Source: an uncultured Bacteroidales bacterium
GTDB taxonomy: Bacteria > Bacteroidota > Bacteroidia > Bacteroidales > Paludibacteraceae
NCBI GenBank assembly: GCA_902774185.1
Contig: CACYHE010000006.1
Location: forward strand, 47,305 to 111,304
Direction: 5' to 3'
DNA length: 64,000 nucleotides
This document shows, piece after piece, positions 1 through 64,000 of this stretch (position 1 is the first letter of the stretch; each line of letters opens with the position of its first letter). The position numbers and the translations under genes were made by a program. Under the pieces are notes generated by a model that searched no databases, was not told the origin of the DNA, and was given only the letters and a program-made list of their open reading frames with translations.

Positions 1-1884
1 CGCATTATTATAGTCCAAAGTTACATACAATGTATTAGTAGCCTCTGTAAACGGCGGCAAAATAGTGATTTGCTCAGAAGTTCCTGTTACTCCACCATAG
101 AAGTATAAACATTTTGTACTACCCGTCTTCTGGTAGGAAGCAGTACTACTAATCTGCGGATAGGAGTTGTTGTTGGTTATTTTCTGCCAGCAATCAGGGA
201 TTTTGCCGCTACCGGCAGTAGCGTCCTCAAAGTCTTCACTCCAGCCAATACCATTTACAGCTTCGCAAGGAGTCGGGAATGCAGCAGAAGCGATCCAATC
301 GCTCTGCTCACCACCGCAATCTGCTTGTACGCGTACTTTGTAGGTAGTGTTTGCAGTGAGACCTTCCAATGTAAAAGGATTCTCAGAAATACCGCTTACA
401 GTAGTAGAGGTAGCAAAATTATCAGTAGAATATTGCAGATTCCATGTAGTAGCCGAACCGTTCTCAGTCCACGAAACGGTAGCAGAAGTAGCCGAAGCTG
501 CTACAGCGTTCACGTCCGAAGGATCGGTACAAGACGAAGGAAGAGAAACTTTAATATTATCAAGATAGAAGTATGAAGAATAAGAACCGCCTGTAAACTT
601 GATAGCAATTAACGAGTTTGCAGGAGCTCCTGTCATTGCAAATTTATTTACTTCTACTCCACTCGTATTTTTTGTGAGCGGATTACCTAATTGATGGAAT
701 GTAGAAGCATCTTCCGGGTCAGTTATGTAACCGATTATTCCCTGTCCATACGAAGTCGAAGAGTTCTTATACCAGAACGAGAGAAGCAAATTGCCGGTTG
801 CTTCCTCAAACGGAGGAAGAATAGCAATCTGTTCGGAAGTACCAGTTACACCTCCATAGAAACGCATGGATTTGGAACCACTTTCACCATTAGAGTTATA
901 TATAGTAGGATAAGAAGTCGTTCCGCTAACAAACGCTACTTTCGACCAGCAATCGGGGTAAGAGCCGCTTGCTTTGTCGTTGAAATTCTCTTCGTACGGA
1001 AGAGCGGTTGTGGCATAAGCGTTGCAAGGAGTCTTGAAAGCTTTAGAAATCTCACCGCTTTGATCGGTTGCACCGCAATAAGCACGAACATAGAACTTAT
1101 AGTTTTCTTCTGGGCTCAAACCGGTAACCGTAGCAGAAGTAGAAGTCGCAGTCTCAGCACCAGACCAATCCAAAGTAGAAGTAGCCGGCAAACAAACCCA
1201 CTGCCAAGAAGCTTCCGAACCGCCTGCAGTCCATGCAAAAGTTGCCGAATTTGCCGATACTGCTTCTTTTGTCAGATCTTTAGGTTTCGGACATGTTGGC
1301 GCAACCCCGGGAGTATAGGTAAAAGTCGCTTTCGGCAATACGTTACAAACAGCAGCACCTCCATAGTTGACTTTGTTACTATAACCAGCGCCTGATTGGC
1401 TTATTCCATAGAAATTAGCATTCACCCACGCGCTCTTCTTAACAGTAACTTCTATGTCAAGCAACAAGTTATTTTCTCCGCTGTATTCAAAAGGAGTGTC
1501 GAAGGTTATTTCCATTTCACTACCAGAAAGTACTAAACTTCCGGTATAAACCACTGTACCTCCGTCCGTATTAAATCCACTCAACGTAGAAGCACTGATC
1601 TCAGACAAGCGGACCTCAAAAGTAGAGGAAAATGTCTTGGATGCCGTAGAGGAATAGAACTTAACCTTGGAGATTGTTCCATTTGCCAATTCCGACAACA
1701 ATGAAGCTGGATAAACAACCTGAGAACGCATACCTTTCGTATCCGCATAGTTACCACAGATTGGGACACCGGCATTTGTCGCTGTTCCATCCGCAACGGT
1801 CAGCTCATCAGCCCACATCGTACCTGATCCCAGCCATAGCAAGGCGGTGAGGGTTAAAATTGATAAGTAAAATTTTTTAATCAT
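1..1884 (-). CDS. secreted FN3 / choice-of-anchor-J repeat protein, C-terminus cut off by window edge
   Basis: The frame is open from an ATG at 1884 down to base 1, so the C-terminus lies outside the window. The first ~25 residues are a signal peptide (MIKKFYLS, then a hydrophobic run ending near MWA). A beta-rich N-terminal domain follows (to about residue 185). After that come alternating fibronectin-III modules (SANSATFAWTAGGSEASWQW; ATSATVSWTENGSATTWNL) and choice-of-anchor-J/MAM-like modules (PYEENFND...YPDCW; GWSEDFEDA...IPDCWQK). This is the same architecture as the protein at 10261-14781, so a surface or secreted carbohydrate-binding or adhesive role is likely. Export by the type IX system is inferred from the paralogues, because the tail is not visible. 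A tiny gene lies 36 nt upstream and probably shares its promoter at 2117-2147. Confidence 0.85.
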   Translation of the reverse strand, partial: MIKKFYLSILTLTALLWLGSGTMWADELTVADGTATNAGVPICGNYADTKGMRSQVVYPASLLSELANGTISKVKFYSSTASKTFSSTFEVRLSEISASTLSGFNTDGGTVVYTGSLVLSGSEMEITFDTPFEYSGENNLLLDIEVTVKKSAWVNANFYGISQSGAGYSNKVNYGGAAVCNVLPKATFTYTPGVAPTCPKPKDLTKEAVSANSATFAWTAGGSEASWQWVCLPATSTLDWSGAETATSTSATVTGLSPEENYKFYVRAYCGATDQSGEISKAFKTPCNAYATTALPYEENFNDKASGSYPDCWSKVAFVSGTTSYPTIYNSNGESGSKSMRFYGGVTGTSEQIAILPPFEEATGNLLLSFWYKNSSTSYGQGIIGYITDPEDASTFHQLGNPLTKNTSGVEVNKFAMTGAPANSLIAIKFTGGSYSSYFYLDNIKVSLPSSCTDPSDVNAVAASATSATVSWTENGSATTWNLQYSTDNFATSTTVSGISENPFTLEGLTANTTYKVRVQADCGGEQSDWIASAAFPTPCEAVNGIGWSEDFEDATAGSGKIPDCWQKITNNNSYPQISSTASYQKTGSTKCLYFYGGVTGTSEQITILPPFTEATNTLYVTLDYNNA

Positions 1885-1920
1885 AATACTTAAAATTTAA
1901 TTTAACAATATATTTTTGAT

Positions 1921-2052
1921 TTATTTTGATGCTTCTTGCTGTTTTTTCTTTCGTTCCACTTCGTAGCGGGCTTCCGTTGCAGCAAAGCCTACTGCATTTA
2001 TCGCCTCCCCAACTTGAGGTGCCATTTTGGCTATGTCAGTTTTCTTAGGCAT
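1921..2052 (-). CDS. small basic 43-residue protein
   Basis: ATG at 2052 to TAA at 1921. The peptide starts MPKKTDIAKMAPQVGEAINA, continues with an Ala/Glu/Arg-rich helix and ends in a Lys/Gln cluster (ERKKKQQEASK). There is no signal peptide, so it is predicted cytoplasmic. It sits between a well-formed minus-strand promoter (2117-2147) and the secreted-protein gene starting at 1884, 36 nt away, so it would be translated first from that mRNA. I do not recognise the family. It could be a real small protein or a leader ORF that affects translation of the gene behind it. Confidence 0.45.
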   Translation of the reverse strand: MPKKTDIAKMAPQVGEAINAVGFAATEARYEVERKKKQQEASK

Positions 2053-2069
2053 TCCCTATGGTGTATTTG

Positions 2070-2097
2070 TTACACATATGCACGTGTACGCGTGTAA
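2070..2097. repeat. imperfect palindrome in 5' leader
   Basis: The outer arms TTACAC and GTGTAA bracket a central CACGTG; with G-T pairs, most of the 28 nt can fold. It lies in the 5' untranslated part of the minus-strand transcript, between the promoter and the 43-residue ORF. It could be an operator or an RNA hairpin. Confidence 0.3.
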
Positions 2098-2116
2098 AAA
2101 ATAACAATTCAGCCCG

Positions 2117-2147
2117 CAAAGATACAAAAAAAACGGCAATTGGACAA
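2117..2147 (-). promoter_or_regulatory. Bacteroidetes-type promoter for the minus-strand secreted-protein unit
   Basis: On the minus strand TTG (2147-2145) precedes TATCTTTG (2124-2117) by exactly 23 nt, followed by C. Transcription would start a few bases below 2115 and run through the 43-residue ORF into the FN3 protein gene. Confidence 0.7.
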
Positions 2148-2316
2148 ATATCCCATAAAAAACGTGACTAAAAAACTTGATTTTGCAAAGTCAATTTTAC
2201 AATAAAATATTGAAAAATTAACGAGTCTCTCTCATTCGCATCTGTTCTTATCTCTCTTCGTTCGAACGATTATTTCGCATTACGGACATCGAAATTCCAT
2301 ATTTCTTCCTAATTAT

Positions 2317-2347
2317 TTGCATATGTCAAAAAAAAGCAGTACTTTTG
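2317..2347 (+). promoter_or_regulatory. promoter of asnA
   Basis: TTGCATATGTCA starts at 2317 and TACTTTTG at 2340, a 23-nt register, with an A-tract between. The asnA ATG is only ~19 nt beyond the -7 box, so the leader is very short. The core is identical to the promoter at 6320-6350. Confidence 0.8.
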
Positions 2348-2365
2348 CACTCAAATTTCAACATT

Positions 2366-3328
2366 ATGAATACAGAACATGCGATAAAGTTGGTGAAGGA
2401 TACGTTCCAGCAGGAGCTGTCTTCGGCCTTGCGGTTAAGACGCGTTACGGCGCCGTTATTTGTGGAGTCCGGTCATGGTTTGAACGATGATTTGACGGGT
2501 GTAGAGAAGCCTGTTTCGTTCTTTGTACCGGCCTTGAACAGGCATTGCGAGATCGTTCATTCGCTCGCCAAATGGAAGCGAATGAAGCTTTGGCGGATAA
2601 ACGCCCAGCCCGGGTACGGTATCTATACCGATATGAACGCCATCCGCACTTTCGAGACGCCCGATACTATCCATAGTCTGTATGTGGACCAGTGGGATTG
2701 GTGCAAAGTGCTGCAAAAGGAAGACCGTACTCGCGAGTATTTGCACGCGACCATACAGGATATCTATAAGGTGCTGCTGAATGTGGAATATGTGGTTTGC
2801 GAGCGTTGTCCGGAGATAGAGGCTTTTTTGCCGAAAGAGATTGTTTTTATCAAGTCTGAGGAGTTGCTGCAGCGTTATCCCGATAAGTCGCCCAAAGAGC
2901 GCGAAAACGCTATTTGCGAAGAATACGGAGCGGTTTTTATCGAGGGAATCGGAGCGCCGCTTTCGAACGGACAGAAACATGACGACCGGGCTGCGGACTA
3001 TGATGATTGGAACCTGAACGGCGATATATTGGTATGGTATCCGATCTTAGGCAAAGCGATTGAGTTATCATCGATGGGTATCCGCGTTGATGCCGAGTCG
3101 ATGGAGCGTCAGTTAGCGGCAGCAGGACATTCGGATTGGAGTAAGTTGGAGTATCATCAGTTGGTATTGGATGGCACTTTACCACTTACAATAGGCGGCG
3201 GTATCGGTCAGTCTCGGCTGTGTATGATTTTGCTGCATAAGCGGCATATAGGGGAGGTACAAGTAAGCGAGTGGTCCCAAGAGGAACTCACTCGCTGTGC
3301 TCAAGAAGGTATCACCCTGCTGCAATAA
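2366..3328 (+). CDS. asnA: aspartate--ammonia ligase (AsnA)
   Basis: Makes asparagine from aspartate, ammonia and ATP in the cytoplasm. The 320-residue product has the length and landmarks of the AsnA family, a class-II-tRNA-synthetase-like fold: LFVESGHGLNDDLTGVE near the N-terminus, FETPDTIHSLYVDQWDW around residue 95, and the C-terminal GGGIGQSRLCMILL signature. The start is the ATG in MNTEHAIKLVKDTFQQELSS; a further in-frame TTG upstream falls inside the promoter and is unlikely. It is monocistronic, with its own promoter immediately in front. The downstream gene is convergent. Confidence 0.95.
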   Translation: MNTEHAIKLVKDTFQQELSSALRLRRVTAPLFVESGHGLNDDLTGVEKPVSFFVPALNRHCEIVHSLAKWKRMKLWRINAQPGYGIYTDMNAIRTFETPDTIHSLYVDQWDWCKVLQKEDRTREYLHATIQDIYKVLLNVEYVVCERCPEIEAFLPKEIVFIKSEELLQRYPDKSPKERENAICEEYGAVFIEGIGAPLSNGQKHDDRAADYDDWNLNGDILVWYPILGKAIELSSMGIRVDAESMERQLAAAGHSDWSKLEYHQLVLDGTLPLTIGGGIGQSRLCMILLHKRHIGEVQVSEWSQEELTRCAQEGITLLQ

Positions 3329-3333
3329 GGGCA

Positions 3334-3471
3334 TCAAAAGGCAGCGGCTTGATCACCGGATTCGTCTCCGCCGTGAAGACCGATGTCAGAGGAGACACGG
3401 TCACTACCACAGAGGACGCTGAGATTTTGGATATGTTGCTCCGTAACGGAGGGGGATATATAGTGTTTCAT
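3334..3471 (-). CDS. small Bacteroidales peptide with LCGS motif (45 aa)
   Basis: ATG at 3471, TGA at 3334. The product begins MKHYISPSVTEQHIQNLSVL, then CGSD and a Gly/Asp/Ser-rich tail. It resembles the very short Prevotella/Bacteroides proteins that begin MKK.YI.P...., carry an (L/I)CGS motif near residue 20 and end in a glycine/aspartate-rich tail. The product of 14815-14943 has the same plan. Both lie directly downstream of, and on the same strand as, a large secreted-protein gene. The function of the family is unknown to me; a secreted or processed peptide is only an inference. The 3' end lies 5 nt from the convergent asnA stop. Confidence 0.6.
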   Translation of the reverse strand: MKHYISPSVTEQHIQNLSVLCGSDRVSSDIGLHGGDESGDQAAAF

Positions 3472-3480
3472 AAAGCTATT

Positions 3481-3540
3481 TACCATTTTATCATTTACAA
3501 TTTACCATTTATTGCGCCATTTCGTTATTTAACCATTTGA
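3481..3540. repeat. tandem-word array (ACCATTT / ATTTACAATTT)
   Basis: Loose tandem words such as TACCATTTTATCATTTACAA and TTTACCATTT span the gap between the 45-residue peptide gene and the secreted-protein gene, and run into the last codons of the latter. Confidence 0.5.
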
Positions 3541-5936
3541 CCAATGACGTTGTAGGTCTTGCCGTCACGGAGAATGAGGATTTCGCCGTTACGGAGGATC
3601 TTATTTGTCATTGGTAATTTGTCATTGGTGATTTGATCAACGCCGGTTGCTGCGTCTTCCTTTTTGACGATACGGGCACGTTTGGCTGCTTTTTGGGCAT
3701 CGCCCTTCACTTCGAAGTACGCACGGAAGGCTTTGATGTTTGCCGTGGTCGAAGGATAGAAGAGTTCGTTACCGGCACCGAGGAAGAGCGTGTTCTTGTC
3801 ACCTCCGGTTAATTCGGTCGGGGCATAAACCGGTTTGAAATCGATGCAAGAAGTAGTTACGTTAACAGGACTGGTCGCTGTAATGGTCACTCCTTCGAAC
3901 GAGGGATCTGCTACGTTAGATGCAGGTTGGAGCAAGTAGGGTTTACCGGATTCGAGCTCATATACGCGATTGAAGACAAGGGTCAACAATTCGCCATCGA
4001 GCGAAGAGCTTGACAACTCCTCCAAGTCGTAGCCCGCACCAAAGAACTCCTGTAGTTGGTCATCGTCCAACGCGAACGGCAGACAGAAAGTATTGTACTG
4101 CGAGGAGACGAGGGAACGAACAAAGGAGATATTTGACAACTCACCTGAATAAGTTGCGATATCTGAATTGTTTGAGTTCTCGGACAAGGTGAACGCAGAA
4201 ACGATTTGTCCTTCTCCACTTGCGCCAAGACAAACGCTTCTATTGGATGCGGAAGAAACGAAATAGTCACCCGGTTTCTCACCGCCCATATTTGCCCAAC
4301 CGGCAGTAAACACGCCGGATAAGCGGAACACCTTATACGGAGTAGTATTGGTTAACGGTTTCCCGCTTTCAATAGTAATTGCATTAGAATTCAGATAAAT
4401 ATCTGTCTTCACACCGGAAATATTCGGTGCTCCGGATAGTTTTATCGTACCGGCATTGTTGTCAATGGCTGCGTTATAGTCATTCGAATCATCTGCCAGA
4501 TTGAGCACTGCTCCTTCGCCTATTACCAACGTACCGCCTTCTTTCACTGAGATAAGTGCTTTGTCCAAGAAATCACCAGGATAACCTCCCGTGATTACGC
4601 CATCACCGGCATCATCGTAAATAGTAAGCGTTTTACCGCTTGGCACAATAATATGCGTGCCATACAGGAATATCTGCTTTCCGTGCAGATTGAGCGTCAA
4701 GTTGCCTGTGAGAGTCACATTATTGTACTCCACTACATTCTTTGCAAGAAAGACCTGACCGGAAGTAGGCATTGCATCTTGAGTGGAATATTTATCGAAT
4801 GAAATATCTTTATAGACGAGCATATCAGGCTCGGAGGAAGTGTTGAAATTGATTGTAGCCCATTCGCTGGCTTCTTCTCCTACTATAGTTTTTACGCGCA
4901 CGAAATATTTGGTCTCGCTTTCCAGCCCGCTCATTGAATAGGAGCGAACATCTTTGTTGATAGCGATATCATCACTATAAGAGCCTCCGTTCACTTTCCA
5001 TTGGAGTGTATAAGAATCTGCGTCTTCAACGGCATCCCAAGAGATAGTTGCAGAACTGAGGGTTATAGACGAAGCCGCGGGTTCGGGTACACCAATCGGA
5101 TCCGGTTCGGGTTCCGGATCAGGATCTTCACCTTCTTCCCACAGGTCTGCCCAATCGGTAACAACTTTGAGTTCGTCAATGAGGCAAGCCGCCTGTGAAG
5201 TATTAGATGAATAAAGAACAACGCTACCAAATGACGCGGCATCATTTTTTGCGCTAGCTTGTGTCGGTTTTGGAACGCATGTAGCACTTTCTGGTTTAGC
5301 CCCCTTAGTTGGATTGATGTACATCTTAATGACATCGTTTTTATCGCCGTCAACCCATGTATATTCTACGACAATCAAATATGTGCCATAAGCATATTCA
5401 TTTGCTGTATAGTCAATATATGTCGCAGTACTAGTTTCATCTAATTTGGCAATTCCAAACTTAAATCCACTACCGGATTGCATTACATATGGACGAGCAT
5501 AGTGTTTTGTACTTGCTCCATTAAGCCCTGATGTACCAACACCCAATGCCCACAAATAATCTTTCCCACTTGATTTCATAGAGGATATTTTTACAATACC
5601 TGCCATATAAACAGAACCGGAATTGACAGATTTAGTAAGAGGAGATGCTACACGTTTCCCATAATCCGCCTTAAATTCTGCTGTTTTTGTACCATCCGTT
5701 GCTGATTTATATCCGGAGTAAGTCAAATCATTAGAGCTATTCACATAAACATAACCACTTGCACCCATAATATTTGTCCATCCTGAAGCTGCAATTTCAC
5801 CAGAATATGGCATTGCATCCGTATTTGTTGCCAGAGTTTCTGTTGTTTGTGCAAAATGCTCGATCAAAAGCACTTCCGCATTGACGGATGCGGAAAGGAG
5901 AATAAAAGAAAATAATGTGAGTAAAATCTTTCTCAT
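3525..5936 (-). CDS. secreted FN3-containing surface protein with short T9SS-like tail
   Basis: 803 residues. The signal peptide is MRKILLTLFSFILLSASVNA. Residues ~20-265 form a beta-sandwich-like domain shared with 6755-9508 (both contain YLIVVEY.WVDGD.ND and YINPTK / YVNPTK). A Pro/Glu/Asp linker (~270-285) leads to one FN3 module (~285-365, SSATISWDAVEDADSYTLQW). A region with parallel-beta-like repeats follows (~375-540, LTLNLHGKQIFLYGTHIIVP, IKLSGAPNISGV), then a C-terminal beta domain and a ~24-residue tail (ILRNGEILILRDGKTYNVIG). The tail resembles the end segment of type A T9SS sorting domains but is truncated. Before it the linker ITNDKLPMTNK is encoded by a tandem repeat. The likely location is the cell surface or outside the cell; the ligand is unknown. 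The promoter is ~310 nt upstream (6251-6281), which leaves a long leader. Confidence 0.85.
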   Translation of the reverse strand: MRKILLTLFSFILLSASVNAEVLLIEHFAQTTETLATNTDAMPYSGEIAASGWTNIMGASGYVYVNSSNDLTYSGYKSATDGTKTAEFKADYGKRVASPLTKSVNSGSVYMAGIVKISSMKSSGKDYLWALGVGTSGLNGASTKHYARPYVMQSGSGFKFGIAKLDETSTATYIDYTANEYAYGTYLIVVEYTWVDGDKNDVIKMYINPTKGAKPESATCVPKPTQASAKNDAASFGSVVLYSSNTSQAACLIDELKVVTDWADLWEEGEDPDPEPEPDPIGVPEPAASSITLSSATISWDAVEDADSYTLQWKVNGGSYSDDIAINKDVRSYSMSGLESETKYFVRVKTIVGEEASEWATINFNTSSEPDMLVYKDISFDKYSTQDAMPTSGQVFLAKNVVEYNNVTLTGNLTLNLHGKQIFLYGTHIIVPSGKTLTIYDDAGDGVITGGYPGDFLDKALISVKEGGTLVIGEGAVLNLADDSNDYNAAIDNNAGTIKLSGAPNISGVKTDIYLNSNAITIESGKPLTNTTPYKVFRLSGVFTAGWANMGGEKPGDYFVSSASNRSVCLGASGEGQIVSAFTLSENSNNSDIATYSGELSNISFVRSLVSSQYNTFCLPFALDDDQLQEFFGAGYDLEELSSSSLDGELLTLVFNRVYELESGKPYLLQPASNVADPSFEGVTITATSPVNVTTSCIDFKPVYAPTELTGGDKNTLFLGAGNELFYPSTTANIKAFRAYFEVKGDAQKAAKRARIVKKEDAATGVDQITNDKLPMTNKILRNGEILILRDGKTYNVIGQMVK
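3601..3643 (-). repeat. in-frame tandem repeat (ACCAATGACAAAT) in secreted-protein linker
   Basis: Read on the coding strand, two copies of a 13-nt word like ACCAATGACAAAT encode ITNDKLPMTNK, between the last folded domain and the conserved tail. Near-identical DNA is present at 14671-14706 and 16349-16385. Confidence 0.75.
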
Positions 5937-5954
5937 AACTAATACCTTTTTAAT

Positions 5955-6000
5955 TTATGATTTCAAATTTAAAATTTCAATTTTATGATTTGTGATTTTG
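5955..6000. repeat. tandem-word array (ATTTCAAATTTAAA / TTATGATTT)
   Basis: A-T-rich words TTTATGATTT, CAAATTTAAAATTTCAA and TTTTATGATTTGTGATTTT repeat within 45 nt, just upstream of the minus-strand start at 5936. Confidence 0.5.
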
Positions 6001-6250
6001 GGGCATGTGCGATTTAAGACATAATCTTAAAAATCGTACATTCGTTTTACAACATTTAGGCGATTTTTGGGCGTTTCTAGGGGGTTCGACCATAGCTATT
6101 GACCACGTGATGACCACGTAATGACTACGTTCCGCACCCGTCGAAACCTCTAAATCTTAATAATCGTGTATGTTTTGGATCGCACGATTTGAGAGATTCT
6201 GCAATGCAACATTTGGATGTTCTATTTAGCAAAATGTCCAAAAATCGGGG
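6001..6250 (-). other. long structured leader of the 3525-5936 gene
   Basis: Between the minus-strand promoter and the start codon lies ~300 nt with no ORF that I support. It contains a threefold ACCACGT/ACTACGT word array (6098-6130). It also has complementary segments on the minus strand, CTCAAATC near 6190 with GATTTAGAG near 6155, and repeated ATCTTAA.AATCGT words. An RNA leader with hairpins is plausible; no known riboswitch was recognised. Confidence 0.35.
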
Positions 6251-6281
6251 CAAAGGTACGCAAAAATTTACAAATACGCAA
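6251..6281 (-). promoter_or_regulatory. promoter for the 5936-3525 gene
   Basis: Minus strand TTGCGTATTTG from 6281 and TACCTTTG at 6258-6251 in the standard 23-nt register. It is divergent to the promoter at 6320-6350, leaving only ~40 nt between the two TTG boxes. Confidence 0.7.
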
Positions 6282-6319
6282 ATTTTTAGTGCATTTTTTT
6301 GTATTTTTTGCATTTTTTC

Positions 6320-6350
6320 TTGCATATGTCAAAAAAAAGCAGTACTTTTG
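6320..6350 (+). promoter_or_regulatory. promoter for the 6755-9508 gene
   Basis: TTGCATATGTCA at 6320 and TACTTTTG at 6343-6350, register 23. From the TTG to the final G it matches the asnA promoter at 2317-2347. The start codon is ~400 nt away, beyond the duplicated leader element. Confidence 0.75.
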
Positions 6351-6373
6351 CACGCGATTTTAGTATTTGTGGT

Positions 6374-6740
6374 AAATAAATATAGATAAATACTGAATAG
6401 TTGTTTAGATACTGCGTACCATGCGTATTATTTTGCCAAGCTGCTCTTTTAAATAGATTTAACGATCACCTTATCAAAATAATCCTCATCTCATCGAGAT
6501 AAAACAACTATTCAGCGATAAACAAAGATAAAATTTTTCAACGCATAGTGTAATTTTTTATCAATGATCCGCAACAAATTTATCTATGTTTATTGCTTTT
6601 GAATGATTTTGACACGAAGGTGTGTGGATTAGAGCGATTGAGCAGATAGGAAAGCTTGTTTTCATAGATGATCAAGCGGTCTAATACACAAGGAGCAAAG
6701 CTCTAAAATCATTTAAAAGTGTTTATCTTGGTTTATATAC
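6374..6740 (+). ncRNA. duplicated structured leader element, copy A
   Basis: ~365 nt between the promoter and the start of 6755-9508; a second copy lies at 9756-10118 before 10261-14781. The last ~220 nt are nearly identical in the two copies. Visible pairings: CTGAATAGTTGTTT (6393-6406) with AAACAACTATTCAG (6502-6515), 14 bp; GCGATAAACAAAGATAAA (6515-6532) with TTTATCTATGTTTATTGC (~6580-6597); AATGATTTT (~6602) with AAAATCATT (~6705); TAGAGC (~6630) with GCTCTA (~6700); a small ACAC-GAAG-GTGT hairpin between them; GCTTG with CAAGC inside. The ends also look like imperfect terminal inverted repeats (ATAGATAAATAC near 6381, GTGTTTATCTTG near 6719). It could be a cis-regulatory RNA or a MITE-like element; I do not recognise an Rfam family. 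Confidence 0.6.
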
Positions 6741-6754
6741 AAATAATAAATACA

Positions 6755-9508
6755 ATGAAAAAGATTTTTACGTTATTATGTGCGGCGATGATGGTCGCAG
6801 CAGTGGAGGCGAAGGTCATTCTGACCGAGAGTTTTGAGCAAAGTGCAGGTACGCTGCATGCAGGTCTCAATACCGAAATGGGTTCGAACACCAGCGATTG
6901 GTGGACGTTCAGCGGAGGTACCGGTTCTACGCCTAAATTTATCGAAGTGGTAAACGGTTCGCTTTCCTATCCGGGTTATGCCACCGCAGGCAAGGGAAAC
7001 AAAGCGCATTTATGGTCCACAGACGCAGACGATTTGCGGCAATTTTCAAAAGAATACACGAGCGGAAAAGTATATCTGGCTGCAATCATCAATATAGATA
7101 CCCTCAGACAAGGTACGAGTCCGGACTATTTCTTAAGTTTTGGCGACGCGTCTGCCAGCAACCATTGTGCACGACTCTATGCTAAATCGGTGAAGGAAAG
7201 CGGGCAATATATTGGATTCCGCTTAGGTGTTGCTAAGAAAGATGAAAATAGCACATATATCCGTTACACGAGCGATGTACTCAGCGCCGAGACGAACTAC
7301 TTGGTGGTTATCGAGTACGAGTTTGTAGATGGCGACAATAATGATATCGTTCGTCTGTATGTCAACCCGACCAAGGCAACCACTCAACCGACTTTCGAGT
7401 GCGTACAAGATACGGTGAATAGTAACAGTACTTCTTGCGGTGCTAACACCAAGAAAGATGCTGCCAAACTGGCGTCGGTTAACTTGCGCCAAGGCACCAA
7501 CACGCCAAGAAACGTTTTTGTAGACGAGATCACAGTTGCCACCACCTGGGATGAGTTGTTTGCAGACGAAGGCGGAGACACACCGGGCGGAGGTGATCAG
7601 GACGAAGACGATGCTTTGGTGATCGACTCCGAGGACAACCTGATTGCGAACAGCAGTTTTGAGGAGTACAGCTGTAATGCTGTCTTCGGTTGCTCATTCG
7701 ATGATTGGAGCTTACCGCTGAACACGGCGAGTGCCAACTCGTCCGACAAACTGTTAGGCAGTACCTCGATTATGATGAACCCGACGATGGTTGCAACAAT
7801 CGACCAAGGCGTGCAGTTGACTGATGCCAGTTATGCGGCAGGCACTAAGTTCACCTTGACGCTCAACTATAAGATCATCACTATGCCGGAAGGCGGTGCG
7901 CTGAAAATGGATTGCTACTGGGAAGCCGCAGCAGGTGGTGACTCCGAGGCGATTGAGGCACACGATGCCGAAGTGCTACGGGGCGAACTGGCAAGCGGTA
8001 ACGCATGGAAGCATAAGGTAGTAACGACCACCAAGCCGGCCAAGTCCGCATACCTGCGTGTACGCGTGACCATCCCGAAGGGCGCTAAAGTGCTGTTCGA
8101 CGCTTGGTGTCTGCTCAAAGAGACTGCCGCTCCGGACGAGCCGTTCATTGAGGTATCGCCGGTTCAGCTATCGTCGGTAGAGACGACTCTGGGTAACACG
8201 GTGAACTTCCAGACCGTTCATATCCACCAAGGCAACCTGACGAGCAATACGACGTTCTACGTAGGCGGCAATGATAAAGGCCATTTCCAACTCTCGGCAA
8301 ACGAGTTAGCAGCCGACCAGAGCGATTTAGACCTTATTATAACATACGCACCTACGAGCGCAGGCACGCACACGGCATCGCTCATCTTCGATAATGCCAA
8401 CCACACGACGATTCTGCCGGATATGATCTCGCTTAAGGGAACCTGTACCGACCCGAGTGCAAAACCCGTGCTTACCGTCACGCCGAGTACCTTACCTGAT
8501 TTTGAGGTGCTGGAAGGCAAGCAGCAGAAGATGACCGTAACGCTGAGCAGCGTAAACTGCACGGATTACGTCTATGCACGCGTAGATCATATCAGTCCGG
8601 AGGAGCACGGTACGTTCACTATCGACGGTACGATGTTCAGCAAGAACAGCGAGGCAACGGTGACGATCACTTTCTCGCCGCTACAGGCCGGTACGTACCA
8701 ATCGAAGATCACCTTCTACTCGCAAGACGCAGAGAGCGTCGTGCTGACCGTAAACGGAAAGGGTATCGCGAAGACGCCTGAGACGATCGATTGGCAGACC
8801 GATTTTGTATGGGACGAGAGTAATCCGTTGACCTATATGGATGAACCGTTCGACAATATCAAGCATAACGAGACCTTGCTCTTGAGCGGTTGGCAGAACG
8901 TAGCAGCTGCCGAAGCTCGTCCTTGGTGGGGCTTTGACGAGTCGAAGACCACTCCGGCACGCGGTACCGGCAAGTACGCCAAGGCGACCGCTTACCAGTT
9001 CGGCAAGGATTCGACGGCGCTCTGGGACATGTGGCTCGTGACACCGGCACTCGACTACAAGAACGCCGAGAAAAAAGTGTTTGCATTCAATGTGATGGCA
9101 GAGTACCTGGCGGACGAAGGTAACAAACCGCAGTTGGGCATCTATTATATCGACGCGACAGGCGCTGAGCTGTTCGTGCAAGACCTCACGTCCAGTTTCG
9201 AACTGCCGTCCACCAGTGACGAGAACCTCGTTTGGTACTCCTACATCCTGGATCTCACGCCGTACGCTCAGACGATGGCAGATGTGTTCCATATGGCATT
9301 CCGCTACACCGGCCCGAACGGCAATGAAGGGGTTGTGACCTATTATATTGACAATGTCAGCTGGGGTAAGGAAGATCCTGTAGAGGGTATTGAAACGATT
9401 AGCGATGAGGGATTATCGATTAGCGGACGCAAGCTTCTCCGTAACGGCCAACTCCTCATCCTCCGTGACGGCAAGACCTATAACGTGCTGGGTACACGGG
9501 TTGAGTAA
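6755..9508 (+). CDS. secreted multi-domain surface protein with short T9SS-like tail
   Basis: 917 residues from the ATG at 6755; the upstream in-frame start at 6719 falls in the leader element. The signal peptide is MKKIFTLLCAAMMVAAVEAK. Residues ~18-265 are paralogous to the N-terminal domain of 3525-5936. A Gly/Asp linker (GGDTPGGGDQDEDD) is followed by a carbohydrate-binding-like beta domain (~290-455). Two Ig-like modules of the ASPM/Hydin type follow (AGTHTASLIFDNA; AGTYQSKITFYSQD, ~460-670), then a choice-of-anchor-J module (~690-880, LSGWQNVAAAEARPWWGFDE), and the tail LLRNGQLLILRDGKTYNVLG. It is probably displayed on or released from the cell surface. The linker before the tail again carries a small repeat (ATTAGCGAT words, 9398-9427). 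Confidence 0.85.
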   Translation: MKKIFTLLCAAMMVAAVEAKVILTESFEQSAGTLHAGLNTEMGSNTSDWWTFSGGTGSTPKFIEVVNGSLSYPGYATAGKGNKAHLWSTDADDLRQFSKEYTSGKVYLAAIINIDTLRQGTSPDYFLSFGDASASNHCARLYAKSVKESGQYIGFRLGVAKKDENSTYIRYTSDVLSAETNYLVVIEYEFVDGDNNDIVRLYVNPTKATTQPTFECVQDTVNSNSTSCGANTKKDAAKLASVNLRQGTNTPRNVFVDEITVATTWDELFADEGGDTPGGGDQDEDDALVIDSEDNLIANSSFEEYSCNAVFGCSFDDWSLPLNTASANSSDKLLGSTSIMMNPTMVATIDQGVQLTDASYAAGTKFTLTLNYKIITMPEGGALKMDCYWEAAAGGDSEAIEAHDAEVLRGELASGNAWKHKVVTTTKPAKSAYLRVRVTIPKGAKVLFDAWCLLKETAAPDEPFIEVSPVQLSSVETTLGNTVNFQTVHIHQGNLTSNTTFYVGGNDKGHFQLSANELAADQSDLDLIITYAPTSAGTHTASLIFDNANHTTILPDMISLKGTCTDPSAKPVLTVTPSTLPDFEVLEGKQQKMTVTLSSVNCTDYVYARVDHISPEEHGTFTIDGTMFSKNSEATVTITFSPLQAGTYQSKITFYSQDAESVVLTVNGKGIAKTPETIDWQTDFVWDESNPLTYMDEPFDNIKHNETLLLSGWQNVAAAEARPWWGFDESKTTPARGTGKYAKATAYQFGKDSTALWDMWLVTPALDYKNAEKKVFAFNVMAEYLADEGNKPQLGIYYIDATGAELFVQDLTSSFELPSTSDENLVWYSYILDLTPYAQTMADVFHMAFRYTGPNGNEGVVTYYIDNVSWGKEDPVEGIETISDEGLSISGRKLLRNGQLLILRDGKTYNVLGTRVE
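9398..9427 (+). repeat. in-frame GATTAGCG word repeat before secretion tail
   Basis: ACGATTAGCGATGAGG and ATCGATTAGCGG repeat and encode the linker ISDEGLSISG. This is the same position in the protein where other family members carry ACCAATGACAAAT or AAGTCGAAAGTC words. Confidence 0.5.
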
Positions 9509-9618
9509 ATAAATATAGATAAATACAACAAAGGATGTTGCAAATAGCGGATTAAGAGGTCAAAATGCAAAATAAAATGTACAAAACGTAATTTTTTAAG
9601 AAATTATATACATTTTGT

Positions 9619-9649
9619 TTGCATATATCAGAAAAAAGCACTACTTTTG
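9619..9649 (+). promoter_or_regulatory. promoter upstream of short terminated transcript and leader copy B
   Basis: TTGCATATATCA at 9619 and TACTTTTG at 9642-9649, register 23. Confidence 0.7.
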
Positions 9650-9654
9650 CAGCG

Positions 9655-9736
9655 ATTTTGATATTTACTTACTCACAGCATGTGAGGATTCGATTTCTTG
9701 GATCGGGTCTCGGCCCATCCAAGAATCGTTTTTTTT
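9655..9736 (+). ncRNA. short promoter-to-terminator transcript (sRNA or attenuator)
   Basis: About 80 nt separate the -7 box from a strong intrinsic terminator. CGATTTCTTGGAT (9691-9703) pairs with ATCCAAGAATCG (9717-9728) over 12 bp with one bulged T and an inner GG..CC, followed by a run of eight T. No ORF of useful size fits. It is either a small RNA, or an attenuator that decides whether transcription reaches leader copy B and the 1506-residue protein gene 520 nt further on. Confidence 0.55.
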
Positions 9737-9755
9737 TAAAATCTGATAGTAAAAA

Positions 9756-10118
9756 AACATAGATAAACACTGAATAATAATTTTATCACTACGTGATTAC
9801 GAATCTTTGTTCTGATAACTTATTTTTGAATACATTCAACATAACTTATCCGATCAAACATTCATCTCTTAAAGATACAAATTATTATTCTGCGATAAAC
9901 AAAGATAAATTTTTTCAAAGCATAGTGTAACTTTTTATACACTGATCCGCTATGAATTTTATCTATGTTTATTGCTTTTGAATGATTTTGACACGAAAGT
10001 GCGTGGATTAGAGCGATTGAGCAGATAGAAAAGCTTGTTTTCATAGATGATCAAGCGGTCTGAGACACAAGGAGCAAAGCTCTAAAATCATTTAAAAGGT
10101 TTTATCTTAATTTATATA
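9756..10118 (+). ncRNA. duplicated structured leader element, copy B
   Basis: Second copy of the element at 6374-6740. The helix corresponding to the 14-bp stem of copy A is CTGAATAATAATTT (~9768-9781) with AAATTATTATTCTG (~9878-9891). The inner base pairs are changed on both sides relative to copy A, so pairing is kept while sequence is not. The downstream ~220 nt (GATAAACAAAGATAAA, TTTATCTATGTTTATTGC, AATGATTTT..AAAATCATT, GCTTG..CAAGC) is almost the same as in copy A. The stretch 10119-10260 that follows holds two more small inverted repeats (TAGGC-ATT-GCCTA near 10160; TATATAC..GTATATA near 10200) and no gene. Confidence 0.6.
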
Positions 10119-10260
10119 CGAAAAGAAGGCGAAACGGGACAGGAACGGATCGATTACGTAGGCATTGCCTATGAATCACGTATCCTACCCACCTTATATA
10201 TACTTATAGTATATATCCCGTGATTTTGAAAATTGATAATTATTAAGTAGGTATTAGTAT

Positions 10261-13200
10261 ATGAAAAAATCTTTACTTTATTCATTTTTCATCACCGCTA
10301 TGCTTTGCATAGTTGGTATCAATAATGCGTGGGCTTTGGACTACAACTGCATAATTACTAACATTAGTATTGAGCAATCGGATGCTATCACGATTAATCG
10401 CTTCAAATTGACGATTAACCAGAGTGCAGTAGCTACCGCTTCAGGTAATACCGCATATACAAACAGCATTGAACTCTATCTCGACTCTGATGATCGTACA
10501 ATTGAGGGATCATATTCTTCAGCTAATGCTGCTACCAACAAAATTAACAAGGATTTAACTTCTTTTAATAATGGTAGTCGGGAAATTCGTACCAATGCGA
10601 CTTCTACTTTCGTCATAAACAAAGTTAGCGATGGTGTATATAAGATTAAACCATGTACTTTATGTCTTCAGAACACATCTACTCATTCTGGAACCTACAA
10701 CTATCGCTATGCATATGCCAACAAAACTAATGCAATATCCGGTACCACCACTGATTATCAATTTGAATTTACTCCGCAGTATGCTGTTGCGCCTACAAGT
10801 TTAAGTACTAGTTCTGTAGGTGCGACGACTGCAACAGTAAGCTGGACAAGTAGTGAGAGTGCATGGCAGTATGTTTGTTTGCCATCATCGACTACTTTAA
10901 CAGAAGAATTATGGACAAGTAATGCGGTTTCTACAAATACTAAATCGGTAAATCTTACAGGGCTGACACCTGCTACCAAATACAAATTCTATGTCATCTC
11001 TGATCGTGGTGCAAATGGTACGAGTGTTATCTCCTCGAAAGAATTCACGACCGAATGTGCTACTGTTTCTTCTTTCCCTTGGAATGAAGGTTTTGAAAGT
11101 GCAACTTCTGCTGAATTACCCTTATGCTGGCAGAAAATCACAGCAGGTACAGCTAATGTAATGGCAAGTTCTTCGTACCAAAAATCGGGAAGTAATTCTG
11201 TTTGTTTAGTAGGAGGCGGTAGTTCTACAGATGTTATTGCTGTACTCCCTGAATTTACAACAAACATTAGCAATCTTGCTATTTCCTTCTGGTACAAAAC
11301 TCCTGTTGATGATGAATTTTACGATTATGGAGACACTAAAGTCGGATATGTTACCAACACAAGCAGTGCATCGAGTTTCGTTGCAACGAGCGGCAATTTA
11401 ACACAGACTGAAAGTTTCGACGAAGTAGAGAACATTTCGTTTGACGGAGCTCCTTCAGGTGCACGTATGGCTATACGCTTTACCGGAGGTGTTTCCAATG
11501 GTCGTGTATACATCGATGACATCACTGTTACCGAGAAACCGACTTGCAACAAGCCGACAGGAGTTGCAGTAACAGCAGACAGCGAGACGGCTGAAGGCGC
11601 AACAATTACTTGGAACGCGAATAGCATGAGCGCGTGGGTAATGCAGGTTTCGGAAGGCGACGCTGCAAGTTGGGGCGACGATATCAATGTGGCTACCAAC
11701 TCCAAAGTGCTGACCGGCTTGAAGGCACATACCTTATATTATGTTCGCGTAAAAGCAACTTGCGGCGTGTATGGAGATAGTGAGTGGAGCGATAATGCTT
11801 CCTTCACCACCCTCTGCGGTACGGTTAGCGTAAGCGCTTCTTCCTCTTGGAACAACGATTTCGAGGGTCTGGGCGATCATGTTATCCCTGAATGTTGGGA
11901 CAACTCCGCTTCCACAACGACCTCTTCATGGGGCAGCGGCTATATCTGGGGTACGTATGAGCGTAGCAGCAATAAGTCGCTGGCTATGGACAACGCCGTT
12001 TGCGATAACGGTACCTCTCTTATCAACACGCCGGATATCGCTATTCCGGATGACGGTAGAGAGTATGAGTTGACCTTCGACTACTCGAACATGGCAATCG
12101 CCGGTAATAATCTATATGTAAAAATCTCCGCAAACGGCGGTGCATTCGTAGAAAAGGGTGTATATTACCCCTCCGGCAATGTGTCTTCCTATCCGGGCGA
12201 GTTTGTACCCGCTACCATCAGCCTTGCCGACTACAGCGGTCAAACCATCAAGATTCAGTTCTTCGCGAACCCCACAAGCGGTACTGCTTCCACCGGAGGT
12301 GCGATGTTCATCGACAACGTCAGCGTACACAAAGCGACAACTTGCTTCCAACCGACCGCATTAGCAGCATCTAACTTGACCGCTAACAGCGCTCACATGA
12401 CTTGGACTGCCGGTGGTAGCGAGACCGCTTGGCGTCTCCAGTACCGCACAGATGGCGGTTCATGGAGCGCAGAGCAAGCGGTAAGCACAACTCCGGCATT
12501 TGACATTGAGAGCCTCAGCGCAAACACGGAGTACTTTGTACGCATAAAAGCATACTGCGGTGTAGAAGACCAGAGCGAATGGAGCGAAGTTGCTTCCTTT
12601 ACTACCCTCTGCGCAGCAGAAAGCATGCCGTTCAGCGAGTCGTTCAGCAGTGCATCGGCTCTGCCCTCTTGCTGGGAAGCAACTCCTGCTTCGGGTACCT
12701 ACAAATGGGGCGCATATGAGAACAGCGGTGCGTATAGTGTACAACTTCGTACCGGTTCGAGCGGTAGCGCTGAACTGCGTATGCCGCCTGTTGCGTTGAG
12801 CGAGGACGCTATCTTGCGCTTCGAGTGGAAGAACGTCAACGGTGCGTCCGTAAACATCTATGTTTCCACGGACGGCGGTTCAAGCAGAACCATGATTCCG
12901 ACCGACCTGTCCGGTATTCATGCCGATTGGGCAACGAAAGTCTTTGACCTCTCCGCTTACACCGGCGAGACAGCATTGATCTACTTCGTAGCCAACTTCT
13001 CGACCGCTAACCAATACGCATACTTGGACGACGTGGAAGTAGTAGCCCGTCCGTGCGAGATGATTCTCAATATCGCCGCAGCTCCGATCACCGGTGGCGG
13101 TACCCTCTCTTGGAGCGGTAACGTGAAGAAAATCCGTTATAAGAAAGGCTCGGACGAATGGAGTTATGCAACTCCTGCTAACAACGCCGGTCCGCACACG

Positions 13201-14781
13201 TTGAGCGGTTTGACACCTGCCACCTCGTATCAGTTCTGCTTACTGCCGACTTGTTTGGGTGAGGAAGAGTCGAATTGGACCACACCGGTATTCTTCACCA
13301 CCAAAGCAACTGAACTCATCCCCTATAGCAATGATTTCGAAGCAGAGACGCCGGGTGAAGTACCGTTTAACTGGAGCCGTATCTCCGCTTCGGAATACCC
13401 GCAGGTAAGCCACGATTCCTATGCCTACAGAGATGGTGGCAGCTTCGGTGACCAAGGCAACAGCGTGAAGTTCTACGGTGTTAATGACCAGATCTTAGTA
13501 TTCCCCGAGTTTGATGCAAATCTTGGCGACTTGATTGTTTCCTTCCACTACCGTAACCGCGACTGTACCATGCAGTTGGGTTATATAGAAGAAGACGGTA
13601 CAACCTTCGTAGCTCTTGAGACATTGTCTAACCAAACCGGTTACGGTGAGTACCCGTTCGAGAAAGACCTCTACGGCATCAGCAGCGATGCAGCGAACCT
13701 CGCTATCCGTTACTCCAATGCCGGTGGTACGGCTCAAGCTTGGGTGGATAATGTGGAAGTAAAAGAGGCTACTTGTGGTCAACCGACCGACTTGGCGTTT
13801 GATAATGTTACGGCAAACTCCGTACACATTAGTTGGTCGGCTTCGGCTCGTGGTACTGAGTCTAACTATCAGTATATCCGTCAAGTATGGAGCGAAGACG
13901 ATCCTAACTGGGCAAGCGCTACCTTGATCGGAAGCGATGTGACAGAACTGAACATTACCGGTTTGAACGCCAACACCAGATATGAGTTCTATCTGCGCTC
14001 CTACTGCGGTGTAAGCGACCAGAGCACACCGGTGAAAGTAGAGTTCACTACGCTGATGAAGGACGAAGTATTCGAAGACCTGCCTACTGCAACGGACAAC
14101 GAGAGCCGTCTGGCGGCCTTGGCAGGACAAACGATTAACATGACTATCAAGCGTCCGTTGTTGCTCAACGGTGATTACTGCACACTCTGCTTGCCATTCG
14201 ACCTGAGTGCTTCAGAAATAGCAAATCCCGAGTGCCCGCTGCACGGCTTCGTCATTAAAGAGTTTGAGATGTCACAAGCAGCTTCGGGTGCAGTGAACAT
14301 CTACCTGAATCAGGTAACCTCTATTGAGGCGGGTAAGGCATACTTCGTACGCTACGCCGGAGAGCCTTCTGAAGATCGACTGACACCGATGACTTTCCGT
14401 AGCGTAGAGATCGTACTTAGCACACCGCTGGACGAAGAGTTGACCGATGATTGCACACCGCATGGCGTCTTCAACCCGTACGCTTTGGTTGCTAACGATG
14501 TGACTACACTCTTCCTCTCATCGAACAACACGCTTTATTACCCAAGTGCGAACGGTACGATGAACGGTTTCCGTGCCTACATCAAGGTAGGCGACGCACT
14601 CAGTGCTCCTATCCGTCGCGGCGCTCCGATCCGTATCGTGGAGAAAGAGAATACGACTACAAGCTTGGATCAACTCACCAATGACAAATCACCAATGACA
14701 AATAAAGTCCTCCGTGACGGACAGATCATCATCATTCGTGACGGCAAAGAATACAATATAATGGGTATTATGGTGAAATGA
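10261..14781 (+). CDS. large secreted FN3 / choice-of-anchor-J repeat protein
   Basis: 1506 residues with a signal peptide (ends near NNAWA). Residues ~26-170 form a beta domain marked by YLDSDDRTIEGSY, shared with 14969-16462 (VLNSDDRTLEGVY). FN3 and choice-of-anchor-J modules then alternate. FN3 modules start near residues 178, 430, 695, 935 and 1175 (ATTATVSWTSSESAWQYVCL; GATITWNANSMSAWVMQVSE; SAHMTWTAGGSETAWRLQYR). Anchor-J modules carry FPWNEGFESA, NNDFEGLGDHVIPECWD, FSESFSSASALPSCW and YSNDFEAETPGEVPFNW. A last beta domain (~1290-1465) precedes the linker LTNDKSPMTNK and the tail VLRDGQIIIIRDGKEYNIMG. The gene is preceded by leader copy B and followed by a peptide gene at 14815. The likely role is surface adhesion or glycan binding. 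Confidence 0.88.
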   Translation: MKKSLLYSFFITAMLCIVGINNAWALDYNCIITNISIEQSDAITINRFKLTINQSAVATASGNTAYTNSIELYLDSDDRTIEGSYSSANAATNKINKDLTSFNNGSREIRTNATSTFVINKVSDGVYKIKPCTLCLQNTSTHSGTYNYRYAYANKTNAISGTTTDYQFEFTPQYAVAPTSLSTSSVGATTATVSWTSSESAWQYVCLPSSTTLTEELWTSNAVSTNTKSVNLTGLTPATKYKFYVISDRGANGTSVISSKEFTTECATVSSFPWNEGFESATSAELPLCWQKITAGTANVMASSSYQKSGSNSVCLVGGGSSTDVIAVLPEFTTNISNLAISFWYKTPVDDEFYDYGDTKVGYVTNTSSASSFVATSGNLTQTESFDEVENISFDGAPSGARMAIRFTGGVSNGRVYIDDITVTEKPTCNKPTGVAVTADSETAEGATITWNANSMSAWVMQVSEGDAASWGDDINVATNSKVLTGLKAHTLYYVRVKATCGVYGDSEWSDNASFTTLCGTVSVSASSSWNNDFEGLGDHVIPECWDNSASTTTSSWGSGYIWGTYERSSNKSLAMDNAVCDNGTSLINTPDIAIPDDGREYELTFDYSNMAIAGNNLYVKISANGGAFVEKGVYYPSGNVSSYPGEFVPATISLADYSGQTIKIQFFANPTSGTASTGGAMFIDNVSVHKATTCFQPTALAASNLTANSAHMTWTAGGSETAWRLQYRTDGGSWSAEQAVSTTPAFDIESLSANTEYFVRIKAYCGVEDQSEWSEVASFTTLCAAESMPFSESFSSASALPSCWEATPASGTYKWGAYENSGAYSVQLRTGSSGSAELRMPPVALSEDAILRFEWKNVNGASVNIYVSTDGGSSRTMIPTDLSGIHADWATKVFDLSAYTGETALIYFVANFSTANQYAYLDDVEVVARPCEMILNIAAAPITGGGTLSWSGNVKKIRYKKGSDEWSYATPANNAGPHTLSGLTPATSYQFCLLPTCLGEEESNWTTPVFFTTKATELIPYSNDFEAETPGEVPFNWSRISASEYPQVSHDSYAYRDGGSFGDQGNSVKFYGVNDQILVFPEFDANLGDLIVSFHYRNRDCTMQLGYIEEDGTTFVALETLSNQTGYGEYPFEKDLYGISSDAANLAIRYSNAGGTAQAWVDNVEVKEATCGQPTDLAFDNVTANSVHISWSASARGTESNYQYIRQVWSEDDPNWASATLIGSDVTELNITGLNANTRYEFYLRSYCGVSDQSTPVKVEFTTLMKDEVFEDLPTATDNESRLAALAGQTINMTIKRPLLLNGDYCTLCLPFDLSASEIANPECPLHGFVIKEFEMSQAASGAVNIYLNQVTSIEAGKAYFVRYAGEPSEDRLTPMTFRSVEIVLSTPLDEELTDDCTPHGVFNPYALVANDVTTLFLSSNNTLYYPSANGTMNGFRAYIKVGDALSAPIRRGAPIRIVEKENTTTSLDQLTNDKSPMTNKVLRDGQIIIIRDGKEYNIMGIMVK
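14671..14706 (+). repeat. in-frame ACCAATGACAAAT tandem repeat
   Basis: CTCACCAATGACAAATC and ACCAATGACAAATAA encode LTNDKSPMTNK in front of the secretion tail. The DNA is nearly identical to 16349-16385. Confidence 0.75.
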
Positions 14782-14814
14782 TGCATATGATGGAATGATT
14801 TAATGGTTTTGATT

Positions 14815-14943
14815 ATGAAAAAGAACTATATACAGCCTCAAACGATGGCACAGTTTTTGCAAGGAATGCATGTGATTTGCGGTAGTAATCCGGATCTTAT
14901 TTCAGGAGGCCCCGGAGACCCGAACGATAAGGAAGTATTCTGA
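14815..14943 (+). CDS. small Bacteroidales peptide with ICGS motif (42 aa)
   Basis: ATG at 14815, TGA at 14941. The product begins MKKNYIQPQTMAQFLQGMHV and continues with ICGSNPDL and a GGPGDPND tail, the same plan as the 45-residue product of 3334-3471. It lies 33 nt after the stop of the 1506-residue secreted protein and 25 nt before the next secreted protein, so it is probably co-transcribed with both. It lacks a classical signal peptide. Function unknown. Confidence 0.65.
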   Translation: MKKNYIQPQTMAQFLQGMHVICGSNPDLISGGPGDPNDKEVF

Positions 14944-14968
14944 TGGACTGATTTAAATGATGATACAT

Positions 14969-16462
14969 ATGAAAAAGATCTTTTTAGCTGTCGCACTATG
15001 TGCGATGACGTTAGTTGCAAATGCAGCAACTTACAATTATCTGTGTGCGATCACAGAGTTGACAATTGATACCCTGCAGAGTAACACAAAAAACCAGTTT
15101 ACGCTGAACTGGACGCAGAAATGCAAGAACACGGCAGAGTACAGTACCAAACCGAATACCACCTATACCACAACGGTGAAGTTGGTTCTCAATTCCGATG
15201 ACCGTACCCTCGAAGGAGTCTATACCACCGAAGGGGCAAGTGCTACCAGCAGTAGTGCTAACGTCAACGACCAGACGATTAACCTCGTGACCTCGGAGTT
15301 ATACTACGGTTCTACCCGTCGTCTGCTTCGTACGGACTCTATCTCCACCTTCACCATTATCAAGTTGGATGACACCCATTACGGCATCAGTATCGGTCGC
15401 CTGTGTTTCACAGCCGCCGCACTGGCTGACCGCAACAAGAACACCTATAACTACAATTTATGCTACGCGGAGGAAGATATCCTTACCCAAGGCATCGAAC
15501 CTACGCCCTACATCTTCGGTTATACCGGTGAGTATGAGGAGGCCGTTTATAACTACGACATGACCGTTAATGGTATCAGTGTAGTTCGCGACGACAGCGA
15601 ATATGACGCTATCCGCTATTTCCTGACGCTTAGTTGCGTAGGTAAGAACCGCGAAAACAACATCGAGCGTAATTACGAAGTACAGTTGGCCATTTACCCC
15701 ACTTCGGAGTCCATCGTGGGTACGTTTGCCACGCAAGGCGGTAACCTGCTCTATTCGTCCAACAGCTACGTCAAGGACCTCAAGATTAACAAGACCCGTT
15801 ACCTTGCCAATGACTCGATCAGCAGTATTCAGATCAAGTCAAAGGGCGTGAACCAATATAGTTTCTATGGCGGTACGCTTATCTGTACAGATATTGATGC
15901 CAACTACATGGCTATTTATGGCAAAAAACGCGTAGAAGCTGTGCATTATTACCACTTCAGCGATAATGACGGTCAGGGGATCCCCTTCGGTTACAACGAA
16001 ACAAGCACAGAGATTGAGTTAACGGCAAATAACATCGCTATCGAGAGCACTATTAACGGACTTGAACTCACGCTCCAGACTACCGATGTCAATAACGTCG
16101 CTTATACGGTTTATCTGATTTTGGACAGCGAATCGCTTGCCGGCACGTTTACCTACACCAGCGGTTTGAGCGCTTGGTCCAAAGTGGAGCGTGGTACCAT
16201 CAGCAGTTCGTACGTCGCAAGCGGCGCGACCGTCACCATCAACGCGAAGGGTAACAACGCTTACACGATCTCCGGTAGTTTGCTTTGCGAGAACGGCAAT
16301 ACGTATATCCTCAAGGCGTACGATTTTAACAACGGAACTGTCGGAATTGATCAAATCACCAATGACAAATCACCAATGACAAATAAGGTCATCCGTGACG
16401 GACAGTTGATTATCATCAATGACGGTAAGATCTTCAACGCTCAAGGTGCACAGCTTCAATAA
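14969..16462 (+). CDS. secreted beta-repeat protein with short T9SS-like tail
   Basis: 497 residues from the ATG at 14969 (MKKIFLAVALCAMTLVANAA signal peptide). An in-frame ATG 12 nt upstream is less likely because the signal peptide starts cleanly at MKKIF. The protein is built of about three copies of a ~140-residue beta domain (residues ~20-175, 180-325, 330-470) marked by LNSDDRTLEGVYTT, YPTSESIVGTFATQGG and LDSESLAGTFTYTSG. The domain also occurs once in 10261-14781 and about four times in 16559-18472. The C-terminus is the repeat-encoded linker ITNDKSPMTNK and the tail VIRDGQLIIINDGKIFNAQG. I do not recognise the domain; a secreted structural or binding role is inferred. Confidence 0.8.
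   Translation: MKKIFLAVALCAMTLVANAATYNYLCAITELTIDTLQSNTKNQFTLNWTQKCKNTAEYSTKPNTTYTTTVKLVLNSDDRTLEGVYTTEGASATSSSANVNDQTINLVTSELYYGSTRRLLRTDSISTFTIIKLDDTHYGISIGRLCFTAAALADRNKNTYNYNLCYAEEDILTQGIEPTPYIFGYTGEYEEAVYNYDMTVNGISVVRDDSEYDAIRYFLTLSCVGKNRENNIERNYEVQLAIYPTSESIVGTFATQGGNLLYSSNSYVKDLKINKTRYLANDSISSIQIKSKGVNQYSFYGGTLICTDIDANYMAIYGKKRVEAVHYYHFSDNDGQGIPFGYNETSTEIELTANNIAIESTINGLELTLQTTDVNNVAYTVYLILDSESLAGTFTYTSGLSAWSKVERGTISSSYVASGATVTINAKGNNAYTISGSLLCENGNTYILKAYDFNNGTVGIDQITNDKSPMTNKVIRDGQLIIINDGKIFNAQGAQLQ
16349..16385 (+). repeat. in-frame ACCAATGACAAAT tandem repeat
   Basis: Two consecutive copies of ATCACCAATGACAA-type words encode ITNDKSPMTNK just before the tail of the 14969-16462 product. 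Confidence 0.75.
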
Positions 16463-16486
16463 GCCGTTTTTGAACATAAAAAGAAA

Positions 16487-16534
16487 GAAAATCTCACGTA
16501 CATTTGCGTATGTGAGATTTTTTTTGTACCTTTG
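16487..16534 (+). promoter_or_regulatory. terminator hairpin fused with promoter
   Basis: AAATCTCACGTAC (16489-16501) pairs with GTATGTGAGATTT (16508-16520) and is followed by a T-run: an intrinsic terminator for 14969-16462. The TTG at 16504-16506 in the loop, followed by CGTATGTGA in the 3' arm, is also the upstream box of a promoter whose TACCTTTG is at 16527-16534 (register 23) and which serves 16559-18472. Confidence 0.7.
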
Positions 16535-16558
16535 CAGCCGATTTGATTGTATAGCACT

Positions 16559-18472
16559 ATGAAAAGAGGATTGTTATGTTTGATGCTGTGCGTGATGGCG
16601 GTCATCAAAGCCGTTGCAGCTTATACGCTTACAGCAAGCAGTGTGACTATCACCGACGTGACGGTCGATAAGAATAACTTCTTCGTTTTGGTCAAAGCAG
16701 CCACCTCTACCGGTGACTACGAAGTGGGCTTCGATGTATGGCCTGCCCAACACTCGGCTATCGGATCCTTCAATGCCGACGACAAGACCATCGGTTACGT
16801 GAGCAGCTATGTCCACAAGACCAAAGCGAACGGCAGTGCGGTAAATATGTGGTACTACCCGGACGAAGAGGCTCCGATCAGTCTGAGTATTGAGCAGAAA
16901 GATGAGACCACTTGCACCTTGAGCGGTTCCATCACCGCTTCCCGTAACGGTCAAGCTTATACCTATAACATCCCTGCATTCGACTTCGCCTATGCGGAAG
17001 GACCCGTTGATCCCGAACCCGAGAAAGACCCCTACCGCTTTGAACCCGAGACACCGACCACGATTAATTTCTCTGCCGACGTCATTCATTTCCGACAACG
17101 GAGCGATTATATCGAAGTCACGCTCAACGAGATGGCGAACGAGACCTATGATTGGATCGAACTGCGTCTGCTCTCCGACACCATGGACATGCCTGCCGGC
17201 ACCTATACAATCGACGATAGTTATACCGAAGGTACGCTAACGGCTTCCAAAGGCTACTTAAACAATACTGCCGGCGATGACCCCTGCTACGTGGCAATTC
17301 GTGTCCAAGAAGAATGGGGACAATACACCCCGTATTACTTGAAAAGCGGTAACATGACCGTTCGTTTTAACACCAAAGGCGATACGATCTTTATCACCGG
17401 AACCGCCTTCTCGCATAACGGTTCTACCATCAACGTGAACGCAAAAGCGTATAACATGCTTTATGTAGAAGAAGAGCAACCCAAAGAACCGGAGTTCGTC
17501 AACCTTGCCATCGACACGGTAGTTATTACCTATCTGAGCAACCTGTCCGACAGTGCCAATAACATCTTCTACTACACCTTCAATTTCAGCAAGGCAGATG
17601 ATTATCCCACCGTGCTGACCGATGTCATCCTCTCCAAACCGATGGAATTGGTTGCCGGTACCTACACCCTGGCTAACAGCACATTAGACGGACTTCAGTT
17701 ATCGCAGAACCAAACGGATTTCGAAGCGAATATCTTTGCCGGAGGTGCCTATAATTTCGTAACCGCTTCCCTCACCCTCACACCCTCCAATAACGGTCAG
17801 TGGCGCTACGAGATGGTGATGAACGACGATATCGGCAGTGAGTACACGTTTGCTTTTTCGCAGACACCGCATATCATCCTGTACCCCGAACCGGTGGTTA
17901 ACCCCGAAGATCAACCCTACACGGACGAACAAAAGGAGATCTCCATCGTCAGCGTCACCTTAGATACAATCGTTTGGGATGCGAAGTCGGTAAGCAAAGA
18001 CGGTGTCATCGACATCTATCTCACGCAACTCAAAGCGGATAGCTACGGTCTGCGTGCTTACATGGCATTGGGTATGTATGCCAACAAAGCCTACCCTGCC
18101 GCAGGAACCTATCCGGTGAACGGGACCGAAGAGGACAACACCTTCAGCGCCTCGATGGGTCGATACGGTAACATCCTCTTCCCCTGCTACCTCACCTTAA
18201 TGGACGAGGCCGGTTGGGCGCACGCCGTTTGGTATATCGTGGACGGAAACATCACTCTCTCTTACGAAGGAGAACAACCCATCCTGTCCGGCGAATGTAC
18301 TTCTTACTTCGGTTCGACCATTAAATTCGCATACCGTCCTGCCGCACAAGGCATTGAAACAGTCGAAAGTCAAAAGTCGAAAGTCGAAAGCCGGAAGATC
18401 ATACAAGACGGACAACTGTTCATCCTGCGGGACGGCAAAAAATATTCTATAATGGGACAAGAAGTTCGTTAA
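16559..18472 (+). CDS. secreted beta-repeat protein with short T9SS-like tail
   Basis: 637 residues from the ATG at 16559, only ~25 nt after the -7 box; signal peptide MKRGLLCLMLCVMAVIKAVA. About four related beta domains of ~140 residues follow, separated by Pro/Glu linkers (DPEPEKDPYRFEPETP; EEEQPKEPEF; PEPVVNPEDQPYTDEQ). Each holds the pattern of a strand, a -GTY- turn and a -L..-G.. strand (MPAGTYTIDDSYTEGTLTAS; LVAGTYTLANSTLDGLQLSQ). The C-terminus is GIETVESQKSKVESRK, encoded by AAGTCGAAAGTC repeats, then IIQDGQLFILRDGKKYSIMG. It is a paralogue of the preceding gene. Probably surface-exposed; ligand unknown. Confidence 0.8.
   Translation: MKRGLLCLMLCVMAVIKAVAAYTLTASSVTITDVTVDKNNFFVLVKAATSTGDYEVGFDVWPAQHSAIGSFNADDKTIGYVSSYVHKTKANGSAVNMWYYPDEEAPISLSIEQKDETTCTLSGSITASRNGQAYTYNIPAFDFAYAEGPVDPEPEKDPYRFEPETPTTINFSADVIHFRQRSDYIEVTLNEMANETYDWIELRLLSDTMDMPAGTYTIDDSYTEGTLTASKGYLNNTAGDDPCYVAIRVQEEWGQYTPYYLKSGNMTVRFNTKGDTIFITGTAFSHNGSTINVNAKAYNMLYVEEEQPKEPEFVNLAIDTVVITYLSNLSDSANNIFYYTFNFSKADDYPTVLTDVILSKPMELVAGTYTLANSTLDGLQLSQNQTDFEANIFAGGAYNFVTASLTLTPSNNGQWRYEMVMNDDIGSEYTFAFSQTPHIILYPEPVVNPEDQPYTDEQKEISIVSVTLDTIVWDAKSVSKDGVIDIYLTQLKADSYGLRAYMALGMYANKAYPAAGTYPVNGTEEDNTFSASMGRYGNILFPCYLTLMDEAGWAHAVWYIVDGNITLSYEGEQPILSGECTSYFGSTIKFAYRPAAQGIETVESQKSKVESRKIIQDGQLFILRDGKKYSIMGQEVR
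18360..18393 (+). repeat. in-frame AAGTCGAAAGTC tandem repeat
   Basis: CAGTCGAAAGTCAAAAGTCG and AAAGTCGAAAG are about four copies of a 7-10 nt word and encode VESQKSKVESRK. The same word array occurs inside xseA at 37973-38002. Confidence 0.75.
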
Positions 18473-18499
18473 TTGCGGACAAAATTCATTATTTTTTGG

Positions 18500-18547
18500 A
18501 AAAGTGGCATACACTCTTGTGTATGTCATTTTTTTTTCGTACCTTTG
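18500..18547 (+). promoter_or_regulatory. terminator hairpin fused with promoter (typA operon)
   Basis: GTGGCATACAC (18504-18514), loop TCTT, GTGTATGTCAT (18519-18529), flanked by A and T runs: a strong intrinsic terminator. Its loop and 3' arm read TTGTGTATGTCA from 18517, and TACCTTTG follows at 18540-18547, exactly 23 nt later. The whole hairpin is almost identical to that at 39703-39750. Confidence 0.75.
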
Positions 18548-18591
18548 CGGCCGATTTTAATTTGGCACAGTGTGGCCTGTAGAAAAAGTTT

Positions 18592-20403
18592 ATGCAAAAT
18601 ATTCGAAACATAGCAATTATTGCGCACGTGGACCACGGCAAAACGACCTTGGTCGATAAGATGCTGTACACGGCGCATGTGGTGAGTCAGAAATCCGAAT
18701 TCAGCGATCAACCCAAAGAGTTGATCTTGGATAACAACGATCTGGAGCGGGAACGCGGTATCACCATTCTCGCCAAGAACGTAGCCATCGACTACAAGGG
18801 AACGAAGATCAATATTATCGACACTCCGGGGCACGCTGACTTCGGCGGTGAGGTGGAACGTGTGCTGAACATGGCGGATGGCGTACTGCTGCTCGTCGAT
18901 GCCTTCGAAGGTGCGATGCCGCAGACACGATTCGTGCTGCAGAAAGCACTCGAACTGGGACTCAAACCGATCGTGGTCATCAACAAAGTGGATAAACTCA
19001 ACTGCCGTCCGGACGAGGTGCAAGAAGAAGTCTTTGACTTGATGTGTAACCTCAACGCGACCGATGATCAGCTCGATTTTCAGACCCTCTACGGTTCTGC
19101 CAAGCAAGGTTGGATGTCCACCGATTGGCGCAAACCGACCACCGACCTTACCGACCTCATGGACGCCATCATCGAGTATATCCCGGCGCCGCAAGAGAAC
19201 CCGGGTACACCGCAGATGTTGGTCACTTCGCTCGACTACAACTCCTATGTAGGCCGTATCGCTATCGGTCGTGTACATCGCGGTGAGTTCAAAGACGGTC
19301 AGGCCGTCACGCTCGCCAAAAAAGATGGCACGATGGTCAAGACCAAGATCAAAGAGCTGCATACCTTCTCCGGTATGGGGCATGTGAAGACCGATGTCGT
19401 CAAGAACGGCGACATCTGCGCGATGATCGGTATTGACGGTTTTGAGATCGGCGACACTGTTTGCGATGCCGAGAACCCCGAGGCACTCAAACCGATTGCT
19501 ATTGACGAACCGACGATGTCCATGACTTTCTGTATCAACGACAGTCCGTTCTTCGGACAGGACGGTAAGTTCGTAACCAGCCGACATATCCAAGATCGTC
19601 TCAATAAAGAGTTGGAGAAGAACCTTGCCCTGCGTGTCGAGAAAGGTGCAGAAGAGTCCTCTTGGCGCGTCTATGGACGTGGCGTACTGCACTTGTCTGT
19701 CCTCATCGAGACCATGCGTCGCGAAGGATACGAATTGCAAGTGGGTCAACCCCAAGTGATCATCAAAGAGATCAACGGTGTCAAGTGCGAACCGGTTGAG
19801 TCGCTTACCGTCAACACCCCCGAAGAGTGCTCCGGTAAGATCATTGAGTTCGTCTCTACCCACAAAGGCGAGATGACCAAGATGGAGATGGTCAACGACC
19901 GTGTTCATTTGGAGTTCACGATCCCGAGCCGCGGAATCATGGGAATGCGAACGTACGTGATGAACGTCTCGGCTGGTGAAGCCATCATGGCACACCGCTT
20001 CCTGGAGTACCAACCCTGGAAAGGCGAGATCGTCAAACGTAATAACGGTTCGCTCATCGCCATGGAGGCCGGTACCGCCTATGCCTACGCACTCGACAAA
20101 CTGCAAGACCGTGGCAAATTCTTCATCGATCCGCAGGAAGAGGTCTATGCCGGACAGGTGGTAGGCGAGAACGCCAAGGAAGGCGACATCGTCATCAACG
20201 TCACCAAATCCAAGAAACTGACCAATATGCGTTCCAAATCGGCAGACGACAAAGCCGTTCTTCCGCCGCCTGTTCGCATGTCACTCGAGGAAGCACTCGA
20301 GTACATCAAAGAGGATGAGTACGTGGAGGTAACCCCGCACGCCATGCGTATCCGCAAGATCATCCTCGACGAACTCGAGCGCAAACGCGCAGGGCGCGCA
20401 TGA
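18592..20403 (+). CDS. typA: ribosome-associated GTPase TypA/BipA
   Basis: 603-residue translational GTPase of the EF-G/LepA superfamily that acts on ribosomes in stress adaptation and 50S assembly. Visible: G1 [13 protein letters not shown] (~residue 10-22), switch I ending ERERGITI, G3 [16 protein letters not shown]4 NKVDKL, G5 GSAKQGW. EF-G-like domains II, III and V follow, ending in the TypA-specific C-terminal domain ([18 protein letters not shown]). The length is normal. It is the first gene of an operon that probably runs through tig, mpl, the deaminase and ctp to the terminator at 25022. Confidence 0.97.
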
Positions 20404-20462
20404 TAAAGTTGAGAGTTGAAAGTTGAGAGTTGAGAGAAGTCTCATAGTAGAAAGTTTAAAGA
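20404..20462 (+). repeat. tandem-word array (GTTGAGA / GTTGAAA) in leader of tig
   Basis: AAAGTTGAGAGTTGAAAGTT and further GAGAGTTGAGAG words fill most of the 73-nt gap between typA and tig. The complementary word TTCAACTTTCAACTTT appears inside xseA at 38350-38384. Confidence 0.7.
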
Positions 20463-20476
20463 AAAAATTTGATTAT

Positions 20477-21559
20477 ATGAAAATTGAACAAAGTGAAGTA
20501 AAAGACCTGAAAGCTGTCGTAACGCTGACTATTGAGCCGGCAGACTATCAGGAAGAAGTGGCAAAGCAACTCAAAGAAGTGCGCCACAAAGCACAAATGC
20601 CGGGTTTCCGTCCGGGAATGGTTCCTGCCGGCTTGGTAAAGAAAATGTACGGCAAGGGTATCTTGGCGGACGTTCTTAACAAAAAAGTAGGCGAAGGTCT
20701 GCAGAAACATATCGAGGATAACAAACTGAATATCCTGGGTGATCCGCTGCCTAACAAAGAGCAAGGGAACGTAGATCTCGATCACGAAGAGACCTTCACC
20801 TTTGCCTTCGACATCGCTGTCGCACCTGAGTTCGACGCTAAGTTGACGGCTAAGAACAAACTGCCGGAATATACCATCGAACCGACCGAAGAGATGATCG
20901 ACAAACAGGTGGAAGCTTATGCCAACCGTTTCGGCGAATACATCCCGGAGGACAAAGAGAAAGGTACGAAAGCAGAAGTAAAACCGGTACCGGTAGATGC
21001 TGAGTTGTTCGCAAAGGTTTACGGCGCTGACGCTCCGAAGGATGAGAAAGCGTTCCGTGCTCGTATCAAAGAAGACATCGTTCGCAGCCTGGATGAAGAG
21101 TCCAAATACCGTTTCGGTATCGACGTCAAAGAGGCGGTCATGAAGAAGATGGAGAAGGTCGAATTCCCAGTGGACTTCCTCAAACGCTGGGTACTTGAGA
21201 CCAACGATAAGATGACCCAAGAGGAACTCGATAAGGACTTCGATAAGATGCTCGACGAACTCAAATGGCACCTCGCTAAGGACCAGTTGATGAAAGAGTT
21301 CAAGATCGACGTGCAGAAAGAGGAAGTGGAAGAGTTCGCGAAACGTATCGCTAAGATGCAGTTTATGCAGTACGGCCTGATGAACGTAGAAGACGCTATG
21401 CTCGCAAACTACGCACAGGAGATGCTCAAGAACGAGAACCAACTGCGTAACATCGTGGAGCGCGTCGTAGAAGACAAGATCTTCGCTGCTATCAAAGGCG
21501 TTGCCAAGATCGAAGCAAAGACCATCTCGCAAGAGGATTTTGACAAACTCTTTAAATGA
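20477..21559 (+). CDS. tig: trigger factor without the PPIase domain
   Basis: 360 residues from the ATG in MKIEQSEVKDLKAVVTLTIE. The N-terminal ribosome-binding domain carries the signature PGFRPGMVP at ~residue 43 (family GFRxGxxP), and the C-terminal chaperone domain is present (AELFAKVYG ... LKRWVL ... LTWHL-like ELKWHLAKDQLM ... DKLFK). Between RFGEYIPEDKEKGTKAEVKP (~150-170) and the C-terminal domain, the ~90-100 residue middle domain found in the usual ~450-residue Bacteroidetes trigger factors is missing. The protein would still hold nascent chains, but without prolyl-isomerase-type folding. The frame is intact on both sides, so this is a clean deletion, not a frameshift. It overlaps mpl by 4 nt. 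Confidence 0.9.
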   Translation: MKIEQSEVKDLKAVVTLTIEPADYQEEVAKQLKEVRHKAQMPGFRPGMVPAGLVKKMYGKGILADVLNKKVGEGLQKHIEDNKLNILGDPLPNKEQGNVDLDHEETFTFAFDIAVAPEFDAKLTAKNKLPEYTIEPTEEMIDKQVEAYANRFGEYIPEDKEKGTKAEVKPVPVDAELFAKVYGADAPKDEKAFRARIKEDIVRSLDEESKYRFGIDVKEAVMKKMEKVEFPVDFLKRWVLETNDKMTQEELDKDFDKMLDELKWHLAKDQLMKEFKIDVQKEEVEEFAKRIAKMQFMQYGLMNVEDAMLANYAQEMLKNENQLRNIVERVVEDKIFAAIKGVAKIEAKTISQEDFDKLFK

Positions 21560-22923
21560 CACACATTCATTTTATAGCTATTGGCGGGGCGGCGATGCAT
21601 AATTTGGCACTCGCTGTTGCCTCCAAAGCGGGGTACAAGGTAACGGGGTCGGACGATGAAATCTTCGACCCTGCTTTGTCTCACTTGCGCGACGCAGGTC
21701 TCCTGCCCGATGAGATGGGTTGGCACCCCGAACGGATCACACCCGACATCGATGCCATCATCTTAGGCATGCACGCACGCGAAGACAACCCCGAACTGGT
21801 TCGGGCTCGGGAGTTAGGCATCAAGATTTACTCCTTCCCCGAGTACCTCTACGAACAAACCAAAGATAAGATCCGTATCGTCGTAGGCGGGTCACACGGT
21901 AAGACAACCACTACCTCCATGATCCTCTATGTGCTCAACCGACTCGGTATCGAAACCGACTACATGGTAGGGGCGCAGATAGAAGGCTTTGAACGAATGG
22001 TTCGCTTGTCCGATACGGCGAAATACGCTGTCTTCGAAGGAGACGAATACCTCACCTCCCCACTCGACCTTCGCTCCAAATTTCTTTGGTACCACCCCCA
22101 TGTAGCTATCCTTACCGGCATCGCTTGGGATCATATCAATGTCTTCCCCACTTTCCCGGAGTACGTGGACACCTTTCGTAAGTTCGTTCATTCGATCGAA
22201 CCCGAAGGGTCCTTCATCTACTATAAAGGCGACGAGAATCTGCGTCTGTTGGCGGAAGAAATCACAAATCACCATACGGCGCAAGCAGATCGGAAGAAAT
22301 CACAAATCACAAATATTTCCGTCATCCCGTATCGTGAATATGACGGAAACACCCCCATGCAGGTCTTCGGACGTCACAACATGCAGAACCTCCAGGCAGC
22401 AATGCTTGCTTGTCACTGTATCGGCGTAGCACCCGACGATTTCTACCGGGAGATCAGTACCTTCACCGGCGCCAGCAACCGTCTGGAGAAGATATGCGAG
22501 ACGGAAACGAGTGTGGCGTACAAAGATTTTGCACACTCGCCGTCCAAACTCAAAGCAACCGTCAATGCCGTTCGGGAACGCTATCCGGAGAAGAAACTCA
22601 TCGCCTGCATGGAGCTACACACCTTCAGCAGCCTCATGGCAGATTTCTTACCGCAATACAAGGGCTGTATGGCGGAAGCGGACATCGCCTACGTCTATTT
22701 CAATCCCAAAGTAATCGAACATAAACGACTCACTCCGATCACAAAAAAGGAAGTTCGCGATGCGTTTGGCACGAAAAATGTAGAGGTGTTTACAGAGAGC
22801 GAAGCCCTGCAAGAACGTCTCAAAAGCCTCAACTACGGCAACACGGCTTTATTAATGATGTCATCAGGCACCTTCGACGGCATTAACGTAAAAGAGTTTG
22901 CTCAAAAATTATTGTCGGCATAA
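21556..22923 (+). CDS. mpl: Mur-ligase family peptidoglycan synthetase (Mpl-like)
   Basis: 455 residues. Ligates recycled muropeptide (tripeptide) to UDP-MurNAc, or a closely related Mur-ligase reaction, in the cytoplasm. Visible: N-terminal Rossmann loop IAIGGAAMHNLA, nucleotide loop GGSHGKTTTTSMIL (~residue 112), EGDEYLTSPLD (Mg/ATP region), AWDHINVFP, the Mur C-terminal domain with GASNRLEKI and DFAHSPSKLKAT, and MSSGTFDG near the end. Residues ~236-253 (ITNHHTAQADRKKSQITN) are encoded by a 55-bp repeat element at 22260-22314. They fall in a variable loop just before the C-terminal domain, so activity may be kept. Confidence 0.88.
   Translation: MTHIHFIAIGGAAMHNLALAVASKAGYKVTGSDDEIFDPALSHLRDAGLLPDEMGWHPERITPDIDAIILGMHAREDNPELVRARELGIKIYSFPEYLYEQTKDKIRIVVGGSHGKTTTTSMILYVLNRLGIETDYMVGAQIEGFERMVRLSDTAKYAVFEGDEYLTSPLDLRSKFLWYHPHVAILTGIAWDHINVFPTFPEYVDTFRKFVHSIEPEGSFIYYKGDENLRLLAEEITNHHTAQADRKKSQITNISVIPYREYDGNTPMQVFGRHNMQNLQAAMLACHCIGVAPDDFYREISTFTGASNRLEKICETETSVAYKDFAHSPSKLKATVNAVRERYPEKKLIACMELHTFSSLMADFLPQYKGCMAEADIAYVYFNPKVIEHKRLTPITKKEVRDAFGTKNVEVFTESEALQERLKSLNYGNTALLMMSSGTFDGINVKEFAQKLLSA
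22260..22314 (+). repeat. 55-bp in-frame repeat element, copy 1 (inside mpl)
   Basis: Structure: 13-nt arm AATCACAAATCAC, a 25-nt core starting CATACGGCGC and ending GATCGGAAGA, then AATCACAAATCACAAAT. It is identical base for base to the copy at 47119-47173 and differs at two bases from that at 47654-47708. Here it is read in the phase A|ATC|ACA|AAT. All three forward phases are free of stops. Confidence 0.9.
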
Positions 22924-22951
22924 CGGTATCCCGGTATAACGGTATCCCGAA
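22922..22951 (+). repeat. tandem repeat of TAACGGTATCCCGG
   Basis: Two copies of a 15-nt unit (TAACGGTATCCCGG + T) directly after the mpl stop codon, in the 40-nt gap to the deaminase gene. Confidence 0.65.
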
Positions 22952-22963
22952 AAATATCTTATT

Positions 22964-23389
22964 ATGAATAAACAAGAGAAACGCGATTATCTATACATGC
23001 GCATGGCGCGCACTTGGGCAGAGAACAGTTACTGCGTGCGCCGCAAAGTGGGGGCGCTGCTGGTCAAGAACCAGATGATCATCTCGGACGGTTACAACGG
23101 TACTCCTTCGGGATTTGAGAACATCTGCGAAGATGAGAACAACGTCTCCAAACCCTACGTGCTCCACGCCGAAGCGAATGCGCTGACCAAGGTAGCCCGC
23201 TCTAACAACAGCTCCGATGGCGCAACCCTGTACGTCACCGCCTCGCCTTGTCTCGAGTGCTCCAAACTGATCATTCAATCCGGTATCAAACGCGTCGTGT
23301 ACGGCGAAGAATACCGCATCATGGACGGCGTCGAACTGCTCAAACGAGCCGGCATTGAAGTCGAATTCTTAAATGACAAAGAACAATGA
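22964..23389 (+). CDS. dCMP deaminase family protein
   Basis: 141 residues. A cytidine/deoxycytidylate deaminase fold: the zinc motifs HAEANAL (~residue 69) and SPCLECSKLI (~residue 95) are intact. This is the layout of the ComEB/dCMP deaminases that make dUMP for thymidylate synthesis. N-terminal MRMARTWAENSYCVRRKVGA is typical. The stop overlaps the start of ctp by 4 nt. Substrate choice between dCMP and a related pyrimidine is inferred from the family. Confidence 0.9.
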   Translation: MNKQEKRDYLYMRMARTWAENSYCVRRKVGALLVKNQMIISDGYNGTPSGFENICEDENNVSKPYVLHAEANALTKVARSNNSSDGATLYVTASPCLECSKLIIQSGIKRVVYGEEYRIMDGVELLKRAGIEVEFLNDKEQ

Positions 23390-24996
23390 AAAAGTATCTT
23401 CTTCCTACATTGACGGTTATCGGCGTTGCCTTAGGCTTGTTCATCGGCATGTCGCTGACACAGAAAGCGAACGCACAACGTCTCGTCATTCGTGACGGTC
23501 AACTCAGCTTCGAGCAATCGAAAGTGGACGAACTGCTGCACCTGATGGAAACGGCCTATGTGGACCAACTGGACATCGATAGTATCACCGACGAAGTGAT
23601 GACGGAGATCATACAGAAACTGGACCCGCATAGTGCCTACATCCCCAAAGAAGACCTGGAGATGGTCAACAGCGAACTGGCAGGTTCGTTCTCCGGTATC
23701 GGTGTGCAGTTCACCATCCAGCAAGACACCGTACGTATCGTAGCAGTCATTGCCGGCGGACCGAGTGAAGGAATGGGCGTGCTGGCAGGTGATAAGATCA
23801 TCACCGTCGATGACAGTGTCTTCACCGGTAAGAAGATGAATAACGAGAAGGTAATGCGCACCCTGCGGGGCGAGAAAGGGACACTCGTCAAGTTAGGCAT
23901 CCTGCGTGCCGGTTCACCGGACCTGCTCTATTACACGATCACACGTGGCGACATACCCGTAACCAGCGTAGATGCCAAATTCATCATCGAGGCGAACGGA
24001 AAGAAGATCGGTTTCGTGCGGGCGAATAAGTTCGGCGAGACCACCTATCGGGAGTTCATCACGGCACTGGCTGAACTGCGAGGCAAAGGGGCTACCAAAT
24101 ACATCATTGACTTACGGGAGAACTCCGGCGGTTATATGGACCAAGCGATTCGCATGGCGAACGAGTTCCTGCGTCGGGGCGACATGATCGTTTATGCCGA
24201 AGGCAAAGCCTATCCGCGTTATGAAGCTAAAGCCGATGGTAGCGGTCGGTTCAAAGATGCAGAGATCGTCGTTCTCATTGATAACTTCTCCGCGTCCGCT
24301 TCGGAGATCTTCGCCGGCGCTATGCAAGACAATGACCGCGCCACAATCATCGGTCGTCGTTCGTTCGGTAAAGGTCTCGTGCAACAACAGATACCCTTCG
24401 ACGACGGTAGTGCCGTTCGTCTGACCGTAGCACGTTACTACACCCCTTCCGGACGTAGTATTCAGAAACCCTATAAGTTAGGCGAACAGGACGATTACGA
24501 GAACGAACTGCTGGAACGCTGGGAGCATGGTGAGTTCTATTCTGCGGACTCGATACACTTCAACGACACCACCGTCTATCGAACCAAAAACGGACGAATC
24601 GTTCACGGTGGAGGAGGTATTATGCCGGATATCTTTGTGGGACGTGATACCACACTCAACACCCCTTGGTATAACCGCTGCGTGAACTTGGCGTACACCT
24701 ATCAGTTCGCGTACCAATACACGGACGAACACCGCAAAGAGTTAAGCAAATACAAAGATTGGCAATCCTTGGAGAAACATCTGAACAAACAGAACCTCTT
24801 ACGTTCGTTTGTAGCCTTCGCCAAGGAAAAAGGCGTCGAACCCAACGAAGCAGAGATCAAGAAGTCCGCTCCGCTGATGAATCGACTGCTCAATGCCTAT
24901 ATCGTACGCAACATCTTAGGTGACGATGGCTTCTTCCCGCTCTTCGAACGGGACGATGAGATAACGAAAGTTGCCGTGGAGCAACTTTCAAAGTGA
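23386..24996 (+). CDS. S41-family carboxy-terminal processing peptidase
   Basis: 536 residues. An N-terminal signal/anchor (LLPTLTVIGVALGLFIGMSL) exports it to the periplasm. A PDZ domain at ~85-175 (GSFSGIGVQFTIQQDTVRIV, GPSEGMGVLAGDKI) precedes the S41 catalytic domain with the Ser nucleophile in DNFSASASEIFAGAMQDN (~305) and the Lys in RSFGKGLVQQ (~330), then YYTPSGRSIQKP. It belongs to the CtpA/Prc group that trims C-termini of envelope proteins. The C-terminal ~150 residues are the usual Bacteroidetes extension. Last gene of the typA operon; terminator at 25022-25055. Confidence 0.93.
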   Translation: MKKYLLPTLTVIGVALGLFIGMSLTQKANAQRLVIRDGQLSFEQSKVDELLHLMETAYVDQLDIDSITDEVMTEIIQKLDPHSAYIPKEDLEMVNSELAGSFSGIGVQFTIQQDTVRIVAVIAGGPSEGMGVLAGDKIITVDDSVFTGKKMNNEKVMRTLRGEKGTLVKLGILRAGSPDLLYYTITRGDIPVTSVDAKFIIEANGKKIGFVRANKFGETTYREFITALAELRGKGATKYIIDLRENSGGYMDQAIRMANEFLRRGDMIVYAEGKAYPRYEAKADGSGRFKDAEIVVLIDNFSASASEIFAGAMQDNDRATIIGRRSFGKGLVQQQIPFDDGSAVRLTVARYYTPSGRSIQKPYKLGEQDDYENELLERWEHGEFYSADSIHFNDTTVYRTKNGRIVHGGGGIMPDIFVGRDTTLNTPWYNRCVNLAYTYQFAYQYTDEHRKELSKYKDWQSLEKHLNKQNLLRSFVAFAKEKGVEPNEAEIKKSAPLMNRLLNAYIVRNILGDDGFFPLFERDDEITKVAVEQLSK

Positions 24997-25020
24997 GAGG
25001 TTAGTGGTTAGAGGTTAAAG
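24989..25020 (+). repeat. tandem-word array (GAGAGGTTAGTGGTTAGAGG)
   Basis: GTGAGAGGTTAGTGGTTAG and AGGTTAAAGG words lie immediately after the ctp stop codon and before the terminator. Confidence 0.6.
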
Positions 25021-25021
25021 G

Positions 25022-25055
25022 AAAAATGGCAACCGGTTTGGTTGCCATTTTTTTG
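25022..25055. terminator. bidirectional intrinsic terminator
   Basis: AAAAATGGCAACC (25022-25034) pairs with GGTTGCCATTTTT (25040-25052). T-runs are present on both strands. It lies between the convergent genes ctp and pepD. Confidence 0.85.
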
Positions 25056-25056
25056 T

Positions 25057-26502
25057 TTAGAACGCTTTCAAAGCAGCTAATACATATTTATAGAACTTCT
25101 GAACCGTAGCGATATTCACACGCTCATCCGGACTATGCGGGTGCTCGATGGTCGGACCGAATGAGATCATCTCCATCTGTGGGTAGTTACCACCGATGAT
25201 ACCGCATTCCAAACCGGCGTGGATCGTCACGATACGGGGACTGTTACCGAACTCCTTCTCGTACGTCTCTTTCATCACCTTCAGTAAGTTACTCTTGAAA
25301 TTCGGTTGCCAACCCGGATAAGCACCGCTGAACTTCACATCGGCGCCTGCCAAGGAGAAGGCTGACTGAATGATCGATGCCAACTCCTCTTTGCGGCTCT
25401 CCACATTCGAACGCGTCAGACAGAAGACGGTCACCTTGTTCTCTTCCGTCTTGATCATCGCTACGTTATTCGAGGTCTCCACGATGTCCGGCATCTCCGG
25501 AATCATTCGATACACACCGTGCGGACAAAGGGTGATAGCGTGAATCAGGAAGTCCTGTACATCCTCCGGCATCTCCTGCTTGGGACACTCTACCTCTGTC
25601 GCTTTGAACGTCAGATCGGTCTCGATACCGTCGTATTCACGCAACCAGAGGTCCTCATAACGATCGACAAGATCTTGCAAGTCCTGATAACTCTCCTCCG
25701 GAATCGTGATAACCGCCGATGCCTCACGCGGGATAGCGTTACGCAACGAACCGCCTTCTACACATGCCAGACGGGCTTCGAAATTAGCGACAGCGTCTTT
25801 GAGGAAACGGAAGAGTAACTTGATCGCATTCGCACGTTGCAGGTGGATGTCGCAACCCGAGTGACCGCCTTTGCAGCCCTTGAGTTCCACCTTAAGCGCG
25901 ATGTCGCCCTTCTCCGTATCTACCGGTTGGAAATCGAACGTAACCGTCGTGTCAATACCTCCGGCGCAACCTACATACAACTCGCCTTCCGTCTCCGAAT
26001 CCAAGTTCAACAGGTACTTACCTTGCAACCAACCGCCTTTGAGGTCATTGGCACCGTACATACCAGTCTCCTCATCAATCGTGAAGAGTGCCTCCAGCGG
26101 CGGGTGAACAACGTTCTTGTCCGCCAAAATAGCCATCGCCGTAGCCACACCGATACCGTTGTCTGCTCCCAGCGTCGTACCTTTAGCCGTTACCCACTCA
26201 CTGTTATCCTCCACATAAGCCTGAATAGGATCTTTCTCAAAATCAAACTCGATGTCGCTGTTCTTCTGCGGTACCATATCCATATGACCCTGCAGAATGA
26301 TTCCCGGATGGTTCTCCATACCGGCACTCGCCGGTTTACGAATCAATACATTACCGATCTCGTCCTGAAGGGTCTCCAGACCTAAGGACTTACCGTAGTT
26401 CACTAAGAAATCGGCGATCTCTTTGCGCTTACCGCTCGGACGCGGAATCTGGGTAAGGCTGTAGAAACAATTCCACAAACCTTTGGGCTCTAAATTTTTC
26501 AT
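25057..26502 (-). CDS. pepD: cytosol non-specific dipeptidase / aminoacyl-histidine dipeptidase
   Basis: 481 residues from the ATG at 26502 (MKNLEPKGLWNCFYSLTQIP). M20-family zinc aminopeptidase that hydrolyses Xaa-His and other dipeptides in the cytosol. Visible: QGHMDMVPQKN (His and Asp ligands, ~residue 79), LGADNGIGVA (bridging Asp, ~117), DEETGMYGA (catalytic Glu/ligand, ~147), LDSETEGELYVGCAGG, and a C-terminal HAGLECG and SFGPTIEHPHSPDE (last His ligand). The length is normal. The longer frame to 26532 is rejected, because PepD proteins begin at the MKNL-type start and the extra codons come from a repeat array. It is 32 nt downstream of ansA and co-transcribed. Confidence 0.94.
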   Translation of the reverse strand: MKNLEPKGLWNCFYSLTQIPRPSGKRKEIADFLVNYGKSLGLETLQDEIGNVLIRKPASAGMENHPGIILQGHMDMVPQKNSDIEFDFEKDPIQAYVEDNSEWVTAKGTTLGADNGIGVATAMAILADKNVVHPPLEALFTIDEETGMYGANDLKGGWLQGKYLLNLDSETEGELYVGCAGGIDTTVTFDFQPVDTEKGDIALKVELKGCKGGHSGCDIHLQRANAIKLLFRFLKDAVANFEARLACVEGGSLRNAIPREASAVITIPEESYQDLQDLVDRYEDLWLREYDGIETDLTFKATEVECPKQEMPEDVQDFLIHAITLCPHGVYRMIPEMPDIVETSNNVAMIKTEENKVTVFCLTRSNVESRKEELASIIQSAFSLAGADVKFSGAYPGWQPNFKSNLLKVMKETYEKEFGNSPRIVTIHAGLECGIIGGNYPQMEMISFGPTIEHPHSPDERVNIATVQKFYKYVLAALKAF

Positions 26503-26504
26503 AT

Positions 26505-26538
26505 CTTTAAATATTAAACATTCAACATTCAACCTTAA
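26505..26538 (-). repeat. tandem-word array (AACATTCAACATTCAACC)
   Basis: ATTAAACATTCAACATTCAA plus CCTTAATCAATCG words fill the 32-nt gap between ansA and pepD and abut the pepD start. Similar words occur at 45819-45846. Confidence 0.6.
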
Positions 26539-27557
26539 TCAATCGTCATTTCCCCGCAGAGGTCTTTCATGATCAAATCCTTCGCCTTCTCCGGGCTTTC
26601 TCCCAAGAGCAGCATCATCTTCGTCAGCAGCGCCTCTGTCGTGATATCATACCCCGACAACACCCCTGCCTTCATCAGATTAAGCGACACCGCGTACAGA
26701 CCCATCTCCACCGAACCGGTGTTGCATTGCGTCTTATTGACGATGATAATCCCTCGGTCCACAGCCGCTTTCAGTTCACGGTACAACCATTTGTCAGTAG
26801 GCGCATTACCGGCTCCGAAAGTCTCCAAGACCACTCCTTTTAAACCGCGCGTACGCAAGAGTGCGCGCACGACGGGTTGCTGGATTCCCGGAAAAAGCTT
26901 AAGCACCGCCACATTCTTATCAAACGTAGTGTGCAGCGTCAGAGGCGCCTTCGAATCGGAATAATGAACCAAATGCGGTTGGTACGTGATATGAACACCT
27001 GCCTTCGCCAGTGCCGGGTAGTTATAACTGTTAAAGGCACTGAAATGCTCGGCATTACGCTTCGTCGTTCGGTTGGCACGGAAAAGGCGATCCTCGAAAT
27101 AAATCGTCACCTCCGGCACAATCGCATTCCCCTCATCATCCTTCGCTGCCGCAATCTCAATCGCCGTCAACAGGTTCTCCTTCGCATCGGAACGAAGAAC
27201 ACCTACCGGCAACTGTGAACCCGTGAAAACCACCGGCTTGGACAGGTTCTCTAACATAAACGAGAGAGCCGATGCCGAATAACTCATCGTGTCCGTTCCA
27301 TGCAAAATCACGAACCCGTCGAACTCCTCATAACGGTCATAGACCATCTGAGCCATGCGAACCCAACAGTCCGGGTTCACGTCCGACGAATCCAAGAGCG
27401 GCGAGAAAGCCTCTATCTCAACCTGGATATCACCGGCAAAAAGTTCCGGCATATAGGCTTTGAACGTCTCTATGTCCGCAGGTACCAACGCTCCGGAATG
27501 ACCGTCACGAACCATTGTAATGGTTCCTCCCGTAGAAATCAAAAGCACTTTATTCAT
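26535..27557 (-). CDS. ansA: type I L-asparaginase
   Basis: 340 residues. Hydrolyses asparagine to aspartate and ammonia; no signal peptide, so cytoplasmic. Visible: the first catalytic Thr in LLISTGGTITMV (~residue 12), the second in FVILHGTDTMSYSASALSF (Thr/Asp pair at ~90), GSQLPVGVLRSDAKENL (~115), and GAGNAPTD in the C-terminal domain. The length fits the bacterial AnsA group. It shares a palindromic upstream box with the divergent response regulator, and is followed by pepD, making an amino-acid/peptide breakdown pair. Confidence 0.95.
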   Translation of the reverse strand: MNKVLLISTGGTITMVRDGHSGALVPADIETFKAYMPELFAGDIQVEIEAFSPLLDSSDVNPDCWVRMAQMVYDRYEEFDGFVILHGTDTMSYSASALSFMLENLSKPVVFTGSQLPVGVLRSDAKENLLTAIEIAAAKDDEGNAIVPEVTIYFEDRLFRANRTTKRNAEHFSAFNSYNYPALAKAGVHITYQPHLVHYSDSKAPLTLHTTFDKNVAVLKLFPGIQQPVVRALLRTRGLKGVVLETFGAGNAPTDKWLYRELKAAVDRGIIIVNKTQCNTGSVEMGLYAVSLNLMKAGVLSGYDITTEALLTKMMLLLGESPEKAKDLIMKDLCGEMTID

Positions 27558-27580
27558 AGCTTTTCTACCGTTTTAGGGCG

Positions 27581-27611
27581 CAAAGTTAATAAAAAATTTG
27601 CATATATGCAA
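27581..27611 (-). promoter_or_regulatory. promoter of ansA-pepD
   Basis: Minus strand TTGCATATATGC from 27611 and TAACTTTG at 27588-27581, register 23. Its upstream box is one half of the palindrome TTGCATATATGCAA (27598-27611). Confidence 0.75.
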
Positions 27612-27628
27612 GAATTTTTGTAATTTTG
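27598..27628 (+). promoter_or_regulatory. promoter of response regulator operon
   Basis: Plus strand TTGCATATATGC from 27598 and TAATTTTG at 27621-27628, register 23. The 14-bp palindrome is shared with the divergent ansA promoter, so the two RNA polymerase sites overlap fully. Confidence 0.75.
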
Positions 27629-27645
27629 CAGCGAATTTAAGCAAT

Positions 27646-28326
27646 ATGTCCACAAAAATTCTGGTTATAGACGGCGACATCAGCCTTTCCACCGTACTGA
27701 ACGACTATCTCTGTAGTCGGGGCTACAAGGCGCGTGCCGTAGGGGACGGAAAAGCGGCTTTGGACCTGCTGGCTGCCGAACATTGGAACCTCGTTCTCAT
27801 GGAGATACAAGGCATCGGGATGAACGGTTTTGAGTTACTCAAAGATATCCGTCACCGCTTACCGCAGATCCCGCTCATCGTTCTCACCACACGCTCCGAC
27901 CGAGAGAACCAGATGCGGGCTTTTCAACTGGGTTGCGATGATTATCAGACCAAACCCTTCTCCATGGATATCCTCATCTGCCGAATGGAAGCGATCCTGA
28001 GACGGGTGCGGGCGTTCGAAGAAAGCAAACAAAAAGTCTTCGACCTCAACGGACATACCTTTGACGCTACCCACCAGACTTTCGACGGCCGGCATATGTC
28101 TTCCAGGGAAAGTGACCTGCTGCTGATGCTCTGCCGAGCCGAATCGGAAGTGGTGGACAAGCACCGGATCCTAAGCGCCCTTTGGAAAGAAGACAATGCC
28201 TTCACGGCTCACTCTTTAGGCGTGTATATCAACCACTTACGTGCCTACCTCACACCCGTTGACTACGAGATTATTGCCGTTCGTTTTAAAGGTTACAAAT
28301 TAGTAAATCATAAATCACAAATATGA
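27646..28326 (+). CDS. atypical OmpR-type response regulator (phospho-acceptor Asp replaced by Glu)
   Basis: 226 residues from the ATG at 27646. Receiver domain at 3-118 and OmpR/PhoB winged helix at ~125-224 (SSRESDLLLMLCRAESEVVD, HSLGVYINHLRAYL). The conserved Lys is present (YQTKPF, K103) and so is the Thr position (LTT, 81-82). The residue where the phosphorylated Asp should be is Glu53 (LVLMEIQ), and the acidic pair near the N-terminus is ID-G-D rather than DD. It may therefore be constitutively active or phosphorylation-independent. No histidine kinase is adjacent. The last codons (KLVNHKSQI) and the overlap with rpe are written in AAATCACAAAT repeat words. Confidence 0.85.
   Translation: MSTKILVIDGDISLSTVLNDYLCSRGYKARAVGDGKAALDLLAAEHWNLVLMEIQGIGMNGFELLKDIRHRLPQIPLIVLTTRSDRENQMRAFQLGCDDYQTKPFSMDILICRMEAILRRVRAFEESKQKVFDLNGHTFDATHQTFDGRHMSSRESDLLLMLCRAESEVVDKHRILSALWKEDNAFTAHSLGVYINHLRAYLTPVDYEIIAVRFKGYKLVNHKSQI
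28302..28322 (+). repeat. AAATCA/CAAAT word array at rpe start
   Basis: TAGTAAATCATAAATCACAA followed by AT abuts the rpe ATG at 28323 and encodes the C-terminus of the response regulator. The words are those of the 55-bp element arms. Confidence 0.6.
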
Positions 28327-28970
28327 AAATCATCGCCCCAAGTGTACTGTCTGCCGACTTCGGACATCTGGCAGAAGATTTAGAGATGATCAACCGCAGT
28401 GAGGCGGATTGGTTACATATCGACGTGATGGACGGGACCTTCGTACCCAACATCTCCTTCGGTTTTCCGCTGATGGAACCCTTCCGTAAGTACTGTACCA
28501 AACCCCTCGACGTACACCTGATGATCGTTCATCCCGAGAAGTACGTAGAGCGTTTCTGCGATGCCGGCGCATGGTCGGTGGGTTTTCACCTCGAAGCCGT
28601 AGAAGATCCCTTACCGATACTGGACCTCATCAAAACCAAAGGTGTTCGTACTTGCCTGACTATCAATCCCGATATCGATGTCCAACGACTTGTACCCTAT
28701 CTCGATAAAGTGGATATGATTCTCCTCATGTCCGTCTTTGCAGGCTTCGGAGGACAGAAATTCATCCCGGAGACGATGGATAAGATCCGTTTTATTCGTC
28801 AAGAGATAGACCGCCGTGGTTTGCCGACGCTCATCGAAATAGACGGCGGTGTCAACACCCAAAACGCTGCCGAACTCTTCGCCGCTGGAGCCGACGCACT
28901 TGTTGCCGGTAGTGCGGTCTTCGGTGCCAACGATCCCGAAGAGGCGATACGGATGATGAAAAAGGAATAA
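28323..28970 (+). CDS. rpe: ribulose-phosphate 3-epimerase
   Basis: 215 residues. Interconverts ribulose-5-P and xylulose-5-P in the pentose phosphate pathway. TIM-barrel landmarks: IAPSVLSADFGHLA (N-terminal catalytic Asp region), WLHIDVMDGTFVPNISFG (metal-binding His/Asp), LDVHLMIVHP, VFAGFGGQKFIP, EIDGGVN, and phosphate-binding ALVAGSAVFG. Length normal. It overlaps the response-regulator stop by 4 nt. Confidence 0.96.
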   Translation: MKIIAPSVLSADFGHLAEDLEMINRSEADWLHIDVMDGTFVPNISFGFPLMEPFRKYCTKPLDVHLMIVHPEKYVERFCDAGAWSVGFHLEAVEDPLPILDLIKTKGVRTCLTINPDIDVQRLVPYLDKVDMILLMSVFAGFGGQKFIPETMDKIRFIRQEIDRRGLPTLIEIDGGVNTQNAAELFAAGADALVAGSAVFGANDPEEAIRMMKKE

Positions 28971-29027
28971 GTCAACCATCAAACCCTATCTGAGCCCTTA
29001 TAACATAAGGCTTGCGCCGTGGGTATA

Positions 29028-29071
29028 TTGGGTGATTATAGGGTGATTATTGCGTGATTATTGCGTGATTC
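29028..29071 (+). repeat. tandem repeat of GGGTGATTAT / TGCGTGATTAT
   Basis: Four copies of an 11-nt unit ((G/A)GGTGATTATT, then TGCGTGATTATTGCGTGATT) run from the rpe-comEC gap into the start region of comEC. A GTG inside the last unit is a likely start codon. Confidence 0.7.
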
Positions 29072-30372
29072 AAAGAATAAGGGCATATCCGATGGTCGTA
29101 TTGCTGTTACCACTGGTGGCAGCAATACTGCTTTATGATCGTTTTTTCCCGCCTGCTCCCTTTCCCGAAAACCAACGGGACTATGCCTTTGTAATAATCT
29201 CCGGACCTCGTTCCACAACTAAATGTGAGCGGTTTGAAACCAAACTCATCGCCCAACGTGACAGCGGTACATGGGAAAAGGCAAAAGGAAAAGTATATCT
29301 CTACTTGCTGCGCGATAGCGCAAACACGATGCCTTCGTACGGCGACACGATCATAGCGCACACCTCCATTGAGCAAACCCACCAAGCAGGAAGAGCCTTT
29401 GCAGCACGCTACACGCTCTCACCCGCTCCCGATCACACCGTCCCCTTACAAGTTCGACTCTACAATCGTTTATCTGCCGCAGGGCTGGAAGGCGATGAGT
29501 TAGCCGTAGTAGGAGCGCTAACCTTAGGCTACAAAGACGATATCGACCCTGAACTGCGACATCGTTTTCAAGCGTCCGGAGCAGCACATGTGTTGGCGGT
29601 AAGCGGTTTACACACCGGTATCCTTTATGTTCTAATTCTCTGGTTGTTAACCTTAGGCGGAAGAATCAAACCTCGATACGAAAACCAGATAGGCAGATGT
29701 ATCGTAAGCGGAGTGATTATTGCGGTCATGTGGGGCTACGCATGGCTCACCGGAATGACCCCCTCCGTAGTACGCGCCATACTGATGGTAACGCTTGTTG
29801 AAATAGGCAAAATGATCTATCGTAATAGTTTTAGTATCAACACGATAGCCGCAGCAGCGGTACTAATTCTTTTGGTTCGTCCTTATGACCTTTGGAGCGT
29901 CAGTTTTCAACTCAGTTTCGCTGCCACGGCTTCAATCGTTCTCTTCGCAAATGCCCTTGGTTCAACCATCAAATACCGTTCTCTAAAGAAAACATTCTGG
30001 GGTAAAATCCTCAATTGGTTCATCGGTATTATACTCGTATCCTTAGCCGCTCAACTCGGCACGATGCCCATCACAATGTTCCATTTCGGACAAGTAAGTA
30101 CCTACTTCCTGCTTACCAACTTACTCGTCCTTCCGCTTGCCACCTTGCTGGTACCTTCGGGTTTGCTTTCTATCGCTTTTGGAGGCAGCGGAATCGGTTT
30201 GCTTGTCGGAAAAGTCACAAGTGGCTTGGCTTGGTTGATGAACCACGCCGTAGGATGGATTGAAAGTTTACCCGGCAGTACCGTTTCGGCACAGGTCAAC
30301 GGTCCCATGATTGTCGTATATTATGCACTTTTATTGTGTTTTTTGGTCTTTGTACTAATAAAACGCACATAA
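29065..30372 (+). CDS. comEC: ComEC/Rec2-family DNA-uptake channel protein, short form
   Basis: ~435 residues from a GTG at 29065 (alternatives: TTG at 29050, ATG at 29092). An N-terminal hydrophobic segment (VVLLLPLVAAILLY) is followed by an OB-like periplasmic region (~35-140). The competence domain carries GLEGDELAVVGALTLGYKDD, GAAHVLAVSGLHTGILYVL and WGYAWLTGMTPSVVRAILMV, and several membrane helices to the C-terminus. There is no C-terminal metallo-beta-lactamase domain. It transports single-stranded DNA across the inner membrane in competent bacteria. A ComEA-like HhH protein is encoded at 38939-39694, so part of a natural-transformation set is in this window. Confidence 0.88.
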   Translation: MIQRIRAYPMVVLLLPLVAAILLYDRFFPPAPFPENQRDYAFVIISGPRSTTKCERFETKLIAQRDSGTWEKAKGKVYLYLLRDSANTMPSYGDTIIAHTSIEQTHQAGRAFAARYTLSPAPDHTVPLQVRLYNRLSAAGLEGDELAVVGALTLGYKDDIDPELRHRFQASGAAHVLAVSGLHTGILYVLILWLLTLGGRIKPRYENQIGRCIVSGVIIAVMWGYAWLTGMTPSVVRAILMVTLVEIGKMIYRNSFSINTIAAAAVLILLVRPYDLWSVSFQLSFAATASIVLFANALGSTIKYRSLKKTFWGKILNWFIGIILVSLAAQLGTMPITMFHFGQVSTYFLLTNLLVLPLATLLVPSGLLSIAFGGSGIGLLVGKVTSGLAWLMNHAVGWIESLPGSTVSAQVNGPMIVVYYALLLCFLVFVLIKRT

Positions 30373-30386
30373 AAACACATGCGCGC

Positions 30387-30417
30387 TTGCGTATATCAAA
30401 AAAAAGTTGTATCTTTG
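30387..30417 (+). promoter_or_regulatory. promoter of the outer-membrane/adhesin/xseA operon
   Basis: TTGCGTATATCA at 30387 and TATCTTTG at 30410-30417, register 23. The ATG of the next gene is 26 nt after the box. Confidence 0.8.
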
Positions 30418-30442
30418 CGGCCGATTTGGAAATTTAGTACTG

Positions 30443-31366
30443 ATGAGAAAACTTTTTGTCAAGAAAATACTGTTATCTATACTGTTCCTTTCGGTCAGTA
30501 TCGGTGTTTGTGCGCGCAACAGGTTCAGCCTGGATGAGGACAACTATCATTTCGGCTACGTGACGGCCGGACTCGGTTATACTTCCCTTAGTTATCATTC
30601 CGGAGACATCTCCGCCAAAGGCGGTGTGGGGGGGCTGGCAGGATTCGGTTATGAGTTCCGTCGCCATAACGCTTGGGTCAGTGCCGGCTTGCAATTCCAG
30701 CGCTTGGGCTCGGAATTGAACATCAACGACTATACCTATACCCCGCCCGTCGGAGGTTTGGATGACCTGGGACGCGTGGTCAAAGAGTACCGCTATTCCA
30801 TTCATCAGCACGACCAACAGAACTGGATGACATTGGACATTCCAGTAATGGCAGGTTACTATAACAACGGTTTCTATATCGGAGCCGGTTTCAAAGTGGC
30901 TTTCCCTGTTTATACCGCCGGTAAGGTGAGCGGTTCGTACGATATCGACGCCCTCTACGACCGCTATGTCGGTATCGTCAGCGATATGCATTACTACAAG
31001 ACCTATCCGTACGAAGGCAATATGGAGCGTTATCCCCTTCGCCCGATGGTTTCGGTAATAGGCGAAGTCGGGTTTGACTTCCTTTCGCTCATGACCTCCA
31101 ACGACCGCTTATGCCACCTGCTTAAAGTAGGTATTTACTTCGAATATGGACTGAATACCGTTAAAACCAGCCCGATTTCGGAACCCGTCACCATCAATCC
31201 GCAAAACATTACCGATGCAACCATAAACCCCTATTATGCTACCGAGAAAGGTGCGCTCAGTCACACCGTTCCCTATATGGTAGGTGCCAAAATAACCTAC
31301 ATGATAGGTGGTAGCCGTAGCGCTACGGCTACTTGGCATAAGGGTTGCCAATGCTACGGATACTAA
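30443..31366 (+). CDS. outer-membrane beta-barrel protein
   Basis: 307 residues from the ATG at 30443 (MRKLFVKKILLSILFLSVSI), with a signal peptide ending near CARN. The rest alternates short amphipathic strands with aromatic ends and loops (YHFGYVTAGLGYTSLSYHSG, GGLAGFGYEFRRHNAWVSAG, VMAGYYNNGFYIGAGFKVAF, LRPMVSVIGEVGFDF). This resembles the PorT/porin-family 'outer membrane protein beta-barrel' proteins of Bacteroidetes. The tail ends GGSRSATATWHKGCQCYGY. It lies 20 nt before the giant T9SS-type protein and is co-transcribed with it, which hints at a shared surface role; this link is inferred. Confidence 0.75.
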   Translation: MRKLFVKKILLSILFLSVSIGVCARNRFSLDEDNYHFGYVTAGLGYTSLSYHSGDISAKGGVGGLAGFGYEFRRHNAWVSAGLQFQRLGSELNINDYTYTPPVGGLDDLGRVVKEYRYSIHQHDQQNWMTLDIPVMAGYYNNGFYIGAGFKVAFPVYTAGKVSGSYDIDALYDRYVGIVSDMHYYKTYPYEGNMERYPLRPMVSVIGEVGFDFLSLMTSNDRLCHLLKVGIYFEYGLNTVKTSPISEPVTINPQNITDATINPYYATEKGALSHTVPYMVGAKITYMIGGSRSATATWHKGCQCYGY

Positions 31367-31386
31367 TCATACCGATTTAGAAGAAC

Positions 31387-34300
31387 ATGAAGAAATCATA
31401 CCAACATACGTTATGGTCTGCAGCACTCGTTCTGCTGCTCTCCTTGTGCTCCGTAACGGCTTTTGCGGCGAACTATACCATCAATATGCCGCCGGAGAAT
31501 GTGTCTATCTGTAAGGCGGATCTGCCTTATCCCTGGATGGGAAAGGACCGGACAGCCGCAGGTAAGTACACCGAAAAAGTAACCAGCCCCGACCAGCGCG
31601 AAGACGTGACCACCAAAGTGGACACCGTCCGTGTCTATACGCTCAATCTCAAGACCTTCGACTATTATATTGACGACAAGTATTTCGAATTGTGCGATGA
31701 ATGTTCTTTCTCCTACAACGGAAAGACCTATACCTACAACGCGCCGGGTGTTTATAACGATACGATCAAGAAAAGCGATCCCTGTCCCACAGTTCTTCGT
31801 CTGCATGTATTCAAGCAAACCGAATGGCATTTCTACGACACCGTTCACTGGTGTGCCGGATCAACCTACGATTGGTACGGACAACAGTTGACAGAATACG
31901 GCGATTATGTCGCCGAAGATGTGGACTCGCTCCGTTTCCTGCATCTCATTATGCATAATACGGTCGAGCGCTTCGATACCGCTTCCATCTGTCAGGGCGA
32001 AGAGTACTGGTGGATGAGAAATAAATATACCCAAACCGGTGACTACACCAATAGCAAACTCAAAACCCGCTACGGATGTGATAGTATCTGCCATCTTCAC
32101 CTGGAGGTACTGCCGGTACCCGTACCGGTTCATTTTTACGATTCGGTTTGCCAAGGTTCGTATATCGAACGGACAAGTCTTATGGACGGACATAAAATCC
32201 GAATCACAAAGGATACGGTTTATAATGATACCATCAGGTCCTCTAACATGTGCGATAGTGTCATCTCTTGGCATTTCTATTTCAAACCGACCTTCTTCCA
32301 AGAGGACGTCATCCAGCACTTTGAGGGGGATGCCGTCGAATGGCACGACAAAACTTACACCAAGGATGGAATATACCAAGATTCAGCCCTTAACCGATTC
32401 CAGTGTGACTCTATCTGGCAACTGCGGTTAATCACTAAGTATGAGTTATACCGCCAGATAACCCGTTGTGACGGAGATACCGCCATGCACGGTAAGACGG
32501 TAGTAACTCAAAATACCGTGTTTATCGACACCTTGTTGACCTCCAGAGGAGCCGACTCGATTATCCATACTTCGTATAACTTCGTCATGCCTTTCTATAG
32601 TCGTGAATCGATCACCATCTGCGAGAGCGACATAGTAGAATGGACAGGACACTTCGCCGACCATAAGAATCCCTACCTGATTGACCCCGTCACCGGCGAT
32701 TCCACACCGGTCTATATGATGCTGGAAGCCACGGCGGATAATTCTCCGAGAACGTTCTATGACATCTATCATCTCGATAACGGTTGCGATAGCACGTATG
32801 AGATTACCGTTAACGCTCGGAAAACGTATTATAAAGATACACTCGTTATCTGGTGTAAGGATTCTTTGGACAAATACGGACCGTTCGAATGGGTCGATAT
32901 GTACGGAAATACACAACAATGGTCCGCACACAACATAGATACCGTCATTATCACCTCGCTCGGTAGTACACAACCGGATATATTGCACTACTCGACAGGC
33001 GGTGAAGGATGGACTCCCATCTCCGGTGGTTGCGACAGTCTGGAGCGACTCCGCTTGATCGTTACGGAGAGTTGTTCGTTAGACACGGTTTATCTCTGTC
33101 CGGGCGGTTCCTTATCCATCGATGGATTCACCTATACCAAACCGGGTAGGTATGCCAATTGGATGCCTTCCTTCGGTTCCGATGTACGGGATAGTTTGCA
33201 CACCTTCGATATTATCCAAGCGGAAGCCAAAGAAGTGGACGTTTACCAACTGGTCCGCCAATCTGAATTGCCGTACAAATGGTACGGAAAACTGCTATAC
33301 ACCACAGGAGTCTATCACCAAACAGACCAGACAATCCATGGTTGCGACAGTATAATCCATCTTCATCTCACCGTCGCTCCCACCAAATATGCAGATGGCG
33401 GTACCGTTGATTTCTGTATCGGACAGGATCAGGAAATAATCCTGCCACACTCCGGTCATGTCATCACGCCCCAAAGCAATACGGATAATTATTTAGATAC
33501 CGTTCCATACCAATTCACCTTTGTGGATGGAGAAGGGCACACGCAGTCTATCATGGCTGACTCGGTTGTAACGTATCATCTGATAGGTCACGGTTCCTTC
33601 TTCAAAAACGAGGAAGATTTCATTAAGAAAGGAGGTACCTACGTTTGGCACGACCATGGCCAAACGCGTATCATCGACCAACCCGGTGTGTACTTCGATA
33701 GTTGTACCAACATATGGGGTTGTGACTCCGTATATCGCCTTTACCTCGTAGAGGTAGAGAATTGGTATTTCCCGACCACCGCCTATGTCTGCCAGAACGA
33801 TCTGCCGTATGTATGGCACGGGAAAGACCTGTACAAAGACAGTACCTATTTTGACAGTCTGCCCACCCAGCACGGTATGGACTCTGTCTATGAACTCCGC
33901 CTCTTTGTACAAAAAGCCTACGTCATTGATACGTTTGTCTATATATGCCACGACGATATATACAGACATAATGGTAAAGTAATTCCTATTGAGGAAGGTG
34001 TCAGCGCCTATATCTTCGACGATACACTAAAAACGAGATTTACGGGTTGCGACTCGATCTACCGTTACCATCTGTACCGCACCCCGAAAACGATTACCAG
34101 CGACACGGTCATTTATATCGAGAAAGGTAATACATGCACCTGGAATCGGACCGGAAAAGAATACTCTGCACTTGGATTCTATTATGACACCATTCGCTCT
34201 CCTCACACCAATTGCGATAGTATCATCTATACCTTGGAGGTGCGCGAAGATCAACCTCTACATGATACCTTGCGTGTGTCTGTTTGTAAGTCCGAAATGC

Positions 34301-37300
34301 CGTATCTATGGAGAGGTAGACCTATCGACAAAGATACCATTCTGGAAGATCGATGGAAAACGACCTTCCTTGGCTTGGACTCTATCTATCGTCTGGAATT
34401 GACGGTTCTGCCTACATACTACTTCTCGGAAACAAAATACCTGTGTCCGGGCGAAGGATATAACTTCAAGAGCCAATACATCACCACCCCGGGTGTGTAC
34501 TATGATTCGCTCATCTCGTCCGATCTATGCGATAGTATCCGTGTGCTCAACTTGATTCCCGCACCGAAGTATTTCATCCCGGAGACAATGACCTACGTCT
34601 ATGACACCGAGTTGCCGTTATTATGGCATGGCAAATTATTGCCCGGAGAAGGTATATACTACGACTCGCTCACAACGCAAGTCGGACATCCTTGCGACAG
34701 TGTCTATCAAGTAACCGTTCTCCACACGCAGACTTATAATTTCGAAGTGAATGAAAGTATCTGCGAAGGTACCTATTTCGAATGGGAGGGGGGTAAGTAT
34801 TTTGAATCGGGTGACTACACCAAGCGGTATAAATCCATCCATAACCTAGATTCTATCCGCACCCTTCACCTGACAGTGAACGAAGTCAAAGTGACACATA
34901 TCTCCAGAAACCTGTGTAAGGGAGAGGAGTTTCCTTTCCTTGACACCGTCCTGAGGGAGCCGACCATTTATCGGGATACGCTTATCAATCCCAACACGCT
35001 CTGCGACAGTATCTTCGAAGTGGTCGTCAACTGGTACGACAATTCCGAAACGGTGATAAACCACATCTTGTGTGGTAACAAAACACTACAACTCAACGGC
35101 GTTGATATCACCCATGAAGGTGTTTATTACGAAACCACCAAAGCGCAATCCAGCGGGTGCGACAGCGTCACCAAACATATCGTGACCATAGGAACACCCT
35201 ATTACACCGAAGAGAAATATGTCATCCGCAAAGGCGAATCATATACTTGGCATCACTGCGGCGTACCGGTTACCTTGTATCAAGAAGGCGAATACTGGGA
35301 TAGTTGCCATACTGCCTTGGGCTGCGATAGTGTGATGAAACTGACGCTGGCCTTCTTTAAAGATGTCGTCTTCCCTACACGTTATGACACGATCTGTTAT
35401 ACCGACCTGCCGTATATCTGGGATACCTATCCTATCACAAAAGCCGTTACGGAAGAGGGACTCCGGTATGACACTTGTTTCGGCAACGGAGCAGACACGA
35501 TCCGTTCGCTGCACCTGACCATTATTCCTACCGTGCGAGCCTCCGAAACGCTCGAGTTCTGTTATGGAGAGAGTCATGTGATCAATGGGGTACGCTACAC
35601 CGAAGATGCCGTTGTCACAGATACCCTGCCCGGTAAACAAGGGTGTGACTCTATCGTGACCTACCATCTTAAGTTCTACCCGAGATACGAAGAGACCCGA
35701 ACCATCAAACTCACCTCGGCACGTCCTACCTACGATGTGACGAAAGCAGATGGTGAGGTCGTCACTATCCGAACGAAAGGTGTCTATGTCTTCCACTACG
35801 AGAGTGTACACGGTTGTGATTCGATGGTAACGCTCATTGTGGACGAATGCACTACGCCGATCGTCCATACAATCCCCTATAACATATGTAAGGGAGATGC
35901 CATCATCATCAATGGAAAACGTATCACACAAGCGGGAAGTTATGACTTCTTCTTTAGCTCAATCGACGGATGTGATTCCATCGTCCGATATGTGGTCAAA
36001 GAGAACCCGTCCTTTGAGAACGAAGAAACAGCTACCATGTGTAAGAATAGTGTGTACGTTTGGCGCGGACACAGACATGATACCCTCATCACACGTCAAG
36101 GTACCTATTTCGACTCGCTCAAGACCAAACTCGGATGTGATAGCGTATATATCCTCAAGTTGTCGTACAAACGAACCGACCTCATTGACTCTATCATCCC
36201 TTGGTGTGCATCGGACCTGCCCTATTCGTACAAAAATAAAGAGTACTACGAAGACAATGTCTTCTATGACACTTTAGCAAATAACATAGAGGGCTGCGAC
36301 AGCGTGATCAGATATACATATAAAGTGAACTACCACTGCTCGGCTTACGACCAATACCATCGTTGCGTAGGGCAGACCAAGATCATTGACAACATGGTAA
36401 TCGACCACGAGGGTACCTATTACCACCACCACCTGACTGCCGATGGACAAGACTCCTTGTACCGTTTCACTGTACATGACGTAACGCCCTTCAGAGACAC
36501 TATCAGACGCTCTGGATGTGACTCCATCGAATTCCGAGGAAAGATGTACTACGCACGTGGACCGGGACGAGAACATTTCGGTGTGGATCTGACCTTCCCT
36601 TTGATCGACGAAGAAGGATGCGACAGTCTTATCCACCTTGACCTCACCATCAATATGTCCTCACCGACGCATGTATATAGCAAGACGATTGCCGACTTTG
36701 ACTCCGTTCCTTTCGGACCGTTCTACTATAACACCCCGGGACCTCACAGCATCACCTATACAAATATCCATGGCTGCGACAGTACGGAGATTCTCCAACT
36801 GACGGTGCTGGAGACAGAGTATCCGGAAATCGTGCATTATCAACTGTGTGCTGGGGATCCGAGAGGTATAGAAGTATTCGGGAAACGCTATACAGCCGAT
36901 CAGGAGTACACCTATATCGTCGATACGACTTGGTTAGCCGGAAGACCGGTGATCCGAACGGCCGATATCACGGTACGTAATCCGTTCATCATCACACGTT
37001 TCGATGCCCAAGAGAACCAACTTATCTGCTCTGACTTCGAAACCTTGTTCAATGTGAACTTTACTGCAGCAGATCCGCTGAACCTGCCTGATTACTACGC
37101 TGTGGACTTCCTCGTCGGAGATTTCGAAGCACACCCGATGCATCAGGAACATCCGGTGAACGGAAAGACTACGCTCGACATATCAATGCACGGACAAGGC
37201 AAATACATCATCCCGGGTAACTACCGCTATCGTCTCAAATTCTGGTCTGCTGCCTGCGAATATAACGACACTACCTTCGAAGGTTCTATCCTCGTACGCT

Positions 37301-37818
37301 ATCCGGCAGATGTCATGGAGTCTTCTTGGGACGACGCTGTTATGCTCGTTAACGAGAAATACAACGGAGGAAACTGGGTCTTCAAAGCACCTTACAGATG
37401 GCAGGTGCTTTCTTCCCAAGGTGTGGATAAGACGGCCCTTGTTGCCGGTGATGCTACCCAACCCTACCTCTACTCGCCGGCTTTGGAAGAAGGAGACCGG
37501 ATCATCGCTACGCTCATGCGCGAAGGGTACGATGAACCCATCCCCTCTTGCGAGTATATCTTCACGCCTACCCTCTCATTGCTAACGAACGCGATACTCG
37601 TGTACCCGTCCGCTGTCAAAGCAAGGATGCCGATCACCGTTTCCGCTAACCATGCCGGTACGTTCCGACTGATGGATTATACGGGACGAACCTATAGCAC
37701 CGGTTCCTTTATTGAAGGAGAGACGCAGATCACCATGCCGGGAGTGGAAGGATGTTATATTATCGTACTCAAAGATGAACAAGGCAATAAGAAAACCCAA
37801 AAACTCATTGTCTATTAA
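31387..37818 (+). CDS. giant secreted repeat protein with full type A T9SS sorting domain
   Basis: 2143 residues. Signal peptide to ~28 (ends VTAFAANY). From ~30 to ~1830 the protein is about 28 degenerate tandem repeats of ~60-70 residues. Each has a pattern like C..(D/E).PY.W.G......G.Y.D(S/T)L...GCDSIY.L.LTV; the CDS triplet recurs almost every time (GCDSICHLHL, GCDSIIHLHL, GCDSVYRLYL, GCDSLIHLDL). A region at ~1850-2000 has Ig-like character. The C-terminal ~75 residues are a classical sorting domain (NAILVYPSAVKARMPITVSA, FRLMDYTGRTY, GCYIIVLKDEQGNKKTQKLI), so it should be exported by the type IX system and anchored or released at the surface. The two Cys per repeat may form disulphides. 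Probably an adhesin or a structural fibre. Confidence 0.88.
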   Translation: MKKSYQHTLWSAALVLLLSLCSVTAFAANYTINMPPENVSICKADLPYPWMGKDRTAAGKYTEKVTSPDQREDVTTKVDTVRVYTLNLKTFDYYIDDKYFELCDECSFSYNGKTYTYNAPGVYNDTIKKSDPCPTVLRLHVFKQTEWHFYDTVHWCAGSTYDWYGQQLTEYGDYVAEDVDSLRFLHLIMHNTVERFDTASICQGEEYWWMRNKYTQTGDYTNSKLKTRYGCDSICHLHLEVLPVPVPVHFYDSVCQGSYIERTSLMDGHKIRITKDTVYNDTIRSSNMCDSVISWHFYFKPTFFQEDVIQHFEGDAVEWHDKTYTKDGIYQDSALNRFQCDSIWQLRLITKYELYRQITRCDGDTAMHGKTVVTQNTVFIDTLLTSRGADSIIHTSYNFVMPFYSRESITICESDIVEWTGHFADHKNPYLIDPVTGDSTPVYMMLEATADNSPRTFYDIYHLDNGCDSTYEITVNARKTYYKDTLVIWCKDSLDKYGPFEWVDMYGNTQQWSAHNIDTVIITSLGSTQPDILHYSTGGEGWTPISGGCDSLERLRLIVTESCSLDTVYLCPGGSLSIDGFTYTKPGRYANWMPSFGSDVRDSLHTFDIIQAEAKEVDVYQLVRQSELPYKWYGKLLYTTGVYHQTDQTIHGCDSIIHLHLTVAPTKYADGGTVDFCIGQDQEIILPHSGHVITPQSNTDNYLDTVPYQFTFVDGEGHTQSIMADSVVTYHLIGHGSFFKNEEDFIKKGGTYVWHDHGQTRIIDQPGVYFDSCTNIWGCDSVYRLYLVEVENWYFPTTAYVCQNDLPYVWHGKDLYKDSTYFDSLPTQHGMDSVYELRLFVQKAYVIDTFVYICHDDIYRHNGKVIPIEEGVSAYIFDDTLKTRFTGCDSIYRYHLYRTPKTITSDTVIYIEKGNTCTWNRTGKEYSALGFYYDTIRSPHTNCDSIIYTLEVREDQPLHDTLRVSVCKSEMPYLWRGRPIDKDTILEDRWKTTFLGLDSIYRLELTVLPTYYFSETKYLCPGEGYNFKSQYITTPGVYYDSLISSDLCDSIRVLNLIPAPKYFIPETMTYVYDTELPLLWHGKLLPGEGIYYDSLTTQVGHPCDSVYQVTVLHTQTYNFEVNESICEGTYFEWEGGKYFESGDYTKRYKSIHNLDSIRTLHLTVNEVKVTHISRNLCKGEEFPFLDTVLREPTIYRDTLINPNTLCDSIFEVVVNWYDNSETVINHILCGNKTLQLNGVDITHEGVYYETTKAQSSGCDSVTKHIVTIGTPYYTEEKYVIRKGESYTWHHCGVPVTLYQEGEYWDSCHTALGCDSVMKLTLAFFKDVVFPTRYDTICYTDLPYIWDTYPITKAVTEEGLRYDTCFGNGADTIRSLHLTIIPTVRASETLEFCYGESHVINGVRYTEDAVVTDTLPGKQGCDSIVTYHLKFYPRYEETRTIKLTSARPTYDVTKADGEVVTIRTKGVYVFHYESVHGCDSMVTLIVDECTTPIVHTIPYNICKGDAIIINGKRITQAGSYDFFFSSIDGCDSIVRYVVKENPSFENEETATMCKNSVYVWRGHRHDTLITRQGTYFDSLKTKLGCDSVYILKLSYKRTDLIDSIIPWCASDLPYSYKNKEYYEDNVFYDTLANNIEGCDSVIRYTYKVNYHCSAYDQYHRCVGQTKIIDNMVIDHEGTYYHHHLTADGQDSLYRFTVHDVTPFRDTIRRSGCDSIEFRGKMYYARGPGREHFGVDLTFPLIDEEGCDSLIHLDLTINMSSPTHVYSKTIADFDSVPFGPFYYNTPGPHSITYTNIHGCDSTEILQLTVLETEYPEIVHYQLCAGDPRGIEVFGKRYTADQEYTYIVDTTWLAGRPVIRTADITVRNPFIITRFDAQENQLICSDFETLFNVNFTAADPLNLPDYYAVDFLVGDFEAHPMHQEHPVNGKTTLDISMHGQGKYIIPGNYRYRLKFWSAACEYNDTTFEGSILVRYPADVMESSWDDAVMLVNEKYNGGNWVFKAPYRWQVLSSQGVDKTALVAGDATQPYLYSPALEEGDRIIATLMREGYDEPIPSCEYIFTPTLSLLTNAILVYPSAVKARMPITVSANHAGTFRLMDYTGRTYSTGSFIEGETQITMPGVEGCYIIVLKDEQGNKKTQKLIVY

Positions 37819-37829
37819 TACGATCTACT

Positions 37830-38942
37830 ATTAACCGTATCACTTACACATTATCCGAGTTATGCTCCCTCATAGGAGAGGTGCTGGACGACAGTCTGGC
37901 ACCTTCTTATTGGGTCAAAGCTGAGATAAGCAGCCTCAGCATCAAAGGCGGACATATGTACCTTGAATTAGTAGAAAGTCAAAAGTCGAAAGTCGAAAGA
38001 GGGGTAGCCGCCAAGATGCGTGCTACCTGCTGGAGCGGAACACAGGAGATGCTCTCTGCTTATTTCGAATCAGAAACGGGACAGACACTCCAACCCGGGA
38101 TAGCAGTACTGGTAGAGACCGAGGTCCAATACCACCCCGTCTATGGACTTAGTCTCTCTATCACCAACATCGACCCATCGTACACCCTCGGCGATATCGC
38201 ACGGCAACGCCAACAAACGATCCTCCAACTGCAGAAAGACGGTCTGCTGGATGCCCAACAACTGCTCCCCTTACCGACCCTTATCCGCCGTATCGCCGTT
38301 ATCTCATCCCCCAGCGCCGCAGGATACGAAGATTTCAAACACCAGTTGGAACATTCAACCTTCAACTTTCAACTTTCAACTTTCTTTGCTACCATGCAAG
38401 GCGAATCCGCTGCCAAATCCATCCTCGCCGCACTCGAAGAAATAAGCCAACAGTTAACCGCTAATAGCCAACAGCCTTTTGATTGCGTCGTAATCATCCG
38501 AGGCGGCGGCGCCACCACTGACCTCTCTTGCTTCGACGACTATGAGTTATGCGCGGTCTGTGCGCAATTCGAGATTCCTGTCCTTACCGGTATCGGACAC
38601 ACACGCGACATATCGGTCCTTGACCTTGTGGCACACGAAGCCCTCAAGACACCTACCGCCGTGGCGGAATGGCTCATTCATCGGATGGAGGACCAAACCA
38701 ACCGGATCAACGATCTGCTGCAACGACTTCAACGCACCGCCGAACGACAGATACTTATTCGCCGACATCGTATCGACATGCTCGAACAACGACTCGCAGC
38801 CTGCAACCCCGAACGTATCTACCAAATGGGATACTCGCTGCTTACCAAAAACGGCAAAGTCGTTCGCTCCGTGAATGACTTACAAGAGGGAGATAAGGTA
38901 GTAACCCACCTGGCGGACGGTAGTCGTGAACTGAAAGTATGA
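37830..38942 (+). CDS. xseA: exodeoxyribonuclease VII large subunit
   Basis: Degrades single-stranded DNA together with XseB. The visible family sequence starts before the first standard start codon (GTG 37881). The in-frame peptide ITYTLSELCSLIGEVLDDSL matches the usual XseA N-terminus, but only ATT (37830) or ATA (37818) codons are available in front of it. The coordinates given assume the ATT. OB domain (PSYWVKAEISSLS, GHMYLELVE) to ~115; catalytic domain with RIAVISSPSAAGYEDF, VIIRGGGATTDLSCFDDYEL, TGIGHTRDISVLDLVAHEALKTPTAVAEW; coiled coil; C-terminal GYSLLTKNGKVV. Three tandem-word segments are inserted in frame (VESQKSKVERG, STFNFQLSTFF, QQLTANSQQP), all in loops. Confidence 0.88.
   Translation: MNRITYTLSELCSLIGEVLDDSLAPSYWVKAEISSLSIKGGHMYLELVESQKSKVERGVAAKMRATCWSGTQEMLSAYFESETGQTLQPGIAVLVETEVQYHPVYGLSLSITNIDPSYTLGDIARQRQQTILQLQKDGLLDAQQLLPLPTLIRRIAVISSPSAAGYEDFKHQLEHSTFNFQLSTFFATMQGESAAKSILAALEEISQQLTANSQQPFDCVVIIRGGGATTDLSCFDDYELCAVCAQFEIPVLTGIGHTRDISVLDLVAHEALKTPTAVAEWLIHRMEDQTNRINDLLQRLQRTAERQILIRRHRIDMLEQRLAACNPERIYQMGYSLLTKNGKVVRSVNDLQEGDKVVTHLADGSRELKV
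37973..38002 (+). repeat. in-frame AAGTCGAAAGTC array inside xseA
   Basis: GTAGAAAGTCAAAAGTCGAA plus AGTCGAAAGAG encodes VESQKSKVERG in the OB-domain loop after YLELVE. The same words are found at 18360-18393. Confidence 0.75.
38348..38384 (+). repeat. in-frame TTCAACTTTCAACTTT array inside xseA
   Basis: ACATTCAACCTTCAACTTTC and AACTTTCAACTTTC encode HSTFNFQLSTF between KHQLE and FATMQGE. A second small array (AACAGTTAACCGCTAATAGC, then CAACAG) at 38446-38478 encodes QQLTANSQQ. Confidence 0.75.
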
Positions 38943-39694
38943 TTCTAAGCAAAGAACAACGGATCGGTGCAACAATCCTCTTCGGCATCGCTTTGGTTGC
39001 ATGGATAACTGTCGCCGTATGGCCTTCCCGTCAACCCCATCTTTCCGAACCTCCCCAAACACCCAAACATCGTTCGTGGGAAGAACGCAAAGACTCTATG
39101 CGACGTGTGGACTCTATTCGTTTTGCAGAATGGTCAGCCGAACGCGAACAACGCTATGACTCCTTCCGTATCGCTGACTCTCTTCGACGACTGGAACGCA
39201 AGAACGAACTCAAACAACTGCGGGATTCAGCACGCATCGCCGACTCCCTCTGGCGGGACTCGATGGGCATCTTCTTCGCCAAACAAGTAAAAAAAGACAC
39301 TATCATCGACCTCAACCACTGCGACACCACCGACCTGCTCTATATACGCGGTGTCGGTAAATACACCGCTATCCAAATCATCCGGTATCGCGAACAACTC
39401 GGTGGGTACTACTCACCGTTCCAACTGACAGAAGAACCCTTTACCAAATGTCATCTTGATACCCTCCTCTATCGTTTTACGGCCGATACAACCGCTATCA
39501 TCACCATCCCCGTCAACTCTGCATCTATCGAGATTCTCCAACGCCATCCCTATATCCGGTATAACCAGGCGAAAGCCATCTATAATCTGCGACGCAAGAA
39601 ACTCAAACTGCTCTCCATAGACGACCTGCAAGACGTACCGGAATTGACTCCAAAAGACCTGCAACAGATAGCTCCGTACCTCAATTTTGAGTAA
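38939..39694 (+). CDS. membrane-anchored helix-hairpin-helix (ComEA-like) protein
   Basis: 251 residues. An N-terminal membrane segment (ATILFGIALVAWITVAVWP, ~12-30) is followed by a charged coiled-coil linker rich in RDSxRxADSLRR units (~50-110). Two HhH modules in the periplasm come next: DLNHCDTTDLLYIRGVGKYTAIQIIRYR (~125-155) and VNSASIEILQRHPYIRYNQAKAIYNLR (~195-225). HhH proteins of this type bind double-stranded DNA without sequence preference and bring it to ComEC. It overlaps xseA by 4 nt. The paired comEC at 29065 supports a transformation role; a housekeeping DNA-binding role is the alternative. Confidence 0.82.
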   Translation: MILSKEQRIGATILFGIALVAWITVAVWPSRQPHLSEPPQTPKHRSWEERKDSMRRVDSIRFAEWSAEREQRYDSFRIADSLRRLERKNELKQLRDSARIADSLWRDSMGIFFAKQVKKDTIIDLNHCDTTDLLYIRGVGKYTAIQIIRYREQLGGYYSPFQLTEEPFTKCHLDTLLYRFTADTTAIITIPVNSASIEILQRHPYIRYNQAKAIYNLRRKKLKLLSIDDLQDVPELTPKDLQQIAPYLNFE

Positions 39695-39702
39695 ATTTCC
39701 AA

Positions 39703-39750
39703 AAAAGTGTCATACACTCTTGTGTATGTCATTTTTTTTTAGTACCTTTG
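39703..39750 (+). promoter_or_regulatory. terminator hairpin fused with promoter (ddl operon)
   Basis: GTGTCATACAC (39707-39717), loop TCTT, GTGTATGTCAT (39722-39732), then T9: an intrinsic terminator after the HhH gene. TTGTGTATGTCA begins at 39720, and TACCTTTG follows at 39743-39750, register 23. The hairpin differs by one base from the one at 18504-18529. Confidence 0.75.
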
Positions 39751-39775
39751 CAGCGTTTTTTAGATTAGGGGTAAA

Positions 39776-40738
39776 ATGAAACGAAAGATAGCGATTATAG
39801 CAGGCGGAGACAGTAGCGAACACGAGGTGTCGCTCCGCTCGGCTGCAGGACTCTATTCCTTTATGGACAAAGACCGTTACGACGTCACTATTGTCGTCTT
39901 TGACGGCAAGAATTGGCATACCGAGGACGGCGAACCTATCGATAAGAATGATTTTTCTTTTACGCGTGCGGGCGTGAAGCATACCTTTGACTTTGCGTAC
40001 ATCACGATCCACGGTACGCCGGGAGAGAACGGGATACTGCAGGGTTACCTCGATATGATCGGTATGCCCTACTCCTGTTGCGGAGTCTTAGCCGCAGCGC
40101 TGACCTTCAACAAATATGCCTGCAACCACTATCTCTCCTATTTCGGTTTTCATATCGCCAACAGTCTGATGCTTCGGGCTGGACAGAAACTGCCGAACGC
40201 ACCGAAGATAGCCGAAACCCTCGGTTTGCCCTGTTTCATCAAATCGAACGTAGGCGGCTCGTCCTTCGGGTGTACCAAGGTAAAAACGGTCGAAGACATC
40301 TATCCAGCTATCGAGCGGGCGTTCCAAGAGGGCGATGAGGTCATCTGCGAATCGTTTATGCAAGGTACCGAAGTGACCTGCGGCGTGTATAAGACCAAAA
40401 ACAAAGCCGTCGCGTTCCCGATCACTGAAGTGGTGACGCACAATGAGTTCTTCGACTATGATGCCAAGTACAAAGGGCAGGTCGATGAGATCACACCGGC
40501 ACGTATCCCTGATGCTATCCGCGATAAGATACAAGCCGAGACCCTGCGCCTGTACGACATCATCGGTGCACAAGGAATTATTCGGGTCGATTGGATCATT
40601 ACGGGAGACAAACTCAACCTCCTTGAGGTTAACACCACACCGGGTATGACGCCCACCTCGTTCATCCCGCAACAAGTGCGTGCCGCAGGGCTCGACATCA
40701 AAGATGTTCTCACCGATATTATTGAAAACAAGTTTTGA
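39776..40738 (+). CDS. ddl: D-alanine--D-alanine ligase
   Basis: 320 residues. ATP-dependent ligation of two D-Ala for peptidoglycan precursors, cytoplasmic. ATP-grasp landmarks: GGDSSEHEVSLRSA (~residue 10), HGTPGENGILQGYLDMIGMP (~78), CFIKSNVGGSSFGCTKV (~152), ESFMQGTEVTCGVY, and RVDWIITGDKLNLLEVNTTPGMTPTSFIP (Mg2+ site, ~270-300). Length normal. The ATG is ~25 nt after the -7 box. First gene of an operon with the polyprenyl synthase, which starts 1 nt after its stop. Confidence 0.96.
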   Translation: MKRKIAIIAGGDSSEHEVSLRSAAGLYSFMDKDRYDVTIVVFDGKNWHTEDGEPIDKNDFSFTRAGVKHTFDFAYITIHGTPGENGILQGYLDMIGMPYSCCGVLAAALTFNKYACNHYLSYFGFHIANSLMLRAGQKLPNAPKIAETLGLPCFIKSNVGGSSFGCTKVKTVEDIYPAIERAFQEGDEVICESFMQGTEVTCGVYKTKNKAVAFPITEVVTHNEFFDYDAKYKGQVDEITPARIPDAIRDKIQAETLRLYDIIGAQGIIRVDWIITGDKLNLLEVNTTPGMTPTSFIPQQVRAAGLDIKDVLTDIIENKF

Positions 40739-40739
40739 T

Positions 40740-41708
40740 ATGATCGATATTAATAAAGCCATAGAGGCATTAGACTGGAATAAGGAACCGAAAGGTTTGT
40801 ATGAACCGATCGCCTACACACTTGCTTCCGGAGGTAAACGTCTTCGTCCCACCTTAGCACTCATAGCAGCCGATGCCATCGTCAACGGCGGACTGCTTAA
40901 CGGCGATGCCATTGAGCAGACACTGCCTGCAGCCCTCGCGCTGGAGATATTCCATAACTTCACCCTTCTTCATGACGATGTGATGGACAAAGCACCTGTT
41001 CGTCGTGGACGTGAGACCGTTCATGTCAAATGGAACGACAACACCGCCATCCTCTCAGGAGACCAAATGCTCATCGAGGCTTACAAGCAGTTGGCAAAAG
41101 TGCCGGCAAACAAACTGCCGCAGGTGCTTAACTGGTTCAACGAGATGGCTACCGCTATTTGCGAAGGACAACAGTACGACATGGACTTCGAGCATATGAG
41201 TCAAGTATCCGTAGATGCCTATCTGCAGATGATAGAGAAGAAGACCTCCGTCCTCCTTGCCTACGCTATGCGTATCGGCGGATATATCGCCGGCGCTACT
41301 CCGGCACAACAAGACGCCCTTTATAACTACGGCTTGCATATCGGCATGGCGTTCCAGATTCAGGACGACATCCTCGATGTGTACGGTGACCCTGCTACCT
41401 TCGGAAAAACCATCGGCGGAGATATCTGCTCCAATAAGAAGACGATCCTCCTTATCTCCGCACTCGAGACAGCTGACGCAGAGACCAAAGCAGAACTGCT
41501 CCAATGGCTCATGACCACCGATCGCAATGATCAAAAAGTGGCAGAAGTGACCAAACTATATAACCAATTAGGTGTTCGTCAGACCTGCGAAGCAGTGATG
41601 GAAGAGCATACCGCGCAAGCACTCGCCCAACTGGACAAACTGCCCCAGAACGAAGCTATAGAGCACCTGCGCGAACTCGCCGAACTCCTTGCCACCCGCA
41701 AATCATAA
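40740..41708 (+). CDS. trans-polyprenyl diphosphate synthase
   Basis: 322 residues from the ATG directly after the ddl stop; the longer frame from 40680 overlaps ddl and is rejected. All-helical prenyltransferase: first Asp-rich motif LLHDDVMDKAPVRRG (~residue 80-94), GDQMLIEAYKQL, and second Asp-rich motif FQIQDDILDVYGDPATFGKT (~205-225), followed by GGDICSNKKT. It makes a medium- or long-chain polyprenyl-PP for quinones or the undecaprenyl/lipid-carrier pathway; product length cannot be read reliably from the sequence. Confidence 0.92.
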   Translation: MIDINKAIEALDWNKEPKGLYEPIAYTLASGGKRLRPTLALIAADAIVNGGLLNGDAIEQTLPAALALEIFHNFTLLHDDVMDKAPVRRGRETVHVKWNDNTAILSGDQMLIEAYKQLAKVPANKLPQVLNWFNEMATAICEGQQYDMDFEHMSQVSVDAYLQMIEKKTSVLLAYAMRIGGYIAGATPAQQDALYNYGLHIGMAFQIQDDILDVYGDPATFGKTIGGDICSNKKTILLISALETADAETKAELLQWLMTTDRNDQKVAEVTKLYNQLGVRQTCEAVMEEHTAQALAQLDKLPQNEAIEHLRELAELLATRKS

Positions 41709-41750
41709 AATAAATCGTACATCGTAAATCGTTAAATCGTAAATCGTTTT
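41702..41750 (+). repeat. tandem-word array (CGTAAATCGTTAAATCG) ending at a start codon
   Basis: AATAAATCGTACATCGTAAA, TCGTTAAATCGTAAATCG and TTTT fill the 42-nt gap and touch the ATG at 41751. Confidence 0.7.
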
Positions 41751-42518
41751 ATGCCTTATCGTCGATTACCCAACACAGACCTCGCCCGGTTACATGCCCT
41801 GCAGAACGCTATCCAGCGTGCCCAGAGTGCCGACTACACCGAACAGGTCATCCCGTACAAAGTGCTGAGCGAAGCACAACGGTTCTTGGTGTCCTTTGAG
41901 AACACGGTCATGCAGTCCAAAGATAACTACAAGTCCGGTGTGAACGCGAATAAACAGTACCGCCACATCGTGCAGAACGCACGTATGTATATATCCCACT
42001 TTATCCAGGTGCTCAACCTCGCCGTTATTCGCGGAGAGATCAAAAAGGAACAGAAACTGCTGTACGGACTCGATCCGCATCAACATATCGTGCCGGACCT
42101 CTCCACCGAGGAATACCTGCTCGAATGGGGACAGAAGATCATCGAAGGGGAACAAAAACGAATGGCGAACGGCGGATTCCCTATCTATAACCCTGCCATC
42201 AACAAGGTCAAAGTGCACTACGACATCTTCTGCGAACACCAACGCCAACATACCTTCCACGTCCAGAATACCGAACGCGTACAAGGAGACCTCGAACCCC
42301 TGCGCGCACAGGCGGACGAAATCATATTGAATATATGGAACCTCGTTGAGAACTATTATAAAGACGAACTCCCTTACGCCAAATTGATGAAATGCCAACT
42401 GTACGGACTCATCTATTATTACCGCAAGGGAGAAAGAAAACTTTCGGCCGAAACCGACCGAAAGCTACAACAGATACAGGACAGCCAACCCTTTATCCAA
42501 TGGTCTGCTGAGGAGTAA
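41751..42518 (+). CDS. conserved Bacteroidetes hypothetical protein
   Basis: 255 residues, no signal peptide or membrane segment. The N-terminus MPYRRLPNTDLARLHALQNA is highly characteristic of a conserved Bacteroidales family that I cannot name functionally. It is mostly helical and charged. The middle part holds YGLDPHQHIVPDLSTEEYLL and HYDIFCEHQRQHTFHV, and there is an acidic C-terminus. It follows the polyprenyl synthase in the same direction. Its last 26 nt overlap the end of the convergent cyclo-ligase gene. Confidence 0.75.
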   Translation: MPYRRLPNTDLARLHALQNAIQRAQSADYTEQVIPYKVLSEAQRFLVSFENTVMQSKDNYKSGVNANKQYRHIVQNARMYISHFIQVLNLAVIRGEIKKEQKLLYGLDPHQHIVPDLSTEEYLLEWGQKIIEGEQKRMANGGFPIYNPAINKVKVHYDIFCEHQRQHTFHVQNTERVQGDLEPLRAQADEIILNIWNLVENYYKDELPYAKLMKCQLYGLIYYYRKGERKLSAETDRKLQQIQDSQPFIQWSAEE

Positions 42519-43098
42519 CGACACGATCCATCTTATGGTCCCGGAAACGACGAATAGGCAAGGTGTGCTTCTTTAATTGGAAATTATAACAAACGCCTAT
42601 CTTTACAGAGTGCGGATGACGCCATAAGAACCGATCGTAGAAACCACCTCCCCGACCGATACGGTTGCAGTGACGGTCAAACACCACACCGGGGATTAAC
42701 ATCAGATCGATAGGACCGTTATACGTTTCAGTCTGGGGCTCGGGAACACCGTAACGACCCCTACGCATCATGTCCTCTCCGTCGTAAGGACGAACCTCCA
42801 TCGAGTGGCGATGGGTAACAGGAAATAGGAATGTTTTTTGATCCGCATACTTAGCGAGCAACGGACGTAAGTCCACCTCATTATGGATCGGATAGTAGAT
42901 CAAGACCGTCTTCGCGTTGTGGAAAGCTGACATCTGCTCGATCTGAACAATGATACGCGCAGAATCGGCTTCTATCTGCTCCTTGGTCAAGATACGGCGA
43001 CGCTGCTCCACAATAGCACGAATGGCTTTCTGCTCGCGACGGGTTTCCAACCAAGGAAACAAATGACGGAGGTCAAAAATTTGAGCTTCAAATAACAT
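42493..43098 (-). CDS. 5-formyltetrahydrofolate cyclo-ligase
   Basis: 201 residues from the ATG at 43098; the upstream frame overlaps the promoter. Converts 5-formyl-THF to 5,10-methenyl-THF with ATP, cytoplasmic. Visible: N-terminal KAIRAIVEQRRRILTKEQIE (basic helix), VLIYYPIHNEVDLRPLL, LFPVTHRHSMEVRPY, YGVPEPQ, DLMLIPGVVFDRHCNRIGRGGGFYDRFL (ATP/folate site), and GVCYNFQL. Its own promoter lies at 43127-43157, and it converges on and overlaps 41751-42518 by 26 nt. Confidence 0.93.
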   Translation of the reverse strand: MLFEAQIFDLRHLFPWLETRREQKAIRAIVEQRRRILTKEQIEADSARIIVQIEQMSAFHNAKTVLIYYPIHNEVDLRPLLAKYADQKTFLFPVTHRHSMEVRPYDGEDMMRRGRYGVPEPQTETYNGPIDLMLIPGVVFDRHCNRIGRGGGFYDRFLWRHPHSVKIGVCYNFQLKKHTLPIRRFRDHKMDRVVTPQQTIG

Positions 43099-43126
43099 AA
43101 ATACTTTAGTTTTACCTTTGCGCCTG

Positions 43127-43157
43127 CAAAGGTACAAAAAAAAATCGAAATGCGCAA
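43127..43157 (-). promoter_or_regulatory. promoter of the cyclo-ligase gene
   Basis: Minus strand TTGCGCATTTCG from 43157 and TACCTTTG at 43134-43127, register 23. A second, oppositely oriented TACCTTTG (43113-43120) faces it across 6 nt; it has no TTG box at the right place and may be part of a weak promoter for the lipoprotein gene. Confidence 0.7.
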
Positions 43158-44481
43158 ATTTTTCTACATAATTATGGCAATTTGTCCGATATTTTTTATC
43201 GGATGTGAGAAATCGTCGCCTTCATCGACTACTTCTTCCGTCGCACAACTATCCGCGTTCTCTTTTGCTGCAGTGGATTCGATGCCCGGTCTTTCTGCTG
43301 AGTTCACGGTAGAAGAACGACTCGACACAGGCCTCGTTTGGAATAAGGACTCTATGCTCTATGGCACGAAACTGAATCATGTCGTTCCCCGTTTCTCTTT
43401 CGCCGCTACTCCGGGCATGGCGTCCCTCACAACAACAGACACCGTCTGTGCCCTCACCGGTTATGACACACTCGACTTCACGAAAACACCTATATACCTC
43501 ACCATCCGTTCATCGGATCGTACGACCACCAAGGTCTATGAGATCCGACCTACCGTTCATCAAGTGGACCCCGAATTGTTCACATGGACACGACTCACCT
43601 CCGGCATCTACCCGGCGGATGACAGCGAACAGAAAGTGGTGGAACTTGGTTCTGATTTTGTGATGATAGTCTCCAACGGTTATGAACTGCGCGTTTTCCG
43701 TTCTCCGGATGGCGAATCATGGCCGGCCACTCCTGCTGTACCTACGGGTCTGCCGGCAGGTACTCACGTGCGCCAGATCATCAGCGACGGGACAACCCTG
43801 TACTACGGACAAGGAAACAACCTGTACACCAGTACCGACGCCGTTACATGGACTCCGGTCAACGTCTCCTATCCCATCGTCACCATGCTCCTCTATTGGA
43901 ATGAAGAGGTATGGGCGCTGGTTCGGCAGAACGATACCTACGAACTGGCTACCTGGCAAGGTACAAACCTGCTGCTGACCGGACTGCAACCTACCGACAA
44001 CTTCCCCGTCAGTGACTTCGCTTCCGTCGCATTCCAAAGCGCCAGCGGTAGAGACCGGGCTATGATCATCGGCGGCTTTGCGGAAGACGGACAATCATTG
44101 AACACCCGTTGGAACCTCGAATACTCCATTCATCCACTTCCGGCAGGATCGTACCGACTCGAAGAGTTCTCCATCGACAGACCCGAATCCACCAGCATGA
44201 CAGGCATCTCGGTCGTTTGGTATAACAACCTCATGATGCTCTTCGGAGGAGTCGATGATAAAATGACTTACTTCGGACGAGACATCCTGCTCTCTATTGA
44301 TGAAGGACTGACGTGGACCAAAGCCGACACCGCCAAGAACCAACTGCCCGAAGTGTATCAGGCGCGGCAGAAACAGAATGCTATCGTGCGCGATAACGAC
44401 ATCTACCTCTTCGGAGGACAAGATGCACAAACAACCTACAGCGATGTCTATAAAGGACACCTCAACAGCATCAGCTGGTAA
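43150..44481 (+). CDS. DUF6242-like lipoprotein
   Basis: 443 residues. The lipoprotein signal peptide is MRKFFYIIMAICPIFFIGCE, with the lipobox Cys at residue 19, so the mature protein is anchored to a membrane, probably the outer one. An N-terminal domain (~30-135) has paired 'LTTTDTVCALTGYDTLDFTK' style strands, like the Ig-like domain of Bacteroides surface lipoproteins. From ~145 on, there is a WD/Kelch-like propeller with recurring (F/Y).S.DG..W and MIIGGFAEDGQ, MLFGGVDDKM, YLFGGQDAQTTYSDVY blades. It resembles the DUF6242 family of Bacteroidales, function unknown. It probably leads an operon with pgk. Confidence 0.75.
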   Translation: MRKFFYIIMAICPIFFIGCEKSSPSSTTSSVAQLSAFSFAAVDSMPGLSAEFTVEERLDTGLVWNKDSMLYGTKLNHVVPRFSFAATPGMASLTTTDTVCALTGYDTLDFTKTPIYLTIRSSDRTTTKVYEIRPTVHQVDPELFTWTRLTSGIYPADDSEQKVVELGSDFVMIVSNGYELRVFRSPDGESWPATPAVPTGLPAGTHVRQIISDGTTLYYGQGNNLYTSTDAVTWTPVNVSYPIVTMLLYWNEEVWALVRQNDTYELATWQGTNLLLTGLQPTDNFPVSDFASVAFQSASGRDRAMIIGGFAEDGQSLNTRWNLEYSIHPLPAGSYRLEEFSIDRPESTSMTGISVVWYNNLMMLFGGVDDKMTYFGRDILLSIDEGLTWTKADTAKNQLPEVYQARQKQNAIVRDNDIYLFGGQDAQTTYSDVYKGHLNSISW

Positions 44482-44483
44482 AA

Positions 44484-44528
44484 AATCTAGAACATCTAGA
44501 ATATCTAGAATATCTAGAGCCTCTAGCC
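44484..44528 (+). repeat. tandem repeat of ATCTAGAAT
   Basis: Four to five copies of a 9-nt unit (AATCTAGAACATCTAGAATA, TCTAGAATATCTAGAGCC, TCTAG) directly after the lipoprotein stop codon, in the leader of pgk. Confidence 0.75.
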
Positions 44529-44566
44529 CAAACGACAACAACTAAACAACTAAAATATTTAACATT

Positions 44567-45817
44567 ATGACTATCAAAGATTACAAATTCGCCGGCAAAA
44601 AGGCGATCGTACGTGTAGATTTCAACGTACCTCTGGATGAGAATGGTAAGATCACTGACGACACCCGTATCCGCGGTGCCCTGCCTACCCTCAAGCACAT
44701 CCTCGATGAAGGCGGTGCACTCATCATCATGAGTCACATGGGTAAACCCAAAGGCAAAGTGGCAGCTAAATACAGCCTCGGTCAGATCGTGGACGCTGTT
44801 GCTGCTGCGCTCGGTCGTCCCGTTCAGTTTGCGGAAGACTGCGCTAAGGCGCAAGACCAAGCGGCCGCACTCAAACCCGGTGAGGTTCTGCTGCTCGAGA
44901 ACCTCCGTTTCTATCCCGAAGAGGAAGGTAAACCCGTAGGAATCGAGAAAGAAGATCCGGCTTACGAACCGGCTAAGAAAGAGATGAAAGCGCGTCAGAA
45001 AGAGTTCGCCAAGACCCTCGCTTCCTATGCAGACTGCTACGTCATGGATGCGTTCGGTACTGCCCACCGCAAACATGCATCGACCGCTGTCATCGCAGAT
45101 TATTTCGATGCGGATAACAAGATGCTCGGTTTCCTCATGGAGAAAGAAGTAGCAGCAGTCGATGCTGTCCTCGGTGACATCAAACGTCCGTTCGTAGCTA
45201 TCATGGGTGGTTCCAAAGTATCCTCCAAGATCGGTATCATCGAGAACCTGCTCGGTAAAGTGGACAAACTCATCCTCTGCGGCGGTATGACCTATACCTT
45301 CGCGAAAGCACACGGTGGTGAGATTGGCGGCTCGATCGTTGAACTCGACAAACTCGATGTAGCTCTCGGCGTAGAAGAACTGGCTAAGAAGAACGGTGTA
45401 GAACTTGTTCTCGCTCCGGACGCTCTCTGCGGTGACAGTTTCAGCAATGACGCTAACCGTAAGATCTTCCCGTCTAACGCTATTCCTGAGGGTTGGGAAG
45501 GACTGGATGCTGGTCCTGAAGCACAGGCTAACTTCCGTAATGCCATCAAGGGCGCCAAGACTATCCTTTGGAACGGTCCTGCTGGTGTGTTCGAGTTCGA
45601 TAACTTCTGCGGCGGTAGCCGTGCTATCGGTGAAGCTATCGCAGAAGCTACAGCGGAAGGTGCTTTCTCGCTCATCGGCGGCGGTGATTCCGTAGCTTGC
45701 GTCAATAAGTTCGGTCTCGCAGACAAGGTTTCGTACATCTCCACTGGTGGTGGCGCTCTGCTCGAAGCCATCGAAGGTAAAGTTCTCCCGGGCGTTGCTG
45801 CCATTAAGGGCGAATGA
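44567..45817 (+). CDS. pgk: phosphoglycerate kinase
   Basis: 416 residues. Glycolytic transfer of phosphate from 1,3-bisphosphoglycerate to ADP. Visible: [20 protein letters not shown] (N-terminal substrate site), [76 protein letters not shown], and the C-terminal [13 protein letters not shown]...STGGGALLE. Length normal. No own promoter was seen; it may be read from the lipoprotein promoter. Confidence 0.97.
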
Positions 45818-45818
45818 T

Positions 45819-45846
45819 CGTTAAACATTAAACATTCAACATTATA
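45819..45846 (+). repeat. tandem-word array (TTAAACATTAAACATTCAAC)
   Basis: Fills the gap between pgk and the DUF3127 gene and abuts its ATG. Same words as 26505-26538. Confidence 0.6.
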
Positions 45847-46251
45847 ATGGAAGTTGTAGGAAAAATCATACAAGTACTGCCTATCCAAGAAGGTGTAGGC
45901 CGTAACGGCAATCCGTGGAAACTGCAGGCATATGTACTCGAGACACTCGACCAGTATCCCCGTAAGGTGCATTTCGAAGTGTTCGGTGAAGACCGTATCA
46001 AACAAAACCCCTGCGAACTCGATCAACTCGTTACCGTCAGTTTCGATATCGAGAGCCGAGAGTTCAATGGCCGTTGGTACACGTCTATCCGTGCATGGAA
46101 AATCCAACAGGGTGATACCACCCAAGCCGTTGCTCCGGTAGCTCCCGCTCAGCCTGCACCGGCAGCTGCTCCGGTGGCTGCTCCGACGGAAGCACCCGTA
46201 GATCCTTTTGACGCTTCTACAGGAGAAGGAACAAGTGACCTGCCCTTCTGA
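45847..46251 (+). CDS. DUF3127 OB-fold protein with SSB-like acidic tip
   Basis: 134 residues. The N-terminal ~85 residues are the DUF3127 domain (MEVVGKIIQVLPIQEGVGRN, VHFEVFGEDRI, SFDIESREFNGRWYTSIRAW), an OB-like fold related to single-strand binding proteins. A Pro/Ala-rich linker (VAPAQPAPAAAPVAAPTEAP) leads to an acidic tail ending TSDLPF, which mimics the DDIPF tip of bacterial SSB that recruits repair proteins. A role in nucleic-acid binding or repair-protein recruitment is inferred. RecO, a known SSB-tail binder, is encoded two genes downstream. Confidence 0.85.
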   Translation: MEVVGKIIQVLPIQEGVGRNGNPWKLQAYVLETLDQYPRKVHFEVFGEDRIKQNPCELDQLVTVSFDIESREFNGRWYTSIRAWKIQQGDTTQAVAPVAPAQPAPAAAPVAAPTEAPVDPFDASTGEGTSDLPF

Positions 46252-47240
46252 TGCGTAGGTTAACCAAAGATATACTGATCAGTGTCCTGCTGGTGGTCGT
46301 TGCAGTCGTCTGCATCGTCCGCTGGCAGGCATGGTTCGGTATGCCCGAAGAACCCTTCTGGCCCAACGAGAATAAGGACTACACCTTCCCCGGTCCGCTC
46401 ATCGGTGATTCGGTCTGTGCTCTGTGTTCTGACAGCGAAGCGGTCTGTCCAACTATTCTGATTTTGGGCGACATCCATAACCGACTCACCAAAGCCGACT
46501 ATGACTCCCTCGCCGCACGCGTACCCGACATCGACCTCATTGCACAAGTAGGTGACTGGATGGAACGGGGACAGAATTTCTACTATCAGTCACTCATACG
46601 CGAATGGACCGATAGTGAACTCAACGGTACACCCGTCATCGCGTGTCCCGGTAACCATGAGTACTCCAAGGGTCTGCATAAAAAACTCTCACCCGTATGG
46701 GAACAAGCCTTCACCTATCCGCATAACGGACCCGTAGGCGTACCCGGCGCTACCTATTACGTGGACCTGCCGCAGATGCGTATCATCGCTATCGACACCA
46801 ACCCCCTCAAACGACTCGTCTATCTCACACGCACCCTCACTTGGCTGCACAGAACCATGGATAGTGCCGATGACCGCTACATCGTCGTGCTCATGCATCA
46901 TCCCGTCATCTCTGCCGGCAAAGGACGCTTCAACACTCTCATCTATTGCACCTTCCGCCATGCCCTCGAACAAGCCGACCTCGTCATCGCCGGACATGAC
47001 CATAGTTACATGCGCAAAGATCCGTTCGTTGTCCTTAACACTGCCGGAAGAACCAAAAAACAACGCGCCAACCTCCATGCCGCCGTTTCCGACACCGTCC
47101 CTGTCTACGGCGTTCTCCAATCACAAATCACCATACGGCGCAAGCAGATCGGAAGAAATCACAAATCACAAATGCAATTGACGATCCATCGTCTCAGCGA
47201 TGGAGCGACAATCGACTCCCTCTATGTTAGCCGCGACTGA
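46251..47240 (+). CDS. membrane-anchored calcineurin-like metallophosphoesterase
   Basis: 329 residues. One N-terminal membrane segment (ILISVLLVVVAVVCIVRWQ) puts the catalytic domain outside the cytoplasm. Metal-site motifs are complete: ILGDIHNRL (D-x-H), QVGDWMERGQ (GD), CPGNHEYSKG (GNHE), VLMHHPV (H), IAGHDHSYMR (GHxH). The C-terminus holds the insert SQITIRRKQIGRNHKSQM, encoded by the 55-bp element at 47119-47173, between the strands VYGVLQ and QLTIHRLSDG. Substrate unknown. It overlaps the DUF3127 stop by 1 nt and recO by 17 nt. Confidence 0.85.
   Translation: MRRLTKDILISVLLVVVAVVCIVRWQAWFGMPEEPFWPNENKDYTFPGPLIGDSVCALCSDSEAVCPTILILGDIHNRLTKADYDSLAARVPDIDLIAQVGDWMERGQNFYYQSLIREWTDSELNGTPVIACPGNHEYSKGLHKKLSPVWEQAFTYPHNGPVGVPGATYYVDLPQMRIIAIDTNPLKRLVYLTRTLTWLHRTMDSADDRYIVVLMHHPVISAGKGRFNTLIYCTFRHALEQADLVIAGHDHSYMRKDPFVVLNTAGRTKKQRANLHAAVSDTVPVYGVLQSQITIRRKQIGRNHKSQMQLTIHRLSDGATIDSLYVSRD
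47119..47173 (+). repeat. 55-bp in-frame repeat element, copy 2 (inside phosphoesterase gene)
   Basis: Identical to copy 1 in mpl, but read in a different phase (AA|TCA|CAA|ATC), so it gives SQITIRRKQIGRNHKSQM instead of the mpl peptide. Confidence 0.9.
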
Positions 47241-47823
47241 TGCCATAGTCCTGTCGCTGCAACCTTACTCGGACAAAGCGCATATCCTGCACGCGTACAC
47301 CCGCACGGGCGGACGCGCCAATTATAAGGTATTCGGCCTTGGACGAAAAAATGCTATCGGTATATACACCCCCCTATCCGTTGTTCAACTGACTACCGAT
47401 GAACATTCGGTACGAACCGCACAACTGACTTTCGTTCCGACTACCCTCACAACCGATCCGTACAAACGAACGATCGCGCTCTTCATCGCCGAAGTGCTCT
47501 CCCACGTCCTGCGTCACCCCATGCCCGACGAACCCATGTTCGACTTCATCGCTCAAGCCATTCAAGAACTGGATCGAACCGATGAACCGCAAAACTTCCA
47601 CATCGCTTTCCTCATCAACTTCGCTGCCAAACTCGGCTTCGCCATTCCCGAAGAATCACAAATCACCATACGGCGCAAGCAGATCGGAAGCAATCACCAA
47701 TCACAAATGACACGTAGGGATCGCCAAGCCGCACTCCGCGCCCTCTGCGACTATTTCGCAGAACATGTCGAAACATGGCAAAATCCCCGTTCGCTCGACG
47801 TGCTTATCGAAGTGTTTAACTAA
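47224..47823 (+). CDS. recO: DNA repair protein RecO
   Basis: 199 residues from the ATG in MLAATDAIVLSLQPYSDKAH; an ATG at 47200 lies inside the upstream gene and would add residues not expected at a RecO N-terminus. OB-fold N-terminal domain (HILHAYTRTGGRANYKVFGL, PLSVVQLTTDEH), then the helical domain (LFIAEVLSHVLRHPMPDEPM, FDFIAQAIQELD, FLINFAAKLGFAIPEE). RecO loads RecA with RecR and binds the SSB tail. It is shorter than the usual ~240 residues. After IPEE it carries SQITIRRKQIGSNHQSQM from the 55-bp element at 47654-47708, then a helical C-terminus (QAALRALCDYFAEHV). A zinc-finger cysteine set is not visible. Confidence 0.85.
   Translation: MLAATDAIVLSLQPYSDKAHILHAYTRTGGRANYKVFGLGRKNAIGIYTPLSVVQLTTDEHSVRTAQLTFVPTTLTTDPYKRTIALFIAEVLSHVLRHPMPDEPMFDFIAQAIQELDRTDEPQNFHIAFLINFAAKLGFAIPEESQITIRRKQIGSNHQSQMTRRDRQAALRALCDYFAEHVETWQNPRSLDVLIEVFN
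47654..47708 (+). repeat. 55-bp in-frame repeat element, copy 3 (inside recO)
   Basis: Two substitutions relative to copies 1 and 2 (GGAAGCAATC for GGAAGAAATC, and CACCAATC for CACAAATC). Same phase as copy 2, encoding SQITIRRKQIGSNHQSQM. Only 480 bp separate it from copy 2. Confidence 0.9.
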
Positions 47824-47828
47824 AAAGA

Positions 47829-47862
47829 AAAGGAGCCTTCACCTATAGTGAAAAGACTCCTT
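47829..47862 (+). terminator. possible hairpin after recO
   Basis: AAGGAG (47830-47835) with CTCCTT (47857-47862) and TTCAC with GTGAA inside form a two-part hairpin just after the recO stop. It lacks a T-run, so termination is only a suggestion. Confidence 0.35.
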
Positions 47863-47971
47863 ACAAGTAAGTAGGGAAATTTAATCCTGAAATCGACCGC
47901 AAAATTACTGCTTTTTTCCTATATTCCAACTAACAATTTTGATATTTTTTATAACAAAAGGTCGAATTTCC

Positions 47972-48002
47972 TTGTTTTATTCAAAAAAAAGCTGTATTTT
48001 TG
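47972..48002 (+). promoter_or_regulatory. promoter of the AraC-family regulator
   Basis: TTGTTTTATTCA at 47972 and TATTTTTG at 47995-48002, register 23. The ATG is at 48020. Confidence 0.7.
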
Positions 48003-48019
48003 CAGGCAAAATCGGAATT

Positions 48020-48868
48020 ATGGATATCAACGCGTACGTAAAACAGATCGAAGAGGTCGGAATGCTGGTGGTGCAAGAGACGCAGGGTTTCTACGCTCGG
48101 GACGCCAATCTTGTCTTCCCCTATACGGTCATAACCCTCTGTCTGAAAGGCTCCGCTCGTGCCCTGTACGACATGCAGGAGATCACGCAGCAGAAGAACG
48201 AACTGGGACTCATACTGCCCGGACATATTATACATCCCCTTACGTGTTCGGACGACTATACCTTCGCACGTATCGTTATCTCACCTAAGATGATGCATGA
48301 CCTGCAGTTCTACACCTTTAATCATGACTATGAGAAGTTCCATTATGCGCCGATGTGCACCCTCACCGACCTGCAAGCGCAGCGAATTCGGACCATCATT
48401 GAACACTTGGACGAGCTCTCCAAACATACGCTCGACGAACTGCCACACCGCTATGAACTGATACTAGCGCAACTCGCTATTGGATACGAAGTACTTAATT
48501 TCTACCGACGAGAGCAGGATCGGAACTGGGCGGAAGATAAAAACGCCTTCCTCTTTCATCAGTTCTGCGACGCCGTCGTGGCGCATTACACCGAATCCAA
48601 AGAGATTCAGTTCTACGCACGTATGTTCAACCTCACGCCTAAGTATTTCTCACAAATCATCCGACAGGCTTCCGGCGGCACCTCGCCCGGGGAATGGATC
48701 GAACAGTACGTCGTCACGCAAGCCAAGAGACTCATCAAAACACAACCGGAAACCACACTCAAAGAGATCGCGTTCCTGCTCGGCTTCAACGAACCCTCCT
48801 CTTTCTATCGCTATTTCAAACATGCTACCGGCATCACCGCCAAACAGTACCGAAATTACTGTCCCTAA
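48020..48868 (+). CDS. AraC-family transcriptional regulator
   Basis: 282 residues from the ATG at 48020; the longer frame runs through the promoter. The N-terminal ~165 residues form a cupin-like sensor (FPYTVITLCLKGSARALYDM, LGLILPGHIIHPLTC). The C-terminal ~100 residues carry two helix-turn-helix units of the AraC type (EIQFYARMFNLTPKYFSQII and TLKEIAFLLGFNEPSSFYRY, ending FKHATGITAKQYR). Monocistronic between its own promoter and the terminator at 48870-48899. The ligand and targets are not visible. Confidence 0.92.
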   Translation: MDINAYVKQIEEVGMLVVQETQGFYARDANLVFPYTVITLCLKGSARALYDMQEITQQKNELGLILPGHIIHPLTCSDDYTFARIVISPKMMHDLQFYTFNHDYEKFHYAPMCTLTDLQAQRIRTIIEHLDELSKHTLDELPHRYELILAQLAIGYEVLNFYRREQDRNWAEDKNAFLFHQFCDAVVAHYTESKEIQFYARMFNLTPKYFSQIIRQASGGTSPGEWIEQYVVTQAKRLIKTQPETTLKEIAFLLGFNEPSSFYRYFKHATGITAKQYRNYCP

Positions 48869-48869
48869 C

Positions 48870-48899
48870 AAAAAAACACTCCTTGGAGTGCTTTTTTTT
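48870..48899 (+). terminator. intrinsic terminator after AraC gene
   Basis: AAAAAACACTC pairs with GAGTGCTTTTTT across a short CTTG loop, ending in eight T. Confidence 0.8.
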
Positions 48900-48908
48900 C
48901 TGTAACAC

Positions 48909-48939
48909 TTGCGGATGTCATTTTTTTGTTGTACCTTTG
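48909..48939 (+). promoter_or_regulatory. promoter for the 33-residue ORF / yqeY unit
   Basis: TTGCGGATGTCA at 48909 and TACCTTTG at 48932-48939, register 23. Confidence 0.75.
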
Positions 48940-48967
48940 CACTCGCTAACAATAAACCCATAATAAC

Positions 48968-49069
48968 ATGAAAAGAACTATCTTCTTGGCAATCGTGGCG
49001 GGTATGGTCATTTTCGCACACGCGCAAAACAACCAACTCTTCACCGTCCAAGGACAACCCTTGCAATAA
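48968..49069 (+). CDS. 33-residue signal-peptide-only ORF, possible gene remnant
   Basis: MKRTIFLAIVAGMVIFAHAQ is a complete signal peptide with a normal cleavage site; only ~13 residues follow (NNQLFTVQGQPLQ) before TAA. It has a good promoter and a normal start. It ends directly against an AATCACAAAT repeat array (49070-49103). Two readings are possible: a genuinely tiny secreted peptide, or the 5' stump of a secreted-protein gene whose body was lost. Confidence 0.45.
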   Translation: MKRTIFLAIVAGMVIFAHAQNNQLFTVQGQPLQ

Positions 49070-49103
49070 TCACAAATCACAAATAACAAATCACAAATCA
49101 CAA
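49070..49103 (+). repeat. AATCACAAATCAC tandem array abutting yqeY start
   Basis: TCACAAATCACAAATAACAA and ATCACAAATCACAA, about five copies of a 7-8 nt word, end in CAA-ATG of yqeY. This is the same word as the arms of the 55-bp elements, without the 25-nt core. Confidence 0.8.
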
Positions 49104-49529
49104 ATGAAAAATGAGATAAACGCCTTGATCATGGAGGCAATGAAAAACCATGATTCCGTACGCACAGAATCCCTGCGCGCCATCAAGAGTGCGTTCCTCA
49201 ACTGGTCAACCAGCAAAGAGAATGCAGGTAAAGAAATGACCGAAGCGGACGAAATCCAGATCATCAAGAAGATGGTCAAGCAGCGTCAGGAATCTGTAGA
49301 ACAGTACATCGCGGCCAAGCGTCAGGAACTGGCCGATGCCGAACAAGCACAAATCAACGTGCTGGAGACCTTCCTCCCCAAAGCCGCTTCGGAAGAGGAC
49401 ATCGTCCGCGCCTTCCAAGCCGCAAAAGAAACCAACGGCTGGGAACTCTTCGTCAAAGCCGTCAAAGCCGCCCTCCCCAATGCCGACGGCAAAATGGTCG
49501 CTCAGGTCGTTCAGAGCCAATTAGCGTGA
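49104..49529 (+). CDS. GatB/YqeY domain protein
   Basis: 141 residues. All-helical YqeY family: MKNEINALIMEAMKNHDSVR, TLRAIKSA-like ESLRAIKSAFLNW (~residues 22-34), IQIIKKMVKQRQESVEQYIAAKRQELA, EQAQINVLETFLPK, and the GatB tail-like C-terminal domain (EEDIVRAFQAA ... DGKMVAQVVQSQL). Length is normal for the family. A tRNA-dependent amidotransferase-related role is suggested by the family, but the function of free-standing YqeY is unproven. It overlaps the MutT remnant by 4 nt. Confidence 0.92.
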   Translation: MKNEINALIMEAMKNHDSVRTESLRAIKSAFLNWSTSKENAGKEMTEADEIQIIKKMVKQRQESVEQYIAAKRQELADAEQAQINVLETFLPKAASEEDIVRAFQAAKETNGWELFVKAVKAALPNADGKMVAQVVQSQLA

Positions 49530-49645
49530 AACACCTCACGCTCCTTGAACACGAAGCCGCCAAATGGCTCAACCCTTCCGACCTCCATTCCGTTCGCTGG
49601 CTCCCTGCAGATGAAGAGATAATCAACGATCTAACACGATTATAA
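49526..49645 (+). pseudogene. C-terminal remnant of a MutT/NUDIX pyrophosphohydrolase
   Basis: A GTG-started 39-residue frame (KHLTLLEHEAAKWLNPSDLH, SVRWLPADEEII) matches the last ~38 residues of Bacteroidales (deoxy)nucleoside triphosphate pyrophosphohydrolases (...LEHEAAKWL.P.EL..V.WLPAD...). The Nudix box and the rest are absent; yqeY occupies the space in front. It cannot be catalytic. Confidence 0.65.
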
Positions 49646-49657
49646 ATCTGGAGTTAT

Positions 49658-51751
49658 TCAATCAAGCCTAATTTCTTCAAACGGGACCGGATAGCACCTT
49701 GTGTGCGGTTGAATTCTGAAATCCAACAAGAACGGCGACGGCTTTCCATCTTCCAACATGTCATGAATCATCGCCTCCACCGCCATGTCGTCCAAGTCGC
49801 TGCCTTTATATTCGTTTTTGGCCGGACCTTTGACAGGTTTCGGTAACTTCGGCTTTGGTTCTTTCTTGGCTGCCTTGGTCTTCTTTTGCGTTTTTTCCAT
49901 AAGTGGCTGCAAATCCGCCATAGGAGCCACGAAATTATTCCGTGCATGGAGCAATGATTCGGAAGAAGGATCGTCCGTTTTGAGGATTGATTGCATCAAA
50001 TGCATCTTCTCATGCAGCACGAGAAACAAGTCGCTCAGCAGCGGTTCGAAATCCGATATATCGCCTTTGTTCTTACTGCGACACGGATGGTTCGCCACTT
50101 GTTGCGCAATCGGTTCCATCAGCGGTAAGAAATACTGACAAGCCGCTTGTAAACGTCCACAAAGCATCGCCTTATCGCCATGTAACAGCAGTTTCGTCAA
50201 CTGTGGGCGGAACTTTTCCGCTATCGATTGCCACTCTGAGAAGACAGGTTGTAACGCATCTAACCACGGTAACGTTTCTTCGTTAAACGATACCGCTTTT
50301 GCAGCCACTTTTCGCATTTGTTCCACCAGCGAAAGCGTCCGATGGAAGTCAAACAGCGCACTAAACAGTTGAATTTCATATTCCTTGCGCGCCGTCGGAA
50401 GTGCCTGCTTGATCGTCTCTACGGACGGCTGGCTATCTGTGTATCGCAGCACGGTAGGATCATTGCTAAGTTCCACATAATCAAGCGGAGAAGACAGCAC
50501 TATCCCTTCCAGCGTCCGGCAACGCGAAAGCGCCACATACACCTGCCCTGCCGCAAAAGCACGCGCCGCATCAATTATCACCTTGTCGAACGTCAGACCC
50601 TGACTCTTGTGAATCGTCACCGCCCACGCGAACCGAAGTGGATACTGGGTGAACGTACCTAAAATCTCCTCGTCTATCTTGCCTGTTTTCTCGTTCTCGC
50701 GGTAGCGGATATTCTCCCACACCATGCGCGTCACGTCTATGTCGCCGTCCTCGCATCGCACAACAATCTTCTCGCTGTCAATCTCCGTAATCACGCCGAT
50801 CTTGCCGTTGTAGAACCTTCTCGGCTTCTGGTCATCGTTCCGCACAAACATCACCCGCGCGCCCTCTTTGAGCGTCAGTACTTCCTCCGTCGGATAGATA
50901 TTGACTGGAAAATCTTTCTTGATCTCCGCCGTAAAAACATGCGGCTCGTCCGGCAGTTTGGCTAACTCGCGTTCGTTCAACTCGTCCGCCAAACGGTTAT
51001 GGGTCGTCAAGGTGATATGAAAATCCTCGTCCGTATTCCGAAACCGCGGGTTATACCGCGCATTGAGCAACGCACGACCTTGCGCAGTTAACTGATTCTC
51101 ACGCACTTCGTTCAGCAATTGGACGAAAGTCTGGTCTTGTTGCCGGAACACATGATCCAGCTCCACATAGATCGGTTGCAACTCCTGCATCACCTTCGCC
51201 TGAAAGAAATACGGTCCTTCGTAATACTTCCGCATCGCCTCCTCATCATCGCCGTGCGTCACCACAGGAGACAACTGAAACAAATCTCCGATCATCACCA
51301 ACTGCACGCCTCCGAAAGGCTGATCTTTACGGTATTTGTATCGCCGCAACACCTGATCTATCGCATCCAACACATCCGCCCGAACCATACTGATCTCGTC
51401 GATCACCAGCATCTCCAGATGATAAATCAAGTTCCTCTTGCGCTGTGTAAGTCGCTGTTCTGCAAATAGTTGCTTGTACGACTGCGGCGTCGGGATAAGT
51501 GTCCGAACGGGCAACTGAAAGAACGAATGAATGGTCATTCCTCCGGCATTGATAGCCGCCACTCCGGTCGGAGCGACAACCGCCATATTCTTCGGCGTCT
51601 GTTCCCTTAATTTCCTCAGAAAAGTCGTCTTTCCCGTTCCCGCCTTTCCCGTGATAAACAGCGGTCTGCTGGTACGCATAGCAAACTCCTCTGCCAGATA
51701 ATAAGCCATCGACTCCTTCCGTGCATCTATATGTGGTTGTATCTCATTCAT
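49658..51751 (-). CDS. PIF1-like superfamily 1B DNA helicase
   Basis: 697 residues. Motif I FITGKAGTGKTTFLRKL (~residue 33-49), motif Ia VVAPTGVAAINAGGMTIHSF, motif II LVIDEISMVRADVLDAID, motif III VMIGDLFQLSPV, a 2B-like insertion (VNIYPTEEVLTLKEGARVMF), motifs V/VI AWAVTIHKSQGLTFDKVIID and QVYVALSRC. A helical domain follows (~470-620), then a Lys/Pro-rich linker (KKTKAAKKEPKPKLPKPVKG) and an acidic C-terminus. It unwinds 5'-tailed DNA; role in replication or repair. It is read after 51869-52234 from the promoter at 52272-52302. The last 13 nt before the MutT remnant are convergent. Confidence 0.9.
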   Translation of the reverse strand: MNEIQPHIDARKESMAYYLAEEFAMRTSRPLFITGKAGTGKTTFLRKLREQTPKNMAVVAPTGVAAINAGGMTIHSFFQLPVRTLIPTPQSYKQLFAEQRLTQRKRNLIYHLEMLVIDEISMVRADVLDAIDQVLRRYKYRKDQPFGGVQLVMIGDLFQLSPVVTHGDDEEAMRKYYEGPYFFQAKVMQELQPIYVELDHVFRQQDQTFVQLLNEVRENQLTAQGRALLNARYNPRFRNTDEDFHITLTTHNRLADELNERELAKLPDEPHVFTAEIKKDFPVNIYPTEEVLTLKEGARVMFVRNDDQKPRRFYNGKIGVITEIDSEKIVVRCEDGDIDVTRMVWENIRYRENEKTGKIDEEILGTFTQYPLRFAWAVTIHKSQGLTFDKVIIDAARAFAAGQVYVALSRCRTLEGIVLSSPLDYVELSNDPTVLRYTDSQPSVETIKQALPTARKEYEIQLFSALFDFHRTLSLVEQMRKVAAKAVSFNEETLPWLDALQPVFSEWQSIAEKFRPQLTKLLLHGDKAMLCGRLQAACQYFLPLMEPIAQQVANHPCRSKNKGDISDFEPLLSDLFLVLHEKMHLMQSILKTDDPSSESLLHARNNFVAPMADLQPLMEKTQKKTKAAKKEPKPKLPKPVKGPAKNEYKGSDLDDMAVEAMIHDMLEDGKPSPFLLDFRIQPHTRCYPVPFEEIRLD

Positions 51752-51793
51752 TCCAGATTACCAATTTCCACCTCTTTTCCTCGAGGTTTCCTC

Positions 51794-51846
51794 CTGATTG
51801 CAATATATGCTGAATATATGCTCAATATATGCCGAATATATGCTCT
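51794..51846. repeat. tandem repeat of GAATATATGCTCAATATATGC
   Basis: Four copies of a 13-nt unit (CAATATATGCTG, AATATATGCTC, AATATATGCCG, AATATATGCTC) lie between the helicase and the upstream hypothetical gene. Confidence 0.75.
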
Positions 51847-51868
51847 ACCCGACATCACCCTAACGTAA

Positions 51869-52234
51869 CTATGACCAAATCGTGAGAATCTCGCCTTTTT
51901 TGAGTGCCACACTTACCTCATGCCGCACATAATCGCACAACCGTCCTTGAATAGGTTTGTTGTACTTGCGCGCTTTCCGTTTCGCCTCATCATATTTGGC
52001 TTGCCATGCCGCCCTCCGCTCAGGATCATGCAGTATTTCCTTGCATGTCGCAATCAAGTTACTGAATTCCTTCACATGAGGCAGATTGGCCTTCTTTTGC
52101 TTGGTTTTCTTGCTCAGCTCCGGCTTAGTGCACACAGCAGCCCATTCTCCATTTCCGGGGATATGCCGCGCGTAGTGTTTCTTATCTATACTACCCTGCA
52201 AATCATCCACCAAACTGGTCCACTTTGCCTTCAT
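51869..52234 (-). CDS. conserved hypothetical basic protein
   Basis: 121 residues from the ATG at 52234 (MKAKWTSLVDDLQGSIDKKH); the longer frame crosses the promoter. Lys/Arg-rich, no signal peptide. It contains YARHIPGNGEWAAVCTKPEL and DPERRAAWQAKYDEAKRKAR. This resembles a small family seen in Bacteroidales (HYARHIP..GEWAAVYTKP...), function unknown to me. A nucleic-acid-binding role is a guess from the charge. It heads a unit with the PIF1-like helicase. Confidence 0.65.
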   Translation of the reverse strand: MKAKWTSLVDDLQGSIDKKHYARHIPGNGEWAAVCTKPELSKKTKQKKANLPHVKEFSNLIATCKEILHDPERRAAWQAKYDEAKRKARKYNKPIQGRLCDYVRHEVSVALKKGEILTIWS

Positions 52235-52271
52235 TTTCTCGCAAGTCTTAACTCTTTTCCAAAAATCTCTG

Positions 52272-52302
52272 CAAAGGTACAACAAAAATTGCACATACGC
52301 AA
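52272..52302 (-). promoter_or_regulatory. promoter of the hypothetical/helicase unit
   Basis: Minus strand TTGCGTATGTGC from 52302 and TACCTTTG at 52279-52272, register 23. Confidence 0.75.
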
Positions 52303-52560
52303 ATGCTCGGACATTTTTTGATAAATAAAATGTCAATTTTATCTATTTTGTGCAGACAAATGGCAGCTATGCTTGCATAAGATGGTATTTTGTCTGTGTT
52401 AAATAGGAAACCGGTTTTGCGGTTATCAAAAAATGTCCGCTCTCTTTTGTGTATGTCCGGCAGTACGCGAACGTACTTTCGAAGGGTTCCCTTTTAGGGT
52501 AGAATGTCGAAGATACAAAATCATTTTGATATTGATATATGCAAATTTTCTCCCATTTTC
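52303..52560. other. non-coding divergent intergenic stretch
   Basis: 258 nt between two divergent promoters. No ORF I can support, no repeat array, and no clear hairpin beyond short A-T-rich inverted words near 52330-52345. Confidence 0.4.
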
Positions 52561-52591
52561 TTGCATATCTCAAAAAAAAGTCGTACCTTTG
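52561..52591 (+). promoter_or_regulatory. promoter of structured RNA
   Basis: TTGCATATCTCA at 52561 and TACCTTTG at 52584-52591, register 23. Confidence 0.75.
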
Positions 52592-52597
52592 CACGCA

Positions 52598-52991
52598 GTT
52601 TTGCGTGCCAAACACAATCGCACATAAATATCCGCTGAACTCAGCAGCGTAAAAAATGTGTGAAGAAGTGCGACGGAACGCACTTCGAGTGAAGCGCCCG
52701 AGTAGTACTCACTACGAGGATAAAGCGCAAACATAGAATAAATTGACATAGTATTTAAAAAGCGTTTATTGACGCTTGTTTTGACGGTTTAGAAACTTCG
52801 CAACTTTCAAAAAACCTTCGTCCAAAACATGCAACAATAGATGCTTGCGTTTGGGTATATAAGCGCCCTTTATGGGTGTACTATATACTTTATAGGCGTA
52901 GGCTCTGTGTTGCTTGTATCTTGACGAAGGTAGGCAATGCGAAGGCCTCTAAACCGCAGGACAAGTAACGATTACAGGTCCTGCGCTTTTT
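52598..52991 (+). ncRNA. candidate structured RNA of ~390 nt
   Basis: Between a strong promoter and a strong terminator there is no ORF but dense secondary structure. GAAGTGCG-ACGGAA-CGCACTTC is a perfect hairpin near 52663-52684. AAGCGT-TTATTG-ACGCTT lies at ~52760-52776. A long-range stem CGGTTTAGA..TTCGCA (52786-52802) pairs with TGCGAAGGCCTCTAAACCG (52938-52956). Nested inside it are ACCTTCGTC (52814-52822) with GACGAAGGT (52923-52931), and GCAACA (52831-52836) with TGTTGC (52908-52913). GTATATA with TATATAC encloses CGCCC-TTTAT-GGGTG (~52854-52888). It lacks tmRNA, RNase P and SRP signatures known to me. It may act as an independent RNA or as a leader/attenuator of 53017-53298. Confidence 0.65.
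52955..52991 (+). terminator. intrinsic terminator of structured RNA
   Basis: CGCAGGAC (52955-52962) pairs perfectly with GTCCTGCG (52978-52985) over a 15-nt loop and is followed by CTTTTTG. The next start codon is 26 nt downstream. Confidence 0.75.
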
Positions 52992-53016
52992 GTGTATGTA
53001 CCTAAATGAAGAAATT

Positions 53017-53298
53017 ATGGCTAATTGGCAAGACATAAAAGCATTAGAGGAACGCATCTACGAAGCCGTAGAGGAGTTCCTGAATAATCAGGAGGCTTAT
53101 GCTATGCCTGTGCTGAACGTCTATCTGGATCAAGACGACATGACCTATAAGGCTGCTGCTGAAGATGGATTGCAAGGAACAGAGGATGATGGCATTTATC
53201 CGATGTTAGAACTCATCCGCATAGGAGATGATGGTAAGCCGGAGCCTGATATTGATAAGATTAGCGATGTCGCTAATAGTTGGATATTTTTAGATTGA
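53017..53298 (+). CDS. small acidic hypothetical protein
   Basis: 93 residues from the ATG in MANWQDIKALEERIYEAVEE. Strongly acidic, probably a helix followed by beta strands (YAMPVLNVYLDQDDMTYKAA, YPMLELIRIGDDGKPEPDID). No membrane segment. I do not recognise it. It sits between the two candidate RNAs, and its base composition is more A-T-rich than the housekeeping genes, like the methyltransferase that follows. Confidence 0.6.
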   Translation: MANWQDIKALEERIYEAVEEFLNNQEAYAMPVLNVYLDQDDMTYKAAAEDGLQGTEDDGIYPMLELIRIGDDGKPEPDIDKISDVANSWIFLD

Positions 53299-53369
53299 GT
53301 TTCAGTCAAAAATTATCAAAATTAAAGAAAATTAATACAAAACAGAAATACATTAACTAACATATAAAA

Positions 53370-53399
53370 TTCGCATAGTCAAATAGGCATATACCTTGG
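53370..53399 (+). promoter_or_regulatory. weak promoter for 6S-like RNA
   Basis: TTCGCATAGTCAAA at 53370 and TACCTTGG at 53392 resemble the window consensus with one base inserted or deleted in each half. Confidence 0.4.
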
Positions 53400-53535
53400 G
53401 CAGCAAGTCGGCAAAACAAAACTGAAAACAAGGAGATATATGTCCCTGCTATCCGTGTGTTGCATGGGGAAGCGGGGTATTGTTTTCAAGTTTGCCGACT
53501 TTGCTGCTTGCCCCGCTGACCTGTGCTTTTTTCTC
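53400..53535 (+). ncRNA. rod-like RNA, possibly 6S-like
   Basis: GGGCAGCAAGTCGGCAAA (53398-53415) pairs with TTTGCCGACTTTGCTGCTTG (~53491-53510). CTGAAAACA (53423-53431) pairs with TGTTTTCAAG (~53481-53490). Then come an internal loop and the inner stem CCCTGC with GCGGGG, capped by CCGTG-TGTTG-CATGG. The result is a single long imperfect rod with a central bubble, ending in CTGTGCTTTTTT. Length and shape fit 6S RNA, but I cannot confirm homology. Alternatives: a defence-associated RNA, or a leader of the methyltransferase gene. Confidence 0.45.
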
Positions 53536-53545
53536 ATCAGAGATC

Positions 53546-53576
53546 AACCGGATAGCTTTTGCTATTCGGTTTTTTG
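53546..53576 (+). terminator. intrinsic terminator just before the methyltransferase gene
   Basis: AACCGGATAGC (53546-53556), loop TTTT, GCTATTCGGTT (53561-53571), then T-run; it ends 7 nt before the ATG at 53584. The methyltransferase mRNA must either read through it or start very close by. Confidence 0.75.
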
Positions 53577-53583
53577 ATTGAAC

Positions 53584-54675
53584 ATGGGAAAAATTAAATT
53601 CATAGATTTGTTTGCTGGTATTGGTGGTTTTCACCAAGCCATGCACTATGTTGGAGCAGAATGTGTTTTTGCAAGCGAGTGGAATAAGTATGCACGACAA
53701 TCATACGAAGCTAATTATAAAGCGATTGCACCTATTGTATTTGCAGAAAACAATCGTCTGTTTAATGAGGATATACATGACGCAAAACCAGAGGAGATAC
53801 CAAACTTCGATGTTTGCTGTGCTGGTTTCCCTTGTCAGCCATTCTCCATAGCTGGACATCGTTTAGGATTTGAAGATACCCGCGGAACTTTGTTCTTTGA
53901 GATTATGAGAATCGTCAAGGCAAAGATTGAAGCAGGATATCCTCCTCGTGTATTATTCTTGGAAAACGTGCGAGGTTTAAAGAACCACGACAAAGGAAAT
54001 ACTTTAAAAGTAATCTTGGCAGCTCTGAATGATTTAGGCTACGATTGTTCCATAGAAGTGCTTAATGCCAAATATTTTGGTGTTCCGCAAAATCGCGAAC
54101 GACTTTTTATTATTGCTTGGTATCGTGATTTAGTTAAATGCGAAACGTTTAAGTTTCCTTATGGAATAGATGAGCAGGGAAAGCCTATTTACGAGAAGAA
54201 AGAGGTTGCAGATAGAGCAATTAAGACTCATGTATCAGCCATCTTTGAACCACAGGACACCATAGATCCATATTATACGATAAGTGATAGAATGTGGATC
54301 GGACACCAAAACAGACGCGAAAGAAACCGTCAAAACGGAAAGGGTTTTGGCTATGCTCTATTTACAGGTGATAGCGTATATACAAGTACAATTTCCGCAC
54401 GATATTGGAAAGATGGAAGTGAGATTCTTATTGATCAATCTGATTTAGGTTTAAATCCACGAAAGTTAACCCCAACTGAAGCTGGTCGCTTGCAAGGCTA
54501 TAATATCAAAGGCAACGGATGGGCTAATAATCCTGATCCTATTATCTCAAAACAAGAAGAATATACGATTGTGGTATCCCGCAAAGAAGCGTATCAGCAA
54601 TTCGGGAATAGCGTTGCTGTCCCAGTTATTAAAGCCTTAGCGCAAGAAATTATAAAACAACTTCTAAATAAGTAA
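53584..54675 (+). CDS. DNA (cytosine-5) methyltransferase
   Basis: 363 residues from the ATG at 53584. Complete C5-MTase motif set: I FIDLFAGIGGFHQA (~residue 6), IV CCAGFPCQPFSIAGHR (catalytic Cys, ~82), VI LFLENVRGLKNHD (~125), VIII PQNRERLFIIAW (~165), a variable target-recognition region (~185-295), IX RKLTPTEAGRLQGY and X QFGNSVAVPVI. It would protect host DNA against the restriction genes that follow. Clearly A-T-rich compared with the window's housekeeping genes, a sign of transfer. Recognition sequence unknown. No start-proximal promoter; two hairpin/terminator structures precede it. Confidence 0.93.
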   Translation: MGKIKFIDLFAGIGGFHQAMHYVGAECVFASEWNKYARQSYEANYKAIAPIVFAENNRLFNEDIHDAKPEEIPNFDVCCAGFPCQPFSIAGHRLGFEDTRGTLFFEIMRIVKAKIEAGYPPRVLFLENVRGLKNHDKGNTLKVILAALNDLGYDCSIEVLNAKYFGVPQNRERLFIIAWYRDLVKCETFKFPYGIDEQGKPIYEKKEVADRAIKTHVSAIFEPQDTIDPYYTISDRMWIGHQNRRERNRQNGKGFGYALFTGDSVYTSTISARYWKDGSEILIDQSDLGLNPRKLTPTEAGRLQGYNIKGNGWANNPDPIISKQEEYTIVVSRKEAYQQFGNSVAVPVIKALAQEIIKQLLNK

Positions 54676-54679
54676 TGCC

Positions 54680-56203
54680 ATGTTACAAAACTTACATGAG
54701 TTAGGAGCACAACTCCAAGAAGCGTACGTTAAGAATTATCCGGTAAAGGACAAAGCACTTCCTGCTGTTTTTAAGCAACTTGTCAAGGAAATAGATGGAG
54801 CGACAATAGAGTATAACCAATACTCTTTCGTTGTTACAATTACTTCATCCGCGCAAAAGATTTTCTTCCCAAATCAGCTATTATATATAGCCGCTTGTTT
54901 TGCGGATTACTATAAAGCTCTATCAGAATACGCACGGATCATCAAAATGGATCTCCGTATTTCGGATAACGATATTAAACAAGCAAAAGACAATAAGGAG
55001 TATGCTCAGAAAGTATTATCAAATGCTATTTTAGAGGATGGAGATAGAGAATTACTTGTGCAATTCTTATCGGATTATAATTGGTGGTTTGGTGGCAAGG
55101 GTATCGAGAGAGCAGATTTCTATATCTCACCTATTTTATCTTTAAGCAAATTAGTAAACGCTTCTCAAAGCTATGTGGCAGACTTGTGCAAGTACCTTGC
55201 TCGAAATGAAAAGGCTCTTAAAGCACTTAAAGATGAAATAAGTTCAGTTAATAGCGACAATATTTCTCATCAAATCATCTATTTCGGTGCGCCGGGAACG
55301 GGAAAGAGCCATAAGGTGAGAGAAATAATCGGAGAGGAGACAAATCTGCCGAATGTATTCCGCACAACGTTCCATCCGGACACGGATTATGCTTCTTTTG
55401 TGGGTTGCTACAAGCCATCTATGCGACCAACAACCAGCGCAGAAAAAACGCTTACCGGCAAAGAGGAGGAAATCGCATATAGTTTTGTGCCACAAGTCTT
55501 TACGGACGCGTACGTCTATGCGTACAAGCATCCTACGGAGACCACCTATCTGGTATTGGAAGAAATCAACCGCGGAAACTGCGCACAGATATTTGGTGAC
55601 CTGTTCCAATTGTTAGACAGAAAAGATGGCGTTTCGGAATACAAGATCAAAGCGGACAACGATTTGGCGAAGTATTTGGTGGCTCAATTAGGTGAAGAAT
55701 CCGAAGGCATCAAAGACGGCAAACTATGCTTGCCTGCTAACCTGAGTATTCTGGCGACTATGAACACTTCCGACCAAAGCCTCTTCCCGATGGATAGCGC
55801 TTTCAAACGCCGTTGGGAATGGGAATATGTGCCAATTAACTATAGTGCGGACATCCTTTCCGGCTCATTCGACATCACAATTGGCGAAAAGGTTTATTCG
55901 TGGGTGGAGTTCATCCAAAGCGTCAACAAACATATCTTCGATCTCACACAGAGCGAGGACAAGCAGATGGGTAATTTCTTCATCAAACATTCCGTGGACG
56001 AAAGCGAGTTTAAGAGCAAAGTAATGTTCTATCTCTGGTACGAGGTGTTGCGTGACGAGACAGGAAACAACAAATATTTCTTCCGTCAGAACACGCCGGA
56101 CGGCAAGGATTCTACTCCGTTCACATTCAAAGACCTGTACGAAAAGGACGCACAAGAAACCATCCAACAGTTTATGGCGTATTTAGGTGTTGCTCCTAAA
56201 TGA
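54680..56203 (+). CDS. McrB-like AAA+ NTPase of a restriction system
   Basis: 507 residues. The N-terminal ~190 residues are a helical, A-T-rich-encoded domain I do not recognise, likely the DNA-recognition part. The McrB-type AAA+ domain follows: Walker A FGAPGTGKSHKVREII (~197), FVGCYKPSM, Walker B TYLVLEEINRGNCAQIFGDL (~293), and the McrB signature ATMNTSDQSLFPMDSAFKRRW (~355-375). It translocates or remodels DNA using GTP/ATP and works with the nuclease encoded next (4-nt overlap). Codon and base use change near 55260: the 5' third is A-T-rich, the rest resembles the host genes. Confidence 0.9.
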   Translation: MLQNLHELGAQLQEAYVKNYPVKDKALPAVFKQLVKEIDGATIEYNQYSFVVTITSSAQKIFFPNQLLYIAACFADYYKALSEYARIIKMDLRISDNDIKQAKDNKEYAQKVLSNAILEDGDRELLVQFLSDYNWWFGGKGIERADFYISPILSLSKLVNASQSYVADLCKYLARNEKALKALKDEISSVNSDNISHQIIYFGAPGTGKSHKVREIIGEETNLPNVFRTTFHPDTDYASFVGCYKPSMRPTTSAEKTLTGKEEEIAYSFVPQVFTDAYVYAYKHPTETTYLVLEEINRGNCAQIFGDLFQLLDRKDGVSEYKIKADNDLAKYLVAQLGEESEGIKDGKLCLPANLSILATMNTSDQSLFPMDSAFKRRWEWEYVPINYSADILSGSFDITIGEKVYSWVEFIQSVNKHIFDLTQSEDKQMGNFFIKHSVDESEFKSKVMFYLWYEVLRDETGNNKYFFRQNTPDGKDSTPFTFKDLYEKDAQETIQQFMAYLGVAPK

Positions 56204-58278
56204 AAATTCTCATAGAGCAATATGGCTATGATAAAGAGAGGTTGAGCAAACTGCTTGACCCGCACTATTATACGGAGTTGCGAGACGGCAAAGCCAAAAT
56301 TCCGTATGTGGGCTATTTTCTCTCGCATAAGATACCGGATGTGGTGTTTATCCTGCCGAAAGTGTTTGTTATTGACGGCAAGGCTTTTGGCGAATATACG
56401 CCGGAAGAGATTATTGATTTTGATGCACTCAAAACCGAACACAAAGCGAATGTGTTTAGTCTCTCCGTGTGGATTTACCGGGCTATCAAACTCTATTTCC
56501 TGCGCAAGGACAAAGCCGGAGAGGAAGCAGAAATCATGCAGAACGTGGTTTTTCACCAAGGTCCAAGCAGCGAGACGATGATAGATATTATCCTTTCGCT
56601 CTTGAAGTTTGACAAGGATCACAAGAACCTCTTTGCGTATATCACGCGCCTCAAACACTCCGGGCAGAACAAGATTCATTGGCAAAAAACCATCTCCCAG
56701 ACACAAGCCCTCATACAAAACGGCAAGCCGATGTATCTTCAGCCGCGTACCAAACACAAGGACATCAATTTTGACGAAGAACTGATAGTGCTCTTTTACT
56801 CGGTACTCAACTATCTCTCGCAGGAGTTCAAGTTCAGCGTCCGTCCGGCTTTCGGATACGATTTGCTTCGACCGGAGACGATTCAATCCATGATAGAGAG
56901 CGGAAAAGGTGTTCGTATCCTCCGGCAAAACAGACGTAAGTACTTCACGGATGAGATGGTACAACTGTGGAACCTGCTCTTTACTTTCTTTGAGCAATCG
57001 CAATACGTCCAGAGCAAAGACAACGACGACGAGCAGGCTATGTTGGTTCGCGAGTTCAACCTCGTTTTTGAGGACATGATCGATTCGCTCATCGGAGATA
57101 GCAGTCTTCCGAACGGACTCAAAGAGCAGAAAGACGGCAAGATCATCGACCACCTTTATCGTGATAGTTCGCTTATCGAGGACAAAAAGCAAATCTATTA
57201 TATTGGTGATAGCAAGTACTATAAGGACGAGAACGACATCGGTCCGAACTCCATCTACAAGCAGTTTACGTACGCCAAGAATGTCATTCAATACAATATC
57301 GATTTCTTCAACCATCAGCCCAACGAGTTTGAGCAGGAGAACTTGCAATACCGCGACAACACAACCGAGGGCTACAATATCACGCCTAACTATTTTATTC
57401 GCGGACATCTGCAAGCCGACCAACTGAATAATTATTCCGACTCCAACCTGCAATTAGTGTCTGTGGACGGCAAGAACTATAAGATCTCATACCACTTTGA
57501 GAACCGGCTTTTTGACCGCGATACGCTAATCCTGCAAACATACAATATCAATTTCCTCTTTGTGCTGGCGTGCTATGTGCAAGGAGCCGGAGAACATACA
57601 CAAAAGATTCGGTCCATCTTCCGCGAGAATATCAAAAGCGTGCTCCAGACACAGTACGATTTCTTTGCTATCAAGCCCAAAGTGCAGCACGAGGCAGACA
57701 AGTTCCTGCATGATAATTTCCAACAGGTACTCGGCAAAGTGATTGCGCCTTATGACGCTTCTACCAACTGTATGGCGTTAGCGTTAGACCAAACGGCAGA
57801 CAATACCGCAACACTTGATTTGATTGACCAGCACTTCTACCGGCAACCTATTCCGAAAGACCATTTGGACATAGCTCCGGATACGTTATTCGGAGAGAAC
57901 GAACAAACCCGTTTATTTGCTGAGAGTCCCGCGATCGACAAGAATCTAAGGTGTATTATCTCAGCACAAGTCCGCAAGGATGATAAGCAGTTTGACCTGT
58001 TCAACCTCGGAGAAGCTACGGAATATACGATGGATTCTATTCCGTCTGTCAGTCTCATGAGCATCAAATATCTTATGCCTATGCCCGCATATAACGTGCG
58101 CGGATATTATGAGGTAACAGACATGAAGTTCAACACCAAAACAGGAGGCATGAAATTCAAATTAGGTCAGTTCTATCCCTTAGGCGACGCACCCGTTAAC
58201 ATCGCAGGCAAAATGCGTCACGGCGAACTCCTTTCCCTCTGCTACATAGAGGAAAATCTCTATTCTCAAAAGCAATAA
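56200..58278 (+). CDS. LlaJI-type restriction endonuclease subunit
   Basis: 692 residues. The N-terminal half resembles the LlaJI R2/McrC-like nucleases. It has a long helical region, then IYYIGDSKYYKDENDIGPNS (~residues 326-345), a PD-(D/E)xK-like core in which D and xxK match the D...SxK pattern, and TYAKNVIQYNIDFF (catalytic Gln/Tyr helix). The C-terminal ~300 residues are an extra region with YEVTDMKFNTKTGGMKFKLG strands near the end. Together with the C5-methyltransferase and the McrB-like NTPase it forms an R-M operon. The LlaJI prototype uses two methyltransferases for an asymmetric site; only one is seen here. No partner lies between it and the terminator at 58412. Confidence 0.75.
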   Translation: MKILIEQYGYDKERLSKLLDPHYYTELRDGKAKIPYVGYFLSHKIPDVVFILPKVFVIDGKAFGEYTPEEIIDFDALKTEHKANVFSLSVWIYRAIKLYFLRKDKAGEEAEIMQNVVFHQGPSSETMIDIILSLLKFDKDHKNLFAYITRLKHSGQNKIHWQKTISQTQALIQNGKPMYLQPRTKHKDINFDEELIVLFYSVLNYLSQEFKFSVRPAFGYDLLRPETIQSMIESGKGVRILRQNRRKYFTDEMVQLWNLLFTFFEQSQYVQSKDNDDEQAMLVREFNLVFEDMIDSLIGDSSLPNGLKEQKDGKIIDHLYRDSSLIEDKKQIYYIGDSKYYKDENDIGPNSIYKQFTYAKNVIQYNIDFFNHQPNEFEQENLQYRDNTTEGYNITPNYFIRGHLQADQLNNYSDSNLQLVSVDGKNYKISYHFENRLFDRDTLILQTYNINFLFVLACYVQGAGEHTQKIRSIFRENIKSVLQTQYDFFAIKPKVQHEADKFLHDNFQQVLGKVIAPYDASTNCMALALDQTADNTATLDLIDQHFYRQPIPKDHLDIAPDTLFGENEQTRLFAESPAIDKNLRCIISAQVRKDDKQFDLFNLGEATEYTMDSIPSVSLMSIKYLMPMPAYNVRGYYEVTDMKFNTKTGGMKFKLGQFYPLGDAPVNIAGKMRHGELLSLCYIEENLYSQKQ

Positions 58279-58411
58279 TTCCCGCACATTCACAACTTTG
58301 TCTATGTTCATTGTGCGGGATGTTATCCCGCCTTCGTAGTCCTGTGCGCGCGAGTTTCGCGAGCGCGTTTGCCCTCGTCCTTTCAGCCTGTCCTATATTC
58401 ACCCTCCAAAC
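58279..58411 (+). other. non-coding stretch after the restriction operon
   Basis: It contains two inverted repeats: CCCGCACA (58281-58288) with TGTGCGGG (58312-58319), and a G-C-rich near-palindrome CGCGCGAGTTTCGCGAGCGCG around 58347-58367. No supported gene. Confidence 0.4.
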
Positions 58412-58449
58412 AAAAAATCATCTTGTAGTTACCCTGCAAGATGATTTTT
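58412..58449. terminator. bidirectional intrinsic terminator
   Basis: AAAATCATCTTG (58414-58425) pairs perfectly with CAAGATGATTTT (58437-58448), with A- and T-runs on both flanks. Confidence 0.85.
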
Positions 58450-58762
58450 GTATATAGTGATAATTAGAGCATTATAATAGCAGAGTCATATAAACCTGCA
58501 CAAAAAGTGTTTCTCCGTCTTTTCACAAATCTTAAAACTTGCCGCTGAGATACAGCTTTTTTTTGATCTATGCAAATATTCTTAAATAAAAATGTTCCCT
58601 GTACGCAAAATCTTTTCTAAATCTATCAAGCGCTATTTTCTTCGATATGAAATGAAGCAGAAAAGGCTATGTGGCTTGTGTCTTTTTTGAAGTTCTTTAA
58701 CACAAGTTTGTGTCTTTTTGCTTAAATTTCACTTTTGTTTACAAAAAAAAAGACACAAGTCA
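58450..58762. other. A-T-rich intergenic stretch with GACACAAG repeats
   Basis: No gene seen. The word CTTGTGTCTTTTTT (58676) recurs as GTTTGTGTCTTTTT (~58707) and inverted as AAAAAGACACAAGT (~58748-58760), just upstream of the next promoter. These could be an operator pair or terminator arms. Confidence 0.4.
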
Positions 58763-58793
58763 TTGCGCACATCAAATATTTTTTGTACCTTTG
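58763..58793 (+). promoter_or_regulatory. promoter of 58836-59201
   Basis: TTGCGCACATCA at 58763 and TACCTTTG at 58786-58793, register 23. The inverted GACACAAG word ends immediately in front. Confidence 0.75.
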
Positions 58794-58835
58794 CGCACAA
58801 ATTGTGCAAGAAAGAACAAATAAATATTTATTATT

Positions 58836-59201
58836 ATGGAATACGATTTAAGAACTCCTTATGCTTACCTTATGGAAGCAATGATTTTTGCAAAAGCCGC
58901 AGCAGAGAATGGAGGGAAAGTGGATATGCTTACAGTTGATTACACCACAGAATACGGATATGGAGAAGGAGAGATGTTTTTCCAACATTTCCTTCCACAG
59001 TTCGGAAAAACTGATGATTTTAGTATTAATGACGGGGAAACTAATCCCGAGAAGTGGAAACCTGTCTATTTTGAGTTAAACGAACAAGGAAAAGAATTGG
59101 CGAAACTGGCTTTATTAGTGGATATAACATTCAAAAATAAAATACTATCAGAACAAGAAATATACGCTATAGTTGACCAATACGAAAGTCACAGATATTA
59201 A
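58836..59201 (+). CDS. hypothetical acidic protein
   Basis: 121 residues, no signal peptide. MEYDLRTPYAYLMEAMIFAK, then VDYTTEYGYGEGEMFFQHFL and WKPVYFELNEQGKELAKLAL. Probably alpha/beta. I do not recognise the family. It has its own promoter and is A-T-rich like 53017-53298. It may be the first gene of the unit that continues with 59233. Confidence 0.6.
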   Translation: MEYDLRTPYAYLMEAMIFAKAAAENGGKVDMLTVDYTTEYGYGEGEMFFQHFLPQFGKTDDFSINDGETNPEKWKPVYFELNEQGKELAKLALLVDITFKNKILSEQEIYAIVDQYESHRY

Positions 59202-59232
59202 TAGCGATGCCCTGTCCGCATAATCACATATC

Positions 59233-59598
59233 ATGCCCTTTAGAAACATGAACATAGTTCGCATCACAGCAATTCTTCAAACGGTCTATCCCGACCTGAT
59301 AGCGCAGTACGAGAACCCCATTGAGCATGCTTGCGACATTCGGCAAGGACAACAATGGATATCCGTCAACGGCAAGTGCCCGGAAGGATTGTGCCCTTCC
59401 GCTTGGGACTCTATGCAGCCGTTCGTAGAGTCGCTTGCACAAGGTAGGGGAGTAATGATATGTGACCTTTCTCGGCGGAGGCCGCTCCTTCCAAAAGCGG
59501 AAGGACGCTCCGGGATGCGCAACCCTATGAGCGCCATGATCAGTTGTAATGATGGCTTCCGGCCATTCAGTTTCTATATCGAAGTAATTGATGAATAG
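59233..59598 (+). CDS. TIGR04076-family protein
   Basis: 121 residues (or 116 from the second ATG at 59248). Carries the conserved core GKCPEGLCPSAWDSMQPFVE and the C-terminal RNPMSAMISCNDGFRPFSFY of the TIGR04076 family, which is small, Cys-containing, and of unproven function. The Cys pair CPEGLC could bind a metal. Start of a tight four-gene unit with the glycosylase-like, ogt and GNAT genes. Confidence 0.7.
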   Translation: MPFRNMNIVRITAILQTVYPDLIAQYENPIEHACDIRQGQQWISVNGKCPEGLCPSAWDSMQPFVESLAQGRGVMICDLSRRRPLLPKAEGRSGMRNPMSAMISCNDGFRPFSFYIEVIDE

Positions 59599-60234
59599 AT
59601 GTCTGCCACACCCGAAATAGAACGCCACCCATTGCGACCATTTCTGCCGCCGAACGCACAACTGCTGATGCTCGGCAGTTTTCCGCCGCCCAAAGAACGG
59701 TGGTGTATGGATTTCTTCTACCCTAACCCGCAGAACGACATGTGGCGGATCATGGGACAGATTTTCTTTGGTGACAAGACGCATTTTGAAGAACCAAGGG
59801 ACTCTTTGAAGGGACAAAGGGACGATGTACAATGTACAAAGGCAGGTAAGAAGGTTTTCAACCGAGAAGAGATTGTCTCTTTCTGCGAAACAAAAGGCAT
59901 TGCCATTTTCGACACGGCGCAAGCCGTCATTCGCTTGCAAGGCAATGCGGCGGATGAACATCTTGAAATAGTCGCACAGACCGACATCGCAGCCCTCTTG
60001 CAACAAATACCACTCTGCCATGACATCTGCTGCACCGGCGGCAAAGCCGCAGAGACATTAGCCAAGCTACTACATACCGCTACACCCAAACCAGGCGAAT
60101 ATATCGAAACCGCCTTCGCCGGCAGGACTATCCGTTTCTGGCGAATGCCGTCCTCCTCCCGCGCTTACCCGTTGTCATTCGACAAGAAAGCCGCTGCCTA
60201 TCGGCGGATGTTCGAAACAATCTGCCTGTTATGA
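59599..60234 (+). CDS. uracil-DNA glycosylase superfamily protein
   Basis: 211 residues. The N-terminal LLMLGSFPPPKERWCMDFFY and PNPQNDMWRIMGQIFFGDK, and the C-terminal IRFWRMPSSSRAYPLSFDKK, are typical of the Bacteroidetes MUG/TDG-like uracil-DNA glycosylase family. It removes damaged or deaminated bases from DNA. Between FGDKTHF and VFNREE there is an extra ~18-residue segment (EEPRDSLKGQRDDVQCTKAG) encoded by AAGGGAC and GTACAATGTAC repeat words, so the protein is longer than expected. It overlaps ogt by 4 nt; the neighbours support a DNA-repair operon. Confidence 0.82.
   Translation: MSATPEIERHPLRPFLPPNAQLLMLGSFPPPKERWCMDFFYPNPQNDMWRIMGQIFFGDKTHFEEPRDSLKGQRDDVQCTKAGKKVFNREEIVSFCETKGIAIFDTAQAVIRLQGNAADEHLEIVAQTDIAALLQQIPLCHDICCTGGKAAETLAKLLHTATPKPGEYIETAFAGRTIRFWRMPSSSRAYPLSFDKKAAAYRRMFETICLL
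59789..59848 (+). repeat. in-frame AAGGGAC / GTACAATGTACAA word array
   Basis: CCAAGGGACTCTTTGAAGGG, ACAAAGGGACG and ATGTACAATGTACAAAGG repeat inside the glycosylase-like gene at a family insertion point. Confidence 0.65.
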
Positions 60235-60719
60235 AAACATATACCGCCACATATTCCTCACCTATTGGACCTATCGTCATCGAAAGTGATAGTCAGGCGA
60301 TTACAAGTCTGCGGTTTAGTAACGAGCAAGCCTGTGTCGCCTCAACAACACAAGAAAAAGCCGGAGATGAAGCGGCTATTACGATACCGATTATCGCAGA
60401 AACGCTCCAATGGTTAGATGATTATTTTTCCGGCAAACGACCATGTAACGTGCCGCGACTCAATCCGCAAGGCACCGCTTTTCAGAAGCGCGTGTGGCAG
60501 GCATTACTGACCATTCCTTACGGCAAAACAATCAGTTATGGAGAAATCGCCAAGATGGTGGATTGTCGTTCCGCACAAGCAGTCGGACAAGCCGTGGGAC
60601 GCAATCCAATCGCCCTTATCATCCCTTGCCACCGAGTCATTGCCGCACATGGCAAAATAGGCGGCTACGAATACGGCATAGAGATAAAGAAACGATTATT
60701 AGAACTGGAGCAACTATGA
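60231..60719 (+). CDS. ogt: methylated-DNA--protein-cysteine methyltransferase
   Basis: 162 residues. Directly reverses O6-alkylguanine by transferring the alkyl group to its own Cys. The active site IIPCHRVIA (Cys at ~residue 128) and the DNA-binding helix region FQKRVWQALLTIPYGKTISYGEIA (helix-turn-helix, RxVG-like QAVGRNP) are complete. It lacks the AdaA/AraC part, so it is the Ogt/AGT form. It overlaps both neighbours by 4 nt. Confidence 0.95.
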   Translation: MKTYTATYSSPIGPIVIESDSQAITSLRFSNEQACVASTTQEKAGDEAAITIPIIAETLQWLDDYFSGKRPCNVPRLNPQGTAFQKRVWQALLTIPYGKTISYGEIAKMVDCRSAQAVGQAVGRNPIALIIPCHRVIAAHGKIGGYEYGIEIKKRLLELEQL

Positions 60720-61027
60720 TAACTATTCAACACCAAGAGACCGAGAAGAGCGGCGTTTTCGAGGCATGGATGCAATCCTCCGAAGAAGGGGCTTGTACGG
60801 ACCCGGTGCAAGTGGGCGAAATGACGTACCAACGTCCCACTCCACAACGGATGATCATTGACCACACACGCGTCTTTGACGGCTTTGAAGGATGCGGCAT
60901 TGCCCGTCAGATGGTTCTTGCTGCTGTGGACTTTGCGCGTGCTGACAACCGCCATATCATCCCTGTCTGCTCCTACGCTCAAGCCTTCCTCACCCGCACA
61001 GACGAATACAAAGACATCTTGGCGTAA
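60716..61027 (+). CDS. YjdJ-like GNAT acetyltransferase
   Basis: 103 residues from the ATG overlapping the ogt stop; the much longer frame from 60494 is an out-of-frame extension over ogt. Short GNAT fold: a beta sheet (MIIDHTRVFDGFEGCGIARQ; acetyl-CoA loop GxGIAR) and a C-terminal HIIPVCSYAQAFL strand-helix typical of the COG2388 group. Substrate unknown. It ends the DNA-repair operon; a terminator follows. Confidence 0.85.
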   Translation: MITIQHQETEKSGVFEAWMQSSEEGACTDPVQVGEMTYQRPTPQRMIIDHTRVFDGFEGCGIARQMVLAAVDFARADNRHIIPVCSYAQAFLTRTDEYKDILA

Positions 61028-61042
61028 GTCCAAGTGTTCGCC

Positions 61043-61059
61043 GTTCGCGAATCGCGAAC
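61043..61059. promoter_or_regulatory. palindrome GTTCGCGAATCGCGAAC
   Basis: A perfect 8-bp inverted repeat with one central base, preceded by GTTCGCC. It shares GTTCGCGAA with the site at 61215-61238. It lies just after the GNAT stop codon. Confidence 0.5.
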
Positions 61060-61088
61060 AGCAACCTTTCGGAAAAACCGAATAGTTC

Positions 61089-61118
61089 AAAAAGACGGGC
61101 TCCGGCTCGTCTTTTTTT
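61089..61118 (+). terminator. intrinsic terminator of the repair operon
   Basis: AAAAAGACGGGC and GCTCGTCTTTTT pair around TCCG, followed by seven T. Confidence 0.8.
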
Positions 61119-61119
61119 A

Positions 61120-61155
61120 AACCTCTAAACACTAAACTCTAAACACTAAACAAAA
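61120..61155 (+). repeat. tandem-word array (CTAAACACTAAACT)
   Basis: AAACCTCTAAACACTAAACT, CTAAACACTAAACAAA: five copies of a 6-8 nt word between the terminator and the next promoter. Confidence 0.65.
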
Positions 61156-61170
61156 AATCTCTGATTTTTC

Positions 61171-61201
61171 TTGCATAATTCAAAAAAAAGCAGTACCTTT
61201 G
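61171..61201 (+). promoter_or_regulatory. promoter of the wHTH / NTase-MPE unit
   Basis: TTGCATAATTCA at 61171 and TACCTTTG at 61194-61201, register 23. Confidence 0.75.
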
Positions 61202-61214
61202 CAGCGGATTTAGT

Positions 61215-61238
61215 GTTCGCTGTTCGCGAACGACGAAC
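61215..61238. promoter_or_regulatory. operator-like palindrome downstream of the transcription start
   Basis: The 10-bp palindrome GTTCGCGAAC (61222-61231) is flanked by GTTCG and CGAAC half-sites at 61215-61219 and 61234-61238. It is centred ~25 nt after the -7 box, a position where a bound repressor would block transcription. The regulator encoded at 61315 is the natural candidate to bind it. Confidence 0.5.
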
Positions 61239-61314
61239 ATTACGCACGCAAGCCATGTAATAATCGTGCACAAGCCAAGAACATTTTATTGAAAAGACCC
61301 AATTTTAAGCGGTT

Positions 61315-61830
61315 ATGAAGGAGCAAGATTTGGTTATACTTTTAAAGAAATTGACGTCAAAAGGACGTAATCTTTCTTTGCGGAAACTTGCAGAAGAACT
61401 CGGCATGAGTGCGTCGAGTGTAAGTGAAAGTCTGGAACGCAGCAAAAAGGCGCAATTGGTAGATCGCAACAAAAAACGCGTGAACACGCTGGCGTTGCAG
61501 GAGTTTATGATTCATGGTCTGGCTTATGTCTTTCCGGCAGAGACAGGTCGTGTCATCCGCGGCATACCTGCCTATGTAAGTGCTTCGCCTATCAAAGAGC
61601 AAGTAACGGATTCTTCCGAGCAATTTGTATGGCGTTATATTAACGGCAATGCTCGCGGACAACAGATTACTCCTCTCTACCCTTCTGTGCCGGAAGCAGC
61701 TTTGCGTGACGAGGAGTTATACCAACTGCTGGTCATTGCCGACACGCTACGCATGGGACGTTCCCGCGAAAAAGAGATTGCAATTGCAGAACTAAATAAA
61801 CACATCCGGAACTATGTCGAAAACCAATAA
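61315..61830 (+). CDS. winged-helix transcriptional regulator (AbiEi-like position)
   Basis: 171 residues. N-terminal winged helix (LKKLTSKGRNLSLRKLAEEL, GMSASSVSESLERSKKAQLV, ~residues 8-55). The rest is a mixed domain I do not recognise (YVFPAETGRVIRGIPAYVSA, DEELYQLLVIADTLRMGRSR). The gene overlaps the next by 17 nt, so the two proteins are probably made together. A regulator directly in front of a nucleotidyltransferase gene recalls type IV toxin-antitoxin (AbiE) pairs, in which the first gene is a wHTH antitoxin that represses the operon. That comparison is inference. Confidence 0.75.
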   Translation: MKEQDLVILLKKLTSKGRNLSLRKLAEELGMSASSVSESLERSKKAQLVDRNKKRVNTLALQEFMIHGLAYVFPAETGRVIRGIPAYVSASPIKEQVTDSSEQFVWRYINGNARGQQITPLYPSVPEAALRDEELYQLLVIADTLRMGRSREKEIAIAELNKHIRNYVENQ

Positions 61831-63307
61831 CGAACGTTTGCAGGAGATTGCAGAAGGCATGCAGAACCTAAACGAACGGCTTGTGTACGTTGGTGGAGCA
61901 TTAGCAGGATCGTACGCCACTGATCCTGCGGCTTTAGAGCCCAGACCCACTACGGATGTGGACTGTGTGGTCAACTCTGCCAACTATGCCGAACATGCCG
62001 CTTTCGAGGAACTGCTCCGCAAACAACATTTTCAGAACGATACGGAATCAGTGCCTCCTGTTATTTGCCGATGGGTATATAATGGCGAACTGGTGGACGT
62101 AATGTCTTACGAAGAAAAGAGCCTAAGTTTCGGCAACCGATGGTATCGGCCGGGATTTGAGCATCGCGAGCAGTACAAACTCCCGTCCGGACAGACGATT
62201 TATCGTCTTAGTGCACCTTATTATATCGCTACAAAAATAGAGGCTTTACTATCGCGAGGCGGAAACGATTGGCGAGGAGCAAAAGACTTTGAGGATATCA
62301 TCTACGTGCTCAATTATTGCACGGATTTCATGACGCGTTTTTGTGCAGCAGAGACGGATGTGCAGCAATATTTGTCGGAGCAGTTTGAGACCATGTTAAG
62401 GCGTCCCAATTTCAATGAAGAGATTGAGTGCGCCATCTCTGCGGACGAGATTGAACGCACCGACATGCTTATACAAATAATGTGCGACATTGCTCTTTAT
62501 AAGCCGGAACCAGGTTTGAAGATCCAATTTGTGAGTGACCTGCATCTGGAGTTTCCGGACAACCGCGCGTGGTTGGCGGCTCATCCGCTGGAAGTGACGG
62601 GTGATATACTGCTTATTGCCGGTGATACGGCGTACTTGGACCTGCCCGATTCCGGACGTGAGACCTATAAGGCGTACGATTTCTGGGATTGGGCTTCACG
62701 CCATTACAAGCAAGTCATCGTGTGCCTCGGCAACCATGATTTCTACGGATATTATGATCTGGCGACTATGCCGGATAACTATTGTCTGGACATCCGTCAG
62801 AACGTAAAAGCGTACTACAACAAAGTCCTGCATCTGACAGCCGAAGGCGGTCTCACGACTGACAGCAAAGACGCTTTAACCGATATCATCGTCTCCACGC
62901 TTTGGTCGAAGATCGAGCCGGAAAACGAATATCTGGTAGAGCGCGGAGTGAGTGATTTCTACCGCATCAAATATGAGGGGCACCGCCTCAATGCACAGAA
63001 TTTCAACGCCGAACATGAGCGTTGTCTGGCATTTATCCGACAAGCCGTAACAGATAGTTGCGCAAGGACAAAGATTGTGCTCACCCACCATGTACCGACA
63101 CAATTATGCACTGCGCCCGAGTTCAAAGGAAGCACTATCAATGGGGCTTTTACGGTGGAGTTGGGTAACTATATTGCCGATTCGGGTATAGATTACTGGA
63201 TTTACGGGCACTCGCATCGCAATATAGATGCCAAGATCGGTAACACGCAAATCCTCTCCAACCAGTTCGGCTATCTCTCCCACGGCGAGCCGCAGCACAA
63301 CGGCTAA
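61814..63307 (+). CDS. nucleotidyltransferase--metallophosphoesterase fusion protein
   Basis: 497 residues in one uninterrupted frame. Residues ~1-225: nucleotidyltransferase of the AbiEii-like type, with YVGGALAGSYATDPAALEPR then PTTDVDCVV (the GS...DxD catalytic core), YIATKIEALLSRGGNDWRGA and KDFEDIIYVLN. Residues ~235-497: calcineurin-like phosphoesterase with all metal motifs, FVSDLHLEF, LLIAGDTAYL, VCLGNHDFYG, VLTHHVP and WIYGHSHRN. One half would add nucleotides and the other could hydrolyse phosphodiester or phosphomonoester bonds. The junction is YKPEPGLKIQFVS. The phosphoesterase half resembles stand-alone Bacteroidetes proteins of ~250 residues. Cytoplasmic; no signal peptide. Confidence 0.85.
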   Translation: MSKTNNERLQEIAEGMQNLNERLVYVGGALAGSYATDPAALEPRPTTDVDCVVNSANYAEHAAFEELLRKQHFQNDTESVPPVICRWVYNGELVDVMSYEEKSLSFGNRWYRPGFEHREQYKLPSGQTIYRLSAPYYIATKIEALLSRGGNDWRGAKDFEDIIYVLNYCTDFMTRFCAAETDVQQYLSEQFETMLRRPNFNEEIECAISADEIERTDMLIQIMCDIALYKPEPGLKIQFVSDLHLEFPDNRAWLAAHPLEVTGDILLIAGDTAYLDLPDSGRETYKAYDFWDWASRHYKQVIVCLGNHDFYGYYDLATMPDNYCLDIRQNVKAYYNKVLHLTAEGGLTTDSKDALTDIIVSTLWSKIEPENEYLVERGVSDFYRIKYEGHRLNAQNFNAEHERCLAFIRQAVTDSCARTKIVLTHHVPTQLCTAPEFKGSTINGAFTVELGNYIADSGIDYWIYGHSHRNIDAKIGNTQILSNQFGYLSHGEPQHNG

Positions 63308-63402
63308 TTCCTTCAGTCTTTCATTCCTTCATTCGTTCAACGTTCATTCGTTCATTCGTTCACTCCTTCATTCGTTCATTCGTTAATTCGTTACCATCCC
63401 CT
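63308..63402 (+). repeat. tandem array of TTCATTCGTTCATTCG words
   Basis: About twelve copies of an 8-nt unit (TTCATTCG / TTCATTCC / TTCACTCC / TTAATTCG) directly after the fusion gene's stop codon. It is the longest array in the window. Confidence 0.8.
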
Positions 63403-63504
63403 TCCCCGCTCCTCCAACTCCCGACCGACTCACCACCGAGACACAACCGAGAGATGACCGACACACAAAAATCGCCATCCTAGCCAAAAATCTTTGATTT
63501 TTTC

Positions 63505-63535
63505 TTGCATATATCAGAAAAAAGTTGTATCTTTG
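63505..63535 (+). promoter_or_regulatory. promoter of the D12 methyltransferase
   Basis: TTGCATATATCA at 63505 and TATCTTTG at 63528-63535, register 23; the ATG is at 63567. Confidence 0.75.
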
Positions 63536-63566
63536 CGCACTTTTTGTGAATCATTAAATATAGAAG

Positions 63567-64000
63567 ATGATAAGTATAAATAGCATCCCGCATATTTTAA
63601 AATATATGGGGGGAAAACGTGAGATGTTGACTGATATTCATAATGCATTGGCTGCAATGGATGTGAAAAGTGAAACTTTATGCGATTTGTTTGCTGGCAC
63701 GTCAGTGGTGGCTTATGCAATGTCAGATGAGTATGATCTTGTTGTTAATGACATTCAACATTATTCGGAAATTTTTGCCAAATGTTATATGAATGATTAT
63801 AGTCATATTCAGAATATAGATGAGTCGGTGAATATCATAAAAGAGAAGATTATTCGGCTTTTACAATTAGATGTGTTATGGAAAGATACGGATGCTCTCA
63901 GGTATAATGAGGATATGAGTTATCAAGACATGTTAGCGGTAGAAACCAGAGAACGTGAGATAATTGATGGCAGAGAAGAAGAAAGAGGATTTTCATTGTT
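63567..64000 (+). CDS. D12-class DNA N6-adenine methyltransferase, C-terminus beyond window
   Basis: ~144 residues visible, open to the window end. Motif X-like PHILKYMGGKREML (~residue 8-22) and motif I TLCDLFAGTSVVAYAM (~40-55) are followed by VVNDIQHYSE, the Dam/D12 class arrangement. The catalytic DPPY-type motif lies outside the window. It is strongly A-T-rich, so probably acquired; it may belong to a second restriction or orphan-methylase system that continues beyond the window. Confidence 0.8.
   Translation, partial: MISINSIPHILKYMGGKREMLTDIHNALAAMDVKSETLCDLFAGTSVVAYAMSDEYDLVVNDIQHYSEIFAKCYMNDYSHIQNIDESVNIIKEKIIRLLQLDVLWKDTDALRYNEDMSYQDMLAVETREREIIDGREEERGFSL

What the first reader, a model, noticed from the sequence alone, without database searches (positions are those of the whole stretch)
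22260..22314. A 55-bp repeat element inserted in frame in the essential-pathway gene mpl and in two other genes
Seen directly: three copies (22260-22314, 47119-47173, 47654-47708), two of them identical and one with two changes, each inside a different, otherwise intact gene (Mur ligase, phosphoesterase, RecO). Structure: 13-nt arm, 25-nt core, 17-nt arm. The element has no stop codon in any of the three forward frames, a property that would let it enter coding DNA in any phase. In mpl it encodes an 18-residue loop at a place where Mpl orthologues vary. This recalls the Rickettsia palindromic elements that live inside protein genes, but the element is much shorter and not palindromic. I know of no named Bacteroidetes family of this kind.
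Basis: partly seen in the sequence, partly recalled or inferred. Interest (0 to 1): 0.85.

Follow-up and report, generated by a model that had tools for sequence, protein, structure and literature searches.

The report
Tiny coding repeat nested in heptamer arrays
A rumen-type bacterium and some close relatives carry a 24-letter DNA repeat copied into heptamer repeat arrays inside working genes, where it adds eight amino acids without breaking the reading frame.

Summary
The three copies are real. The moving part, however, is not a 55-bp element but a 24-bp core (CATACGGCG-NN-AGCAGATCGGAAG) set in phase between heptamer arrays (consensus AANTNNC). Named relatives are Paludibacteraceae/Bacteroidales MAGs, many from rumen. 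The core or a non-coding leader form occurs in 27 of 178 congeneric genomes; under a similar pattern 0 of 180 genomes from 32 other genera of the family match. Of 48 copies read, 44 are the array-nested kind, in 24 genomes: 42 lie sense in open frames (gltX-, dnaX-, priA-, ispH- and uvrD-like among them), 1 antisense, 1 intergenic. Two orthologues (phosphoesterase, gltX) carry the same array without the core and differ by exactly 24 bp, with no target duplication. Arms differ between genomes and go with core variants; at one shared site the core sits one heptamer apart in two species. Longer hairpin forms lie in arrays of related genomes. Best reading: a non-autonomous micro-repeat copied between homologous heptamer arrays, with stop-free, in-frame copies kept by selection; the copying mechanism is inferred. 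It lives inside genes like Rickettsia palindromic elements, but is shorter, not palindromic and tied to heptamer arrays. I found no description in the papers searched.

The parts
22273..22296 (+). 24-nt core, copy 1, in mpl; read in the frame HTAQADRK
22259..22272 (+). left heptamer arm (AAATCAC)2 of copy 1
22297..22314 (+). right heptamer arm (AAATCAC)2 AAAT of copy 1
21556..22923 (+). mpl (Mur ligase), host gene of copy 1
   Evidence: Pfam Mur_ligase, Mur_ligase_M, Mur_ligase_C
47132..47155 (+). 24-nt core, copy 2, in the phosphoesterase gene; read in the frame IRRKQIGR
47118..47131 (+). left arm CAATCAC AAATCAC of copy 2
47156..47173 (+). right arm (AAATCAC)2 AAAT of copy 2
46251..47240 (+). 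metallophosphoesterase gene, host of copy 2; its orthologue in genome G006 is a clean empty site
47667..47690 (+). 24-nt core, copy 3, in recO
47653..47666 (+). left arm of copy 3 (GAATCAC AAATCAC)
47691..47708 (+). right arm of copy 3 (CAATCAC CAATCAC AAAT); holds the two changes
47200..47823 (+). recO, host gene of copy 3
   Evidence: Pfam RecO_C over its cut-off, RecO_N under it
14680..14699 (+). same heptamer class without core, in the 3' part of a large ORF
16354..16380 (+). same heptamer class without core, in the 3' part of a large ORF
49068..49108 (+). heptamer array without core, running up to an ATG at 49104

Best explanation
The 24-bp core is a non-autonomous repeat that lives inside heptamer arrays. 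SHOWN: it sits in phase between heptamers (C|core|AA); two orthologous arrays lack it and differ by exactly 24 bp with no duplication; its arms vary among genomes and co-vary with core sequence variants; 42 of 44 array-nested copies are in sense orientation inside open frames; it was found in one genus only among the 33 of its family searched. INFERRED: heptamer arrays grow by slippage and are scattered through the genome. A core in one array is copied into another array of the same heptamer type by homology-dependent repair (gene conversion or template switching) primed by the 7-21 nt in-phase arms. In genes the event is tolerated because 24 nt is eight codons, because array and core carry no sense-strand stop in any frame, and because the sites (mpl, recO, phosphoesterase, gltX examined) are variable segments. 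Selection removes antisense, frame-shifting and stop-bearing copies. The core probably derives from a hairpin repeat of about 40-42 bp found in arrays of related species by loss of about 18 nt, which removes the hairpin's second arm and stop-bearing stretches. It behaves as neutral or selfish DNA that lengthens proteins.
For: Copies and controls. In-phase arms: the 7 nt before the core match the 7 nt after it at 6.11 of 7 on average, against 1.3-2.1 at offsets that are not multiples of 7 (44 copies). Empty sites: the phosphoesterase segment is 171 nt here and 147 nt in G006, the gltX segment 90 nt here and 66 nt in G046; both align without gaps once 24 nt are removed. Same array, different junction: G000 and G176, aligned over 136 nt without gaps after removal, cores one heptamer apart, different variants. 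Arm-variant link: within genomes 13.2 of 14 arm identity for same-variant pairs (18 pairs) against 8.4 for different-variant pairs (28), reached by 31 of 5000 shuffles; between genomes 10.1 (135 pairs) against 8.65 (764), reached by 1 of 5000. Direction: 42 of 44 sense in open frames, 1 antisense, 1 intergenic. Host genes: 32 of 40 scanned ORFs have a Pfam match over its cut-off, L172 counted as a miss because the wrong ORF was scanned. In this genome 20 listed places have two AAATCAC units 8-38 nt apart; fillings other than variant heptamers are mainly the core. Long hairpin forms in arrays. Period 7 dominates: 126 arrays against 0-29 for each other period from 4 to 15 (29 at period 14), and 1 in a Markov control, in 464 kb of this genome whose stretches were partly chosen where arrays were known.
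Against: Three copies (L038 and L156 at one site, L157) have no matching heptamer on the left, so two-armed copying does not explain them directly. Arms of 14-21 nt are short for RecA. The arm-variant link may partly be shared descent, which the shuffles do not remove. Exceptions exist: TCA cores also sit in AAATNNC arms (L158, L164, L168). No copying event was observed. Loss rather than gain at the empty sites is not excluded. The leader form shows that related sequence also occurs without heptamer arms.
Confidence: 0.6

Rival explanations
1. The core is moved by a transposase of the IS200/IS605 or RAYT kind that inserts single-stranded DNA next to a short target (C|AA) without target duplication; heptamer arrays are simply rich in that target.
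For: No target duplication at the two empty sites and a nearly fixed C|AA junction (44 and 43 of 44). Long forms fold as hairpins. Three copies lack a left arm.
Against: No Y1_Tnp match at E 0.001 in the window's genome, which has the most copies read (8) and is 87% complete; 68 of 178 congeneric genomes match (48 over the cut-off), and by my reading of the listed rows 14 of the 27 core- or leader-bearing ones do. An arm-blind insertion would not give the arm-variant link. The short core has no hairpin to speak of (-1.5 kcal/mol).
Confidence: 0.2
2. The core and heptamers are selected for a function: a protein-binding site, a DNA uptake or repair signal, or a useful peptide.
For: The core is well conserved (13 of 24 positions invariant in 44 copies found with a mismatch-limited pattern). 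Several host genes are for repair or replication (RecO, UvrD, PriA, DnaX, DprA by Pfam). A related 20-mer lies in leaders of an unknown gene cluster.
Against: At most 8 copies per genome, and none found in 151 of 178 congeneric genomes. The core is read in all three frames (19, 15 and 7 copies, leaving out three doubtful ones), so no single peptide is kept. Host genes are otherwise unrelated. Sense bias is explained by stop codons.
Confidence: 0.1
3. A sequencing artefact: the core holds stretches identical to Illumina oligos (AGATCGGAAG, ATACGGCG, CAAGCAGA; oligo sequences recalled).
For: 13 of 44 copies share 10, 8 and 8 nt with the recalled TruSeq, P5 and P7 oligos, and most other variants share one or two of these stretches.
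Against: Absent from 180 genomes of 32 other genera in the same family. Precisely in phase and in frame, with genome-specific arms and diverged variants (...GCAGATCGACAG...GATTGGAAG...GATCTGAAG). The same site is shared by two pairs of genomes. Two long forms checked have shorter adapter likeness, 6-7 nt.
Confidence: 0.03
4. Ordinary heptamer slippage only: the core is a chance interruption of an array, inherited by descent.
For: Heptanucleotide repeats are reported as the commonest class of such repeats in most genomes surveyed (passage of PMC4679880 citing another study).
Against: Variants of the same 24-mer lie at 42 separate sites in 24 genomes; only two sites are shared between genomes at the same position.
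Confidence: 0.07

Closest known systems
Rickettsia palindromic elements (RPE) and the Wolbachia equivalents
   Same: Dispersed repeats found both between genes and in frame inside conserved protein genes; open frame; probably neutral or selfish.
   Different: RPE are described as 105-146 bp with terminal inverted repeats and long stem-loops (passages of PMC2229807). The core here is 24 bp, not palindromic, nested in heptamer arrays, readable in all three frames. For Wolbachia only titles were seen.
GTAG- and CGTC-tagged REPs
   Same: 20-40-bp hairpin repeats, some inside genes; comparable with the 39-42-bp long forms here.
   Different: No GTAG or CGTC tag at the ends, no clear RAYT link, direct heptamer arms (passages of PMC3733652).
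Heptanucleotide arrays: STRR of cyanobacteria (recalled; only listings seen) and TAACTGA repeats of Beggiatoaceae, some Cyanobacteria and five Bacteroidetes
   Same: Tandem 7-nt units scattered through a genome.
   Different: TAACTGA repeats are mainly intergenic and carry stops in forward orientation (passages of PMC4679880). Here many arrays lie in genes in the stop-free sense, the unit changes between species at one site, and some hold a nested core.
Enterobacterial RU-1/2/3 (ERIC and kin) fused to reading frames
   Same: Small repeats found in frame inside annotated genes, in more than one frame.
   Different: 103-168 bp and not described, in the passages read, as nested in heptamers (PMC2759123).

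Membership tests
Rickettsia palindromic elements | in-frame presence inside conserved protein genes | tested here: met
   42 of 44 array-nested copies in sense inside open frames; 32 of 40 scanned ORFs with Pfam matches over cut-off
Rickettsia palindromic elements | length about 105-146 bp | tested here: not met
   24 bp; length of RPE
Rickettsia palindromic elements | palindromic, long stem-loop | tested here: not met
   short core folds at -1.5 kcal/mol; only the long forms have a hairpin
GTAG/CGTC REP | terminal GTAG or CGTC tag on a palindrome | tested here: not met
   ends are CATA.../GTAC... and ...AAG or ...GAG
GTAG REP | associated RAYT (Y1_Tnp) gene | tested here: inconclusive
   none at E 0.001 in the window's genome, which is 87% complete; 68 of 178 congeneric genomes match, without clear link to the core; neighbourhood of those genes not examined
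IS200/IS605-like insertion | insertion without target duplication | tested here: met
   two empty sites
Heptanucleotide repeat arrays (STRR-like) | tandem 7-nt units dispersed in the genome | tested here: met
MITE | terminal inverted repeats and target duplication | tested here: not met
   no duplication at two empty sites; no inverted ends seen in the 24-nt core

The most novel reading that the evidence does not exclude
Heptamer arrays are address labels: a mechanism in this genus, possibly templated synthesis at breaks rather than ordinary recombination, writes heptamers and a nested core into any array of the same address. Micro-elements thereby spread through essential genes with no transposase, no inverted ends and no target duplication, and the address itself is rewritten from species to species.
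Probability: 0.15. Interest if true: 0.9.

Novelty: new variant of a known kind. Interest (0 to 1): 0.62.

Why it matters
At 24 bp it is shorter than any of the in-gene mobile repeats described in the passages I read with a stated length, except that REPs of 20-40 bp are also reported inside genes; unlike those it is no palindrome. It enters proteins of core pathways. Its phase, length and stop-free frames show how a repeat can enter coding DNA in any reading phase. Clean empty sites in near relatives make the route by which selfish DNA lengthens proteins testable. It also gives a reason for odd peptides (ITNHKSQ, STLNSQL, KIQNSKF types) in proteins of this genus.

Tried and rejected
Discrete 55-bp transposon: rejected, arms vary and arrays lack the core at the same site. 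RNA family: five loci tested, only two miRNA hits far under their gathering scores. Viral origin: one pattern absent from IMG/VR by exact scan, and one 77-nt leader unit without match in 50,697 phage records; diverged copies could be missed. Adapter artefact: rejected, see rivals. DNA-uptake-like signal: copy number too low (at most 8 per genome; the usual numbers are recalled). Functional peptide: disfavoured because all three frames are used. RAYT: no support. Structure of Mpl with the insert: not possible, tool off; variability of the site rests on the alignment alone (no invariant column between A233 and P258 in 26 sequences, the window's own included). The MBL-fold gene of G018 has an array without core where G037 and G085 have the core, but the lengths do not differ by 24, so I do not count it as a clean empty site. 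In gltX, 15 of 30 loci gave a readable segment, and I count one of them (G046) as length-matched. In the phosphoesterase, 23 loci were read, one cut short, and I count only G006 as length-matched with an array. L172 was first given the wrong frame and reassigned on inspection. Literature searches without a description of such an element.

Full report
WHAT IS THERE. The three window copies are exactly as described: 22260-22314, 47119-47173 (identical) and 47654-47708 (two differences, positions 38 and 45), all on the + strand and all inside open frames of 455, 329 and 207 aa, namely Mpl, a metallophosphoesterase and RecO. No stop trinucleotide occurs in the 55 nt; the reverse strand of copy 1 has a stop in every frame. 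Mpl reads the core as HTAQADRK, the other two genes as IRRKQIG, so different frames are used even within the window.

REDEFINING THE ELEMENT. The arms are heptamers. Written as AAATCAC units, each copy is array, 24-nt core CATACGGCGCAAGCAGATCGGAAG, array; taking out 24 nt leaves an unbroken array in phase. The 17-nt arm has 192 matches at up to 2 mismatches in the 2.19-Mb genome (overlapping ones in one array counted separately) against 17 for the reversed control. Of 20 listed places with two AAATCAC units 8-38 nt apart, five hold the core (four distinct copies, the mpl one listed twice) and the others are filled with heptamers or variants of them. In 464 kb of this genome (the window and 20 stretches of 20 kb, partly chosen where one search had hits, so not a random sample) there are 126 period-7 arrays by my criterion against 0-29 for each other period from 4 to 15 and 1 in a Markov-shuffled control. 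Of the 126, 71 lie inside ORFs called by a crude longest-ORF rule, 59 of them with the A/C-rich strand as sense.

DISTRIBUTION. The nearest named relatives are Paludibacteraceae / Bacteroidales MAGs, many with rumen or gut in their titles. In the window's genus, 27 of 178 genomes have the core pattern at up to 2 mismatches; the reversed control was 0 in the listed rows. In a first look, 5 of 61 genomes matched at up to 3 mismatches of the strict pattern. In the family, 28 of 358 genomes match under a slightly different pattern, all in one genus of 33, so 0 of 180 outside the genus. I read 48 copies. Four (L154, L159, L169, L208) are a different, non-coding form (see LONG FORMS); three of the 27 genomes (G070, G103, G149) have only that form. 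The other 44 lie in 24 genomes, 8 of them in the window's own.

CODING CONTEXT. Of the 44, 42 are in sense inside an open frame, one (L158) is antisense inside a dehydrogenase-like ORF (judged by its sequence, no family search), one (L173) lies between genes. For L172 my first ORF choice was wrong; the copy is in frame in the other sense ORF. I scanned 40 ORFs with Pfam and count 32 with a match over the cut-off: 10 of 10, 9 of 10, 5 of 10 and 8 of 10 (L172's match is not counted, since the wrong ORF was scanned). For L153, L157, L174, L176, L177, L199 and L203 no family reached its cut-off, and for L162 and L156 none was sought; these rest on the open frame (L156 is 99% identical to L038). 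By Pfam, hosts include DUF4837, Mpl, RecO, GltX-, UvrD-, PriA-, DnaX-, DprA-, IspH- and PrmC-like proteins, a valyl-tRNA synthetase, phosphatidylserine decarboxylase, an FGGY kinase, GH3, GH32 and FecCD. Leaving out L158, L172 and L173, the core is read in frames 0, 1 and 2 in 19, 15 and 7 copies. An all-against-all comparison of the host ORFs (100 aa or more) found two sites shared between genomes at the same position: the MBL-fold gene (G037, G085) and an unnamed conserved gene (G000, G176).

JUNCTIONS. Over the 44 copies the last 7 nt before the core match the first 7 after it at 6.11 of 7, and 5.61 at an offset of 7, against 1.3-2.1 at offsets that are not multiples of 7. The base before the core is C in 44 of 44; the two after it are AA in 43 of 44. 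Core positions 10 and 11 vary most; 13 of the 24 positions are invariant, in a set gathered with a mismatch-limited pattern.

EMPTY SITES. The phosphoesterase of G006 has the same array without the core: 147 nt against 171, gap-free once 24 nt are removed. The gltX of G046 likewise: 66 against 90. No duplication of target is present. At the site shared by G000 and G176 the flanks align over 136 nt without a gap after removal, but the core sits one heptamer apart and its variant differs, which means either two insertions into one array or movement along it. For mpl, 90 of 110 loci examined gave the segment (some genomes appear twice, since two collections overlap): 42 have the plain 63-residue form, 1 is shorter and 47 are longer. 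Many of the longer ones have arrays with other 7- or 8-nt units; a few hold a GC-rich hairpin-like insert. Only the window's own has the core. RecO shows the same picture: 25 of 30 loci readable, other repeats at the site in several, the core only in the window's genome. These sites are recurrent landing places for repeats.

ARMS GO WITH CORE VARIANTS. Same-variant pairs within a genome have nearly identical arms (13.2 of 14, 18 pairs), different-variant pairs do not (8.4, 28 pairs); 31 of 5000 within-genome shuffles reach this. Between genomes the values are 10.1 (135 pairs) and 8.65 (764), reached by 1 of 5000; the L038/L156 pair, one site in two genomes, was left out of that count. Examples: AACTTTC arms with ...TTAGCAGATCGACAG in both G000 and G006; AATCATC/AATCAGC arms with ...ACAGCAG in both G133 and G145. 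Exceptions: TCA cores in AAATNNC arms in L158, L164, L168. Shared ancestry is not removed by these shuffles.

LONG FORMS. A search for GGCGNAAGCAGATCGTTNGAGGCTTG at up to 3 mismatches matched 17 of 178 genomes, not the window's. In G007, G049, G159, G171, G018 and G105 matches include 39-42-bp units such as GTACGGCTTTAGCCGATCGTTCGAGGCTTGCCGAGATAAG, mostly flanked by that genome's own 7-nt repeats; the unit shown folds as a hairpin (-11.8 kcal/mol), and G018 has several in one array. Two long forms sit in frame in genes: an alpha-galactosidase-like ORF in G171 and histidyl-tRNA synthetase in G169 (identified by sequence, not by a family search). A third form, a unit of about 55 bp once or twice in a row, is non-coding. 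In the five genomes where I read the surroundings (G070, G103, G149, G173, G176) it lies ahead of small genes; five of their proteins that I scanned gave no Pfam match over a cut-off. The short core matches the G169 long form and the leader form over its first 20 nt, apart from the variable positions, and the other hairpin units more loosely; it lacks about 18 nt of the rest, including stop-bearing stretches. I infer that it is a reading-frame-safe derivative; the direction is not proven.

MECHANISM. What is shown: in-phase nesting, precise 24-bp difference, no duplication, modular arms, arm-variant link, sense bias. What is inferred: copying between arrays of the same heptamer type by homology-dependent repair, followed by selection on orientation and frame. 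A transposase of the IS200/IS605 type would also leave no duplication (recalled). I found no Y1_Tnp at E 0.001 in the window's genome; 68 of 178 congeneric genomes match, 48 over the cut-off, and 14 of the 27 core- or leader-bearing ones by my reading of the listed rows. That gives it no support but does not exclude it. Copies without a left arm (L038/L156, L157) are the main difficulty for the recombination model.

ARTEFACT CHECK. The commonest core variant (13 of 44) shares AGATCGGAAG, ATACGGCG and CAAGCAGA with Illumina oligos (recalled). This is striking, but genus restriction, in-phase and in-frame placement, diverged variants, shared sites and long forms make an artefact very unlikely. 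By their titles the named relatives are metagenome assemblies or uncultured drafts, so a long-read check is still wanting.

LITERATURE. Passages read: PMC2229807, PMC4679880, PMC2759123, PMC3733652. Others were seen only as listings with abstract starts. None describes, in what I saw, heptamer arrays with a nested core in Bacteroidales genes; two searches returned nothing. This covers only the open-access library held.

VERDICT. It works like intragenic selfish repeats (RPE-like) but fails two defining features of RPE (length, palindrome), so I file it as a new variant of the known kind 'dispersed repeats that live in coding sequence', with heptamer-array nesting as the new trait.

Noticed in passing
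L154, L159, L169, L208, L273 (surroundings read); also L278-L281, L285, L287 (unit seen, surroundings not read): A unit of about 55 bp (CATACGGCG..AGCAGATCGTT..GAGGCTTGCTTTGAAAAAGAAAGCCGATAAAAG) in the leaders of small genes of unknown function; tandem in G018 and G124. Possible source of the core.
   Followed up: partly
mpl site in L060, L076, L120, L111: Other in-frame inserts at the same Mpl loop: GC-rich hairpin-like stretches (CTCCTCCCTTGAGGGGAGGTCGGGAGGGG in three of them, read as SSSLEGRSGGV).
   Followed up: no
window 63299-63394: Array of 8-nt units (ATTCGTTC type); octamer-like arrays also occur at the mpl site of several relatives (ATCACGAG type).
   Followed up: no
window 6576-6743 and 9955-10122: 168-nt near-identical pair (93%), with a second 60-nt pair (88%) just before each.
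   Followed up: no
window 14668-14767 and 16349-16448: Heptamer stretch directly before a repeated motif near the C-terminus (..RDGQ.III.DGK..) of large ORFs, as if the arrays served as linkers there.
   Followed up: no
core sequence in general: Because the core holds AGATCGGAAG, adapter trimming could cut reads at it and so break or hide copies in short-read assemblies; counts may be too low (for example the copy at G018:C87:202 lies near a contig end).
   Followed up: no
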